Shown piece after piece: positions 1 to 64,000 of a DNA stretch of 64,000 bases (within the stretch, counting starts at the first letter, position 1; each line of letters starts with the position of its first letter). The position numbers and the translations under genes are program-made. Location of the stretch: assembly GCF_003945595.2 (NCBI RefSeq), contig NW_024104332.1, forward strand, positions 3,100,001-3,164,000. The letters are read 5' to 3'. The DNA comes from Pipra filicauda. Lineage: Eukaryota; Chordata; Aves; Passeriformes; Pipridae. Below the pieces are notes generated by a model. The model was not told where the DNA came from. It saw only the letters and a program-made list of their open reading frames with translations, and did not search any database.

Positions 1-476
1 CATCCAGTTCTGGGGCCCCCAACAAAAAAACAGACAGGTACCTATTGGATTGAGTCCAGAGGAGGCCATGGAGATGCTCCAAGAGCTGGAACCCCTCTGC
101 TCTGGAGACGGACTAAGGGAGCCAGAGTTGTTCAGCCTGGAGAAGGCTCCAGCAAGACCTTAGAGCCCCTTCCGGTGCCTAAAGGGGCTCTGAGAGAGCT
201 GGAAAGGGACTTTGGACAAGGGCATGGAGTGACAGGACAGGAGGGAAGGGCTTCCCACTGACAGAGGTGGGGTTAGATGGGATAGTGGGAAGAAATCCTT
301 CCCTGTGAGGGTGGGGAGTGAGGCCCTGGCACAGGTTGCCCAGAGAAGCTGTGGCTGCCCCATCCCTGGAAGTGTCCAAGGCCAGGCTGGATGGGGCTTG
401 GAGCAACCTGGGCTAGTGGAAGGTGTCCCTGCCCTTCCAACCCAAGCCATTCTGTGATTCTATGATTTTATGATCA
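1..476 (+). mobile_element. CR1 LINE 3' fragment (cut by window edge)
   Basis: Typical avian CR1 3' end: CCTGGCACAGGTTGCCCAG, CCATCCCTGGAAGTG and a terminal tail ATTCTGTGATTCTATGATTT at 450-472. A part of the usual segment before the tail is missing. Confidence 0.9.
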
Positions 477-2954
477 ATTCACAGAGCAGAGCTAACCATA
501 AAAATATTTTCCTTGCTTTGAAGAGGCAAGTCTCTCTAATTGCAAGTCTGACAACCTCTTCAATCCTAACACACCCACTGCCAAGGTGATAAATGACGAG
601 TGCTGATTTTTTCAGTGGGGCATTTTTACCCACTGTGAGGCACATGTTGAGTGTCTTACTGACTTTAACTCACTTTCCCAGCACAGAATTGTTCCTCACT
701 GCAGTGAATCTTGCTTTGTCCCTCACAAAAAGTCAGGCTGGGAGCAAGCAGACAAGCTTAAATTAAAATCACAGCATCAGCACCTCAGTAACTCCCTGTA
801 CAGATTATACCTACTGTAAGATTATACCTACTCCCATGCCATAACCTGGTTTTTGATTGCAACTGCCCTTGTGTACCATTTGATACCTTGTATTTCTGCA
901 TTTAATTTCCCTTGGGGCCCCTGCAGTTACCAGGAGGTCTGGTGGGATCACAGATGTGCATTTCAGCCATACCCCTGACCGCCCCTGTCACAGGGATCAT
1001 CTTTCCTCTTGACACTTCTCACTTCATCCACTTTTCTCACCACAAACGAACACCTCAACTTACAAGCAGGTTTGGAACCTGCCACCCAGGCAGTCAGTTC
1101 CAACACCTTCATCAGCACAACCACACTGTACTTCTATTATTTCCCCTAAGCATTTGGTATTTGAATTTTTCCTCCCTTGCATGTTTCTAGTTTCCATTTT
1201 TCCAACCCAATCAACGTTTTTTATTTGGTCCATGGCCTACAACAAATCGTATCCTCATTCACATCATTCCTGTACTCTCTAACTTCCCCCACTTTAGGAG
1301 TATCTCTGAATTTAACACTCTTTTACACAGTAAAAGAGTCTAAAAACAACTCACAGACTTTAAAAAAAATGAATAAATAAGGCAGGACTTGAAAACACCA
1401 CAAATGCTTAAATAATCAAATACATACCAGATGAAAATCACTAATATGTAGCAGACCTGATATAATTCCAGTAACTCAGTGGCTAATTATAATTAAAATC
1501 AAAGCAATACAACATAGTGAAGTGCAGAACGGATGATATCTTGACAACAAGCTGATCAAAAGCCCCTGAATGAAAAAATGAAATCAGTTCTACATTAGGC
1601 AGCACCCATGTAGATCTTCCCCATCTCACCGCGGGTTTTTTCACACTTCCCTATTCCAGTTTTCACCACTTTACTGATTCGAGAACTAATAACACATAAA
1701 TTACTGGCAGGGAAATTTTTTTGGTGTCCGGAGTCAAATCCACTTTTAAAAGTGGAGCAGAGAATGCAGTCTGAAATTACTGAATCTACTGAAGAAATTT
1801 TAATACACAAAATACCATGACCCTGGATTCGAAAATGAAGGAAACATTAGTAACACAATAATTGTTCAACAGTGAAAAGAAAGCATATAGGAAGTTCTAA
1901 AATATGCATATTGTCCATTCATTTTGAGAAAACAACATAAAATACTTATACTCTTAGAATCATAACAAAATCTAAAACAATGTTTTTGAAAAGGTCAAGG
2001 CCTTAAAATTCTCATAATAAACAGAAAGTTTAAAAAAAGTCACAGGCAAATATTTGAATTTAGACAGGTATATATCATTAAAAAGATCCAAGAGATGCAG
2101 TAGAAAGCAGTCCAACAATCATTATCATGGTTTGACTGGGGAGAAACACAAGCAAGGAAACATGGGAGAATTATTCTTCATTAGAAAAATAAAAATTACT
2201 CCATTCTATCTATTTTAAATTTTTGGTCTATGCCTGGTATGGTTGATATTTTCCCTAGTTCATTAATTATTTGATTTAAATTCTTTCTCATGCAAGATTT
2301 ACTTGCCTAAGTAACTTCCATGTGCATATTAATTAATTTGCTTAGAGCACAACCCTTCAGATGACAGCTATTGAACCACACATCGTGGATACCTGCACTC
2401 TGATTGTGTTTAGACCCTGGAAATCAGTGGCAACTGCATCAGTCTCACTTAATCTGACCTTGACTTCCATCACTCAGCTCTGTTCACACCAACAATTTCT
2501 GTTTGCAGGAGAGAAAAATTTTCTTCTCTGCTAAGAACTGTTGTATCAAATCATAATTTTACTTAAAGCAGTAATTCTGACTTGAGCTTGAATTAAGTCT
2601 TGCTGCCTGAGATGAGCAAGATGCGATTCAACCTTTCCTCAGCATAAACCATAATCCAAGCTGGCACTGCACTGGGGCTGGGGTTCTCTTACATGACATG
2701 ATCAAGGCTGAAAACATCATCAACAAAGCCTCCTCTCTGTGCAAGAGAATACAAAGAGCTCATGAAATTGTCAGAAGCCATAAGTGGATAAATCACCTAA
2801 TACATATATACAGACACATATATATATATGCACACACAGCTTTACAGAAGCAGAATAAACAGCTGAAATGCTGTTAGAGCTGACTCAGTATGCACGACTT
2901 GGCTCCTCTGGTCATCACCCAAAAGCTACCAACAACACCCAGAGGATTTCTCAC
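477..2954. other. ADARB1 intron downstream of the large exon (partial)
   Basis: AT-rich sequence with no coding exon that I could match to the ADAR2 deaminase domain, so the next exon lies beyond the left edge. A short TA/CA microsatellite is at 2801-2838. Otherwise nothing distinctive. Confidence 0.6.
2801..2838 (+). repeat. TA/CA microsatellite
   Basis: Alternating TA with interspersed CA dinucleotides. Confidence 0.8.
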
Positions 2955-3886
2955 CTGTGGCAAGTGCAACTGGAGCCCCTCGCTGGGAATAGGCTGCCGA
3001 GATGGAGTCTGGTCCAGCTGCATGTTAAACAAGGATGCCAGGGCCAACTGAGCCGCCCGAGCTTTTGCCAGCTTCTTGTTTCTTCCCGAGCCCTCAAAAG
3101 TCTGACCATCCACCGCCACAGCCATGACAAAGTTTTTGGCGTGGCTCTCTCCGCTCTCCGAGAGAAACTCGTACTTCAGCCCCGGCCGCAGCTCATTGAG
3201 GATCATGACGGGGTTCTTGCCACTGGCAGTGGGGTAGGGTGATGGCGGGGGCAGAGGCGACTGGGAAAGGCTGCTGGCCACAGCGGACGACGGCAAACCG
3301 TATTCCCCACCAGAGCTAAAGGAGCCGTCCCCGTTGGAGCCGAGGTAAAAGGAAGCATCGGAAGGGACCGGCGTTTCAAACCCGTTGAAAAGGGTGTCGG
3401 GGAAGTCCGCCTGGTCGGACGTGAAGTCCGTGTTGACCGACAGAGTCCTTCCCATTGCCAGGTGGGCTTCCGAGGCGTTTGGGAACTGGACAAAAGACCG
3501 TAGAGCCTTCTCGGCAGCGTGAAGCTTGGCTTTCTTTTTCGTTGGGCCAGATCCCTCAAACACCTGCCCATTGACTTCCACTGCCATCACGAACATGGGG
3601 GCATGGACTGGCCCCGTCTGGGAGAGGAGTTTGTACTGTAAACCAGGTTTGATCTCATTAAGTTGCATCAGGGCGTTCTTTGGAAGAACAGGGCCGGGCA
3701 TTTTCTTCCTCTTCTTGGGGCGAAATTTGGAATGGCCATTGTTGCCCTCCTCCAAAGGTCTCTTCCTGCTGCTGCTGCTGCCACCGTTGGAGAGCTGTGT
3801 CCCCTCCCCGGCTCCTGTCCCACCGCTGTCTTTGGGGGGAACGTTGTCCACGTTGCGGTTTTCTTTAATGTCGGTGCTGCTCGAAC
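2955..3886 (-). CDS. ADARB1: ADARB1 (ADAR2) large coding exon with both dsRNA-binding domains
   Basis: Part of the nuclear enzyme that deaminates adenosine to inosine in double-stranded RNA, for example in glutamate receptor transcripts. The exon supplies residues 10-320 of the predicted protein. Basic nuclear-localisation-like clusters lie near residues 50-53 and 63-71 (KKRKK). dsRBD1 spans about residues 79-143 ([14 protein letters not shown], then [13 protein letters not shown]) and dsRBD2 about 232-297 ([14 protein letters not shown], then KKLAKARAA). Both keep the lysines of helix 2. Identity with human ADAR2 is very high in the domains; the Ser/Pro-rich linker (about 180-231) differs more. 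The exon starts after CACCGCAG at 3887, joining in phase to the single A left by the ATG exon, and ends at CAG before GTGAGA (2954-2949). Catalytic deaminase exons are not in this window. Identity is certain in practice; boundaries rest on splice consensus and homology. Confidence 0.97.
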
Positions 3887-3933
3887 CTGCGGTGCCCAGA
3901 AAGAGTAACTTACAATGCCTTCGGTGCAGGATC
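3887..3933 (-). promoter_or_regulatory. ADARB1: 47-nt alternative 3' splice segment created by ADAR2 self-editing
   Basis: The 47 nt before the normal acceptor are preceded by AA at 3935-3934. In mammals ADAR2 edits the second A of such an AA at exactly this distance, turning it into AI, which the spliceosome reads as AG; the extra 47 nt shift the frame. Here inclusion would give nine normal residues, then a shifted frame ending at TGA 3670-3668, 97 codons in all and without dsRBDs. A genomic AG sits one base further (3934-3933), which could in principle give a 46-nt insert without editing. Spacing and the dsRNA partner at 5230-5282 make the assignment strong. Confidence 0.85.
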
Positions 3934-3951
3934 TTGTAAATGCAAAATTTA
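3899..3951 (-). promoter_or_regulatory. ADARB1: ADAR2 auto-editing duplex, editing-site arm
   Basis: This segment of the ADARB1 pre-mRNA is complementary to 5230-5282. Manual alignment gives about 44 Watson-Crick pairs, 2 G-U pairs, 5 mismatches and 4 single-base bulges over 53 nt. The best block pairs 3929-3951 with 5230-5251. The -1 A (3934) pairs with U at 5246. The -2 (3935), +23 (3911) and +24 (3910) positions are also A; +24 faces C (5270), an A-C mismatch favoured by ADARs. The +10 position, edited in rat as I recall, is C here. Confidence 0.85.
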
Positions 3952-6900
3952 TAGATTCCTTTATCTCTCTTTGTAACTGGTTAAGTGATGTGTGCTCACA
4001 GGTTAAATATTTTTGCAATACAACCATAGATAATAATAATAACGTAATACAATCTCAATGATTCAAGAAATAACACACTCAGTGATCTTCAAGCTACACA
4101 TTTGATACAGTCACATAGCAAAAACCCACAACAGCTCTGGTTTTTTCATTTAAATTATGCTGGAACAAAACTTTTACTTATAAATTACATTTAGCCTGAA
4201 AAATGCCTTAAATCAGAAATATAAGTTATGGTAGAATATACCCATAAAACAAACAACTACCATTAATAAAATAAAAATGGATGCTTAAGACCAGAACTCG
4301 GAGACAGGTATTTAATTCTATTTTATTCTTATTTTAGTCATGTTACTTTTTTGCCTCAGTGATTTTTAGTTGCTCAAATTGAAAAATTACATAAATAAAA
4401 CCTGAGCAATGAAAAATTAGGTAGCTCTTTGGTAGGTACCATGACTGAAGAGTGTTTAAATGCTTTTGTTTCTCTTTAGCTATTCCGTATTTTCCTAATT
4501 CAATTCTTTTTTTATGCCTTTCCTAAATATTCATTTCACCTCACCCCAATTTTACTCAGGAACTACAGCTGCCTGCTGCCTACAGTTGCCTGCTGTGCCA
4601 CCATGACTACAAGACTACTTTATATATTTCCAGTAGACAGCCTTCTATTAAAAAAAAAACCAACTTATATTTGTCATTTACAAGCACAATCCCTTGCCAA
4701 AAATACTGCTGTCACAGAACTACAAACCCAAAAATCATTATAAAGATCCTCTCTTAAGGCTATGAGGAATAGAAGTGGGACAAAAGCTGCACATTTACAG
4801 TGATGATATTTTAATGGGGTGGGAGAAAGTCAATAACAACATAATGGTTTATTTTCAAAGTAGAAAGTTGGGGTAATGATATGTCAGAGCTATATTTAAA
4901 GAACTAAATTTGCTGTAACTTCAAAAGACCTCATTTTTACGCTGATAAAAAAACTAAAGAAATTGATTATTTGTGCTTTCTATTGGCATGTGTGAATGAA
5001 AAGGCAAATTTAGTAGGTCAAGTATTTCTAACTCTTCTGTTCCAAAACTTCAAAATATCTATATTACATCTACATTGATGCAAGGTGATAAATTTTAACT
5101 GAAATGAGAGCAAACCAAGGTGGGAGCTCTCGGAGCGACAAATTTCAGTGACGCTTTCAGTCTTCCCTAAGAATCCCCTACCATGCACACATCACTTCGC
5201 CCAGGTTACAAAGCTGATGGAATGGTTATTAAATTTTCATTTATAACATCCTCCAGCAAAAGCTTGATAGGTTACTCCTTTCGGTGCTCGAAGAGAAAGA
5301 AAAGAAGAAAAAAAAAAAAATCAAAGGAAAGAGCCAAAACAGGAACACATTTTGTTAAATCACGGCAGCACGGAGAATTGTACAGTACTGAACATGCAAT
5401 TAATTCAATTAAATTTGGTCAAGAATTGAAACACTGAGTATTCTGAAGCCTTTCATTGCTAGAAATCTGCTACGTTTAATCAAGTATCTCTTGTTCAGCC
5501 ACAAACATATTGCCTCAGAACGTGGGCCATGGTGTCAAAACTGTCAATACACATTGTTCATGCATATATTCTGTATATAAATACATATTTATGGTAGAGG
5601 AATCTAAGGACAAATAGAGGGAATTTTTAAATCTTTCCTTACAGTGAGTTTCTTACCTGAAGCTGTAATCTCCAAAAATTACATCTCATCAAAAACATCG
5701 TTTCTGGAACACTGCCCTTAAAGGTGGCACCAGGAATTTGTTATCAACCAACCAACATGACTTTTAGGCTGAACATAAATCACTGAGTTGACACTAATTA
5801 ATGGTCTCTGGTTTTATCTTTCTTTTTATATGAAGACAACTACCAATGCCTGTGGAAACCACAGAAGGAAAACAGAAGTTGAACAGGCTCCAGTTGAACG
5901 CTAAAAAAAGAATTTTTGCATGTAAGCACGGCAGTTGGAGGAACTCCTTAATCCATCTCACAATCCAGGTAGGAGAAATGATGCCCTGACAGAGAAGGGG
6001 GACTTGTAGGGAGCAGGAAATAAGCTTGCAGGCTTACCTCGTCTGATAAGAGAAAAGGGAAGAAACTAGTCCTTGACTGAGAGCTACTGGGTTTGTTAGC
6101 TTTGGAGAGCCTGGGGGGTGGGAGACATTAGGAGAGAAAGCAAGCGGGGAGCTGGCACCCCGAGTTAAACCAAGAAACCAGGAAAGAGGCAATTTTCTAC
6201 ACTGTGGAGTTGATCCAAATCCAAGCAGGCGATGGAAAGAAAACAATTCCTGCGCAAACCAAAAGGACCTGTGTTTGTTTCAACCCACAGAGTCACTCGA
6301 CTGCAAGAGAAAGGAACTCCTTCTCAGAGCAAGGGTGAAGATGTGCTTTCAGTCCTTTTCTTTAGCCTGTCCTGCCCAGCAGTGGTGAGGGCCTCTAATT
6401 GCCTTAGGGCTCGAGAAGATCTGACAGATTAGTCAAAATGTAGCCTGTTCGAGTCAAAGAAATCATCTCTAATCTTGTCCATATTCAGACATGGAGTAAC
6501 TCCTCCAGCCCAGCCTCTCCCTGCTGCCCAGAAACAGTCTTCCCTTTTCCAGGCCCCTCGCCTTCCAGGCTCATCCTCTCCTTGTCCAGCTCCCCATCTG
6601 TGACAGGGCCACCAGCAGACCCCAGGAGAGAGTATCATTCCAAGACATACCAAGGACACAGTGGCCCTTCCCCAGAGCAGCCTTGAAACTCTGGGCTGTC
6701 CAAGAGAGCATGGCAGGGAGCCATCCGGCAAAATGCCTAATTTGCTTTTAAAGACCCCACAAACTCTTGGTATCCACAATGTCCTGCCAAAGCACTTTAC
6801 AACTTCATTAGACGTTGCACGAAAACATCTCCCATTGCTTGCTTTGAACCTCCACTGCTAGTCTTAAAGCATCTATTGTTTTTTATTGGCTATTTTTTTT

Positions 6901-9900
6901 AATTTGATGATTTTAATATTAAACACTCCCTGCTGTGTACACTTTTACAGAGATCTCTAGCATTTCAACCTTCTCATCCCTCCTCTACGCCATAGGGCTC
7001 TAGCTGTCCCTTGTCCTGAGGTCATGACAGATGTGAATCACCACTCCTTGAACGTTCTAGGATAATTTTAAAGTCTGGCAGTCTCATTTGGAGACCGGTG
7101 ATAAGTTTTGTGCTGCCAGCATCACTGCTAAAATAGGATGGGAAAATGGGAACTGTAAATGTTAAAACACTGTTAGAAAGTATAAAGCAAAAGAGAGAGC
7201 TGGCAGGAGTAAAAAAAAAAAATCTGAATTATAAAACACTCTTCTACATTCAGGAATGGATGTTCTTTATTATTCTACTTCCTTTTTGATTAAACTTTTG
7301 TGGAGGTTGACAAGTGACCATATATTAACATTGTCTTGCCTCAGGAAGGTTGCATAGTCTTGTGGATCTTCTAACAGACCCAAAAATCAAGAGGTTTACA
7401 AACAGCCTAACCCTAGGTTTTCCGTGTTCTTTTTGCCTATGCATTTTCCAGTCTTTAAATAAGTGTTCAAGGAATGAATGCTTTAGAGAGCCCTTTGAGG
7501 ACCATCATGTCTGCTGTGTATTTAATGCTTTAAAGCAGCATTAGTACACTTGATGATTGAGATCCTGTTTTTCTAAACATTTATACAACCCATGATTTAA
7601 AAGTTGGACATTTTTCGTGAGGTTGGCATATTTTCTGGTCACTAAAATTAGTTGGTAGCTTCAACTGTAGATTTGACTGATGTCTGTGGAAGTTGCCTTG
7701 GTTCAAATCACAGTTGACAGTATCACACACCAGCAACTTCAGTGGGAGGAAAGTCCTTGCCCCCCAGATCTTGTTTGAGAACTTTCAAACCCAAGGACAC
7801 TCAAAGCAGAAAAAAGTCACAGGAAATTTTCATGCCAGTAAAGAATGAGATCTCTCCGAGTGCATTGGTTCATTTTTGGGTTTATTCCCTGTAATTAAAA
7901 AGTGCCTCCAATTAAGATGTTTTATCCATTGGGGAACTTCCATTACCTGCTTGCTGAGAGACAGCACTCTCCTTGCTCTGTCTGATCTGGAGCACAATTA
8001 ATTAAATTTAGATGACTCTTAGTTGAACTGAAAGATGATGATTGTAGCTACTCTCATTTAGTGGCCTGGGGACATTCTAAATAAATATCTTTTTTTCATT
8101 AAAAAACAGCATGCTCTCTTCTGAGCATCTTTTTGAAAAAGGAGGAAAAATTATCAAAGAGAAAGGTCAGGACAGCTACATGCTGGTGTCCCAAGTGTTC
8201 AGAGTGCTGTAGAAGTAACAGCCATGCAAAGCAACAGAAAACAAATAAAAATATTCCAAATAACCATATCTTTCCCCAAATCTCCTGTAACATCTTGGCT
8301 ATAGCCAATGGATAAACGAGGAAGACCTTAAAAGCTGAAGATGGAAACACTGTGTTTTCTCAGAGATGTTAATTTAGCAACATCGCTGTCTTACGTTTCA
8401 GCTGAACCAAAACAATTTTAATTCTGGCTTCTGCAAAGGAATCCCAGTAACAAAGACTGCATATGCCCACCTTCCTTTCCTTTAAGAAACTTTTCCCCAA
8501 ATGCAGTTACATAAAACAATAAAAAAATTAATAGGCAACTTCTGATATGCCACCACAATTTTAAGAGATACAAAAATAAAGAGAGATAAAAAGTTAAAAA
8601 AGCATATGTCTTCACACAAATTAAAGTGAAGAACTTAAGAATTTAAACTTTGATTTCTCCCCCTCAAGTGTGATGATTTAACACTTCAAATTCATAATGT
8701 TTGTGTGGGCACACGGGCAAAGGAAGGTCATCTTGCACTTTCTATTAACTGGGCTCAGCCAAGGGGACACAGTGATCCGACATCTTAAAACATGCTTCTG
8801 GGACACAACTGACGTTATACAAATGCATTCCATGGAAAATTTTAACAACTCAATGGAGCCAGGCTCCTGAAATGATAAAAAATTCCATGAGTGGTTTCCT
8901 GTATTGACACACTAACACGCAAAAAAACCCAGGAGCAGACAAAAATGTAGTCTTTTGCTCAGGGACAGAATGCCCCTGTAAAGACATGATATATTCCTCC
9001 AGTTCAGGAAGGCACCTTTTATTCATGCTCAGTTACACTCCTTATTGAAAAAAGGGATGTTTTATCAAAAAAATTATCTTATGTGAATTACCCAATTACA
9101 CTTTACTTTTCTGAAGTCCTCCTCAGGGAGACCACTTTTAGAAATAGCTAAAGCTTCCATTTGAAGTAATTTCTTTTATACCAAGGAAAAGAAAATGTTA
9201 GCAAGCATATTCCAGTTGAGTTTGCTATTTCACTCTAAGGAGAAAAGATGCATTCTAGTTCAGACAATATTTTTTGCTTTGTTTTGGTTTTTTTGGGGGT
9301 GGAGAATGTTTGTTTGGGGTTTGTTTGACCCATCTTCTTTAGCTTGCACTAAAATTTTTCTGTAACTCCTCCAGACTGAATTACAACTCTGCTACTCCTA
9401 CATTGCTGGGTTTGTTACCTTTGCCAGATGCACCCTTTAGCCACTGTCACTTAGGGGAAAAATAAGCACATTTGTTATTACACCATATGCAATCATTTAC
9501 AGTCAGGCACAGCACAGCAGCAACAGAACAATTCTCTGCTTCACAAAAAAAAAAAAAAGACAGTTGAAAGGCAAATAACAGTGCAAATATTCTGTAATGT
9601 TTTAATGAGAATGCTTTTCTCACAGGTTATCAGTTCTTCATTACAGCCCAGAGTTAGCAGTCTCACAGCACTTTGCTGCACCAAGATCATCACTATATTT
9701 GACTATTTTTGTCCTTTAAAGGCACTTTAATAATTCAGTAGCTCAGGGTTGGGACAATCAGCATCTAATAAGAATAATCACCCTATGTGAGACCCGCAGG
9801 GAGCTCTTCCAACTCCTCCTTTGCCTTTTCCTCTCTCCATTTCTGCTTTCTCTCCTTTATTTTATACTCTTCAACTCCATTCCCTTAATCTCACGCCTCA

Positions 9901-10228
9901 CGTCTTACTGGTACTTAACCCTTAGCATGGGCACTACTGGTACCTCCCTCCTTCACTGCTGGTTCAGAACAGGGAAATATGTTGTTTGATTAGTCAGTTG
10001 TTATAAGAAAAATATAAGGTGTGAGGTATAATACAGAAGGTATAAGTAGATTAGCATATTTAAAACACTTCTAATGCAAAAGCTCCAGCTCACTCTTCTA
10101 TATTGTATTTTAAAGAATTTTCATTTCTGCATCCCAAGTTCCTTTGCAGTCATCCCCGTGCTTGTGAGAAAAAGTCACCTTCAGAAACTATTAGAGAGTT
10201 TATTACTACGTAAATAAACACATCTTAC
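3952..10228. other. ADARB1 intron between the start-codon exon and the large exon
   Basis: About 6.3 kb of AT-rich intron, bounded by GTAAGA at 10228 and CACCGCAG at 3887. Apart from the auto-editing arms near its 3' end I see no exon, no CR1 and no LTR here. The absence of CR1 contrasts with the flanking introns. Confidence 0.7.
5230..5282 (-). promoter_or_regulatory. ADARB1: ADAR2 auto-editing duplex, intronic editing complementary sequence
   Basis: The distal arm of the hairpin, about 1.3 kb upstream of the editing-site arm in the transcript; the loop is about 1,278 nt. In rodents the corresponding intronic complementary sequence lies at a similar distance and is required for self-editing. 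On the minus strand it contains GGATGTTATAAATG facing the edited AA, and GAAAGGAGTAACC facing the +23/+24 region. Pairing may extend weakly to about 5205 and 3960 (a shared ATTCC). A pyrimidine-rich tract (minus strand of 5290-5323) abuts it on the 5' side. Confidence 0.82.
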
Positions 10229-10256
10229 TCATGTTTTCTTCATCGTCTACATCCAT
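10229..10256 (-). CDS. ADARB1: ADARB1 first coding part: start codon exon
   Basis: A 28-nt coding stretch encoding MDVDDEENM plus the first base of the next codon, matching the human start MDIEDEENM. The ATG at 10256-10254 has a strong context (A at -3, G at +4). The donor GTAAGA follows at 10228. Joining to the exon at 3886 restores a run of four serines, as in human ADAR2. The split after nucleotide 28 of the reading frame is the position where the mammalian auto-edited 47-nt insert enters. The frame is open upstream of the ATG through the whole 5' part of this exon, so an N-terminally extended isoform would be possible if an upstream coding exon were joined. Confidence 0.93.
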
Positions 10257-10303
10257 TGTGAAATATTTTTGCTGGTTTCTTGGCTGGCGGAGACTGCTTC
10301 TGT
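10257..10303 (-). other. ADARB1: ADARB1 5' untranslated part of the start-codon exon
   Basis: Exon sequence between a strong acceptor (pyrimidine tract ending TTTTCCAG at 10304) and the ATG. It contains no stop codon in frame with the ATG, which matters because an extended N-terminal form of mammalian ADAR2 made from an upstream exon has been described. Spliced to the candidate exon at 20314-20350, a TAA would fall in frame two codons before the junction and close the frame. Boundary is inferred from splice consensus. Confidence 0.75.
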
Positions 10304-11575
10304 CTGGAAAACAGGGAGAGAGATATTTAAGCTTTAAGATACCAGCTTACAAGGCAAAGCACTAAATGTCCTTTAAAAGCAGAAGCCTGGGCCCTGGCTT
10401 TGCATTGGGATGTTTGCTTAAATCCTGATCCGAGATCCCTCCCAAAACTGAGATGGTCATCAATGACTGAAAGATACAGCCCCACATCAGGCCAGAGTGG
10501 GTAATGGAACTCTCTCTCCTACATATGGACTTTCCAATTAACTGAAACAAAAGATGATATTGCATAAAGGTTACCTGGAATTGGGGAAATAGATTTTATT
10601 CACCACAGGAACTTCCATTTCAAGAGAGACTGATCTAAAGGTGGATATAAGCACCTCACACCAAAATATGTACATACCTAGCATTTGGTTTGAAAGAAGG
10701 CAACACTTCTATCCTAATCAAAAGCAGTCATTTAAGAGTGATGGGTTTTATGGTTTGTTTTTTTTTTTTATTATGCTAGCTCAGTTTTTCCTGAAAAGTA
10801 CAATAATATCAAGTACATAATATCTGTTGCTTTCTAGCTAATTGTTCCAACCTCATAATGCCATGAGCGACCCCAAAAATCACCCAGTGAGTAAATCTTT
10901 TAACAAAAGATCCCTTATAACAAGGAAAAAGTAGTGGAGCATTAATGGGCTTCACATTCTTACACTGGAGTGGATCAAATCACAGAAATTGGTCTTGTAC
11001 TTGTCAGTCTGTTGAATTTTGTGCATCTGCCTCACTGCTTTTCTGAAGCATCAACTAAGCATTGTGCTTTCTCCATTCTGCATTGCAATTTATTTTTTTA
11101 TCATAATGCATTCATTTTCTGCTGATTCATTACCACAACTAAATATTTGGAAAGTACCTGAAGGGAGCAAAGCACAATATAAATGCAAAATCGTTCTGTG
11201 ATAATCTAGTTTCATGTAACATCTGCAAACTTTGATTCCTTTTGCTGACGATCAGATCAAACGAAGATTGAAGCCCTACTTTTAAATGCTTCTTTGAGTC
11301 AAAGTCATCAAGAAGAAGAACCATATAAATAAAACACGGTTGCTTGACAAGGCTGACACAATAAAATCCACACTAATTTTATGTAGCCAAATGCCTGCTC
11401 TGTAACAATGAATTTATTCCATTTTTCTTCCCAGCTCTGGTGGGAAAATCTAGCTTTCATTCTGCTAGACATTAAACTGCAGTCAGTTTAGCTAATAACA
11501 AAAGGCAGAACTTTGTGCTGATGTTGTTCTTCACACACAGATTGCACACTATAGTAATCCTTAACATGTAATTAC

Positions 11576-11580
11576 CAAGT
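11576..11580. repeat. Target site duplication, left (LTR at 11.6 kb)
   Basis: CAAGT, identical to 12217-12221. Confidence 0.85.
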
Positions 11581-12216
11581 TGTCCTAGTTAGGACAGCTG
11601 AGATCAGTTCATCACGGTATGGGTGTAACCCAAAACTGTGTATTCCATAGCCTTCCATGCCATTTCCCAGAAACTGTTGTCAATAGACTATTCGCACCCT
11701 CTGCTCATAGAGCCTGACTCCTCAGGCTATAAACTAGGTGTTAATAGGCCTGTGAGATAGGAGGATGCTCTTGTCCTCACACCCTTTGTGGAACTCCCCG
11801 CCCTGAGGGAAGTACTGAGCATTCCTGCCTGGCTGGAGGATATATAATCTTGGAGTCTTGGAACATTTTTAACCACTCGTGGGATCCAGAGGAAGACTGC
11901 AGCTCATCGCTCTCAACCAGACTTAGACCACCCTCAACTGGACTCCAATCACCACTTTTGACCAGACTGCAACAGCTCTCCCACCAGCAGGTTCTTCCCC
12001 TCTCCCTTTACTTTGGACTCAAGCGGGGCCCAAGGAACACCACGTTGTTCATGCCCCAGGGTACTGGGTTATACATTTGGGTTTTGTGGGTTAAGACCAA
12101 TTGTTGGTTTGTATGATTGTACTTACTGTATTATTTTAGTAAATTGTTATTCTGACTTATAATCTCTCCTTTGAGTTGAGTTCATTTCCCCTGCTGGTTA
12201 ATTCTAAACCAGCACA
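11581..12216 (+). mobile_element. Solo LTR of an endogenous retrovirus, ERVL-like
   Basis: A 636-bp element starting TGTCCTAGTTAGGACAGC and ending TAAACCAGCACA (TG...CA ends), flanked by a perfect 5-bp target duplication CAAGT at 11576-11580 and 12217-12221. A TATA box (TATATAA, 11841-11847) and an AGTAAA polyadenylation-like hexamer (12138-12143) fit plus orientation. No viral coding sequence adjoins it, so it is a solo LTR left by recombination. Five-base duplications suggest the ERVL class; the family name is not certain. Confidence 0.88.
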
Positions 12217-12221
12217 CAAGT
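12217..12221. repeat. Target site duplication, right (LTR at 11.6 kb)
   Basis: CAAGT, identical to 11576-11580. Confidence 0.85.
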
Positions 12222-12464
12222 CCAAAAAGAAATCAGACAGTCCACCCCTACTCACCATTTCAGTAGACAATTCATGCAAAGCATACAGAAGCATGCTGCA
12301 AATCCAGAGTACAGCTCTAAATGCCAAACATAATGAATTGTATTGTTCTGATTTGTTCTAACTTGGTTTTAGCTTTGGTAACATAAGAAGAAAAACATAA
12401 TCCCCATAAAAACTTCCATGCAAGAATGAAAGATATGTAGGGATGCAGAAACAAGTAATACACT

Positions 12465-12560
12465 AATCAGACTACACTAACACACTAAAAACAATACCAC
12501 TAATAATAAATACCAATAATACTACCAATAATAAATAATACTACTAATAGATAACCCTAT
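12465..12560 (+). repeat. Low-complexity TAA/ACTAAT-rich stretch
   Basis: Irregular repeats of CACTAA, AATAATAAATA and ACTACTAATA. Confidence 0.75.
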
Positions 12561-13460
12561 TACAAAAAAAAATATCAGAAACTGAGAAATTAAGAATGAC
12601 ATTAAAAAATACATATAGATGTGTAAGTCTGCAACTTTAACATCCATGCTAAGTATTGTAATTCAGTAATTTAAAACAATGAAATCTGTTTATCATCAGC
12701 TTAAACCCTCAACAATCTTCACAGGTTACTTTTCACAGCAAGAGCCAAACAGCCATTAGTGAAAATGTAAAATGCCATTAGCAATTATTACAATAATTAA
12801 TGCCACACTTCTGATGGTAGAATGAGAACTAAATATATCTCTATGTTTGTCGTCACACCACACAGTTTCACAAACAAAGCCTATATAAGCAGATATCCTG
12901 AATTTACCACCATCGCAAATGTGTATCATCATCCCAGTGCGGGGCCTGAAGGGAACATGAATCCTCTTCACTCCCCAGGCCTGTCTGCAGAAGATGTCCA
13001 CTCGAGTAACTAAGAGGAATCTCCCCAAAGAGGGAGGGGAGGTGCTGAGAAAAGACACAAAACCACATTTCTGAGCACAGTGAAGCTGTTCAGATGCTCC
13101 ACTAGCCAGGCAGCATCAACTCAACAAATTGCAAAACTCTGACAATTAAGAAAAGGGCAGTAAAACTCCTCGCTGATTTTGGCACCAGCAGAGCAGAACT
13201 GCAATGGGTGCAGAACTGAAATTCTTGATCTACATGTACTACTTCCCCTGAGGCTCCCAGGATCGCCTAAAACAATTCACAGAATTTACAGAACTCTTTC
13301 TGTGTTTTTAATTCAAAGACTATGCACAAAATGACTATGTAAACTTCAGCTTATTCATCAAACCTTTAGGTAAACTCTGGGTTTCACAGTGCCAAACTTT
13401 CTTCCATGCCTCTGCCACCATTCACCTTGTGCACTACAACTTCACTGGTGTGTAACAAAA

Positions 13461-13745
13461 CACAGAATCATCCTAGAACCCTAGAGTGGTTTGGGTTGGA
13501 AGGGTCCTTAAAGCTCATCTCATTTCACCCCCTGCCATGGGCAGGGACACCTTCCAGGTTGCTCCAAGCCCTCCCCAACCTGCCCTGGGACACTTCCAGG
13601 GATGGGACATCGATAGTTTCTCTGGGCAACCTGTGCCAGGGCCTCGCCACCCTCACAGGGAAGAACTTCCATGCAGCATCTAACCTAAATCTCTTCTCTT
13701 TGAGCTTAAAGCTGTTCCCCCCCGTTCCCATTTCTGTTTTCCTGT
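13461..13745 (-). mobile_element. CR1 LINE 3' fragment
   Basis: Reverse-oriented CR1 end with GGTTTGGGTTGGAAGGG, CCATGGGCAGGGACACC and GGGCAACCTGTGCCAGGGCC. It is diverged near its inner end. Confidence 0.88.
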
Positions 13746-13911
13746 TCGTCCTCTAAGCTAAAACACTCTTGATGACCTGAGAAGGATGCAGAACTTCCCA
13801 GAACATTTCATCCCATCTGCAGGCTACACAGCCACAGTCCTGACTACCTCACCTCAGGCTGGCAGAGTCCCTGTCTCATGACAGCAAACTGTATGAATAC
13901 TCAAACTGTAT

Positions 13912-13955
13912 GAATGCTGTGGATGCCCCAACCCTGGCAGTGTTCAAGGAGATTT
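13912..13955 (+). mobile_element. Possible short CR1 remnant
   Basis: GCTGTGGATGCCCCAACCCT and GGCAGTGTTCAAGG resemble the CR1 segment preceding the 3' tail, but the match is under 50 bp. Confidence 0.4.
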
Positions 13956-16900
13956 TTTCCACAAAAAAGGACTCTGAGCCCAGGCTGCTAACTACAGAAA
14001 AAGTAGCCTCTTGCCAAGGCATGATTGATTACTTCTGAAAGTCATTAATGATTCACTTATCATTTCCCATTGAAGAAGGAAAAGCATTTCCAACTTCTCT
14101 GACCTTCCAAACCTTTAATAAAGCAGCAAAACTGCATTAATAAATACATTTGCTGAAAATAACCCATTTAGCGACAGATATCCAGAAACCTCTCAGGTCC
14201 TGCAGACACAAAGCCTCCACACTGAGGTCGGGTAATGGTCAGTGGCACAGGACTTCACTGAAGCTGGTATGACAGCAGGTATGACAAACCCTCAAGTTTT
14301 GTTGCTAAAATCCTGCTCTGGGATAAGGGACACAACTACAGTAACATTCTCCGAGAGTACTGGAAAAACTTTTATTTCAGAAAAAAACCCGTAAGAGTAA
14401 AGGAAGAAGGTTAACTGCTGCTCAGAGATTAACAGAACTTTCAAGAAGAGCAATGAAGAATAACTGATGTAAATATTAACTGATTCGGGTCAGTGCATTG
14501 ACAGCACATTCTGTGTGGAGGAAGCCTCTCCATGGCTGCAGGAACTGTTTTCTCTCAGGTATACTGCTAAAATAAATTGAGGTTTTGACTGTACTATGCT
14601 ACTGTAGTAAGTATAGGGCATTTAACATGGAGTAACAAACCTCCATCCAGCTGTTACCTAAATTCACTTGCTGAAGCCAAGGGATTCTGCACAACAGCAC
14701 ACCCTGCAATATTTAGACTACAAACATCTTTCCTTTTCTAGATGCATTACAAGCCAGCCACTTCAAACAGGAAAACAACATCTAAATATATGCTAATTTA
14801 AGTAGAGCCAGGAAAAAGTCCACTTTTAATTCTCTTCCGGTTTTGAAGTCTTTAATTCCTATAGAGTATTTCTAAAGATAGGAAGAACATCAGAAGTACT
14901 TAAAAATGTACCAGCTAACACAACAGTATTTACCTTTATTTCTCCAAGAGACTGCTTGAAATATTTTTAAGTAAATGTTGGCAATAGCAAGTACACCCCA
15001 CATGAGGACATAGAGAGAGATAACCTACATTTCTTTTGTTCGGATATTCCAGGTATTCACTGCATACAAAAAAAGAGTTGTCAAATATCTTAAAAACAAG
15101 CTTGGTTTATCCTCATCATTGAGGGAAAACCTAAATTTACCTTGAAAGGGAAATTTAGCAGCTAACAATGTTTTACACACAGAAAATGGCATATATGCAA
15201 AAAAACCCATAACTTGAGAGATGACACAGAACTATTGGATGACAGCATATGCTAGAAACCTGCAGTTTTAGAGAAGTTTCCTATTTGTTAAAAAAGTCCT
15301 CTCCTTCCAAACTTTGAAAGCCAAGTGAAATAAAATGCTGGGAAACATTGAAGGATCTTGCTCAAAATATTTCCGACAAATCGAATTTCTCATGAACCCA
15401 AACCACAAACACTGAAGTTGCACTTTGCAGTGAAGGTTCAAGCCTCACCTGAAAACTACATTTACACCACCACTACAACCCCTCCTTCGACTGCTTTGTC
15501 CCAACCACGCAGCAATTAAAACAATACCTTTCCTCTCCGATCGTTTTGTCCTTCTCCGTTTCCAGCGCGGTCGGGTCGGGCTACAGAAGGTCCCCATGCT
15601 GAGAACCACGGCTTGAGGGAATGCCATGCACCCACCTACTCCCCACCAGCCCCCTGGCCCCCTCCCAAAGTGGCAGCAAGGTATTCCCAAAAGGAGGGTT
15701 ATCCCTGTGCTCTCTTTTCCCACGTCCTCAAAGCCTGGAGTGCACCGATGCACAGTCCAGTGAACAAGGATGAAGGCAGGATGCAGCTCACCCCTACCCA
15801 CTGCAAGAGGCACATGTGACAATTAACTCTTCGCCACGCAGAAGGGGCAAGGAAGGACAGTTCTCTTAGAATGGCTGTATCAAAGATACCATCACTGCTG
15901 GGCATGGAAAGGCAGAAATAATTTTATTTTGTTATCAAAATTGGTGGGCAACTCTTCATTCTTAAAGCTCAGAAACAAGGAGAGACATAAGCAAGGAAAT
16001 ATTTATATGTCCTAGTGCATAAACCCAAGATGCCTTAGGCATCCTTTATAACTGTTTCTCATGTTCACATTTCATGCACTGCCTCAAAAATGCACAAAAT
16101 ATATTTGAGAATAGCAGGAATGCATAAATACCCCAATCTGAAATATGTTTTAGTCACAGATTTTACATGCAAGGGTTTGTACATCAGGTCTGACCAAGAG
16201 CCTTCCCAATGTCAACATAAACTGTGGCATTTTCCAGCCTTTTCATAAACTAAAAAGCAACATGTGACATCATGGGATGATGTGGTATTATTCTGTTTCC
16301 CCCATCTGAGCAACCAACCAAACACACGTTCATCCTGTGGATCCTATGGATCATCAGCACAGCCTGGGGGTTGCAGCTATCCTTTAATCCTGCCTTCAGA
16401 TTAAACCTCACAGGGCAAAAAAAGCACGCTCCAGCAGGGAATGCTCGCAGGTGCAAGCTCCACAGGTTTCTTCAGTGATGAGATTTCTCTGACCAGTCAC
16501 CTTCAGCTGCAGTCAGACCTTTATTTTTCAGTACATCAGGCCTTGGCTCTTTGGAACACAGCACACCACTGAATCTGGATGAACTCAGGTAGATGACTTA
16601 CATGCACCATCATATTTTGACAACTATCCAGGTTGACCTTTTTTGAAAAACATTGCCACTGGCATCTTAAATCAGCAGTATTTCACTAGCCAAAAGCAAC
16701 ATGCTCGAGGTCACCACTGGGATTGAGTTGAAATGCTAGCAAGGAGCTCCACCCTATGATAATCGTTCTTCAGATCCCAGGTACCAGCTTTTTCATCTCC
16801 AGTCTGCTATGGAAAGCAGAGATGGAGTCAACTTGTTGACTTAAATCATTTTTGTCTGAAGCCTAAGCACCAAAGGCTTCAAACTTCCCCACTTCAGAGG

Positions 16901-17863
16901 ACCTGAAGTTCTACTTCAGCATCGATGTTAATGGACACTACTTCTCTGAGGATGAAGAAATAGCAACAGGATGTTTTGAGCTCAGCTGACACAATTTAAA
17001 AAGGAGAACTTGCCATGGAGGAACAAGCCATCAATGCCATAGCCATGCTACCACGTGTTGACCACTAAGATGCCCAGGAGGAAATGAGTCCCATCTAAAA
17101 GCAACTCACCAAACTAGCGCTGTGCCTAATTTAGCACGCTCTTCTGCACACTAATTAACAGTTTCAGCCCAAGTTTCACATCTCAATCCCCAATAAGCTG
17201 TGTATGACAGAGCAAGGACGTGGAGGGTGAGGTATCTATGTCTACATGGCTTTGAAGGAACAGCAACATTGATACACAGAGAGAAAAGGAAAAATCACCC
17301 CTTAGGGGGATGAGAAATCATTTTGCTCCTCTGAGAAAACAGCACACTTTGTTAAATGCAAAAAACAGCCTGTGAAACCACTGAGCTCTTTACCATAACT
17401 CTTCGAGCCACTGAAACTTTCACCACATTGTTCTCACAACATTCCAGAAAGATACACATAACAACACATATTTCTCCTTCCTTTTCAGAGAAGAGTTGTT
17501 GCATTAGGTATTTGAAGTTAAAAAGTTATTTTGGTTTTAATAATTAATTTATCTGCCCTAACCTGTCAGAGATTTTGTTCACAGAACTTGGTGTAAAGAC
17601 TGAAAAGAGTCACCCCCAAAGCTCTTCTCCCCAAAAGCAGCTCCTACTCTACCTCTGCTCCCCAAGGCAAAGTGACTCTGGGGTATAAGACTCAGGAAGA
17701 AGACTTGAGACAATCTCAGCTTCAAGGTTGACAGCTTTTAAGAAAGAAAAAGGTCTCTAAAATCTGACTGACTAAGGAATGTACACAGTGCACTTGGGAG
17801 AGAAACTTAGTGACCAACTACATTCACTTGCAGGTGGAACAGCTTTAGGAAAGAAAAAACATC

Positions 17864-18250
17864 ATAGAGTCAAATCACAGACCAGTGGTTTGGGTTGGAA
17901 AGGACCTTAAAAAAAAGTTCATCTTGTTCCAACCTCCTGCCATGGGCAGGGACACTTTCTACTAGACCAAGCCCTGTCCAAACTGGCCTTGAACACTTCC
18001 AGGGATGAGGCACTGACAGTTTCTCTGGGCAACCTGTGCCAGGGCCTCACCACCCTCACAGGGAAGAATTTCTTCCTAATTTCTAATCTAAATCTCTCCT
18101 CTTACAGTTTAAAACTATTTTCCCTTGTTCTATCACTATCTGCCTGTGTCAAAAGTCACTCTCCCTCTTTTTCATAAGCCCCCTTTCAGAACTGGAAGGT
18201 TGCAATGAGGTCTCCTCAAAGCCTTCTCTTCTCCAGACTGAACAACCCTG
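17864..18250 (-). mobile_element. CR1 LINE 3' fragment
   Basis: Reverse CR1 beginning CATAGAGTCAAATCACAG and running through GGGCAACCTGTGCCAGGGCC to CTTCTCCAGACTGAACAACC. Confidence 0.88.
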
Positions 18251-18880
18251 TAATAAGCAATCTGTAATGTGTATGAAATTAAAAATCCAGTACCCTTAAA
18301 TGTGTTATAAGCTCTGCATGATTAGACAAAAGCAAGTTGAAAGCCAAGTGCAAGGAGGTAAATGCTGCACACCAGAACAAAACTTCAGTGTTAACATACA
18401 TGCTGAAAGCAGTAAATCCCGTAACATCTTGTATTTCACAGATTTGACACGCACTGAGGCGTAAGGAGAAACTGGACTGCCTACTCTCCAAAGAAAAAGC
18501 AGCTCTCAGATGGAATTTGGGACCCACACATCTTGAATACTCCCATTTCTCCTGCATCACTGAACCAGGAACACAGAGACACTGCACAACTGGAGCGTAC
18601 TCCATACAAACCCCTGAGGAAAACTAATCCAGGCAAGATCAGAAACAACACAGCAAGACTGAGAAAACTTCAGCATCTTCTCAGTTCTCCCCTCCATCAC
18701 CTAGTTCAGTGGAACAAAGCCAGCCTAGGTCTCCATGGATTTATGGCTTGTGATAGATGGGGTGTTGTCATGAAGGATTTATGAGCCCAACCTGGAGACT
18801 CTGTAGCTGTGGCACCTCTAGTCCCTTCCCATCCAGGTTCCCTGGAAGCAGGAGGCTCGAGGCCATGGTGCAGCCTCTAT

Positions 18881-18919
18881 TTTATATATATAAAAAAAAA
18901 AAATATATATATATATATC
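18881..18919 (+). repeat. A/T microsatellite
   Basis: TATATATA, a run of A, then ATATATAT. Confidence 0.85.
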
Positions 18920-19580
18920 TCACATACCATATTTTTTAATATATCACATGAAAATCTCTATGCACCAAAACCATCCTTGAAAATCCCATTTTCTTACAGA
19001 TTTGGCCCCTACTATCAGCTTACTTTAGAAATTCTTCAAAGAAATAGTCACACTGTATTTGGTAAGCACTTTTAGTGACCTTTTTTATTTTTTTGCCCCC
19101 ACAAGCAAGTTGTGTATTTTTCGAACACGAGAAAAGCATTATTACAGGCCAACGGCAGTTTTCCTTCTAGTTTAGTGTACTTCAGCAGGAATGAATATAA
19201 ATTAGCAGCAACTGCTAGAATTAGTAGAGGCTAACTACAGCCTGAGAACAGCAAATCCCAGATCACAGAGCTGCTGGCTGCACATCAGGAACCCTGAGAG
19301 CTCTGATATACCTCAGCTTGGAGTTTACTCCTCATGTGATTAAATCCACTCCAACAGCACCATCTGCTGTTACATAAATAATTGAGGTTGCATCTATTAC
19401 TCCCTCGACCAAGGAAGTCAAGAGCCCCACTCCAAATTAGAAATAACCTAGGATGTTTGCAGGTTTATTCCACAATAAACTATTTTGGAACATATATTTA
19501 TTATCAAGTTTTGTATCCTTTGTCTATATCCTTCTTACTGGTTTACTTTGAGGACTGAGCATCTAATTTTTAATGTATTT

Positions 19581-19813
19581 TATTTCTGAAGGACTCCTCA
19601 CATACTTGTGACCGTCAGAAATGTGTTTAAGATGTGTTTCCAAGGCAAAAATGGTCACTATTCAGAGAGAAAAACTGAGCAGCCTAGATCTCCCAGTAAG
19701 TCACATCAGTATTTCCAATATAATTTAAAAGACACTCGATGCAGCTACTCAGTGCTGCGAAGAGAAGTAACAGCTAATTGGAGGAAAAATCTAAAATAGT
19801 CTTAAAGGAGGTT
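19581..19813 (+). repeat. Duplicated 233-bp segment, copy 1
   Basis: Runs from TTATTTCTGAAGGACTCC to AAAGGAGGTT and is nearly identical to 20730-20964, for example GTGTTTCCAAGGCAAAAATG and AGTAACAGCTAATTGGAGGA. Of unknown nature; no CR1 or LTR features. Confidence 0.85.
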
Positions 19814-20313
19814 AAAAGAGACTCAAGAATCTTGAAGCTGTTTCATAAAAAGATTTAAAAAACCCAAAACAGTCACGTGGGTAGGGTGATGTTTGGTACT
19901 AAGAGATAGACTTATAAATGGGACCTATTTCCTCCTTTCCCACCAAAATCAGTTATTAAGCTTTGCTCAAACACCTGGCAAACTCTCCTACATGCCAGCT
20001 TTGATTATTTACTTTATTAATACGGATTGGATGCAAATTTGTAGCCAGAAGAGTAATGAAGTTTTTGTAATATCAACTTGATATTGTTAGATATTTCTAA
20101 CCAATAATCTCTCTGTTTTCAAACTGTGCTGATCCAACAGCTTTGAAGGGATTTAGAGTACAAACATAAAAGTTTCGCATAAAACAATCAATTGTTAAAA
20201 AACCATTTAAAATATATTAAGATGAAGTCTCTCCTCCTCTAAGTTATGACCTAAATGCATCAATCAGGAAACAGAGTATCCTGCTGTATGTTTGCAAAAT
20301 ATGGTGTGCTTAC

Positions 20314-20350
20314 CTTTTTAACTATTGGAGACACATGCTGATTCTGCAAC
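20314..20350 (-). other. Candidate ADARB1 5' non-coding exon
   Basis: A 37-nt segment flanked on the minus strand by an excellent acceptor (TTTTCTCTTTATGCAG, ending at 20351) and a strong donor (AAG then GTAAGCAC, from 20313). It lies between the CpG island and the start-codon exon, in the right direction. Joined to the exon at 10303, its reading frame carries a TAA in frame with the ADARB1 ATG, consistent with a leader exon. I do not recognise the sequence from another species; support is the paired splice sites alone. Confidence 0.45.
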
Positions 20351-20729
20351 CTGCATAAAGAGAAAACACAAGTTAGTTGTTTGGTTCTTTGCAAATTTAA
20401 GCACACCACAAATGGCAACTCCTGACTTTAAAAGGGACAACTTTCTGATTCTTGAAAAGTAAACAGTCCACACTGAATATACAGAGTCTCAGAGCCCAGT
20501 CCTTTGTGATCCCAGCAAAGGGCAAGGGACAGACCATTCTGGACATTCCTGGTTGGGAAAAAAAAATTTAAAAAAAAAAAAAAGATTGTAGATACTTATT
20601 ATGAAGCTCGGAAACACCACTGAGGTACAAGAAGCTATTTAGCTGAACCCAATCTGCAATCTCTGCACCTTCTAGGAGAAAGGGTCAGCAAAAATGTGGC
20701 AAATAATAGCTTAAAACTGAAATCAACTT

Positions 20730-20964
20730 ATTTTTCTGAAGGACTCCCCACATACCTGTGATTGTCAGAAATGTGTTTAAGATGTGTTTCCAAGGCAAAA
20801 ATGGTCACTATTCAGAGAGGAAAAACTGAGCAGCCTAGATCTCCCAGTAAGTCACATCAGTATTTCCAACATCATTTAAAAGATACTCGATGTAGCTACC
20901 CAGTGCTGCCAAGGGAAGTAACAGCTAATTGGAGGAAAAATCTTAAACAGTTTTAAAGGAGGTT
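20730..20964 (+). repeat. Duplicated 233-bp segment, copy 2
   Basis: Same orientation as copy 1, about 1.15 kb away, with scattered substitutions. The candidate ADARB1 leader exon at 20314-20350 lies between the two copies. Confidence 0.85.
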
Positions 20965-21235
20965 CTTATCTTTCTAAGTTATCACAGCCAATTTATCCAG
21001 CACGCAAATCCAGAGTTGTCATCTTGTTAAATATTTTAAATTTAGATCTTCAGTTTCATTTGTAGGGGTTGATTTCAATCCACACCAACAGCACCTCATA
21101 CAACAATCCCCTTTCCAAATACCAGTTTCTTGATCCCACTGCCATCAGTCAGCATTCTCTGCAAAACTGGAAAATCCCTCAACTACCAGCAGTGGGGTGG
21201 AAGAGAAGTGGCAGATTTAGGGTAAGACTCCCATC

Positions 21236-21316
21236 CTTTCCTGCCCATGGGGTTGGACCTGGATGATCTTTAAGGTCTCTTCCAACCAAACCATTCAGTG
21301 ATTCCATGATTCTAAG
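21236..21316 (+). mobile_element. CR1 LINE terminal fragment
   Basis: GGGGTTGGACCTGGATGATC, TCTTCCAACC and the tail CATTCAGTGATTCCATGATT. Confidence 0.8.
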
Positions 21317-23463
21317 AAGGATACAGGACAACAGGGAGGAGAAATGCTACGAGAAATTTTATTTCCATGAATAGGCACAGCTGTTGGATCGGGAGCAGGC
21401 AGCTTTAATTTTATAGATAACCTCCTAGTTCTAAGAAAACATCGACAGGACCTTATCAGTGTGAAGATACACTGTTCTGAAACGGTTCAGCAAGTCACAC
21501 AAATTCTCAGCCGTCACACTGCCCACAAGAGGGTGCTGGCACCCTACAGAAACCTTCCCTGAATCGAAGCCACACAGAGCACAGCTACGGACAACACGGA
21601 TGGATGTGCATCTCGGATCTTAAACTGCTTCGGTCAGGGAGGGATCTGACACAATATTTAAAGTCCATATACTCGAATATTGCACTAATTCAATTTCAGC
21701 TTCTCCCCCCCCCCAAAGACATTTCAATTTCTCAACATTTCATGGTGGCTTTTTCCAAGAAAAATAAAAAATAAATACCAATACCACACTGGTCTTAGCA
21801 TGAAGCAGAAAAAATGCCCAGAAAACTCAAAGTGGGGTCCACAAAGTCCCAACCTACCATTCCCATACCCACAATTCTTCCAAACCCTTGGAATATGAGC
21901 TATAAATTAGATGTTATGTGAAAACCACGTATTTGTGGCAACATCCACCAAAACCATATTTTGTTTTAAAAATAAGGTTTTGATAATCCTCTTTCTACAT
22001 GAGTTTTTAACTAAGTTTTCATACTAGCATATCCTTGAGTTATTTTAGACTTTATATTATCTGCCTTATATGCCATATTACTACAGTTGATAATTCCCTG
22101 ATACTCCAACAAACTAAAAACAATCCATTGAGACTTGGACTTAAACTGAGTTTACCACTAAATACCAAAAATCCTTACGTATTGACAGTTGCAGTCAGTT
22201 TTATAGGGAAAGAACCAGCCAGGGTAAGAACCATGAAAAAAAAAGCTTATTTTTCATTTTTGTTTTACTGTGAGCAGTGAAGACAGGTGGAGGAAAAACT
22301 GAGACTTGTAACACCTTAGACCACTGAAAATTTTAAACAGTGGTATTTCCCTTTCTATGCTATGTTATAAAAGCCAGGAACAAAACTCTCAACTCCAGCA
22401 CGTCCTACCTGGCTCTGCCCAGTGGCAGATGGATATTCTGGGGCTTGTTCAAGTCATGACATGCTTCCCTAACACCTTCTGCAGGGAGAGCCTGCCAGAA
22501 GGGGCTCCTCTAGGAGCTCAGTACTTCGCTGTTACCTTCCAAAAAAATAAAGAAAAAATAAAAATCAGTAAACCAATTCTTCATCCCTTAGTAGCGACTT
22601 AATTTACTCTAAAAAGTTCAGAAACGTGCTCGTGATTTCTCCCAGGGCAGTAAAAGATACTTGAAAGTCATCTGAAGAACACAACAATATTCCATTCAGG
22701 AATATCTCTAAATAATAGCTTTTTAGAGATCAACTGAAAACGTTCCCAGGTAACAAGCATCCAAACAGACAACTGATAACTAACTTCATTACACAGACTG
22801 TACCTCATGTATGGAACAGCACCTCTAGTTTCTTGGAGGCAACCAGCTGGTCCTTGAAAAACTTCCTTAGGAGTATCCAGCTAAAATTCTGAGGTCTTCT
22901 TCCATCAACAAACAGTCCTAAAATATTTGAGAAAGATTTCAGGGCTCTCCTTAAATGATTAAGATCTCCTTCCTTGAAGGCAATGAAGGCCTCCTTGGCT
23001 GAGCAAGTGATGAGGGTTCTTGTGACCAAAACTCGGCAGCTATGACTGTCCCCGTGCCCAAATAACACCCTGTCTCATCCCAGGTACATCTCCTCCAGCA
23101 CAGAGGAGCAGAGGCACATCACCAGACCTCCAAAACAGCCACCCACAACTGACAGGAGGTACCACCTCAAGACACAAACCAGCAAAACCCACCCAAACTC
23201 ATGGCAGCTACCTGGAGGCACTCAGCACCAGTTGCATGGTCAGGATAAAAAAAACACTACTTCCAATCTTTATGGAGTTACTTTCCTATTTATTTTACTT
23301 CTCCAGTGTTGAAAAACAAAAGTAATCTGCTGAGGCATCTCAACTGCCTACACATGACAAAAACTACAGGTATGCAAAATCTGGTGTCCTCTGCCCTTCC
23401 AATTTTCCCACTGGCTTAGGGAATAGCACTGCCTAGAGGTGGAAAATCAACTGCGTTTTCCAG

Positions 23464-23752
23464 CTCACAGAATTACAGGATGGTTTGGGTTGGAAGGAAT
23501 CTTAAAGCTCATCTCATTCCACACTCTGCCATGGCAAGGACACTTTCCACTAGCCCAGGTTGCTCCAAGCCCTGTCCAACCTGGCCTTGGACACTTCCAG
23601 GGATGGGGCAGCCACAGCTTCTCTGGACAACCTGTGCCAGGGCCTCACCACCCTCACAGGGAAGAATTTCTTCCAAACATCTAAGCTAAATCTCTCCTCT
23701 CTCAGTTTAAAACCATTCCCCCTTGTTCTATCACTACCTGCCTGTGTGGAAG
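23464..23752 (-). mobile_element. CR1 LINE 3' fragment
   Basis: Reverse CR1 with GGTTTGGGTTGGAAGGAATC, CACTAGCCCAGGTTGC and CAACCTGTGCCAGGGCCTCA. Confidence 0.88.
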
Positions 23753-23835
23753 TTGTTTGGGGAACATGAGAGATGCCTTCATGGCAGACTTGGTTCCTGT
23801 TCCCAGAAAACAACAGTGTTAGTATGAAATAAAGG

Positions 23836-23974
23836 ACATGAGTTCAAGGAGAGTTTGGACAACACTCTCAGGCACATGGTGGGGTTCTTGGGGTGTCCTG
23901 TGTAGGGCCAGGAGTTGGACTTGATGATCCTGATGGGTCCCTTCCAACTCAGCTCATTCTGTGATTCTATGACA
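23836..23974 (+). mobile_element. CR1 LINE terminal fragment, different subfamily
   Basis: TGTAGGGCCAGGAGTTGGAC, CTTCCAACTCAGCTCATTCT and the tail GTGATTCTATGAC. It faces the CR1 at 23464-23752, leaving an inverted pair 84 bp apart. Confidence 0.82.
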
Positions 23975-25967
23975 TGACGTCTTTTCGTGCACAAAGTAGA
24001 AGAGTCTCTGCTGTAAAGTATAAACTCAGTTGAACAGCACAACTACAGAACTGGGTTTTCCTCTCAAAACAGTTTTTCCATCTAAACTTGAAGAAACAGT
24101 TTGACATCTGTGATGGCAACTACCTCAGTTTATCAGAATGAACTAAAGAAATAATAGCCCAAATCCAAACCACAATCCCTATGGTCCTTTTGAATTGCTC
24201 ATTTAAAATTCTAAAATAAATTAAGAAAGTCTAGCAACTGGTCACCACAATGAAAAAAAAAAAGCTTAGGAGAAAAGGACATACATGTTGCAATTGGAAA
24301 AAGCAATAAGTGCCGTTTATACATGATACAAAAGTTGTCAAATGTGTCTCCTTCCCTTGACATAAAACAAACTCTTTTTGAACTTATGTATAGAAAGCAT
24401 TTGTTTGTAAGACACCGAAACCAAGTTCACTGACACTTCAAAAGCTATGAAAATTCAGCAGCTATTAAGCAACAGGAATCTATGGGTAGAAAACAAAAGG
24501 ATGCTACTCCATGTCATAATATCCAAGCAGTGACTGCTTTTACTGCAGGTATCAAATAATAATATGTTCCTCATTTATTCTGGAATACTCAAATATTCAA
24601 TACTCAGAGCAAACACAGCATAAATTATTTTTCAAACATTCTCTCATGAAAAATAGTTTCACATATTCACATAATACCAGCGAAGAACTCTTTATTTCTG
24701 ACTTTTAATTTTGTCATCTCTTATGTTTGAAAAATTGTATTAACTGATGCCTTGGTACAATTGACAGCCTAAAGCCTCAACACAAAGTTTCAGTACTTGA
24801 AACAAAATGATTTCAAAATCAATGATTTTAATGCCACTCCTCCTTTTAGAGGATCATCTGTAAAAGCATGGGTAAGAGCAGTTACCTTAAAAGAGAATGT
24901 GATTGAAGCCGAAGGAATTATTCACATGAGCAAAATTACCATAAATGTGTTCAGGGGAACTTAAGCTTTAATCTTGTTGATGATTTCACTATAGGTAATG
25001 TTTAAACATTTACATTACTCATTTAGCTGTTTTAAACATTAGTCAAACTGAAATAGTACAATAATGCAACCTCCAGACTAAGCAGTAGCTTTTGAAAGGC
25101 AATGGAATTTAAGAAATCAAAAGTATTAGTACTTTTTAGACAACAGTTAAAAAAACCCCCTTAGTCTGGACTACAGATACACTGTGGACAGGAATTTAGG
25201 CTACAGGACCAGCAGGGACAGGACAACCGACCCATCCCAGCCACACTGACCAATTTTGGCACTGGAGGGAGATGCCCCACTTCTTTGCAGCAGACGTTCC
25301 TGCATCAACTGATAAAGCTGCTGGAAGCTCTTGTCTCTGCTACAGTGATTGACCAGGGGGTTCAGCTCAACACATTCTAAAAAAACACCTGTACAACCTC
25401 CTTCATGCTTCTTTTACGTGTGTTCAGCATATAATACAGGAATGCAAATCTTTCTCTCTTTGAACAGCAGCGATACTTTTCAGCCTCCAGAACAAGGCAG
25501 ACTGATTATTTTCAGTCTTACTCCTACCCTAAGGCAAAGATTAGATGCATGTGAGCACTTTGTACTTAACATTAGTCTTCAGAAAAATGCCTCAGAATAA
25601 TAAAAGATGCCAAATAAATATCACTCAGTTCAGCAGTGTGCGAAAACATGAGATTATGTCCTGCACTAAGGACGTATGAATATCTTCTCTAGCTTTTACA
25701 GTGCGAAGTCACTCTCCACAGTCCCTAAATGAACTTTATTGCTTCAGGAGTGCCAAACCAAGGCACCTTATTCTGAGACTTCTACTTTTAAACACCTAAC
25801 CAAAGAATTCTTTAAGTTTGTTGGTGAGAAGCAACTTGATTGCAGTTTATACCACCAAGATGAAGATAAAGCAGTAGAAGAGGGTGCTGCAACTTCAGTA
25901 AAAAGACTTCACCAAACTAAAATCTACAGACTGGAAAAAGGGCTTAACACAGACACTGTACACATTT

Positions 25968-26520
25968 CATAGAATCACAGGAACACAGGACGGTTTGGGT
26001 TGAAAGGGACCTTAAAGACCATCTTGTTCCAACCCCACTGCCAGGGAGGGGACACCTTCCAGGGCAGGGACACTTCCCACTAGCCCAGGTTGCTCCAAGC
26101 CCCGTCCAACTTGGCCTTGGACACTTCCAGGGATGGAGCAGCCACAGCTTCTCTGGGCAACCTGTGCCAGGGCCTCCCCACCCTCACAGGGAAGAATTTC
26201 TTCCCACTATCCCATCTAACCCTGCTGTCTGTCAGTGGGAAGCCATTCCCCCTTGTCCTGTCCCTCCAGGTCCTTGTCCCAAGTCCCTCTCCAGCTTTCT
26301 TGGAGCCCCTTTAGGCACTGGAAGAGGCTCTAAGGTCTCCTCAGAGCCCTCTCTTCTCCAGGTGAACACCCCCAGCTCTCCCAGCCTGGCTCCAGAGCAG
26401 AGGGGCTCCAGCCCTTGGAGCATCTCCATGGCCTGCTCTGGACCCGCTCTAACAAGCCCATATCTTTTTTATGCTGAGGACCCCAAACCTGGACACAGTA
26501 CTCCAGGTGGAGCCTCATGA
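25968..26520 (-). mobile_element. CR1 LINE 3' fragment, longest minus copy
   Basis: Starts CATAGAATCACAGGAACACA and extends about 550 bp, through the GGGCAACCTGTGCCAGGGCC block to the inner segment AGTACTCCAGGTGGAGCCTC. Confidence 0.92.
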
Positions 26521-27756
26521 AGGCAGAGGGGGAATTTTGGGCTTATCCTTTGACACTAATCCCAATGCCAATCATTCTCCATCAGCCTGCAGCTCATCAA
26601 CAGCTTTCCCTGTGGGAGATACATCACGAAACTGTGTCTGTTGTGCTCAAAATGCCAGAAAGCACAAACTACACTGGGGAACCAAAAATCATGGATTGCA
26701 TGTGCGTACCCAAAGCCAGGACACCCACTAACAGCCTTTCTACCAGGCTTAATATTATTATTTTTTAAATATATGTTATGCATCTAATGTGGGAGAGTTT
26801 CAGAGTTCTTTAATCCTTTGGCTTTAACTTGAACACTACAGGAACTCCACGCACAGGGAAGTTAAAAACACTATGAGAGAAACCTGAATCACGCTGTTTT
26901 CCTAACAAAGGATTGGGTAAGCTGGAAATCACGTTTCCAGGTCAGTTGTTTTCTTGCTGCTTCCCTATTTATGGATGTAGAGTCATTTTGTGATCTGGGC
27001 AGAGCTGGAGACTGCAGGAGAGCAAACTGGGTTTTTTTTCCCCAGGGAGGCCCACTCTGAGCCTGTCCCAGAGCTTGCATGGCATGCATGGCAGCAGCAA
27101 GCCAAACTTGAAGTACCCTGTGTTTGTGACTCAAGTCTAACTGACAATCTGCATTTCCATGGTGGAAGCTTCCAGGATTTTGGCATCTGTGTCTCATCAC
27201 TGCAATATTTCAGGAAGAACAAGCTGCTGGACTTCTAAGAATATAAGTGTGTTACCTCTCACTTCTACAGTCACATTTCTGCTTTTCCCCCACTAAAATA
27301 TGAGCATATTTGAAGAACTTCAAGCTGACTGTTGATGCACCTTGACTCCCAGTCAGTCTTCTGAGTTCCTCTCTAACACAAGACTGACTCACACTGTCCC
27401 TTCCAGAACAGTTCCTTGTGTTATTCAATATTAAAAATCTATATGTTAAAAAAAAACCCCCCAAAAAAACCAACAAACACCAACCACACATGGTGTAAAA
27501 TCTGACTGCCATAACTACTCTGGTGTGTGGGCAGAGTGTTTGCCATCACAGAATATTAGACATTTTACAGCCACATTGTGCAGAAATGGCACTTACCACC
27601 TTCTTAGTCAAGAAATTGTAATACATCCCCCAAGTTTGATAAGACAAGCAAGGAAAGCACCCAGATTTGGATAGGGCAGGAGGAGAGGAAGAGAGAGGGA
27701 AGATGCTGGCATGACTGGGCACAGGTCAGGACTCTTGGCCTGTATTACTTGCACAT

Positions 27757-28110
27757 GGAATCAGAATCACTAAGGATAAGAAATAACTCTAAGATCATCA
27801 AGTCCAACTGTTAACCCAGCACCTCCATGTTCACAACTGAACCATGTCCCCAAGTGCCACATCCACACACCTTTTGAATACCTCCAGTGATGGTGACTCC
27901 ACCACTGCCCTGGGCAGCCTGTGTCAGCACCTGACCACCCCTTCAGTGAAGAAATTTTTCCTACTATTTAATCTAAACCTGCTCTGGCACAACTTGAGGC
28001 CATTTCCTCTTGTTCTGTCACTTGTTACATGGGAGAAGAGACTGACCCCTATGCGGCTACAATCTCCTTTCAAGTAGCTGTAGAGAGCAGTAAGATCCCC
28101 CTTCAGCAAA
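27757..28110 (-). mobile_element. CR1 LINE 3' fragment, older subfamily
   Basis: GGAATCAGAATCACTAAGGA, AAGATCATCAAGTCCAACTG, CCACTGCCCTGGGCAGCCTG and TTGAGGCCATTTCCTCTTGT are characteristic of a second avian CR1 subfamily. Confidence 0.85.
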
Positions 28111-28479
28111 AACCACAGCAGAGGGCAACCCGACTAAGACTTGAGAGTGTATCAAGATGATGACTGGAGACCACAGAAGAGAGTTTTGATACAGTCTCCT
28201 CCAAGGGCTGAATTGTCAGGGGGTAACTCATACATTAGTCCTTTTAGTTCAGATAAAAACTGATAAATAGCTTTTCAGATAACATCTTTTGCTGAGTATT
28301 GAAAGTTGTTCCTGATAGCCAAAGGAAATGAGACCAATGAGAGTCGAAATACTTACATCTGTTTTACCTACTCAGTTAGTTACAAGAAGTGGCCCCAAAG
28401 AATCTTTCAGCAAGACAAATGTGAAACTATACATATTTAGAGGGGAAGAATTAATTAGTCGTTTATGAAAGTTTCAGAT

Positions 28480-28768
28480 CATAGAATCACAAAATCGTTT
28501 GGGTTGGAAGGGACATCCAGTCCCACCCCCTGCCATGGGTAGGGACACCTTCCACCAGACCAAGTTGCTCCAAGGCCAATCCAGCCTGGCCTTTAATGAT
28601 TCCAGGGATGGGCAGCAACGATTTCTCTGGGCAACCTGCGCCAGTGCCTCACTACCTTCAAAGTCAAGAATTTCTTCCTTATATCTGATCTAACGCTCTA
28701 CATCTATCTACTCTCTTTCTGCTTAATGTCATTCCCCCTTGTGCTATCACTGCTTGTCCTTAAAGTGG
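28480..28768 (-). mobile_element. CR1 LINE 3' fragment
   Basis: CATAGAATCACAAAATCGTT, then the TTGGGTTGGAAGGGAC and GGGCAACCTGCGCCAG blocks. Confidence 0.88.
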
Positions 28769-29336
28769 GTAGAGAGAAGGAACATTTTTTCTTGCCATTT
28801 GTGTGGTTGGAAAAGTTCCAGTAACAAAAAAATAAAATACTAGGGCTGAAAAAAAATTGGTTAAAGGACTGTAATCTTGAATAGAAACACAGATGTTCAA
28901 AACGTGTCAAGCTGAAATAATTCATTTCACTGCTCCATATGAAATACAAAATGCTTGTCCCAACTTACATCCAAAACCTCACCTTTCCCTATGTTTGTGG
29001 GCTGTTCAGCTGTGGCTTACCAGAGCATGGGGATTCCCATACTGCTTGCGCTCTTTTCCACAAGCATCCCAACTAGCTCAGCTTTAACACCTGCTATAGC
29101 TATCTAGAGATCCATGTCTTGAGCTGCTGCAGCTCTCAGTGGCTTCTCCACCCTTTGTGCATTAATAGACAAGAGTCCTTCCAAATTTATAAGTTTTCCT
29201 TGAAATCGGAGGGCCCAAGTTACTTAAATGGTGGTTGCTCACAAAACTATACTATGGCAGTAACAGCTACTAGCAGCCATATTATAAAAAAAGGGGGGTG
29301 AAGAAATTTTGGTCTTAAAAAGGCACAAAAATATAA

Positions 29337-29378
29337 GTCATGTGGTTTTTTTACCCCGTCATGTGGTTTTTTTACCCC
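29337..29378 (+). repeat. Tandem duplication, 21-bp unit, two perfect copies
   Basis: Unit GTCATGTGG, then T7 and ACCCC; the second copy starts at 29358. Confidence 0.9.
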
Positions 29379-32009
29379 CAGGAGTTAATAAAATTTACAT
29401 TTTAACAATGGGTGAGAGGAATGGTATTTATTTCAGTTACACATATTGAGCCTCCGGTGTTATTTTAAATATAATTTAGCAACATTACAACATCTTGGTG
29501 GTTTTTTTTGTTGATCCCACATTCGATCCTTCAGGTTCAGAAGCTTCAGAGAGGATCATGTACCCTATAATCAACCAAACTGTGTACTACCAGTTTACCA
29601 GAGATCTCACGTGCATCAGTGAAGCTTTGGTTAGAAACCAGAGTACTGACCTCACCTTGATATCCAAATGGCTTTTCCAAGTGTCTCCCTCTCAAGAAAC
29701 TGTAACTCTTTTGTAACAGTCACCATCATCAGTCAGACGGGAAAGTGATGGAGTTAATACCACTTGTATCAATAAGAATAAATCAATGTGGTATTTGACA
29801 GGACACCATAGTAATTAACTAGTTCTGCAGAGATGATGGCATCTTCCAGAATGAGAGGGCTTAAAAAGGGAGAGGACGGTCCTGCCAGGGGGAAAATTTA
29901 CTAATACAAGAGAATTATTAATATCAGGTACTTGTCACTGCATGAGGCATGGGAAAACTGCATACAGGACCTGTTTGCCATCTCTTGCAAATCAGCATCA
30001 CTTCAAAGCAGAAGGCAAATAGGGAAGGACTAGAGGGTGATACATGGCACAGGGAGTTCAAGGGAAGTGTCTCAAGAGCTGCTCTGCCTAAAAAAACAAA
30101 TCAGAGTCTGGCTGTGCAAATACAGGGGGGAGAGGGAAAGAGAAGCAATTATCCATCCTGGAAGGGAGCGCTGTACAGAACCAAGGGCAAGAAACAATCA
30201 ATGCTTTTCAGGTAGAATTGATACACACTGCAAATGTTGGCAGAGCAAGTACAGTAGATTAGCCACAAGCACATCTATTTTTCTACACCATTCCAGAAAG
30301 CATGTCTGGGTGGCCCCAGGAGGAGGGCAGAGTTGCCAGCCTTCCATGTGTGTGCAGGCAGTCAGCAGCCAAGCAGCACCTGCTGCCATCCAGCCCCGAG
30401 CTGGCAAGGAAGGATGAAAACTCGAAGGGATGCCAGCCTTCACCTGGGGACATGGGGCACTTGCTTGTGGTTTTGCTGGAAACCAGAGTCGTGTTTCCCT
30501 TGCCTTGCTGTATCTCCCCTCCAGGCAAAAGCACAGCACTGCAGTGCCATGCAAGATGCCTGCTGCCATCCTCCCCACCTCACAGGGTACACACGTATCT
30601 GGACCATCACCACATCCTTCCTCTGTCTCTGCTGCTCCCCACACCTACACCAATACACACATAAGGCCCAAAGATGACCCCATCATAGGTCCCCAAGACT
30701 TTAAAAGCAGCAACAGATTACCAAAGAGAGGAGCATTGCTTCTGCACAGACTATGGTAGACCCGCTCCAGCAAGAGGGTGGAAATTTCCCGTTTCCCTGG
30801 CACACCAACTCAGGGGAGCAAATAACTCAAGACATAACACTTGCTTCAGGTTCAGTACAACAAAACTACAGAGAGAAAGAGCCATTTAATGCTATCAAGA
30901 CTACCTAAGTGACCTCAGCCACAGAAGCAAAGAATACATTAGTTCATATGTGAAAAAAACCGTGTTGAGTGGAATTTGGATGATGCACCTCCTTTAGTGA
31001 CCTTTTACTGCAGTAAAATTATTTTTAGACTGAAGTTTTTATTCTGGACAAAGTACTGCATATAAAATATACATATGCATGTATTTCATGTATATACACA
31101 TACTGCATGAGTTTTCTGTGAAGTAAAGAAGCAGCTATTGATTCAGAAATACAGGGAGTTGGCTGTTCTCTGAAGGATAACTGAAGCACTGTGAACATGC
31201 ACTATACAAGAAATCAAGACTTGAGCTCTGTGAGGTGAAATCCTTCAATAAGAACACCAGCAGCCTCCTAAGACATATCCAAAAGTCGGTTATTCAAAAC
31301 TAATCCACTGCACTCACATTAAAGTAGCATTCACTAGCAATATTGCCAGGACAATGTACACCTGAAGTGCAGCAAACTGCTGGAGCAAGAGGTGTTTGTA
31401 TGCATTTGAAGCACTACTGGATGTAAAAATACCCATGGATACAATTAATACAATTTTTGTATTTATTTGTATTTTGTATTTTTACAATTTATGTCCAGTT
31501 TGGACTACAGCAACGTACCAAACCTAGGCAAGAATACAAGAAGGCAGCAAGGAAGGTCACGACCCAGGGAGGAGCACAAATACCCAAGCCAAAACCTTTG
31601 CTAATGCTGAGGAGCTCTGCTACACTGAAAGCTACAGAGAGAAAAATTCCTCTCCCTACTTTCTACTACTGCACTCTAAAAGCTATGACCTTCAAATATT
31701 GGCTTTTTTTCCTTTAGCATTCAAGGCAGCCTGTTTCAGCCAAGCTGTCCTATAGATCAGGTGATACTCTGGCAAGAGAGTAACAGTCAATAGCCATATT
31801 CCTCAACAGAGCTTTTATTACAAGAATAAAATGCTGTATTTCCAGTCCCTTCCATATTCACTGAAAGCCATCAAGAGCAGCTATTTAGAAAACGTTCTCA
31901 CATCTACTGGGGAAGCTCGCTTAAGACTGGAAAGCCAACTTTAAAAGAAAGTAAATCTACTGAACAAGTGACTGAGAAAAGAATAGATTGAAAGGAGAGC
32001 AAAGAACAG

Positions 32010-32098
32010 CTCTTCTTGGGGTTGTCCTGTGCAGGGCCAGGAGTTGGACTCCATAATCCTTGTGGATCCCTTCCAACTCTGGATATTCTGTGAACTCT
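32010..32098 (+). mobile_element. CR1 LINE terminal fragment
   Basis: TCCTGTGCAGGGCCAGGAGT, TCCTTGTGGATCCCTTCCAA and tail ATTCTGTGAACTCTG. Confidence 0.8.
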
Positions 32099-32509
32099 GA
32101 ACTTAAAGCAGGTTTATGCTGAAAGCCAGCAGGGGCACCACGGATGCTGAGAGAAGCTGTGTGTGTCCATACTCGAGCTGGGCAAACTGAGAAGGACCTC
32201 AGAAGGACCATGGCTCCCATTCAGCTGAGCTGCTGACTCTGAAACCAGACTAAAGTCTGCACGAGGAGCAGTTGGTTTTGTCTGAGAAAAAAATGCACGA
32301 GAAGAGATGAAAAATGAGCAGTGGGGTTGGGGATACTGTCCAGTAGTACTGGGCTACAAAAAAGCCAGTCAGCCATCACCATCTGAAATGCAGCCATAGG
32401 AGAACGACAAGCTGAGAAAAAACTATGGAGTTAGAGGAACACTAGCTATATTTATTTAAGCTATATTTATCCAAGTTATCATATCTACTCCTTCTCCGGA
32501 GTGACGTGA

Positions 32510-32770
32510 CCGTGGTCTAATGTTAAGAGATGATATTCCTGGTGTGCTGGAGGCCTCAGCAGAGCTGGGAGCAGAGGGGACAGGGCAGGCAGAGTCGCTA
32601 GGCACAGCGGCCATGCAAACTCGGTACCTTCGGCAAACGGGGGTGAGCAGCCGAAGCAAGGCATTGGCGCTGCTCCCGTGCAGCAGGAGCGAGACGGGAT
32701 GCGGGATGCGCCGAGATCAGCAGGGCGGAACGAGCTTCCCTCCCCGCCCCGCTCGGTACCACGGAGAGCT
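32510..32770. promoter_or_regulatory. Small CpG-rich patch, possible alternative promoter
   Basis: GC-rich with a dozen or so CpGs and a GC box (CCGCCCCG near 32746) in an AT-rich intron. A CRE-like GTGACGTGAC lies at about 32501-32510. The minus strand has a weak donor candidate (GAAG then GTACCG near 32630). No recognised first exon. Confidence 0.3.
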
Positions 32771-32811
32771 CCCTCCCATCCTTCCTTCCTTCCTCCTTCC
32801 CTCCCTCTCTC
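32771..32811 (+). repeat. CCTT/CCCT pyrimidine microsatellite
   Basis: Irregular TTCC and CCCT units at the edge of the CpG-rich patch. Confidence 0.8.
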
Positions 32812-33982
32812 CTCACCAGTCATTTTACTTTCCAAGCAGGAAAAAAACCCCAAAACATATCACAGACCGTATCTAAGGAATTTGTACACAGAAGAAGTAC
32901 TCTTGATTGCACAGAAGTTATAAGCATGAAGAATGGTACTGTCTTCCAAAAATATAAATAAATTACCACCTTGGCAATAAATACAAGCCAAAGCCCAAAA
33001 GCACTATTTTAGTTCCAGGCAAGTTCAATTCATAGATCTTATTAATAGTGAACCTGATTCCTTTAGGAACTTAGGAGCAGCAGAAGGAAAAGCATATAAG
33101 AAGATTAGGTTAATACTATATTTAAGCATATGTAAGGACAGTGAATGAAATACTGATTATTCACTCATTTAATTCAAGAAAAACAACCATTTACTAAGAA
33201 TAGCTTTCAGGGGATAAGAGAAGAGAAACTAGGCTGCACCAGGGGAAAAAAAACCCAACCAACAGAGCTACAGTAGTACTCACTATCCCTCATTATCCGC
33301 ATTCGTCAGTACTAAAGTCTGCGGAAATCAATTGATATCAAAGCATCAAGCAAGGACAAACTACCCAAAGGCTTTCAGACTAATGCACCATTTGCACTAG
33401 TTGAGAAGCATTCCCAACTCATTATGATCCTCATGGAAAACAGCAGAGTTGTATTTAATGTAACTTTCTGGATTTTTTGTAAAGACACACCGAAAAACCC
33501 AATTTTGTTGGTTTTTTGTTGGATGGAAGGACCTGACAGTCCTCACGGAATAGAGGGGAGGCTACTGGGCTTGAGCTGTCACCAGTTTGAGCATGTACAG
33601 TAGGTTCTGGAGTGAAGAGAGGATTTTCTCCATTTTCATGAAAGGTTTTTCTGGGAGACTTTGCCCCTTTGCCTGTACCTTGCCAAAAGCACAGGCACAT
33701 ATGCTCCCAACCAGACCTTCCTGCTTCCGCTTGCCTCAGCTGCACTTTTCTGTCTCACATTCTTAAGAGCTGCCAACTCAGCGAAGGGTCCCAATTTAGC
33801 TGCTGATTAATCAAAGTCTGAACACTCATTAGGGATAGAAGCACAGTCCAATCACAAACTTATAGGCGGTGGACGTGCCCCTGTAGCTCATCTCTGCACT
33901 CACTGTCCCCCAAGGGAGCCTGCACACGCTCTCCCACCTCCATGCCAGCCCAAGCACAGAGATGGAGACAAGCAGGAGATTG

Positions 33983-34118
33983 TCACAGAATCACGGAATC
34001 ATTAAGTTTGGAAATCACCTCTAAGACCATTGAGTCCAATCATTAACCTAACACTGCCAGGTCCATCACAAAACCATGCCCCTGTGTACCACATCTATGT
34101 GTTTTTTGAACACTCAGA
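33983..34118 (-). mobile_element. CR1 LINE terminal fragment, older subfamily
   Basis: CACAGAATCACGGAATCATT, CTCTAAGACCATTGAGTCCA and CCATGCCCCTGTGTACCACA. Confidence 0.8.
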
Positions 34119-37100
34119 AGCATGTTCCCAACTCAAATTAAAATGCTGGTGCACACACTCAACCCACAACTGCCAGGATCACTGGTTTGAGTTAAGCATT
34201 AATTTCCAGCTCCTCTTTGTTATCAAAACACAGTATCACATGACATCCAACTGCAGAACACCACTTGGCGCTGGTAAGCGGCGGGAGATAAAAAGCATCT
34301 GTGAAAATATGACTACAAGAAAGTCTGTATAATACACATTAAATCCCAGGAAAGCAGATCTGCTCTTAGAGCTCCAATGATAACACTTAGAGTGCTTCTA
34401 ACCAAGAGAGGGGCTGCAGTTCCAGAGAAGACATCAAAGCCACCGCTGCTGAGAAAATGTAAGTGTGCCACATGGCTACTCTGAAAAGCTTACAGATAAA
34501 AAACAATGGGAATATGCTTTAGTCCATCTGGAAAAGATGACCCTGGTTTAACATGGAATATGACTGGACAGTCGCCTGTGAAACAGCACCCAGACTTTGT
34601 GCAAGACCCCACAGGCAGCAGGTCCAAGGGGCTGCAAATCTGCACAGAGTCAGCATCCAAAAGGGGCTGCTCAACCAGCTGACAAGTTGTAGCTACCAAA
34701 ATTTAAGTGAGAAAATGCTATTTCTCTCTCAGATTCAGAAGCTATTCTGAAGGAGATCTCTCTCCCCACATAACACCCCGTACTAGTTTCTATTCTGTGG
34801 AAAACACACACTACAAAGTGCTTTCCAGGTGTAAACTTGACTGAGGGCTATTGGGGTTATAAAAGTGAGTAAGCATCTGACAAAAGAGAAGTTATTTCCC
34901 CCTCCTTTGATCTCCCAGTGTGAGCTACTTGTGCATGTCAAGAGCAAGCTTTAAAACGTGGGTAGTGGAGGAGGGATATAACCCTGGTTCCCCCACTGAG
35001 CCAGCTTTATTACAAGTTTCTCCCAAACAAAGCACAGTTCAGCCATCAGCTTATATTAATTCTTCTCATTTTTGAGAGATTTACATATACCAGCACTGAT
35101 CCTCTGTTTTTAGCCGTGAAAAGCATGGCAAGTCTAAGGCCAAAAGCAGCATTGAAATGCATTATCTTAGTCTGGGTTTGATCAGAATGCATTTTTTTCT
35201 TACTACCTTCCAAAGAGCAGCCAGGATGGACCACGCCAAGGCTCCATCATCTTGAGGGCTGTACTCTTCCCCCAGAGCAAGCCTACAGAGATATTTTCCT
35301 TCAATACTCCCTCAAGTCCCTAGTAATTTCTGCTGCACAAATTTCCTGATTTACGGTCTGGACCTTGGTATTTATATTATCCCTAGCTGGAGTCTTCTGC
35401 TGGGGTTGGCCAGACTTTTCCATCTAATCTGCATGGAGTGCAAACTTTATTAATGAAAATATAGGGCTGATCATGCTTTTGAATTAAAGACCCCACTATG
35501 CTCTTACTGGAAGTCATACAAAGAGTTCTGGGGGGGTTTTATTAAGTACTCAGTACCAGTGCTCAATATTTGAGGGGAAAAATAAAAATGCATTTTGATT
35601 CAGAATGGCCTTTGTAAAAGAAGTTTTATAAAATCTGCATATAAAGAAAGAAGTCAAAGATAATTTTTTCCCCTCTAATAATTTTCCAGCAGGCTGTGCA
35701 CAAATATTAGAGTATAACTAAGCAAGGAAAAAGGCAGTGAAAGCTTAAAACTTAAAGGTTCATTTGCTAATAAAGTTGAGGAGCTGAGTAAATCAATCTA
35801 AATAAAAATCAGCCTCATTTTAGACACACTGAACACTTTCAGCAGAAGCCCTTCAGAATGGCAAAGGCAGGTACTAATTATCTCTGCAAATCTCAAAACC
35901 TACACAAATTAAATGGGAAAAAAATACTCCTAGTTGAGGCTGCCTCACAATTCCTATGTAAAAACTTCATTTTCACATTACATCTTGCAAATGAAAAAAA
36001 CTAGTGTTTTCCATACTTCCTTGTTCTCTTTTTGATCAGATTTTAAACAGTTCATCTCTTTCCAGAGCTGATACAACAAAATTAAGAGCAGAAAGGAGGA
36101 GCCATTGGTAAATTGAAAGTTTGAACTTTAAATTGGCATTGGTATAGTCCTCAAACACAGTATTACCCATGGCCCACCACCAAATTTTTAATGCAACTTA
36201 AAAGTATCATAATAACAAAAGCATCAGGAAACAAAGTAATCAGAGACTATCCTCTACCATGTAGTACCAAACTCACCCCCAAATGAGGAAGATTTCTACT
36301 TTAAATTCAAAATAGAGTATATTCCTCCCACGTTTTCTCTGAACGAGGATACTCAGGATACTCACCATCTTACCCCCAGGACTCGAGATGAAGATCCAAG
36401 AGTCCATTCTATTAAAATCTCTTTAAAACAAATTAAACACCAAAATTCCTCTTCAATCCACTGAGCAGCCCTTCCTTTTGCATCTCTGCCAAAAGCACTC
36501 TGCGCAGAAAAATCCTGGCCCGGGTGCTTTCCTGCACCTATAAAAGGACATTATCCCAAACAACTGCAAGAGCCTTTACAGGGAAATTCAAAATCTTCAT
36601 TCATCTCCCTCCCACTTCAGCCCCCAAGGGCAAGGTGAAGAACTGTACCCAAAACCTTTCTTCTATCACCTATGACAATGAAAGATTGCTGGTTAGATCA
36701 CTCCTCTCCACCTCCACGATGGAGAACAAGGATACTCAGGAAAATAAGGATACAGCTTCTACTGGAACTACCTGTGAAACTTGAATTTCTGTTTGTCTCC
36801 CTCCCACAAACATCCTCTGATGTCCAATAATATCTCTCTGCACTCAGCCAACAGCTTTTCTTTCAGCAGAGCACTGATGTGAGAACTTCCTCCTCGCAGA
36901 TTCCTGCCCTCACACAACTTCTCAGCACTGGCCTGTGACATATCTGCTCTCTTGTCAGATCTGATGGACTTTTTCAAGGTGTTGACCAATTTGATTTAGA
37001 GACACTGCCATTGTGATGCCATGCAACGGGAAATCAAGCTCAGAAGCACAGGGAGGTGGCAGGAGTTCCCAATAAAGACATTTTTTATGAAGCAATCCTG

Positions 37101-37912
37101 ATTTAAAAGCACAAACAGCATCCTCACTTTAGGAGACAGAAACACAAACAGACCTACCCTGAACCATCAGGGAAGACATTTCTCCACAAGAAAAACAAAG
37201 CACCATTCCTCTTAAAGCACATAAAGGAAAAAAAAAATATTAAAAAAAGTAACACAATCCACAAAGACATAAACCCCTAACGCTGTAGGAAGGACAGAAG
37301 CTTCTGGCCTCTGAGCTCCCTGGCTTCCATAGATACTCATATCACATATAAAAGCTCAGTAACAACCAACTTCCACCAACACACACATCACTACTGAAAG
37401 CAGCCCGACCCCTGTAACCCAGGCTCCTCTAACCAGGCGATACCCACAGAGGATACTCTGGAATCAGGTTATTCCCTGGCTGTGCCGGCAGCAGGCTGGC
37501 CGTGCATCCGTGGGGACAGCACTGAGTCACAGCCCTGGGCAGCCAGAACTGACTCAGCTCCGTGCTTCCCGCCGGGAACAGAGGCTCAAGGTAACCCCGT
37601 GCAGCTTTTGTGGAGGGGATGGATTCCTTCGGCACAGGGAGAGACAAACACCGCGGCCGACACAGAAGCAGAGAATAGAAAGCGATCCCAATCCCCTTTG
37701 CAACCAGACATTCTTGAGAGGATGATTGTCGGGAGCATCACTCTGGGCTCAGCTCCCACAGCAGTATCAGTTATGTGGGTTTCCTTTTTTATTTTTTTTT
37801 TTTACATTAATTATTTTTTAAATGCACAGAAGTGCTGCTGCTGTGGTCAGCTACAGCCTCCAGTACTTACAGCTGGCTTCTGCCAGCTCCCAGAGTCTGC
37901 TGATGGCCTCTT

Positions 37913-37994
37913 CAAGGATTTAAATTGCAAAAATAACTATTTCTCATACCTACCAAGGATTTTAATTGCAAAAGTAACTATTTCTCATACCTAC
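37913..37994 (+). repeat. Tandem duplication, 41-bp unit, two copies
   Basis: CAAGGATTTAAATTGCAAAA ... TTTCTCATACCTAC at 37913-37953, repeated at 37954-37994 with few changes. Confidence 0.9.
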
Positions 37995-38144
37995 CATACC
38001 AAAAAAAAAATATTCACTTAAAGGACTGAAAAAAATGTTAAACAGTAGGAAAGAGCAAAAACAACCAGCCACACTGTCTGCAAACAGGAAAGAAACTTGC
38101 TTTAAAACGTCATTTCATTTGCTTACATAATCAACTCACCAGGC

Positions 38145-38167
38145 TTTTTTTTTTTTTTTTTTTTTTT
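38145..38167 (+). repeat. Run of 23 thymines
   Basis: Uninterrupted T run; poly-A in the ADARB1 transcript. Confidence 0.9.
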
Positions 38168-40449
38168 GGTCATGCAAAAATTTCTACTATAGAGGTATTT
38201 CCTTTAAAACTAAGGTACATAAATAACAGTTTCTACTGATAAATACAGCCCAAACCCACAGTTTCAATCTTCGGCACTTAAACGTAAGCTGAAATCCATG
38301 CTGCAGCAGCTGCACGGCCTGAGTGTCAAAGGTGCCAAGCACCTACTGGTTTCAGAAACAGCAAGAGCACTGGTCTCTCTTCATCAGACCACGTCCTCAG
38401 ACATTCCAGCAAAGATCCCCAGGGTCCTGCACCCACCAGATTTCAAACACAAAAAGTACCAGCCTGACAAGATGCTCCCACTGCTAGCACCTGGAGACAA
38501 CCTACTTCAGCCTCACCTAAAACCGCCCTGGCACCCGGGAGCACTAACACACTCAATCCAGCCCTCACAGGCAAAGAAACACTCCTCATCGGGGGCACAA
38601 CCACCACTACTGTCCCCAAAACTTCCTCAAATCACAGATGACATCTCCAAAACACCAATGCTGAGTTGCCATCACGCTGTTTGAACAGGAATGCCCTGTT
38701 CCCTCACAGGATCTCTGGAGGCAGCGGTGTGGGGGAAGTTTGCCAAGGAGACTTTTACTCACTCAGCATGCTGCTGAGGGCTCTTCCATTCCCAAAACAC
38801 ACACAGCCCATTTCCATTGCCTAAACACACACAGGCCACAAAAGGGCACTAAACTTTCAACTGAGCAGATAAATCTGGATAAACTGGGGGCAAATATCAA
38901 AATGGGCTGAGGTCTGTGAGCACAGCAGGAGTAAAGTTATGAGACATCTCCCATTTCAGACACCAAGCACAATGTCCTTCCTGGTACCTGCTCAGAAAAC
39001 AAGTGTTCATAGAGCAAATTCTCCTCCTGCTGAAGAAAGCTGGGCTTTTTTTTTCCCCCCTTCTCTCGAGCAGGAGCCAGTGCTCTTGCACAACAGCAAC
39101 ACCAGAGAAGCCTTGGCCAGCATGCTGGCTGTTGAAAACAAACTTTAACAAGCACGTGCGCATGGGAAGTTTGGGCCACAGCTCATCCGTCACGCCCTGA
39201 TAACCACCCAGAAAAACGTGAGAAAATTCCTCATGCAATCCTTGTTCTCAACTGCTGAAAGCAAGAGCTGTGCACTCACGCAGCTGTGCCTCGGGAAACT
39301 TGGGGAGGGCATCCTATGAGGGAGCAGCACAGCCAGGATCAGGCAGCGCCTCAGAGCAAGAGCGATGCACCATCACTGGGCAAAGCCAACTGCTGGCCAC
39401 CTCTCTGTCAGAGTGGCAGTGCACAGAGCATGGATTTCATGGAAAAAACATGACCTTGGGCTGCCAGAGGAACAGTGGGAAGCTTTCTGCGTGGCTGTGT
39501 CAGCCCTGAACAGCGAGGGTTACTGAGCCTTGCCTCTGGTCAGCACACAATTACATTCTGTAAGGGCCAAGGACCACATTATTCACTGCAGCAGGAAAAA
39601 AAAAGACAGAAGATTTGGCAAAACCCCCAAAAGCATCTATCTTGGACATCCCAGAAGTAACAACAGTCATTCAAGATGTGACTCGTTTATACTACGAGGC
39701 TCATTACGCAGGGGCCTGCCTATTTTTAGAGGTAGATATCACTACAACTGAGTGCTAGATAAACCCAAACAATTATTTCAAAAGGGTATTCCATCACTAA
39801 TTATTCTAAACATCTTGTGCACTCTGGAAGGTTGGCCTGCTGCCACTCTCCAGCATAAAACAGCTCCGAGAAGGACGCTACGACTTCACTCAAACAGTGG
39901 TGATGGGTAACTCGCAAAGCCAGCAGCGTGTCTGTGAGAGCCCCACGGCCACAGAGAGCTCATTATCGCTTGGGTAAAATAAAATATAATAAGAACCGAG
40001 ACTGTAACCTTGTTTACGCTACAAAATACATGAAGGTTTGAGGGTTTTTTTAATGTGCCACCGAAAAGAAAAATAAATAAAAGCCCAGGCCATGGACCAG
40101 TGAGGCTGACAGTGGCCACGCTGCTCATGCATCGATTTTGTGGTTTCACCAGCCCAAGTGCAGAGTCCCGAACGCTCCACAGCCCCTCTCTGGCACGACT
40201 CCCTCACCGGAGCCTTGAGAGGTGCCAGGTGAAGACGGGCAGAAACCAAGCGTGGCCCGGGCCAGCGCTGCCCCTCGGTCACCAGGCACCAGACAGGCGC
40301 CCTTCGGGGGAACGTTTTTTTAATCAAACGAGACTTTTAACAGCACAATCACAGACCTCACGACCGCAGTTCCGCTCCAGCGCAGACCAAATCCAACCAA
40401 ATCCCGGAGGAACTATGAAAACCAAAACCCACCGGGGGCCACAGCAACA

Positions 40450-41440
40450 GACGAAAAAGGGCTCAGGGGTGGCGGAGGGGGGTGGGGTGGAGGTTATTCA
40501 GCCGGGAAGGGAAGGCGCTGGGATGTGCCGCCGCGTTTCACGCCCGAGCTGCTCTCCAAGGACGCGCCGCCTCCCGCTGCAGAGGGCGGGCGGCGGGGCC
40601 GGGGGCGCCGGACCCAGCACCGCCAGAGGGGCTCGGCGGCCCGGGGGGCACCGGGGGAAGGGGAGGGCGGTCAGGCCACCCCTCCGCGGCGGCGGGGTCC
40701 GGGCACGGCGGGTTCCCCGGTCCCCCGCGGCCCCGAGCGCCCGGGGAAGGCGCCGCGCTCGGGAAGGAGCCCCCGGGGCGGGCGGCCGGGGCCAAACTTC
40801 CCGCGGCGCCGCTACCCCCTCAAAATGGCTTCGCCGCCGCGGCCCCTGCCCGGGTGAGTCCGTCCGGGCGCCCGCCCCCGCCCCGCCGCCGGTACCGGCC
40901 GGGCCCCGCTCCGCGCCGCACTGCGCCCCCGCACCGGCGCCCTCGCCGCGGCCCGACCCCGCCGCGCTCAACAGGTGCGGGGCGGCCCGGGCCCGCCGCC
41001 ACCGGCACCGGCGCCGGCACCTGCCACCGCGTCAGGACCTGGACAGGTCCCGCGGGGCGCTCCCGCCGCTGCCGCCCCGGCTCACCTCCCGCGGCGCCGC
41101 GCCGCTGTCCCGGGCCCCGCCGCCGCCGCTCCGCCATGCGCGGCCCCGGCCGAGCCCCGCGGCGGCCCCGCTGCGCCGCCGCCGCCGCGGCCCCGCGCGC
41201 GCGCCGCCGACGTGCAGGCCGCACCGGGCCCGCCAGCGCCGCGAGCCCCGCGCGCGGGGAGGGGCGGGGCCGCGGGCATCGCCACCGCCCCCATTGGCGG
41301 GGCGCGCGCGCGGGGAGGGGCCGTCGGCGGTCGCGCGCTCTCGCAGTGCGGGGGATGGCGACGGGGGGGCGGGGCTTGGCCGTTCTGAGGGCGGCTCTGA
41401 TTGGGCGAGCGCGGGGAGAGGCGGAGCGAGGGGCGGGCAT
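40450..41440. promoter_or_regulatory. CpG island, probable ADARB1 promoter
   Basis: About 1 kb of very GC-rich, CpG-dense sequence in an otherwise AT-rich region, with many GC boxes and two inverted CCAAT boxes. It is TATA-less in the usual housekeeping style. It is the only large island between SLX9 and the coding exons of ADARB1, so it is the natural promoter of ADARB1. Long open frames on both strands here (for example 462 codons on the plus strand) are a by-product of the scarcity of AT-rich stop codons. A plus-strand ATG followed by a donor at 40825-40853 may mark divergent transcription. Confidence 0.8.
41086..41330 (-). other. Candidate ADARB1 first exon (approximate 5' end)
   Basis: Within the CpG island the minus strand has a good donor, GGGAG then GTGAGC, at 41085. 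Inverted CCAAT boxes lie at 41294-41298 and about 41400-41404, and several GC boxes (GGGCGG type) cluster at 41260-41370. This suggests transcription towards lower coordinates starting at about 41.2-41.33 kb. The start site cannot be fixed from sequence, and another minus donor (GGCAG then GTGCCG near 41022) is also possible. Confidence 0.35.
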
Positions 41441-41447
41441 TAATTAA

Positions 41448-41448
<1 letters not shown>

Positions 41449-41489
<41 letters not shown>
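41449..41489 (+). repeat. Run of 41 cytosines
   Basis: Uninterrupted C run directly after TTAATTAAT at the CpG island edge. The minus strand is poly-G and could form a quadruplex. Confidence 0.95.
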
Positions 41490-41491
<2 letters not shown>

Positions 41492-41588
41492 AGGGAGCCC
41501 CCTGCCGCGTTGGGATCCCCGCTCCCGCAGCCTCTCCCTCAGGGAGCCCCTGCCCAGTTGGGATCCCCCGCTCCCGCAGCCTCTGCCC
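41490..41588 (+). repeat. Tandem duplication, 49-bp unit, two copies
   Basis: Both copies start TCAGGGAGCCCC and contain GTTGGGATCCCC and GCTCCCGCAGCCTCT; starts are at 41490 and 41539. Confidence 0.85.
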
Positions 41589-41729
41589 AGGGACAGCCGC
41601 AGGGGTGCCGGACCGGCCTCCGCGGGGCTCAGAGCTGGGGACGACTCCTCAGCTGGGCCGGGGATACCCAGCACCTGCTGCAGCGCCCGAGGACTGAGCC
41701 TCTGCCGTTCCAACATCATCGTGGATGAG

Positions 41730-41800
41730 ATGTCCCTGTCAATGTCCCTGTCCGCGTCCCTGTCCATGTCTATGCCCATGTCCCTGTCCGTGTCCATCCC
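41730..41800 (+). repeat. Minisatellite with 6/12-bp periodicity
   Basis: Variants of ATGTCCCTGTCC repeated about six times. On the minus strand it would read as repeated Asp-Arg-Asp, but no gene context supports translation. Confidence 0.85.
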
Positions 41801-41851
41801 GCCACGCCAAGATGAGAAGGCCAAACTGTTTTCTAGGGAGCAGTGAGTGAT

Positions 41852-42654
41852 TGTGCCGGTTTAAAAGGAAATCGGTGGAAATGAACCCAACTCGAGAGAT
41901 TACAAGTCAGAGTTACAATTTACTATAAAAAAAAAAATTTTACAATAAATGCAACGATACAGGAAAACTAGTTTTAACCCACAAAGACAGATGTATAAGC
42001 CCATGCCCTGGGACAAGAACAGAACGGTGTTCATCCACTGCTGTGCTGAGCTCCACATGGACCCCCCCGGGGGCAAAGGAAAAGGAAAAGAAACCTGTTG
42101 GTCTGGACGATGGTCCTGTTGAAGTGATGATCACAGTCTTGTCAAGAGTGACAGTCGCAGTCCTGTTGGAATTCTGGTCCTCCTCTGGATGTGACAAGCA
42201 GTACCAGAAGTCCCAAAACCCCAAGATACGTGCTCAGGTTCAGGTGGGAACGTCCAGTACCTCCCCCAGGGCAGGGAGTTTCACAGTGGGTGATTTAACT
42301 CAGCGAGTTGTGGGGTATTTTTGGAGACTTTGATGGTGTAGGTTGTTGCAGCTGCCTGTTATGCCAGTCCACTATGGCCCATTAGCAGAGATGCCCCCTT
42401 GGGCTGGAGGTGAAGGTGCTGATGCCTCCTGGAGGGGAGTTATCACAGCTGAGTCATGGGTTTGAAGACAAAGAAACACTCCTCACAGGGTTCTTTAACA
42501 CCCAGCTTGTAGCCTCAGGTATCAGGTGTGCCCTGGGCAGCTTCAGCAAATGATCCAAAAGAGTCCCTCAGAAATGACACAGAGGGTGTAGAATACACAC
42601 TTTTGGTTATACCCATGTGGTGATAAAGTGGTTCCAGCTCCTGAAACTAGAACA
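41852..42654 (-). mobile_element. Second solo LTR of the same family, opposite orientation
   Basis: An 803-bp element whose plus strand begins TGTGCCGGTTTAAAAGG and ends AAACTAGAACA. It aligns with the reverse complement of the LTR at 11581-12216: both ends match, as do blocks such as GGAAATGAAC, GAGATTA-AAGTCAGA, AATTTACTA, TTAACCCACAAA and TAGAATACACA-TTTTGG. Flanks are GTGAT (41847-41851) and GCGAT (42655-42659), a 5-bp duplication with one change. It is about 170 bp longer than the other copy. Its sense direction is that of ADARB1, and it lies about 0.4 kb upstream of the CpG island. Confidence 0.82.
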
Positions 42655-42867
42655 GCGATCTCCACCCAAACACCACCAGCAAAGTTCATCAGTGTTTCTA
42701 CCACGGCTCTCTGTGTGCATTATGGCTTCAGCCTCCTGAAGAACACAATTAAATAATTACTTTAAAACTTGGCTCTCACACGGTCTCCTTGTGACAGCAG
42801 GCTTAGAGCACATGGCCACTTGGGGAGCAGGTTTCTGAGCAATGACTTGCATTTTGCTCTTGACAAA

Positions 42868-43118
42868 GAATCACAGAATCCCAGAATGGTTTGGGTTGGA
42901 ACTGACCTTAAAGCCTTTGTCCAACCCCCTGCCATGAGCAGGGACACCTTCCATTAGACCAAACCCTGTCCAACCTTACCTTGAACACATCCAGGGATGG
43001 GGCAGCCACAGCTCCTCTGGGTAATCTGTGCCAGGGCCTAACCACCCTCACAGCCAAGAATTTCTTCCCAATATCCAATCTAAACCTACTCTCAGTTTAA
43101 AACCATTGCAGATCATTG
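42868..43118 (-). mobile_element. CR1 LINE 3' fragment
   Basis: AATCACAGAATCCCAGAATG through GCCAGGGCCTAACCACCCTC to CAGTTTAAAACC. Confidence 0.85.
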
Positions 43119-43365
43119 CAGTTTAAAGACATCTGCAGATCCTGAACCAAGCTAAGCCCATGGGATGCTGCAGAACACAGCAGAATGCAGCACTGGCCTT
43201 GCTCTTCCCAGTTTTCATGATTTTTCAGACCTGCAGCACGGTATCACTCCTCTCTGCACTTCATAGCAGAAAATGTCCCAAAGTCTCATTCCTGGCCACA
43301 GCTGACCACAGACATCAACTAGTCAAGGAGAAATGTTAACTTTCCCAGGTATCTGTCCCTTTGAG

Positions 43366-43462
43366 GTTACCCAACCACCCTTTCAGTGGAGAAATTTTTC
43401 CCAATATCCAATCTAAACCTCCCCTGGTACAGCTTGAGGCCATTTCCTCTGGTCCTGGATAT
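43366..43462 (-). mobile_element. CR1 LINE internal fragment, older subfamily
   Basis: CAACCACCCTTTCAGTGGAG and TTGAGGCCATTTCCTCTGGT match the subfamily seen at 27757-28110. Confidence 0.7.
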
Positions 43463-44297
43463 GTGCTGCTGCACCAACCACCTTGGTATTATGAAAACTT
43501 CGTGCTGAGAACTCTACTTTCTCACCCATTTCTCCAGAGTGTTTGGATGGTGACATCCACATTACCACATCCCTTCTATGCCCAGCATGGGCTCCAGGTG
43601 CAGCACTGAGCAGCTGTTCTGCTCACATGTGGCTTCTTCCTTCTCTCTTTGTTCTGGGTGGGGTATGGATCCATGCAGGCGTCCATAGGGAGGCAAATAG
43701 GAGCAGCACAAAAGCCAGTGCTGGAAACAACAATCCATTTTTGCACTTCCTTCTCTCAGATGCAACCCTTTGCCTCTGCCCCGCCTGGGAGCAGCAGTGC
43801 CTGTGGGCAGGCTGCTCTTGGCTGGTGAAACCTTCACCTCCAGGAATGCCTGTCTGCATTTCCTTACCCTATTTTATTTTTAGCTCAAGGAATTTAACAC
43901 TAACTACTACATTCTTTCCCCTACTTTAGGACTAGCAGTGAAGCCAGCAAGGACAAAACCATGTTCCACCTCTGTCTCATGGGCCACAGCAGTTGTGTCC
44001 CATTAGGATGTTGGGGAAATCACTGCTGGGGCAGGAGCAGGGGGGCAAGGCTGAGAACTAATGACTGATGAGGAGCGAGTGCTCCTCCACTGGGCTGGAA
44101 GAGGCTGAGGAGGTGCTGGCCCAGGGACAGCTGGTCCCCCCAAGGACATCTGGATGTACACCCCTGGACAGACAGAAAAGCACCCAGGGATGTCCCCTTT
44201 AGCCCCTCTGGAGTCTAAGGACAAGGAGGGCTGCTCTGTCCAGCTCCAGCCCTCCACCAGAGGGAGGAAAATCAGCCCCAGGGCCCCCATGAGGGCT

Positions 44298-44887
44298 CAC
44301 GCTGGGAAAGAACATTGCCAGCAGGTCGAGGGAGGTGATCCTGCCCCTCTACTCAGCCCTGGGGAGGCCACATCTGGAGTGCTGTGTCCAGTTCTGGGCT
44401 CCCTCAGTACAAGAGAGACATGAAGCTCCTGGAGCAGGTCCGGTGGAGAGCTAACAAAGTTAATCAAGGGACTGGAGCATCTCTCTTTTGAGGAAAGGCT
44501 GAAGGAGCTGGGCCTTTTCAGCCTCGAGAAGAGACGACTGAGAGGGGACCTCATCCATGTCTATAAGTATCTAAAGAGGGGGTGCCAAGAAGATGGAGCC
44601 AGGCTCTTCTTGGTGGTGCCAACCAACACGACAAGAGGTGATGGGCAGAAACTGATGCCCTGGAAGTTCCACCTGAACACGAGGAAGAACTTCTTTCCTG
44701 TGCAGTGACCGAGCACTGGCACAGATTGCCCAGAGTATGTGTGGAATCTGCCTCACTGGAGATATTCCAGAACTGTCCGGATGCAAACCTGTGCCACGTG
44801 CTCTGGGATAATCCTGCTTGAGGAGGGAGGTTGGACCAGACGATCCTCTGTGGTCCCTTCCAACCTGACCCACTGTGATTCTGTGAA
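44298..44887 (+). mobile_element. CR1 LINE 3' fragment, longest plus copy
   Basis: About 590 bp: TCTACTCAGCCCTGGGGAGG, GTGCTGTGTCCAGTTCTGGG, GAAGGAGCTGGGCCTTTTCA, GAGGGGACCTCATCCATGTC and the tail CACTGTGATTCTGTGA. Non-coding 3' part; no intact reverse transcriptase. Confidence 0.92.
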
Positions 44888-47800
44888 ATGGTGCAGGGGT
44901 GAGGGTGGGGTGAGAGGCACAATGTGTTCCCAGACTCCTCATCCTGCTGGATGGCCAGCCCAATTCCACCATGGATCAGCTTGGTTCCCTGCCACTGTGG
45001 GATGAAAGGGGCCCCTCCCCAAATAGCACTGCCTTTGCTGAGCTGCACCACTGTGACACAGTTGCTGATGTTTATGAGACATCACATTTTCCCAAAGCAT
45101 CCAGACCTTGTTGCGTGAGGGGTTTTTTTGTTAGTTTGGTTTTTTTTGGCTTGGTTTGTTTTTTGTAAACTTATTTTAATAAATGAATGGCTTTTTAACA
45201 ATGACTTTTTCATCAAAGTCCTGGGAAATTGGAAATACTAGGCTGTCGCTCACACAAAACCACCACAAGCCAAAAGCAGCTTCACAATTGCCACACCCTG
45301 AAGTGATCTTCCACCTCAGGGCAACATGATTTGCAAATTGGCCTTGCTCCTTAGAGTCCCCACACCCCAGGATATGGCTCAGGGCTCAATTAACACCGGT
45401 GGGTGTGGGGCTGTGCCCAGTATAAGGCTCCTGCACAGGCTGGTGGTGCTCCCTCAGCATTCCCCAGCCATGGCTGATGTGCCAGCCAGTGTCACCAGCA
45501 AGGCTGGTGCAACATTGGACATCCCTGTGGGACAGGGAGTTTCAGGAGCTGAGATGACTGTGGGCTTGCCAGAGCCACAGATTTCAGAAATGACCAACTC
45601 TTCCCAGAAGTGTTGCCTGTGATTTCAGGGAATTTTCTTGAAACCTTGCCTTGCTGCTGTGCCCATGACCACCAGCTGGAACCTCCTGCTGCTGTTTAGT
45701 GGCTCTGTCTGCATGTGCCCTCTGCATCACACACTGGCATCTTCTGCAGGCATTTTGCCCGTGAGCTCTGACCTACAGAGCAGAGTCCAAAGTGACACAC
45801 TCCTGTTTTGGCATCCCAACGGCCTTCAGGGCAGGTGCTGAACATATCTCTGTCTGCTGGCCCTGCCATTCTGGTGCACAGCTCCAGAATAGAATATTCC
45901 CAATCCCACACCCACCACACTGGAGCCACACCTTGGATCTAAGATGCCAGTTTATCCAGATCTACTTTCAGATTCCTTGACCTCACCTGAGGATGAGGTG
46001 GATGCACTGCCAGACACATCACCTCCTCCACCATTCTGTGCCACCAACCCCACAGAAGCTGCATCCCTGAAAAACCCTGAGAGCAGATCCAAGCTTGGTA
46101 GTTTCTCCCTGCTGTTGCCATATGATCCTTGGTGGAGCAGCTGCCAAGCCAAGGGAACCTGCTTCCAAAGCCATGCTGCAAAGAGAAGGAGGGAGGATGT
46201 TTAACCCATTCCTTGCAGAGTGGCAAGCTGGCTGTCCCATGGAAGGACAGTGGCATCCTCACTGGGGCGGTGGCTGCCTGCTGGAGGACAACTGGGGAGC
46301 ACAGCTGCCTAATCAAAGATTTAACTGCTTTCCAGATGGTCTGCAACATGAATTTCTAAGGCCAGCACACGATTCAAGGCACTTTAGCAATGCTCCTGTC
46401 TTCTCATCCCACTTGTGGGACAGGGTGGAGGAAGGGTGGAGCTGGCTCTGGCTCCCCCTTTGCCAGCTGGGTGGCTGTCGGCATGTGGCTGTGTGGTGCC
46501 ACACGTGGAAAAGTGACCCCCTTGGGTCACAGTGGGCAGGCAGGACCAGAAGCCAAAGTGCAGGACTGCCCTGGGGACAGTCTCAGGAGTGCCCAACAAC
46601 AGATCATGAACCAACCTGCTCAGTGACCAACACAAGGCCAATTTTTAAACCATGAGCACCTAAGTTCTGATCAGGGCAGATGAAATGCAGTGTAGGCTTG
46701 GCTGTTACTGCTCAGCTGCGAGGCTTTGGCACAGAGACAGACCGAGCTGACCTTCTGTGGAGCTGTGACAAGGAGAGGTCAAAACAACAAAAAAAGCAAA
46801 CTTAACATTGGGAATTAGGAGGAGGGAAAACTGGAAGCAAGATCCAGCAAGTGCCATTCAAGAACAAGGACAACATCTCTGGCTTAAAAATCCCAAGATT
46901 TTTGGGAAAAGGGAAAAATGTGTGAAAAAGGACTGCTTGAACTGGTTTGCCACTTCTATTAGGCTGGTCACCATCAGTAGCAGCATCCAGAGCTCACCCC
47001 AGGTGCCTGCCGCATCCCCTGCTTCTCTGATACACTGCACTGCACACTAAGCAATGACGAGCACCCCAAGTGTTCACTCGGAGCCCACCGCCAGCATCAG
47101 GCACTGTGGGCATGGGACCCCTGAAAGCAGCACGAGCTCTGCCTTTACACAGAGGACCAGAAGGCAGGTGGAGGAACATCAACAGATTTGTAAGAGCTAA
47201 GTGTCTCCCCACAGCAACACCTCCCTGCTCCCAAAGCAAACGGGTTCATGCGGCAGGCAGTGGTTGTTTTACCCAGTGAAGTGGAAGGTGTTTAGATTAA
47301 CCATCATGTTGGTGAGCAGTGATTACATGTATCCAGGACAGTTGTATACGTGTTCAGATGAGACGTATCCAAAACAGCTGTAAACATAGCCACGTCCCCT
47401 CTGCCTGGCACACCAACACTGCTTCCAGCCTGGAGCCCGGAGCCGCCGGCATGGCTCCGGCCCGTGGCACCATGGGTGCATTCATAAACCCATCAGACAG
47501 TGTCTGGGCTTGCAGCCCTGGCATGCTGCGGGAGGCACTGATCCCCCTGTGGCCCTATCCCACTGCAGGGCTCTGAGCAGCCCCCTCCTCCCTCCCCAGC
47601 CGCAGAGCCTGTGGAGATCAGGGGGCCGGGAGCAGAAGCATCCCACACGGAAGCCACTCTTCTTGCCTCTCCCCTCACATGTGTTGGCTTCTGTCCCTCA
47701 GTCCCTCAAACAGCTGGGACTGGCTAAAGCCAGACAAACCACACTTTAAATACAGATGAAGTGTTCAGCTGAGAACAGTCTGTCCTCCTGGCCCCTTCTG

Positions 47801-50800
47801 GTGTCTGTCTGTCCATCCTCCCAGGCTGGCTGAGTGTGGAACAAAGGGTTGCCCGGGCCAGGGTGATTATCTCTTCCTCCATCTCCTTCCCTTGGGAGGA
47901 TATCCTGGCATCATGTGCCTTCACCTGCTCGGGGCCTGACATTTGCTCCCTTTCCAGCACCTTCCTGTTTGGGATATTTCTTTGTTTTAGCTTCCTTTTC
48001 TATTTATGTCACTGAAATCAAGTCCAGGGAGCATAAAGTGAACAATGTGTTGCATGCCACTGTCAACAATCCTGCACAGCAAACTGCATCCTACACACTC
48101 GTTGAGCAGACCTGCTATGGCACCAGAGACCCTGCCACCCTGCTGTGGTCCCCACCAGCCCTGTGACATCTCACTCCCTGTCCCCCAGGTCACTCAGTGT
48201 CAAAGAGAACCTGCACTAGATTAAACCACAGAAATCCTCACTTTATGAACACTAAGGAAGGGGTCCAGATCCCACTCCTCACTGCCCTGGGGTAGTGCCT
48301 TCAGGGACAACTTTGGCTCCCCAGATGTTTGGGACGAGGAGCCACAATGAGCAGACACAGCCAGACCTGTGTGCTAATGGGAGCAGTTCATGTGCAAATG
48401 ACACTGAGTTCACACAGGGTCACCAACTCAGCCTGTCTGGCATGGAAACACCAATCGTTAAAGCAGAGAGAAGCCCTTAGATGATATTTTATGCACCCTG
48501 CTTGGAATCAAGCAACCTGGAAAATCTCAGAGCATTTGCATGCAAAGGTCTAAGTCTTAACAATGCTGCTGGTGAGGCACTGTGTTTTGCCTGCACTATT
48601 TAACAGCTTCCTCATAAGGAAACAATTGGATTGGCTAAGGGAAAAAGCCACCACAAAAATCCTCATCCCACTGTTCAGCTGATAGAGCCCTGTCAGCAAC
48701 GTCACTCCTGACTCCGGTCCCAGTTTGGGTTCCTGGAGCACCCAGTGAGGCATCAAGACTGGGGGGAGAGAAACCACAGAGCCACACATTGCTGCCTTTC
48801 CCAGGGAAAATGTCTGAACAGGATTAAATTGCTCATCAAACTAAAAACACAAAGCCAGGTTTAATGCCTCACACTGAAGTAACCATGGTTCAGAGCAGAA
48901 TCAGCAGATCTCGGATAGTTATCACATAGGGAAGAGTCAGCAGGCAGGGCATGATCTTCCCTTGCAAGGAAATGGTGAGTATGGAGATAAGGGTGATCCA
49001 ATTAACCAAGCTTTATGGGGATTTCAAAATGGCATGTGGCAATGCTCTTAAGCACTTAAAGAATACCCAAAAGCTCTTAAAGAAACTGAGCTGCCACGGC
49101 ATAAGAGGGAGAGCCCTCCTGGGATTAGTAACTGGTGAAAGGTCAGGAAGTGAAGAGCAGGAGTAGGACTGCATCTCCCAAGGGAGGGTCTGATGCATCC
49201 TGCACCTCCCTGAGTGCTCTGAAAAGGCCAGGACACAGCAATGTGAAAGCACATCCATGCAGGATGGCCACCAAGGCCAGAGAAGCCAACAAAGGCAAAA
49301 AGGCCATAGTGAAACCCATGATTCCGGGCAGGGACAAATTGTACTCAGAGGCAAAGGCTGGGTCAGGTGATTCACCTCACCCCTCTCTTGTGCAACACCT
49401 GGATGAAAGGAGCTGCTGGTGCCAATCTCATCTGCTTCCAAAACCATCACACAGCTTGAATTTGCATGCAGGTTTCCTGCACTCAGGTTCCCTGAGACTG
49501 CTCCTGCAGGAACCCACCATGGGTTGGTTTCAGAGGTACCTGTGCTGTAAATAAAGGGCAAAAGAAACAGGTACGAGCATGCAAGTGGCTTCATAAAGGG
49601 TGGGAAACGTAAGGATTAGCCAGGGAAGAGGGCATCGGGGGAGGGGAGAAATAACCCCACACAGGGAAAGGGCTCACTGCACATACTGGAACACGCAAGA
49701 GTGGCAGAAGGTCAGAAGTGCCAGGTCTCTGCTCTGCCAGCCACATTCAGGGCCAGAAGGAGCAGGAGTCACTGGAGGTTGAACTCCCTGGAGCTCCCTG
49801 GGTGCTGGACCAGCCACACTGCCTGTGCTGGGACTGCTGACGACCATCATCGCGGTGCCTGCTGGCACCTGCAGCCACCTCCCTGGCAAGCTGCCCTGGG
49901 CAGAGCATGCAGGGGCAGGGATGGAGGAGGGAAGTTCAGCACTACTATTCAAAGGAGAAAACATGGCTTCTTCATGGCCTGGGGGCTCCACCTCCACACG
50001 TCACCCTGCCCCGTACACGGTACAGCCAGACAGGCGCTCCAGCTCACAGGGAGGTGACCAGGACCTGGGCTGCTGCAAGGACAGCCGTGGCCAGGCTGAG
50101 TCATGACCAGCTGGGTCCCAGGCAGACGTTCCTGTGGGCTGGGGTATGACTGGTGACGTGGGAAGTTGGGGAAGGATGAGGAGTGCAAGTCCTTTTTTGT
50201 GAGCTGGGAGACACCTCCTCCCCCGCCAGACAGCAAACCTACAGATGCATCCCCAGGTGACTCACAGAGGTTCAAAGCTCAGACTGACCAGTGGCTGTGG
50301 TGAAGATATGCATGGGAAGGGAGTCAGTGCCAGTGTGCCCTGGCCAGGGAGCTGAGGAGAGCAACCATACTGCAGCAGAGACCCAGTGTTCCCAACAGTC
50401 CCACTGCTCCTCACCAGCTGCCACTGTCACATTAAGTACAAGGTAAGAAGTGTAGCTGAGGGCTGGAGTTGCACCAGACCGTGGCATGACCCAGGGTCTG
50501 CTGCCAGCTGATGGAGAGGAGAACCTGGGAGTCATCTCAAGGAAGCCATGGTAGCCCCCCAGCTCCACTGCACCTAGCCAGCAGCTGGCAGGAGCTATCC
50601 AGGCTCTCCTGCCTGACCCCAGCCTCCACAAGCTTTCTCTGGCAGCCTTGGAAGCAGCCAGCTCCACTCTGCCAGTACCCACAGCACCAGCATGTGCCTC
50701 AGTTGACTGGGGTTATGCTGGAAAAAGCCATCACAGATGCTTAGCTCTAGGCAAAAAAGAAAGCCATGGGCACAATGCAGCTCATGGCTACACCCGGAGC

Positions 50801-51481
50801 ATGAGCAGAAGTGCTCTCTATGCAGCATAAGTCACAGTCTCCACGGGCCAAGAGGATGGGGGTGCTTGCTTGTACAAGGTCTGTAAGGAAAACTTTCTAG
50901 GGCAGACAAGCCAGCCAGTGGAAGGAAGGAGGAGGGAGGCTCCATGCTCACACCAGGGACTTCCTTGGGTTAGATGAAGGGCTGGGACCAGCTCTGTGTG
51001 ACTCACTGTGCTTTTCTGAGCTGTGCTGCTGCCCTGATGCAACCCTCGCTCCAGCAGGAACCAACTGCAAGGGGCCATCACTGGTACTGGGAAGAAACAT
51101 GGGAGGAGTAAGAGCTGCTATTAAAAATTATCCCTTTGCAACCCGCACACCAAAGACACTGGCTGCTGGAAAGGGAGAATCCCCTTCCACCCACCACTTT
51201 GTGTGCAGCTGAAAATATCCGCCGGTACCACCAGATGGACAGGATACCCAGGCTCCTCTCAGACACAGTTCTCTGAACAGCCTTCAAAGGCGAAATCACC
51301 AACAAGGAAGCAAGCAGCTCAGAAAAGTAGTCCCAAATTTCTCCAGTCCCGAGCTGTTGCGCATTTGCTGCTTACTCACTTCTTGCCAAGCCTAGAGCTG
51401 CCGGGTTGGGCCCCCGCCCTCCCCTCTGGCACAACTACTCCTTACAGCTTGGAAGCTATTTTTTTCCCACTCTGCTATCTT

Positions 51482-51506
51482 AAAAAAGAAAGAAAGAAAG
51501 AAAAAG
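51482..51506 (+). repeat. GAAA microsatellite
   Basis: Four GAAA units flanked by A runs. Confidence 0.85.
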
Positions 51507-51804
51507 GCGTGAAAGCTTTTATCATCCTGAAAACATGCCAACTGCGAAGGCGACTCTGTGTCTCAGACGCCTGTTTCCTGGCAGATTTTAAGTCCTTTGC
51601 TCAACTGCTTGGATGGCGGGGGCAGGAGGTGCCTGCAGCAGCAGGCTGTGAACTGCAGTTCTAAACACTCACATGTTTAACTACTGCTAAATTACCAGGG
51701 GACCAACATTTTCAAACAGCAGGCTAAGAGCTGCACACACAGCCAAGTGGCCCATTCGAGGTGAAGTGATGCTGTGCAAGCAGATGAAGGGCCACTAGCA
51801 CAGC

Positions 51805-51912
51805 TACAGGAGGTACCAAGGGGGGTCACATGGCTCAACACCTCCACCTGGGTACAGCTGTCACGCAGTACAGAGGGGGGTCACCCTGCTCAACACCTCT
51901 GCCTGGTCAGCC
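51805..51912 (+). repeat. Imperfect tandem duplication, 55-bp period
   Basis: GGGGGGTCAC, GCTCAACACCTC and CCTGG recur at the same spacing from 51820 and 51875. Confidence 0.75.
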
Positions 51913-53474
51913 ACCCCTTCACTTCCCAGAGAGTGAGGCTTCAGCTCTGTTGGCACCCAGTCGTTTGAAGGGAAAGGATGGGACCAAGCGAGCAGGGTGA
52001 GCAGGGGAAAAGTGCTGGATGTCTGCACTACTGGTGCCCAAATTTCCAGTTAACAGCTCTGGCTGTAACCAGTTCGTGTGCTGGGAAGTTCATGCATAGC
52101 CTGAGAGGTGGGGACAGCCCCTGCCTTGCTGCTGTCCTGGAAAGAGCTACACACACAGAGCCCTTCACCCCAGCAATGCTTTTTGGGGCTCCAAAGTGCT
52201 TGGAGCTGGTTTTGTACACAGAAATCTCCTTTCCAGCCCCAAACAGCAGGGGCTCTTAGAAAGGGTGGGTAGTCATGAGTGGATTTTTGGACTGTGTGGA
52301 TCTGATGGCACGTTGGACCCATAGGAGTATAAGGCTTTAGTTTATGCCAGAGCACAATGTACCCTGAGGCCATCAAGATATGTAGGGGCAGAATCCATCT
52401 CTATTTTTGGGCTGACAGGGGGATCCCAGCAGCTGACTGTTCTGGAAGCTGAAGTGAGCCTGACCAGGAACAAAGGGCAGAAATACCCCCTTGTGACTGG
52501 CCCAGAGGCCCCATGTATCCTTGGCATATACTCCCAGGAGAGGGTATTTCAAGGACACAAAGGGCTTTTGGGATAGCTGCTGTGGAGACAGAGGAAATCA
52601 GACAGCAGAATACCTCACCTGGTTTCTCAGAGGATCCTTCTGCTGTGGGACTGCTGAGGTTGTAGAACAACAGGTACTGATGGACAGACCAGATGGTACA
52701 GACTGGAGTCCAGGGCAGCCAAGTGGTGCCACCATCGATATTGTTAATGTGTTTTTCTCCATTCCTTTGGCAGCAGAATGTAGGCCACGGTTTGCTTTCA
52801 TCTGGAGAGGTGTGCAGTACACCTGGAACTGACTGCCTCAAGGATGGAAACACAGCCCCACTATTTACCATGGACTGCTCCAGACTGCACTAGAGAAGGA
52901 TGAGGCTCCAGAACACTTAAGAGCACATCCATGACATCACCCTATGGGGGAACACGGCAGAGGAAGTTTCTGAGATCTTCGCCTTTTGTCCTCCAAGTCT
53001 CAACTCCACCCCGCCAGAGTGGGAAGGGGGAGGGAAAGGGAGAGTGAGAGAGCAGTGTCTGCTTTGGGAGAGTCTCTGTGGGGGCACTGAATTGGGGAGT
53101 ACCATTCCTAAACTACAACAAGGTAGAAGGCTATCTCTTGGCACGTGACCCACAGCAAAACCTACCCTAGCACATACCTCTAACCAGCCCTGCTGCCAGC
53201 TGAGGATTTTCCTTAACATTTCAATCCAGGCCATCCAAGCATTGCTCCAATTCTTCAGTTACTTGGAACCACCTGCAAAAAGAAAACTAAGTAGCCTGGG
53301 AAGACAGGGATTGATGGCCTTTCAGATTCACTTTTTTTCCCTAGGGACAAGTTCCTGGGAAGAACGTGCCACGCCAGCTGCCTCCTGTGCCTCCTGCCCT
53401 GCACACACACTTCTCTATCCACTTGAGAGCCCAGTTCACTAATAAGAGGAGCAGCCTTCATCCTCCTCTGTACT

Positions 53475-53888
53475 TAGAATCATGGAATAAGAGAATTATA
53501 CAATGGTTTGGGTTGGGAAGAACCTTAAAGACCATCTTGTTCCAACTCCCTGCCATGGGCAGGGACACCTTCCACTAGCCCAGGTTGCTCTAAGCCCCGT
53601 CCAACCTGGTCTTGGACACTTCCAGGGATGGAGCAGCCACAGCTTCTCTGGGCAACCTGTGCCAGGGCCTCCCCACCCTCACAGGGAAGAATTTCTTCCC
53701 AGTATCCCATCTAACCCTGCCCTCTGGCAGTGGGAAGCCATTCCCACTTGTCCGGTCACTCCAGGCCCTTGCCCAAAGTCTCTCTCCAGCTCTCTTGGAG
53801 ACCCTTTAGGTAATGGCAGAGGGGAGGGCTCTAAGGTCTCCTCAGAGCCCTCTCTTCTCCAGGCTGAACAATCTCAATTCTTGGATGT
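53475..53888 (-). mobile_element. CR1 LINE 3' fragment
   Basis: AGAATCATGGAATAAGAGAA, CAACCTGTGCCAGGGCCTCC and TCCAGGCTGAACAATCTCAA. Confidence 0.9.
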
Positions 53889-54826
53889 CTTCACCTTCTT
53901 CATCTCCCACCTTCTCCCCATTTAAGCACAAGGATGGCTGCAGCTGGGGCCAGCCAGCCCGAAAGCAACAGGCTGGAGGACGGGACACAGTCAGCATCTC
54001 TCCGTGGCCTCTGCCAGCAGGAAGCTCCTGCCAGGCCCTGGGGGAGCAGGGCTGTCATGGTGACATTTCTCTAACAGGCAGCATCAGTGACAGTGTCTGC
54101 ACTGCCAGAGCCAAGTGGCATCAGGCAAACTGCCTTTGTTCAACAGTCCAGCTTAAAGAGAGAAAAACAGCAGTACTACCAGTGTGGCAGGAGATAGGTA
54201 TGGTCAAGGTGCCAGCCACTCCCATTGCAGGTGGTTTTAGGCATTAACTTGGGTCAGAGTCAGTTGCAGCAGGTTGCTTTCCCAAAGTTAAGAAGCATCA
54301 GTAAACTTTTTTTTATGTTCAAGAGACAGCACTGGTATTTTTGTGTGCCAAACTGGGATCATCTCCAGTAGGGGATGGCCCTGCCTTCAGCTGTGCCCCA
54401 TGACAATTCCCTAGGGTTTTGTGAACACTGGTGTCCGGAGGAAGGAAAGGCCTTCCCCCACTGCAGAGGTTCCCAGCCCCAGACATGCAAGTGACCAGCT
54501 GAATTTCACAGCCTGCAGGAAGGACACATTTTGGGACACTTCCTATAGGGCAGGCCAAACAGGGAACAGAAAGGCCAAAAGGGGGGAGCATCACCCATGG
54601 GAAGCACATGCTTTTAAGGCCAAGAGAAGGCAAGTCCATGAGGTAGACATGATCCGCAGAGATTTCTCATTGCTTGTGTTGCGTGAGGCAGTAGCAGTCT
54701 CTTGATTCACTGTGCACAAGGAAAAAACAATTGTTTTAAGTAGTTTTTCCAGCGATGGAAATAAGCTCATATTTCAATTCCTATTTACCAAAACAGGAGC
54801 CAAACTCAGTGCTGTATGAAAGTGTG

Positions 54827-54832
54827 TTTATT
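54827..54832 (-). terminator. Candidate SLX9 polyadenylation signal
   Basis: Canonical AATAAA on the minus strand about 490 nt after the SLX9 stop codon. Downstream sequence is moderately U-rich. No other canonical hexamer was noticed between it and the stop. Confidence 0.45.
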
Positions 54833-55320
54833 CCAAAGCTAAATTTCTCACATAAAGCAATGTCTGTGAACAGCAGCATTCATCCTGACAGATCTCCAAC
54901 AGTCTCCTGGGCTTGGAGTCCTGACCCATTCCAACACAGCACTTGGGAATCTCTTTTCAGAGTTGTCAGGAAGGGGAGGGAAACGACAGAAAACAGATGC
55001 ATGGCCATTGGCACAATTTCAGAAATTGTGCCTGCTCACAAGAAGAGCAAATGTATCAAGACACTTTGCAGGGAGATTAATGCCTGTACAAAGATCCCAC
55101 AGAACACCCTGCTCCATGCAGACTGCCTGCAAAGAGGCAGCTGCCCCTATCAGGAGAGAGCTGTGTTATTCTTGCAGACAGAAACCAGGGCTGTTGGATT
55201 TAATTATCTGCTGAACTGCTTCCAAGGACCGAAGTAGTTGAGAGGTCATGTCAGAGAGGTGCTCCTTCGAAGCCCAGAGACTTTGCACCCTGGTGCGCTG
55301 CTCTGGTCCCAGCTGACACT
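54827..55320 (-). other. SLX9: Probable SLX9 3' untranslated region
   Basis: Sequence after the TAG at 55321. The first clear AATAAA on the minus strand is at 54832-54827, giving a 3' UTR of about 0.5 kb with cleavage expected slightly below 54827. A longer or shorter UTR cannot be excluded without transcript data. Confidence 0.5.
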
Positions 55321-55447
55321 CTAGAGGGGATTCCCTTCTTCCCCCAGCCTCAGCCTCTTGGAGAGGTGGTTGCTGATGGCCATGAGGGGGTTGGCTCTGT
55401 ACTTGGGATCAGTGATAACCTCATGAAACCGAGCCACTTCCTTCTCT
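55321..55447 (-). CDS. SLX9: SLX9 (FAM207A) last coding exon with stop codon
   Basis: C-terminal 41 residues of the SLX9/FAM207A family, a nucleolar ribosome-biogenesis factor; the yeast homologue Slx9 acts in 40S precursor rRNA processing and export. The exon follows the acceptor TTTCCTCAG (ending 55448) and reads EKEVARFHEVITDPKYRANP and onwards to a TAG at 55323-55321. It resembles the mammalian C-terminus with its pattern of acidic-basic helix, FxELL/FHEVI, then YRA/SPLxAI. The first base completes a leucine codon begun by the exon at 56839-56904. The antisense strand carries a 160-codon open frame nearby that is a shadow. Confidence 0.9.
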
Positions 55448-56664
55448 CTGAGGAAAGAAAAACAACACGCAAATTCTCTAAGTGCCTCACACAAAAGAAA
55501 CTGAGCAGATAAGGACCAAACTCATAAAGCAGTGGATTTCTGTCGAGACAGAGTGATCCTGGGTGTAAATCTCAGAAAGAGACAGCGCAAGAAATAAACC
55601 TAATTTAGCCAAGGGCAAAGCTCAAATTGCTGCCAGCTTCATGGGAGCCAGAGGCTTGATCTCATGCCACAGAGACAGAAACAATCTTGTTAGTGCCCAG
55701 CATCACTTGGAAATGGTTATTTCAGAACTTTTCCCTAGTAGATCAAGGGACTGTGGGTATCTGGTAAATCACCAGGAATGAAAATTACTTCAGACTGCAC
55801 CAGCACGAAATCAGATTCTCTTCTGAGAGCTCATCTACTGACTTTCATTGCTGAAAGTCTGGTTGCTACCAGCCTTTCATTGCTGAAAGGCTTGGTAATC
55901 CTATGTGCAACTCTAGTTAGATGCCATGGGAAGAGCAGCTGCTTGCTGTGGAAATGGTCTTGTCTTAAAAAGCAAGCACCCAGGGAAAAACAAGAACAGA
56001 GTAGGAGTGTAAAAGAAAACCTGTGAGTTTTCACACAGCCACATCCATTGCAGCATCCCCATCTCCCTCAGGCTGCCAGGCTCTCCACATGCTTGCCAGA
56101 CACACAGCTGTTGGCATTCAACTACTCCCCTCCCAAGTAAGGGCCTTCCCTTCAATGCCAGCCCTGCCCCTGGCAGAGGGAAGAGAGGAGCCAAATCTGA
56201 AGCTTGGGTTTTGGTAGATGGGGCAATATGGTGAGTCGTAGGGAACCTCCTACCCTAACTAATATCCTGGGAAACAAACCTCAAGACCTTACTCCAAGCT
56301 ATTTCCCTCCCAAGAAGCACAGATTTCCCAGACCGCTAAAAAGTAAAGAAAGGCAGAAGCAAGGAAGGCATCCCAGCACCAACAGCGGCCAATTTCTGAC
56401 AGAGAAGGGTATTCATGGAGTGTGCTGGAGATCTGTAGCCTGACTGTTCAGCCTCAGTTTGAAGCTGAATGGCTCAGAACTGACAGAAATCCTGGAAACA
56501 TGAAAGCAAACACTGCCAGATCACAGTGCCTAGCCCCAAGAGAGCTGTGCTGAGCGAAAATGAAGTTCTTGATGCCTAGTGGCAGTATAAACTATCCAAC
56601 AGATTACACAGAGGAATAAGGAGTTGCCAGACTAAGCCCAGGAATCATTCAAAAGCATTTAAAC

Positions 56665-56805
56665 TCTCCATCCTTCTTGATATTCAAAAGCCATGTGGAC
56701 ATGGCCCTGAGCAACCAGTTCTAGGTGACCCTGCTGGTTGGACCAGGGGTCCCTTCCAATGACCCCCAGGGGTCTTTTCCAGTCTCAGCCATTCTGTAAG
56801 GCTCA
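56665..56805 (+). mobile_element. CR1 LINE terminal fragment, older subfamily
   Basis: TTGATATTCAAAAGCCATGT, TCTAGGTGACCCTGCT, then GGGGTCCCTTCCAATGACCC and CATTCTGTAAGGCTCAG. Confidence 0.75.
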
Positions 56806-56838
56806 GCAAGGACTGGACACTGGTAACTGGGTACTTAC

Positions 56839-56904
56839 AGGAGCCGATGTTTCTGAGCTTGTTTCATCAGACAGAAGTCTGATGGTTCTGCCTTTGCTAT
56901 ATGG
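56839..56904 (-). CDS. SLX9: SLX9 (FAM207A) internal coding exon
   Basis: A 66-nt exon between acceptor CTCTCCACAG (ending 56905) and donor GTAAGTAC (from 56838). It encodes HIAKAEPSDFCLMKQAQKHR plus two residues shared with the next exon, corresponding to the mammalian segment around the LSRMSAAQRQQLL motif. Its phases (one base carried in, two carried out) join exactly to the neighbours at 60154 and 55447, giving a serine and a leucine at the junctions. Identity rests on the continuous reading frame over four exons. Confidence 0.88.
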
Positions 56905-58186
56905 CTGTGGAGAGAAGAAACAAAACAAGTGAGCGAGTGTTAGAGAAGAGCAGCGATTTAGAAATGGCTGCGGAGATGGAAGCAGTCCAGGAATTCTGCA
57001 TTTGCCTTCCCAGAGAGGACAGGTAATCGTCCTGCATGGAAATTGTCCTGAAAGGCAGTTATTTCACAGCCAGGCACTGCATGGAAATGCAAACTCCTTC
57101 TGGCACAGACTGACAGAGCAGGAGGCATTGCAGAAAAACCAGATCGCTTAGTTCCAGAACTGGTCATTAGCTGTCCATGCCCAGATCACTTTCTGCTTAT
57201 CACTGACCTCCAGGTCAAACCGATCCTGTTGCTTAGAGAAAAGATTCCATTGAACTTCCTCTCACTGCCACACGTGTCACCTCTGCACGGCTCACGTTCC
57301 CTACTGACACTGCAGAGCCCCAGCCTCGGCAGCCATCCCTTACAGACAGTGCTATGTACACTCAGCAAGAAGCATCCATGGGATACTGCCAGCCCTGCTC
57401 TGGATCCCGCAGTGGGACCACTGGGATATAATGTGTTGGAATGCAGGATGGTGCACTGTGTGCAGTGGAGGCACAGCAGCAGGTATGGATCTGCACTTTC
57501 TGTAACCCACTCCTGACTCCTGGGCAAAGTCCAAGGAGACCAGAGGTGTAATCCCATCCCACACAGTGCCTGATGCCAAGCAGCAGCAGAGATTTACCAC
57601 AAAGGCAGTGCTGACCCCCAGCAAGGGACACATAGGAAGGGCAGCGATTGCTTTTGGGACTTGAAGTGCATAAGGGGAGCTGCTGGTAGAACTGGACATT
57701 AAGGAAAGGAGAAGAAACTTCCATTCTTCAGCACTAGACAGATATAAAAGTTAATAGGAGAAACAAGTTGGGAAGTGGGTCTGCCTCCATGGGGTAGCTC
57801 CTCTCCTATTTGCCCTGAGGCTGAGCCCCAGCAACAGCCCAAGGGGGAGGAAGAGGGTCTGCCTCTTACCCCTCTGTTGGGGCAGATTCCTCAAGGAGGA
57901 ATCTTCCCATACTGGTGGGTGCTGGGAGCTAGAACCTTCCTCACCAGATCTGCCCCAAAGGTTAGGAAACACAACAGTTCCTTGCCTTCTCTTCAAGACA
58001 GCAGGATCTGGTCTCTTGCTGGCAGTGTTACAGTGACCTTCTCTTCCTATTTCCCACTCTGACATGTTACCCTCCATCCTGTTATTTTGCCTTTTTTCCC
58101 CCATTCTTCCTTCCCTCCTACTCACTTGCCTCATATTCATTCACCTTACTCACTTCCATCACCCCTCTCTACTCAATCAGTTCCTG

Positions 58187-58228
58187 CTCATTTCCCTCCC
58201 CTCCCCTCCCCTCTCCTCCCCTCCCCTC
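58187..58228 (+). repeat. CCCCT-type microsatellite
   Basis: About eight CCCCT/CTCCC units with one TCTCC variant. Confidence 0.85.
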
Positions 58229-59094
58229 ATTCTTAACAGCTCAGCACAGGAACAATTTCTTGTCCCAGTTTGCCTGGAATGCTCACAGAAGCCCAGGGAA
58301 ATCCCTTCTCAAGTTGGATGGCAACCCATGGTCACCAGAGCAGGGCTTGCCAAACCCGTGTGTGCCACCAAGTCACCATGGCAGCCCCTTCAGAAATGAG
58401 CAGCTCTGCAGAGGGTGACAAAGCCTAAAGGAAAGCTATTCTAGAGTACATCCCAGGCTGGACTTCCCTCCAAAACCACCAGCACATTGCCTGTTCTCTT
58501 GGACCATGTTAGCAGCCCAGATTCATTACACTTCATTGCCTTCATTCATTATAAAACAGAATAAAAACCTCCCTGTAATGCGCCTTTACCCTGCAGGAGA
58601 TCAAATTCTTGGAGAATCTAATCTTTTATTAATAATGATGACAAATCACCAGAGTATTACCCTTCCTTTCTGCATTGATTCAAATCCTGTAAAAGCCTCC
58701 TCTGATTATTTCAAACACTTCTGCACACACATCCAGGAAGCCAGAAGCCAGCAAGGGGAAGAAGAGCCCTGTAGCTCCTCCATGCCATTACTGAGGGGGG
58801 GCTGCTTTTGGGTTGGCATGTCACAGGCAAATCTGGCTGACATCACCCAGTGTCAAACTCCCATCTCCACTGTGCTGACTCAGGCTTCCAAAAGGACAGA
58901 CTAGGGATTCCACACCCCCACAGGAGGTCTGGGGGAGGGAGGGAGCTGACAGCACATCTCCAAGTCTGGAGATTCGTGCAAGATCACCAAACACTTCCAG
59001 GTGTGCCACACACCCTCTGCTATGAAGGGCACTACAAAAGAGAAGGTCATTGCAGTTGCTGGGAGGAGTATTTTGGCCAGTGTTTTGCCTTAAA

Positions 59095-59590
59095 GCATCC
59101 TGCAGCAGATGGCCAGAAAGGGATAAGACTGGAGGAATTCTGACTGGAGAAGAGAAGGCTCTGGGAGACCTTAGAGCCCCTTCCAGTTTCCAAAATGGCT
59201 CCAAGAGAGCTGGAGAGGGATCCTGGACAAGGGTCTGGAGTGACAGGACAAGGGGGAATGGCTTCTCGCTGACAGAGAGCAGTTTTAGATTGGATATTGT
59301 TGGGGTGTCCTGTGCAGGGCAAGAGTTGGACTTCATGATTCTGATGGGTTCCTTCCAACTTGGCATATTCTGTGATTCTGATAACAAATTCTTCCCTGTA
59401 AGGGTGGTGAGGCCTTGGCACAGGTTGCCCAGAGATGCTGTGGATGCCCCATCCCTGGAAGTGTCTCAGGCCAGGTTGGACAGGGCATAGAACAACCTGC
59501 TCCAGTGAAAGGTGTCCCTGACAATGGTAAGGGTTTGGAACGAGATGGGCTTTAAGGTCCCTTCCAACCCACACCAGTCTGTGATTCTAA
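59095..59590 (+). mobile_element. CR1 LINE 3' fragment interrupted by a second CR1
   Basis: Outer element: AGCCCCTTCCAGTTTCC, TCTGGAGTGACAGGACAAGG, then AGGTTGCCCAGAGATGCTGT and the tail CCAGTCTGTGATTCTAAG. It is broken between GGATATTG and CAAATTCTTCCCTG by about 84 bp of another CR1. Confidence 0.9.
59300..59383 (+). mobile_element. CR1 terminal fragment nested in another CR1
   Basis: TGGGGTGTCCTGTGCAGGGC, GATTCTGATGGGTTCCTTCC and tail ATTCTGTGATTCTGAT, inserted in the same orientation. Confidence 0.8.
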
Positions 59591-60153
59591 GACCAAGGCA
59601 AGTGTACAGCCACATCCTCTCCACTCTTTGCTGCTCAGAGACCTAGTGCCAGCTGCACTTTATAGACATGCAGCAAGCCCTCCATGGAGCTGTTGTCACT
59701 GGATTTGTCAGGTCCCACCTGAACATACAGGCTTCCTTCAGCCCTGACAACCTGTGGCAAGGAGCTGTGCAAAGCAGCAAGCCTCCTGCTTGTACTGAAC
59801 CTGTTACTCACTACATACATTTGATGTCCTTTAATTCTCATACTGGAAAAGATCACATCATGACAGAAAGGGGGCAAAGCCACCCACTCAGGCTCAGGTA
59901 AGCCCTGGCCCCAAACTCCAGCCAAGCAACTGTCTGTTTTCTGCAAGACTTGAAGTTTTGCTTGTACTTTTGCTGTTCATTCCCACTGAAAGAGAGGGCA
60001 GGCTGAATAAATGGTGGCATATAGGAAAAAAAAAAAACAAGAAAAAAGTGCTCCTCGAAGAATTAGAAGCTTGTAGCTATGAGCTGAGCTGAAGGACACT
60101 TCATCCCGCAGAAAGAAGGGAAATACACAGCCCATCCCCAAAATGGCACGTAC

Positions 60154-60307
60154 CTCTTGACTGGCTTCCTGCCCCTGCCACCTGCAGTCAGGTCAGAGAG
60201 CTCAGGTAGGGCTTCCATCAAGGGCTGCATGTCTCCCACCACAGGTGTTGCTTTTCGCTTTGCTTCGGCTTTTCGCTTCTGCTTCATTATCTTCACACTT
60301 TCTATTT
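60154..60307 (-). CDS. SLX9: SLX9 (FAM207A) internal coding exon, conserved core
   Basis: A 154-nt exon, acceptor TTCTGATTCAG (ending 60308), donor GTACGTG (from 60153). It encodes a basic helix (IESVKIMKQKRKAEAKRKAT) followed by PVVGDMQPLMEALPELSDL, the family's most conserved motif (mammalian form VVGDLxPLxxALPEL), then a Gly/Arg/Lys-rich stretch. The lysine-rich helix fits a nucleolar RNA-associated protein. Two leading bases complete a lysine codon with the A from the exon at 63363. Confidence 0.93.
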
Positions 60308-63300
60308 CTGAATCAGAAATAAGGCTCTACTGAAGGAAGGAGAAGTGTCTGCAGGAGATAACCCTTGAGCTAAGAAATTAATAGACTGCTTAACCACCTA
60401 GAGGAATAACAGGCCAGAAGTGACCTAAACCAGGGAAAGACCAAAAATAATGCAGCTGGGTTATTCCCCCCTTACAGGTTGTGTTTGCTTATAACTCTAT
60501 ACATCCCTTCTGACAGTGCAACGGGAAATGAAATTCCCACACTGATTTTGTCTGAATTGCTCCCATCCCTTACACTGTTCATCACTCACAGCAACACAGC
60601 ACAGGAGCCCTGGTGTGGCAAAAAACCCCACACTGACCTTGCATGGAACTGGGTGAGAGAAACAAGAGGGGAAGGGACAAACCAAGTACAGTCAGCTCCA
60701 CATCTGGCCTTAAACAAGCACAGCCCCATCTCTGCTTTGCTGCTGGGACCAAACAGTGGTCTCCTAGCACAGGCAGAAAAGACGGACTTAATTTCAGTTG
60801 TTTACTTAGTTCGGAGCGAGTCAAGGTCTCACCTTCATGACTCATGGTGGAGTGCAAGCCACCAGATGCTGGATAAACTGGACCCCTGGAAAAGCACTGC
60901 ATCAAGTGGCAGAGACAGATGGCTCTTCCTCAGAACCACGTTTCCCAGTCTCCCTGCAGCAGCTCTGACATGGTTGTGGGCACAGAAAGCTCCACAAATG
61001 TTATATCGGTCTCCCCCCTTCAGCCATGGGAGGTGGGCTTTGAAAGCCCACAGGCTTCTGCCTCAGTCCTTGAGGCTCCCTGGTGTAGTTTTAAGTCCCA
61101 CAGCTGCCCAAGCTTCACAGAGCCAGCAGTTGCCAGGGTAAGCTCCAGCAGAACATGCCCTTTAGACAGCCCACAAAAGCCCAGGACTCATACAAGCTTC
61201 CAGCTGAATTCCAAGATGCCCCAACCTGACCCAGAAGTCCCTTGGACAACTGCAAGGATGAGCCTCAGTGCTGAGCTAAAAACTCCATGTGTGGACATGA
61301 CAGAGTGCCAGAAGCTGTGGGGCCAAGCTGGTAGCACAGGCAGGCCAACAGCTTCCACAGAACTATTTTGGTGGGAGCAAAAAAGCAGCCAGTCCCACTT
61401 ACAGACCACAATCTCGGGTCTAATCCTGCTCCCACAATCTCAAGGAAGCAGAACTCAAATTCACTGGCTGGCTGCTGGCTCCTTTCATACCTCTGCCTTG
61501 TTTGCTCTCCAACTCGGCTGTCATGAACTGCAATTCTGCTGTACATGGATGTTTGTGACAAATCTGGATTGGAAACGCCTCTCCTCGCAGCAATCCCTGC
61601 CAAGAACACAGCTTTCTGTTCTGCATCACTTCTTTTTTTGGTCTGGCTTTATGAAGCTGACTACTTCAGTGCTTTCATAAACAGTATGTGCTTAAAATTT
61701 TCAGACACCTGATTCTGCACAAACATCCCAAATTCTTTTCCTATGAAGTCTTGTTCGTCTGAGGAGCCACGCAATATATATATTTTTAAATGCGCATACT
61801 TCTAATGTCTGAAGCATTACATAAGTTTTTTCCCCTCTCTAGTCTCTCCTAAGATTACTTATTGGAATGGAAGAAAGCTCCAAGTTTTGCATTTGCTCTA
61901 CTGGGCTGAACTTTGGTTCCCAGGGTCTTGGCATCCAGTGTCACAAGAGCAGCCCTGGGACAACAAGAAACAACAAACTCAGATTTAGGAAAACAGACAT
62001 GCAGTGGTAACAACCTCAGCTGTCCAAATTGGGTTCTCTTTCAGGGGGCAAAGAGTTCTTTCTCCACAAAAAAAAATTTTTTTTTTAGGTACTTTTGTGC
62101 CTGTAAAGCACTTCTAACACATAGTATCTTCTAAGGGAGATTAATTTGGCCCGGAGTTTACTGTGTTGGTGTTCTGCTCAAAGCAAAGCCTCTGTATTTC
62201 ATTTGTGTTTCCTCAACTTAGTGATTTCAGAGACAAGAGAGAGGGAAAGAGGCCACAGCAGGGCCAAAATAACACACATGATCTTGGGAAAGATGGATGC
62301 TACAAAGGCATCAGGAGGGCAGGATTAAGAGAGTGTAGGGATCCTGCTTCTGGGCTTTTCCAAAGCAGCTGACCTTCACTAGCACAGCACTATACTTTGT
62401 GTCAAAGGGTTGCAGATGTCAAAGGCACTGTGAAGCTTTTGGGAGAAGGTTTCCTTCACACACAGAGTGTTAAATTCTCAGCTTTTTATCTAAGAGGAGC
62501 TAGACGCACCTTCTCTGCAAATGGTGAAATCACAGGTGAATGGACTTGAGCTCAGAGCTCAGGCGCACAGAGCACATGGTGTAGCAGAAAACCATATCCC
62601 TCTGCCCCAAACACAATCTGCCTTCAACTCTGTTGGGCAAGAAGGTGTTAGGGGAAAAGCTTGTCCCAAGAACACCTCCAGGTGACACAAGGAATCCCTC
62701 TGCTACACTGGGTAGGACAGCATAGTCTCTTACTGCGCTGCAACACTCGAAGCAAAAATACAGACACTTCCCACAGGAAACAGAAGCATTTCTGCCATGG
62801 GCTGGTTTTGTTTAGCTCATATTTCACAGCCTCGAGAAAGGCCAGACTGTCTGGCAAGTGGGTTCACTGACCTGTAGCATATGGGAAAGAGCAGTAACAC
62901 AACCAGAAGTGCCCAGAGTTCTCCCTTACTGCAGGCTCTCACCACAGAGGTTTGGGATGAGATGGTGGCAGCATAGGTCTCAGCTCCAGGCTGTCCTATC
63001 ACCCCCATGGCTCCTCGGCAACGAGGAGCTCCACTACACAGCCAGTCCTATCTGTACCAGGGCTTTAAAAGATACACTAAACTTACATGGGCACAGTGTC
63101 CTATCTGGATAAAGAAGGAGTTTATGTAGTCAGATATATTACACGTGGAGAAAGATCAAAAACAGATGTGGGGCAATGACTCGGTCTTGGTGCTTAACAC
63201 TGAGCAATACCTGGGACTTTGACCCCACCTGCTGGGGAGCAGGTGTGAAGGTTTCTGAGAAGCATTCAGCCCTTCCAAGCACTTAAACCCACACCCAATG

Positions 63301-63362
63301 AACAAGGAGATCCACCAGAGCCGTGCTCTGTGATGTGTGACATGCTTCACAGGAGTACTCAC

Positions 63363-63431
63363 TCTGCAGCCATCTTTCTTTCCTCAGCTTCATCTTTTCT
63401 TTTTTGGAAAGAACTGTTTTTTCTTCTAAAC
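63363..63431 (-). CDS. SLX9: SLX9 (FAM207A) upstream coding exon
   Basis: A 69-nt exon between acceptor CTTCTCTTCTAG (ending 63432) and donor GTGAGTAC (from 63362). It encodes LEEKTVLSKKEKMKLRKERW followed by LQ, the counterpart of the mammalian KKDKxxLKxExFLQKIE segment. It enters with two bases of a codon begun in an exon outside the window, so the start codon and N-terminus are beyond the right edge. Frame and residue pattern continue perfectly into the exon at 60307. Confidence 0.88.
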
Positions 63432-64000
63432 CTAGAAGAGAAGAGACATGAGATGGAGCCTGGCTCCTGTACAACAGATTCCATTCAACCCTCGATGCTT
63501 TTGAATTTGCTGGCAGGTCAGGCAGGCTGCAGGCATTGCAGGGGCTACACTGCACCTCCAACTTTTAGCCAAACGAATTAAACCCGACTTGCTGTCAGTT
63601 AAAAAAACAAGAAGCAAGTAGATCAGATCAGCAGCAGAGAATCCTAGAATGGTTTGGGTTGGAAGGGACCCTAAAGCCCATCTTGTTCTAACCCCCTGCC
63701 ATGGGCAGGGACACCTTCCATCAGCCCAGGTTGCTCCAAGCCCTGTCCAGCCTGGCCTTGGACACTTCCAGAGATGGAGCAGCCACAGCTTCTCTGGGCA
63801 ACCTGTGCCAGGGCCTCCCCACCCTCACAGGGAATGATTTCTGAAATATACCTGGGACAGCCCTGCAAGGAGCAGTCGATCACTAGCAGCTTGTAAAATA
63901 GGCTAGTACCTACTATTTACCAAATTCAGTATGGAAAGCAGCTGCTGAGCACTGGTATCCAATACCAAGTAAAATAACATCACAAATATTTTTACTGGCG
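63432..64000. other. SLX9 intron continuing beyond the window
   Basis: Contains a minus-oriented CR1 fragment at about 63640-63833 and no further SLX9 exon that I could match. Confidence 0.55.
63640..63833 (-). mobile_element. CR1 LINE 3' fragment, truncated
   Basis: AATCCTAGAATGGTTTGGGT through GCCAGGGCCTCCCCACCCTC, ending abruptly at 63833. Confidence 0.88.

Follow-up and report, generated by a model that had tools for sequence, protein, structure and literature searches.

ADAR2 edits an intron of its own pre-mRNA, makes a splice acceptor there and so kills the message, a circuit that is established in rodents. The self-editing element has reportedly been described for rat, mouse and human by Rueter in 1999 and by Feng in 2006, as cited in PMC3629306, and a +47 transcript of zebrafish adar2 is said to have been found by Slavov and Gardiner in 2002, as cited in PMC4018279. 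Mice without self-editing have more ADAR2, according to the available part of PMC2694175. In the literature searched by title and start of abstract, with subscription papers mostly outside it, we found nothing that describes self-editing of ADAR2 for any bird, and in the available parts of two chicken editing papers (PMC4449034, PMC4751552) ADAR2 appears in the reference lists only, while the main text does not mention ADARB1. A sequence-only reading of the window analysed here (the whole stretch of 64,000 nucleotides from Pipra filicauda, to which all positions refer) had proposed a conserved ADAR2 auto-editing hairpin in an intron of ADARB1. The question raised by this locus is whether the hairpin is the avian counterpart of the vertebrate element, and whether it would be expected to work in the same way.

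The ADARB1 locus and its intronic stem

The minus strand of the window carries the 5' part of ADARB1, the gene for ADAR2; the best protein match, among the 120 of 336 that are listed, comes from Malurus cyaneus, is 96% identical and covers 85% of the query. The coding part of the start exon (10229..10256, minus strand) begins with an ATG at 10256, encodes MDVDDEENM plus A and ends in ATGGATGTAGACGATGAAGAAAACATGA directly before the donor GTAAGA. It is followed by an intron of 6342 nt (3887..10228, minus strand) and by the exon with both dsRNA-binding domains (2955..3886, minus strand; Pfam dsrm; PDB 2l3j, editase 1), which is bounded by the distal acceptor before 3886 and by a donor after 2955. 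When the start exon is joined to 3886, the reading frame stays open throughout the dsRBD exon. The hairpin is located in this intron of ADARB1, the one preceding the first dsRBD exon.

Other features of the window were noted alongside. A GC-rich, CpG-dense island at 40500-41500 (GC 84-85%, 83 and 87 CpG per 500 bases) is probably an ADARB1 promoter. A candidate exon 0 of ADAR2R, encoding the arginine-rich R-domain, lies at 15528-15627 (minus strand) and reads MAFPQAVVLSMGTFCSPTRPRWKRRRTKRSERK plus G before a donor GTATTG; joined to the start exon it continues in frame to SERKDRSSLRQPRNQQKYFTMDVDDEENM and resembles the platypus sequence P0007. The available part of PMC2626628 gives this exon for mammals and zebrafish and for no bird. 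An interspersed repeat family, present in both orientations and 72-92% alike in listed pairs, occurs at 3-435, 13471-13668, 17873-18250 and 23469-23747, with further copies at 25956-26493, 53492-53871, 59112-59609 and 63638-63842.

In the fold of 3880-5330 the stem comprises 100 nt per arm and 83 pairs (4 of them G-U), with pair probabilities above 0.9 for 65 and above 0.7 for 81 of the 83, and it closes a loop of 1189 nt, shorter than the 1.28 kb or so first given. The downstream (3') arm (3896..3995, minus strand), supported by the fold and by self-BLAST, contains the putative editing sites together with a portion of the distal acceptor's pyrimidine tract. The upstream (5') arm (5185..5284, minus strand), supported by the fold and with an antisense reading that recurs in 10 database sequences, is the editing-site complementary sequence. 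The sequence-only reading had taken arms of 53 nt, at 3899..3951 and 5230..5282 (both minus strand), for the full stem. These segments do pair, in the fold as well as in an isolated duplex, and the five mismatches counted within them are found again, while the figures of about 44 Watson-Crick pairs, 2 G-U pairs and 4 bulges become 42, 3 and 3 (45 pairs in total). They amount, however, to about half of the structure, which runs on through a downstream-arm extension (3952..3995, minus strand) paired with an upstream-arm extension (5185..5229, minus strand) and including a perfect 13-bp run (5185-5197 with 3983-3995). Its length is thus roughly double that given at first. Its second half is new at this locus; we do not claim newness for the ADAR2 family.

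That such a duplex is very unlikely by chance, as had been argued, is borne out by shuffling. When the two arms were dinucleotide-shuffled 1000 times, no shuffle reached the energy of the half reported earlier (-42.5 kcal/mol, against a shuffled mean of -15.7 with SD 3.4), and the same count of 0 in 1000 was obtained for the extension alone (-40.5 kcal/mol against a mean of -13.6, SD 3.0) and for the whole stem (-85.0 kcal/mol against a mean of -30.4, SD 4.6; z about -12). Among 310 segments of the 6.3-kb intron, the best partner of the earlier-reported downstream arm is the upstream arm (-43.3, the best elsewhere being -34.4), and in a 3-kb intron scan the downstream arm finds its best partner at -83.5, whereas 60 shuffled introns give -54.1 at best. 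The pair also emerges independently from self-BLAST of the window (3894-3995 with 5185-5287, 71% identity over 107 columns, E 8.6e-8).

Within the self-BLAST result the ADARB1 stem takes 13th place among the 54 inverted pairs that span no more than 3 kb, and of the 12 pairs with better scores 11 belong to the GC-rich island at 40.5-41.5 kb. The remaining higher-scoring pair joins 42871-43068 with 44683-44886, 1.6 kb apart and 63% identical. In a raw-energy scan of 1272 segments of 100 nt across the window, the stem falls outside the 25 strongest (the 25th at -92.7, versus -85.0); this ranking is uninformative because GC-rich sequence dominates the top of the list, and energy without a composition control would not single out the ADARB1 stem. 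An Rfam scan of the window gave no matches, and the DNA pattern of the downstream arm, looked for in viral contigs as possible host contamination, was found in none.

The predicted proximal acceptor and its putative editing sites

Towards the exon, the end of the intron reads ...TTTACAA/GATCC...CACCGCAG/GTTCG on the minus strand. Its AA dinucleotide (3934..3935, minus strand; -1 at 3934 and -2 at 3935) lies exactly 47 nt upstream of the constitutive acceptor of the exon at 3886, the same layout as at the self-editing site of ADAR2 in mammals. If the proximal acceptor were edited and used, a 47-nt cassette (3887..3933, minus strand) would be kept and the frame would shift, running into a premature stop at 3668..3670 (minus strand) and giving a product of 97 amino acids. 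By the 50-nt rule, a premature stop 713 nt before an exon junction marks a message for nonsense-mediated decay, and the +47 message is a likely target since its stop lies at this distance from the next junction.

Searching with the 97-aa +47 product returned three matches, a spliced bird +47 product not being among them. Two (P0121 and P0122) are bird-like and in the +47 frame, and represent unspliced read-through rather than transcripts. The third (P0123) is fish-like: a start exon is joined to a cassette fitting 47 nt and then to the shifted exon, and the N-terminus is of the ADAR2 type, like that of the fish Thalassophryne (P0035). Judged by its sequence, P0123 is the spliced +47 product of a fish-like animal.

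The geometry around the dinucleotide agrees with what had been read from the letters. A3934 (-1) pairs with U5246 at a probability of 0.97 and A3935 (-2) with U5245 at 0.84; a G-G mismatch (3933/5247) lies on the 3' side of -1 and a C-A mismatch (3936/5244) beyond A3935. At 3910..3911 (minus strand), the +24 adenosine (3910) faces C5270 as an unpaired A-C mismatch, again as proposed, and the +23 adenosine (3911) pairs with U5269. In rat the edited sites are -2, -1, +10, +14, +23 and +24, according to the available part of PMC2694175. Five of these six positions are adenosines here, among them +14 (3920, minus strand), which pairs with U5260; the sixth, +10 (3924, minus strand), is a C facing C5256, and the mammalian +10 site is absent.

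On this geometry ADAR2 would bind the stem and deaminate the -1 adenosine (3934), yielding AI, which the spliceosome would read as AG, and the proximal acceptor would then be used. With 47 nt added, the frame would shift and translation would end after 97 codons; the truncated product would be inactive and its message probably degraded. More ADAR2 would lead to more edited, dead message, i.e. to negative feedback. In addition, pairing itself may weaken the normal site, as the stem reaches 3896 and thereby hides some of the distal acceptor's pyrimidine tract.

Conservation of the arms and alternative explanations

Conservation was read via spurious open frames in a protein database, that is, from peptides and not from DNA. 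We know of no protein that uses these read-through or antisense frames, and it is for this reason that peptide likeness is taken to suggest conservation of the RNA sequence. The read-through frame as query gave 336 matches, 120 of which are listed, and the figures given here hold among the matches listed. For the downstream arm, matches with at least 18 of the 22 arm residues aligned were selected (36 of 120) and kept at 15 or more of 22. By this measure 19 of the 36 listed matches that reach the arm share it, at 15-20 of 22 residues. The 17 others (at most 11 of 22) do not enter the conservation counts; among them are ADARB2-like sequences and spliced ADAR2 N-termini, either named as such or apparent, and two of them, P0080 (9 of 22) and P0086 (11 of 22), could be orthologues that have diverged or are partial. 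The 19 close matches are mammal-like and fish-like, the one named being the fish Cololabis saira (P0081); P0010 and P0011 are near-duplicates among the aligned sequences.

The editing sites can be followed through the codons of this alignment. The codon of -2/-1 is K in 18 sequences and N in one, which keeps the AA in all 19, and 17 of 19 have K, with its AA, as the codon of +23/+24. For the codon whose last base is +10, 12 sequences have Q, 5 have H and 2 have R. The +10 adenosine is non-defining on its own: the codon is other than Gln in 7 of the 19 aligned sequences too. Its loss in the bird is a new feature noted here, and we regard it as a refinement, not as a new kind of system.

The upstream arm was probed with the antisense ORF 5171-5434 (plus strand), which gave 10 matches, one of them (P0133) containing a cattle-type SINE peptide and presumably from a ruminant. 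Because the matches were found by shared words, they are biased towards the conserved part of the query, and it is the contrast between inside and outside of the stem that is informative. Over the half reported earlier, KFSFITSSSKSSIGYSFRCS is present in 9 of the 10 matches, with P0126 differing by one residue, and 16-17 of 19 codons are identical to the window in all 10. Identity in the extension (codons 5-19) is 13-15 of 15 in P0124-P0127 and 7-10 of 15 in the other six, the least bird-like ones; past the end of the stem (codons 41-60), 7 of the 10 retain 0-4 of 20 codons and the bird-like P0124-P0126 retain 15-16 of 20. A clean conservation boundary at the stem edge is argued against by P0124-P0126, which are similar outside it, and by the six of the 10 that are already weaker in the extension. 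On these peptide identities the extension is less conserved than the half reported earlier. Thr26 (ACN) fixes U5246 opposite -1 and Gly34 (GGN) fixes C5270 opposite +24, each in 11 of 11 sequences with the window included.

Read in this way, both arms appear to be conserved among vertebrates, clearly in the half reported earlier and more weakly in the extension, and both, above all in their exon-nearest half, recur in sequences unlike those of birds. The word 'conserved' in the original proposal thereby gains backing, at the peptide level, for both arms.

These data also bear on what the stem could be other than a self-editing element. It might serve as an ADAR substrate and as a structural splice silencer that acts by covering the distal acceptor, or as a recruitment site, with the -1 acceptor unused and no +47 isoform formed. 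The reach of the stem to 3896, over part of the pyrimidine tract, would suit such a role, as would the fact that the two bird-like sequences among the three matches to the 97-aa product are unspliced. We nevertheless consider it improbable, since the AA at -2/-1, kept in 19 of 19 sequences, is hard to explain if the acceptor is unused, and +47 splicing is seen in the fish-like P0123 and reported for zebrafish in the available part of PMC4018279. A good deal less probable is that the conserved block is coding or a DNA regulatory element, with pairing incidental: the in-frame exon extension is indeed conserved as a peptide, but a stop lies just upstream in frame with no Met before the exon, for the upstream arm it is an antisense frame that is conserved, the two blocks are mutually complementary far beyond shuffled expectation, and four ADARB2-like paralogue sequences (P0099, P0103, P0118 and P0120) do not have the block (at most 7 of 22). 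An inverted transposable-element pair placed by chance before the exon is barely credible despite the several inverted repeat copies in the window, as neither arm occurs elsewhere in the window beyond 13-base matches and the arms are common to mammal-like and (for the downstream arm) fish-like sequences. The coding and transposon explanations were rejected on the in-frame stop, the mutual complementarity and the lack of arm copies in the window.

The bird hairpin among known ADAR2 elements

We favour the reading, at a probability of about 0.9, that the hairpin is the bird counterpart of the auto-editing element of vertebrate ADAR2 and would work in the same way. The gene, the 47-nt spacing, the AA, the A-C mismatch at +24, the frameshift and the conservation of the arms all fit the original proposal, and from them we infer editing, splicing and dose control by feedback in Pipra filicauda. 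The known mechanism is left unchanged by this bird's hairpin. With the rat, mouse and human element it has in common the gene, the AA acceptor precursor, the 47-nt cassette, the frameshift and the location before the first dsRBD exon. The GRIA2 Q/R and R/G stems likewise pair a site near an exon edge with an intronic complement; those, in contrast, are recoding sites, whereas the ADAR2 element is a splice-acceptor switch.

Compared with the rat element, the bird shares the adenosines at -2, -1, +14, +23 and +24 and has a C in place of the +10 adenosine. In pig frontal cortex, editing reaches 73% at +10, 75% at +24 and 55% at -1, and -1 editing is found in pig and bowhead whale, with -2, +10 and +24 edited in pig as well (PMC8659423, available part); these adenosines lie at the same intron end as in the bird, which is without the +10 site so strongly edited in pig. 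The truncated product would be 97 aa long here; its length is 82 aa in both rat and mouse, and 31 aa in human (available part of PMC5852575). In zebrafish, an edited +47 transcript carries a 47-bp alternative exon part that arises from editing of the preceding A; at the level of the transcript, adar2 of this fish shares the cassette type (PMC4018279, as far as available).

The bird may also differ in where translation could restart. Rat can restart at Met25, and human has no Met before 84, according to the available part of PMC2694175. The enzyme frame here has Met at 1, 9 and 72, Met72 being the first beyond the cassette; five ATGs in other frames precede it, and as it lies just before dsRBD1, restart there would retain both dsRBDs. 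Codon 22 of ADARB1 (3849-3851, minus strand) is Val here and in Malurus (P0001); goose (P0026) has a Met in its place, and the Met that matches this codon is where P0003 and P0004 begin; a restart codon gained or lost within birds is possible. Taken with the 100-nt arms, the partly buried acceptor and the missing +10, the want of an early restart codon could mean that the songbird ADAR2 switch is tuned unlike that of rat, an idea that we hold to be unlikely and that is weakened by Met72, since restart at this codon would keep both dsRBDs. If it were true, the edited message would leak less enzyme and ADAR2 dose would be more tightly self-limited.

For the family as a whole, the hairpin would place the ADAR2 feedback loop, on the strength of sequence, in a bird, between fish and mammals with a documented +47 isoform or editing. 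In this long intronic stem the two RNA arms appear to have been conserved, the half with the putative editing sites most strongly, and the exact positions given here can be inspected in existing bird RNA.
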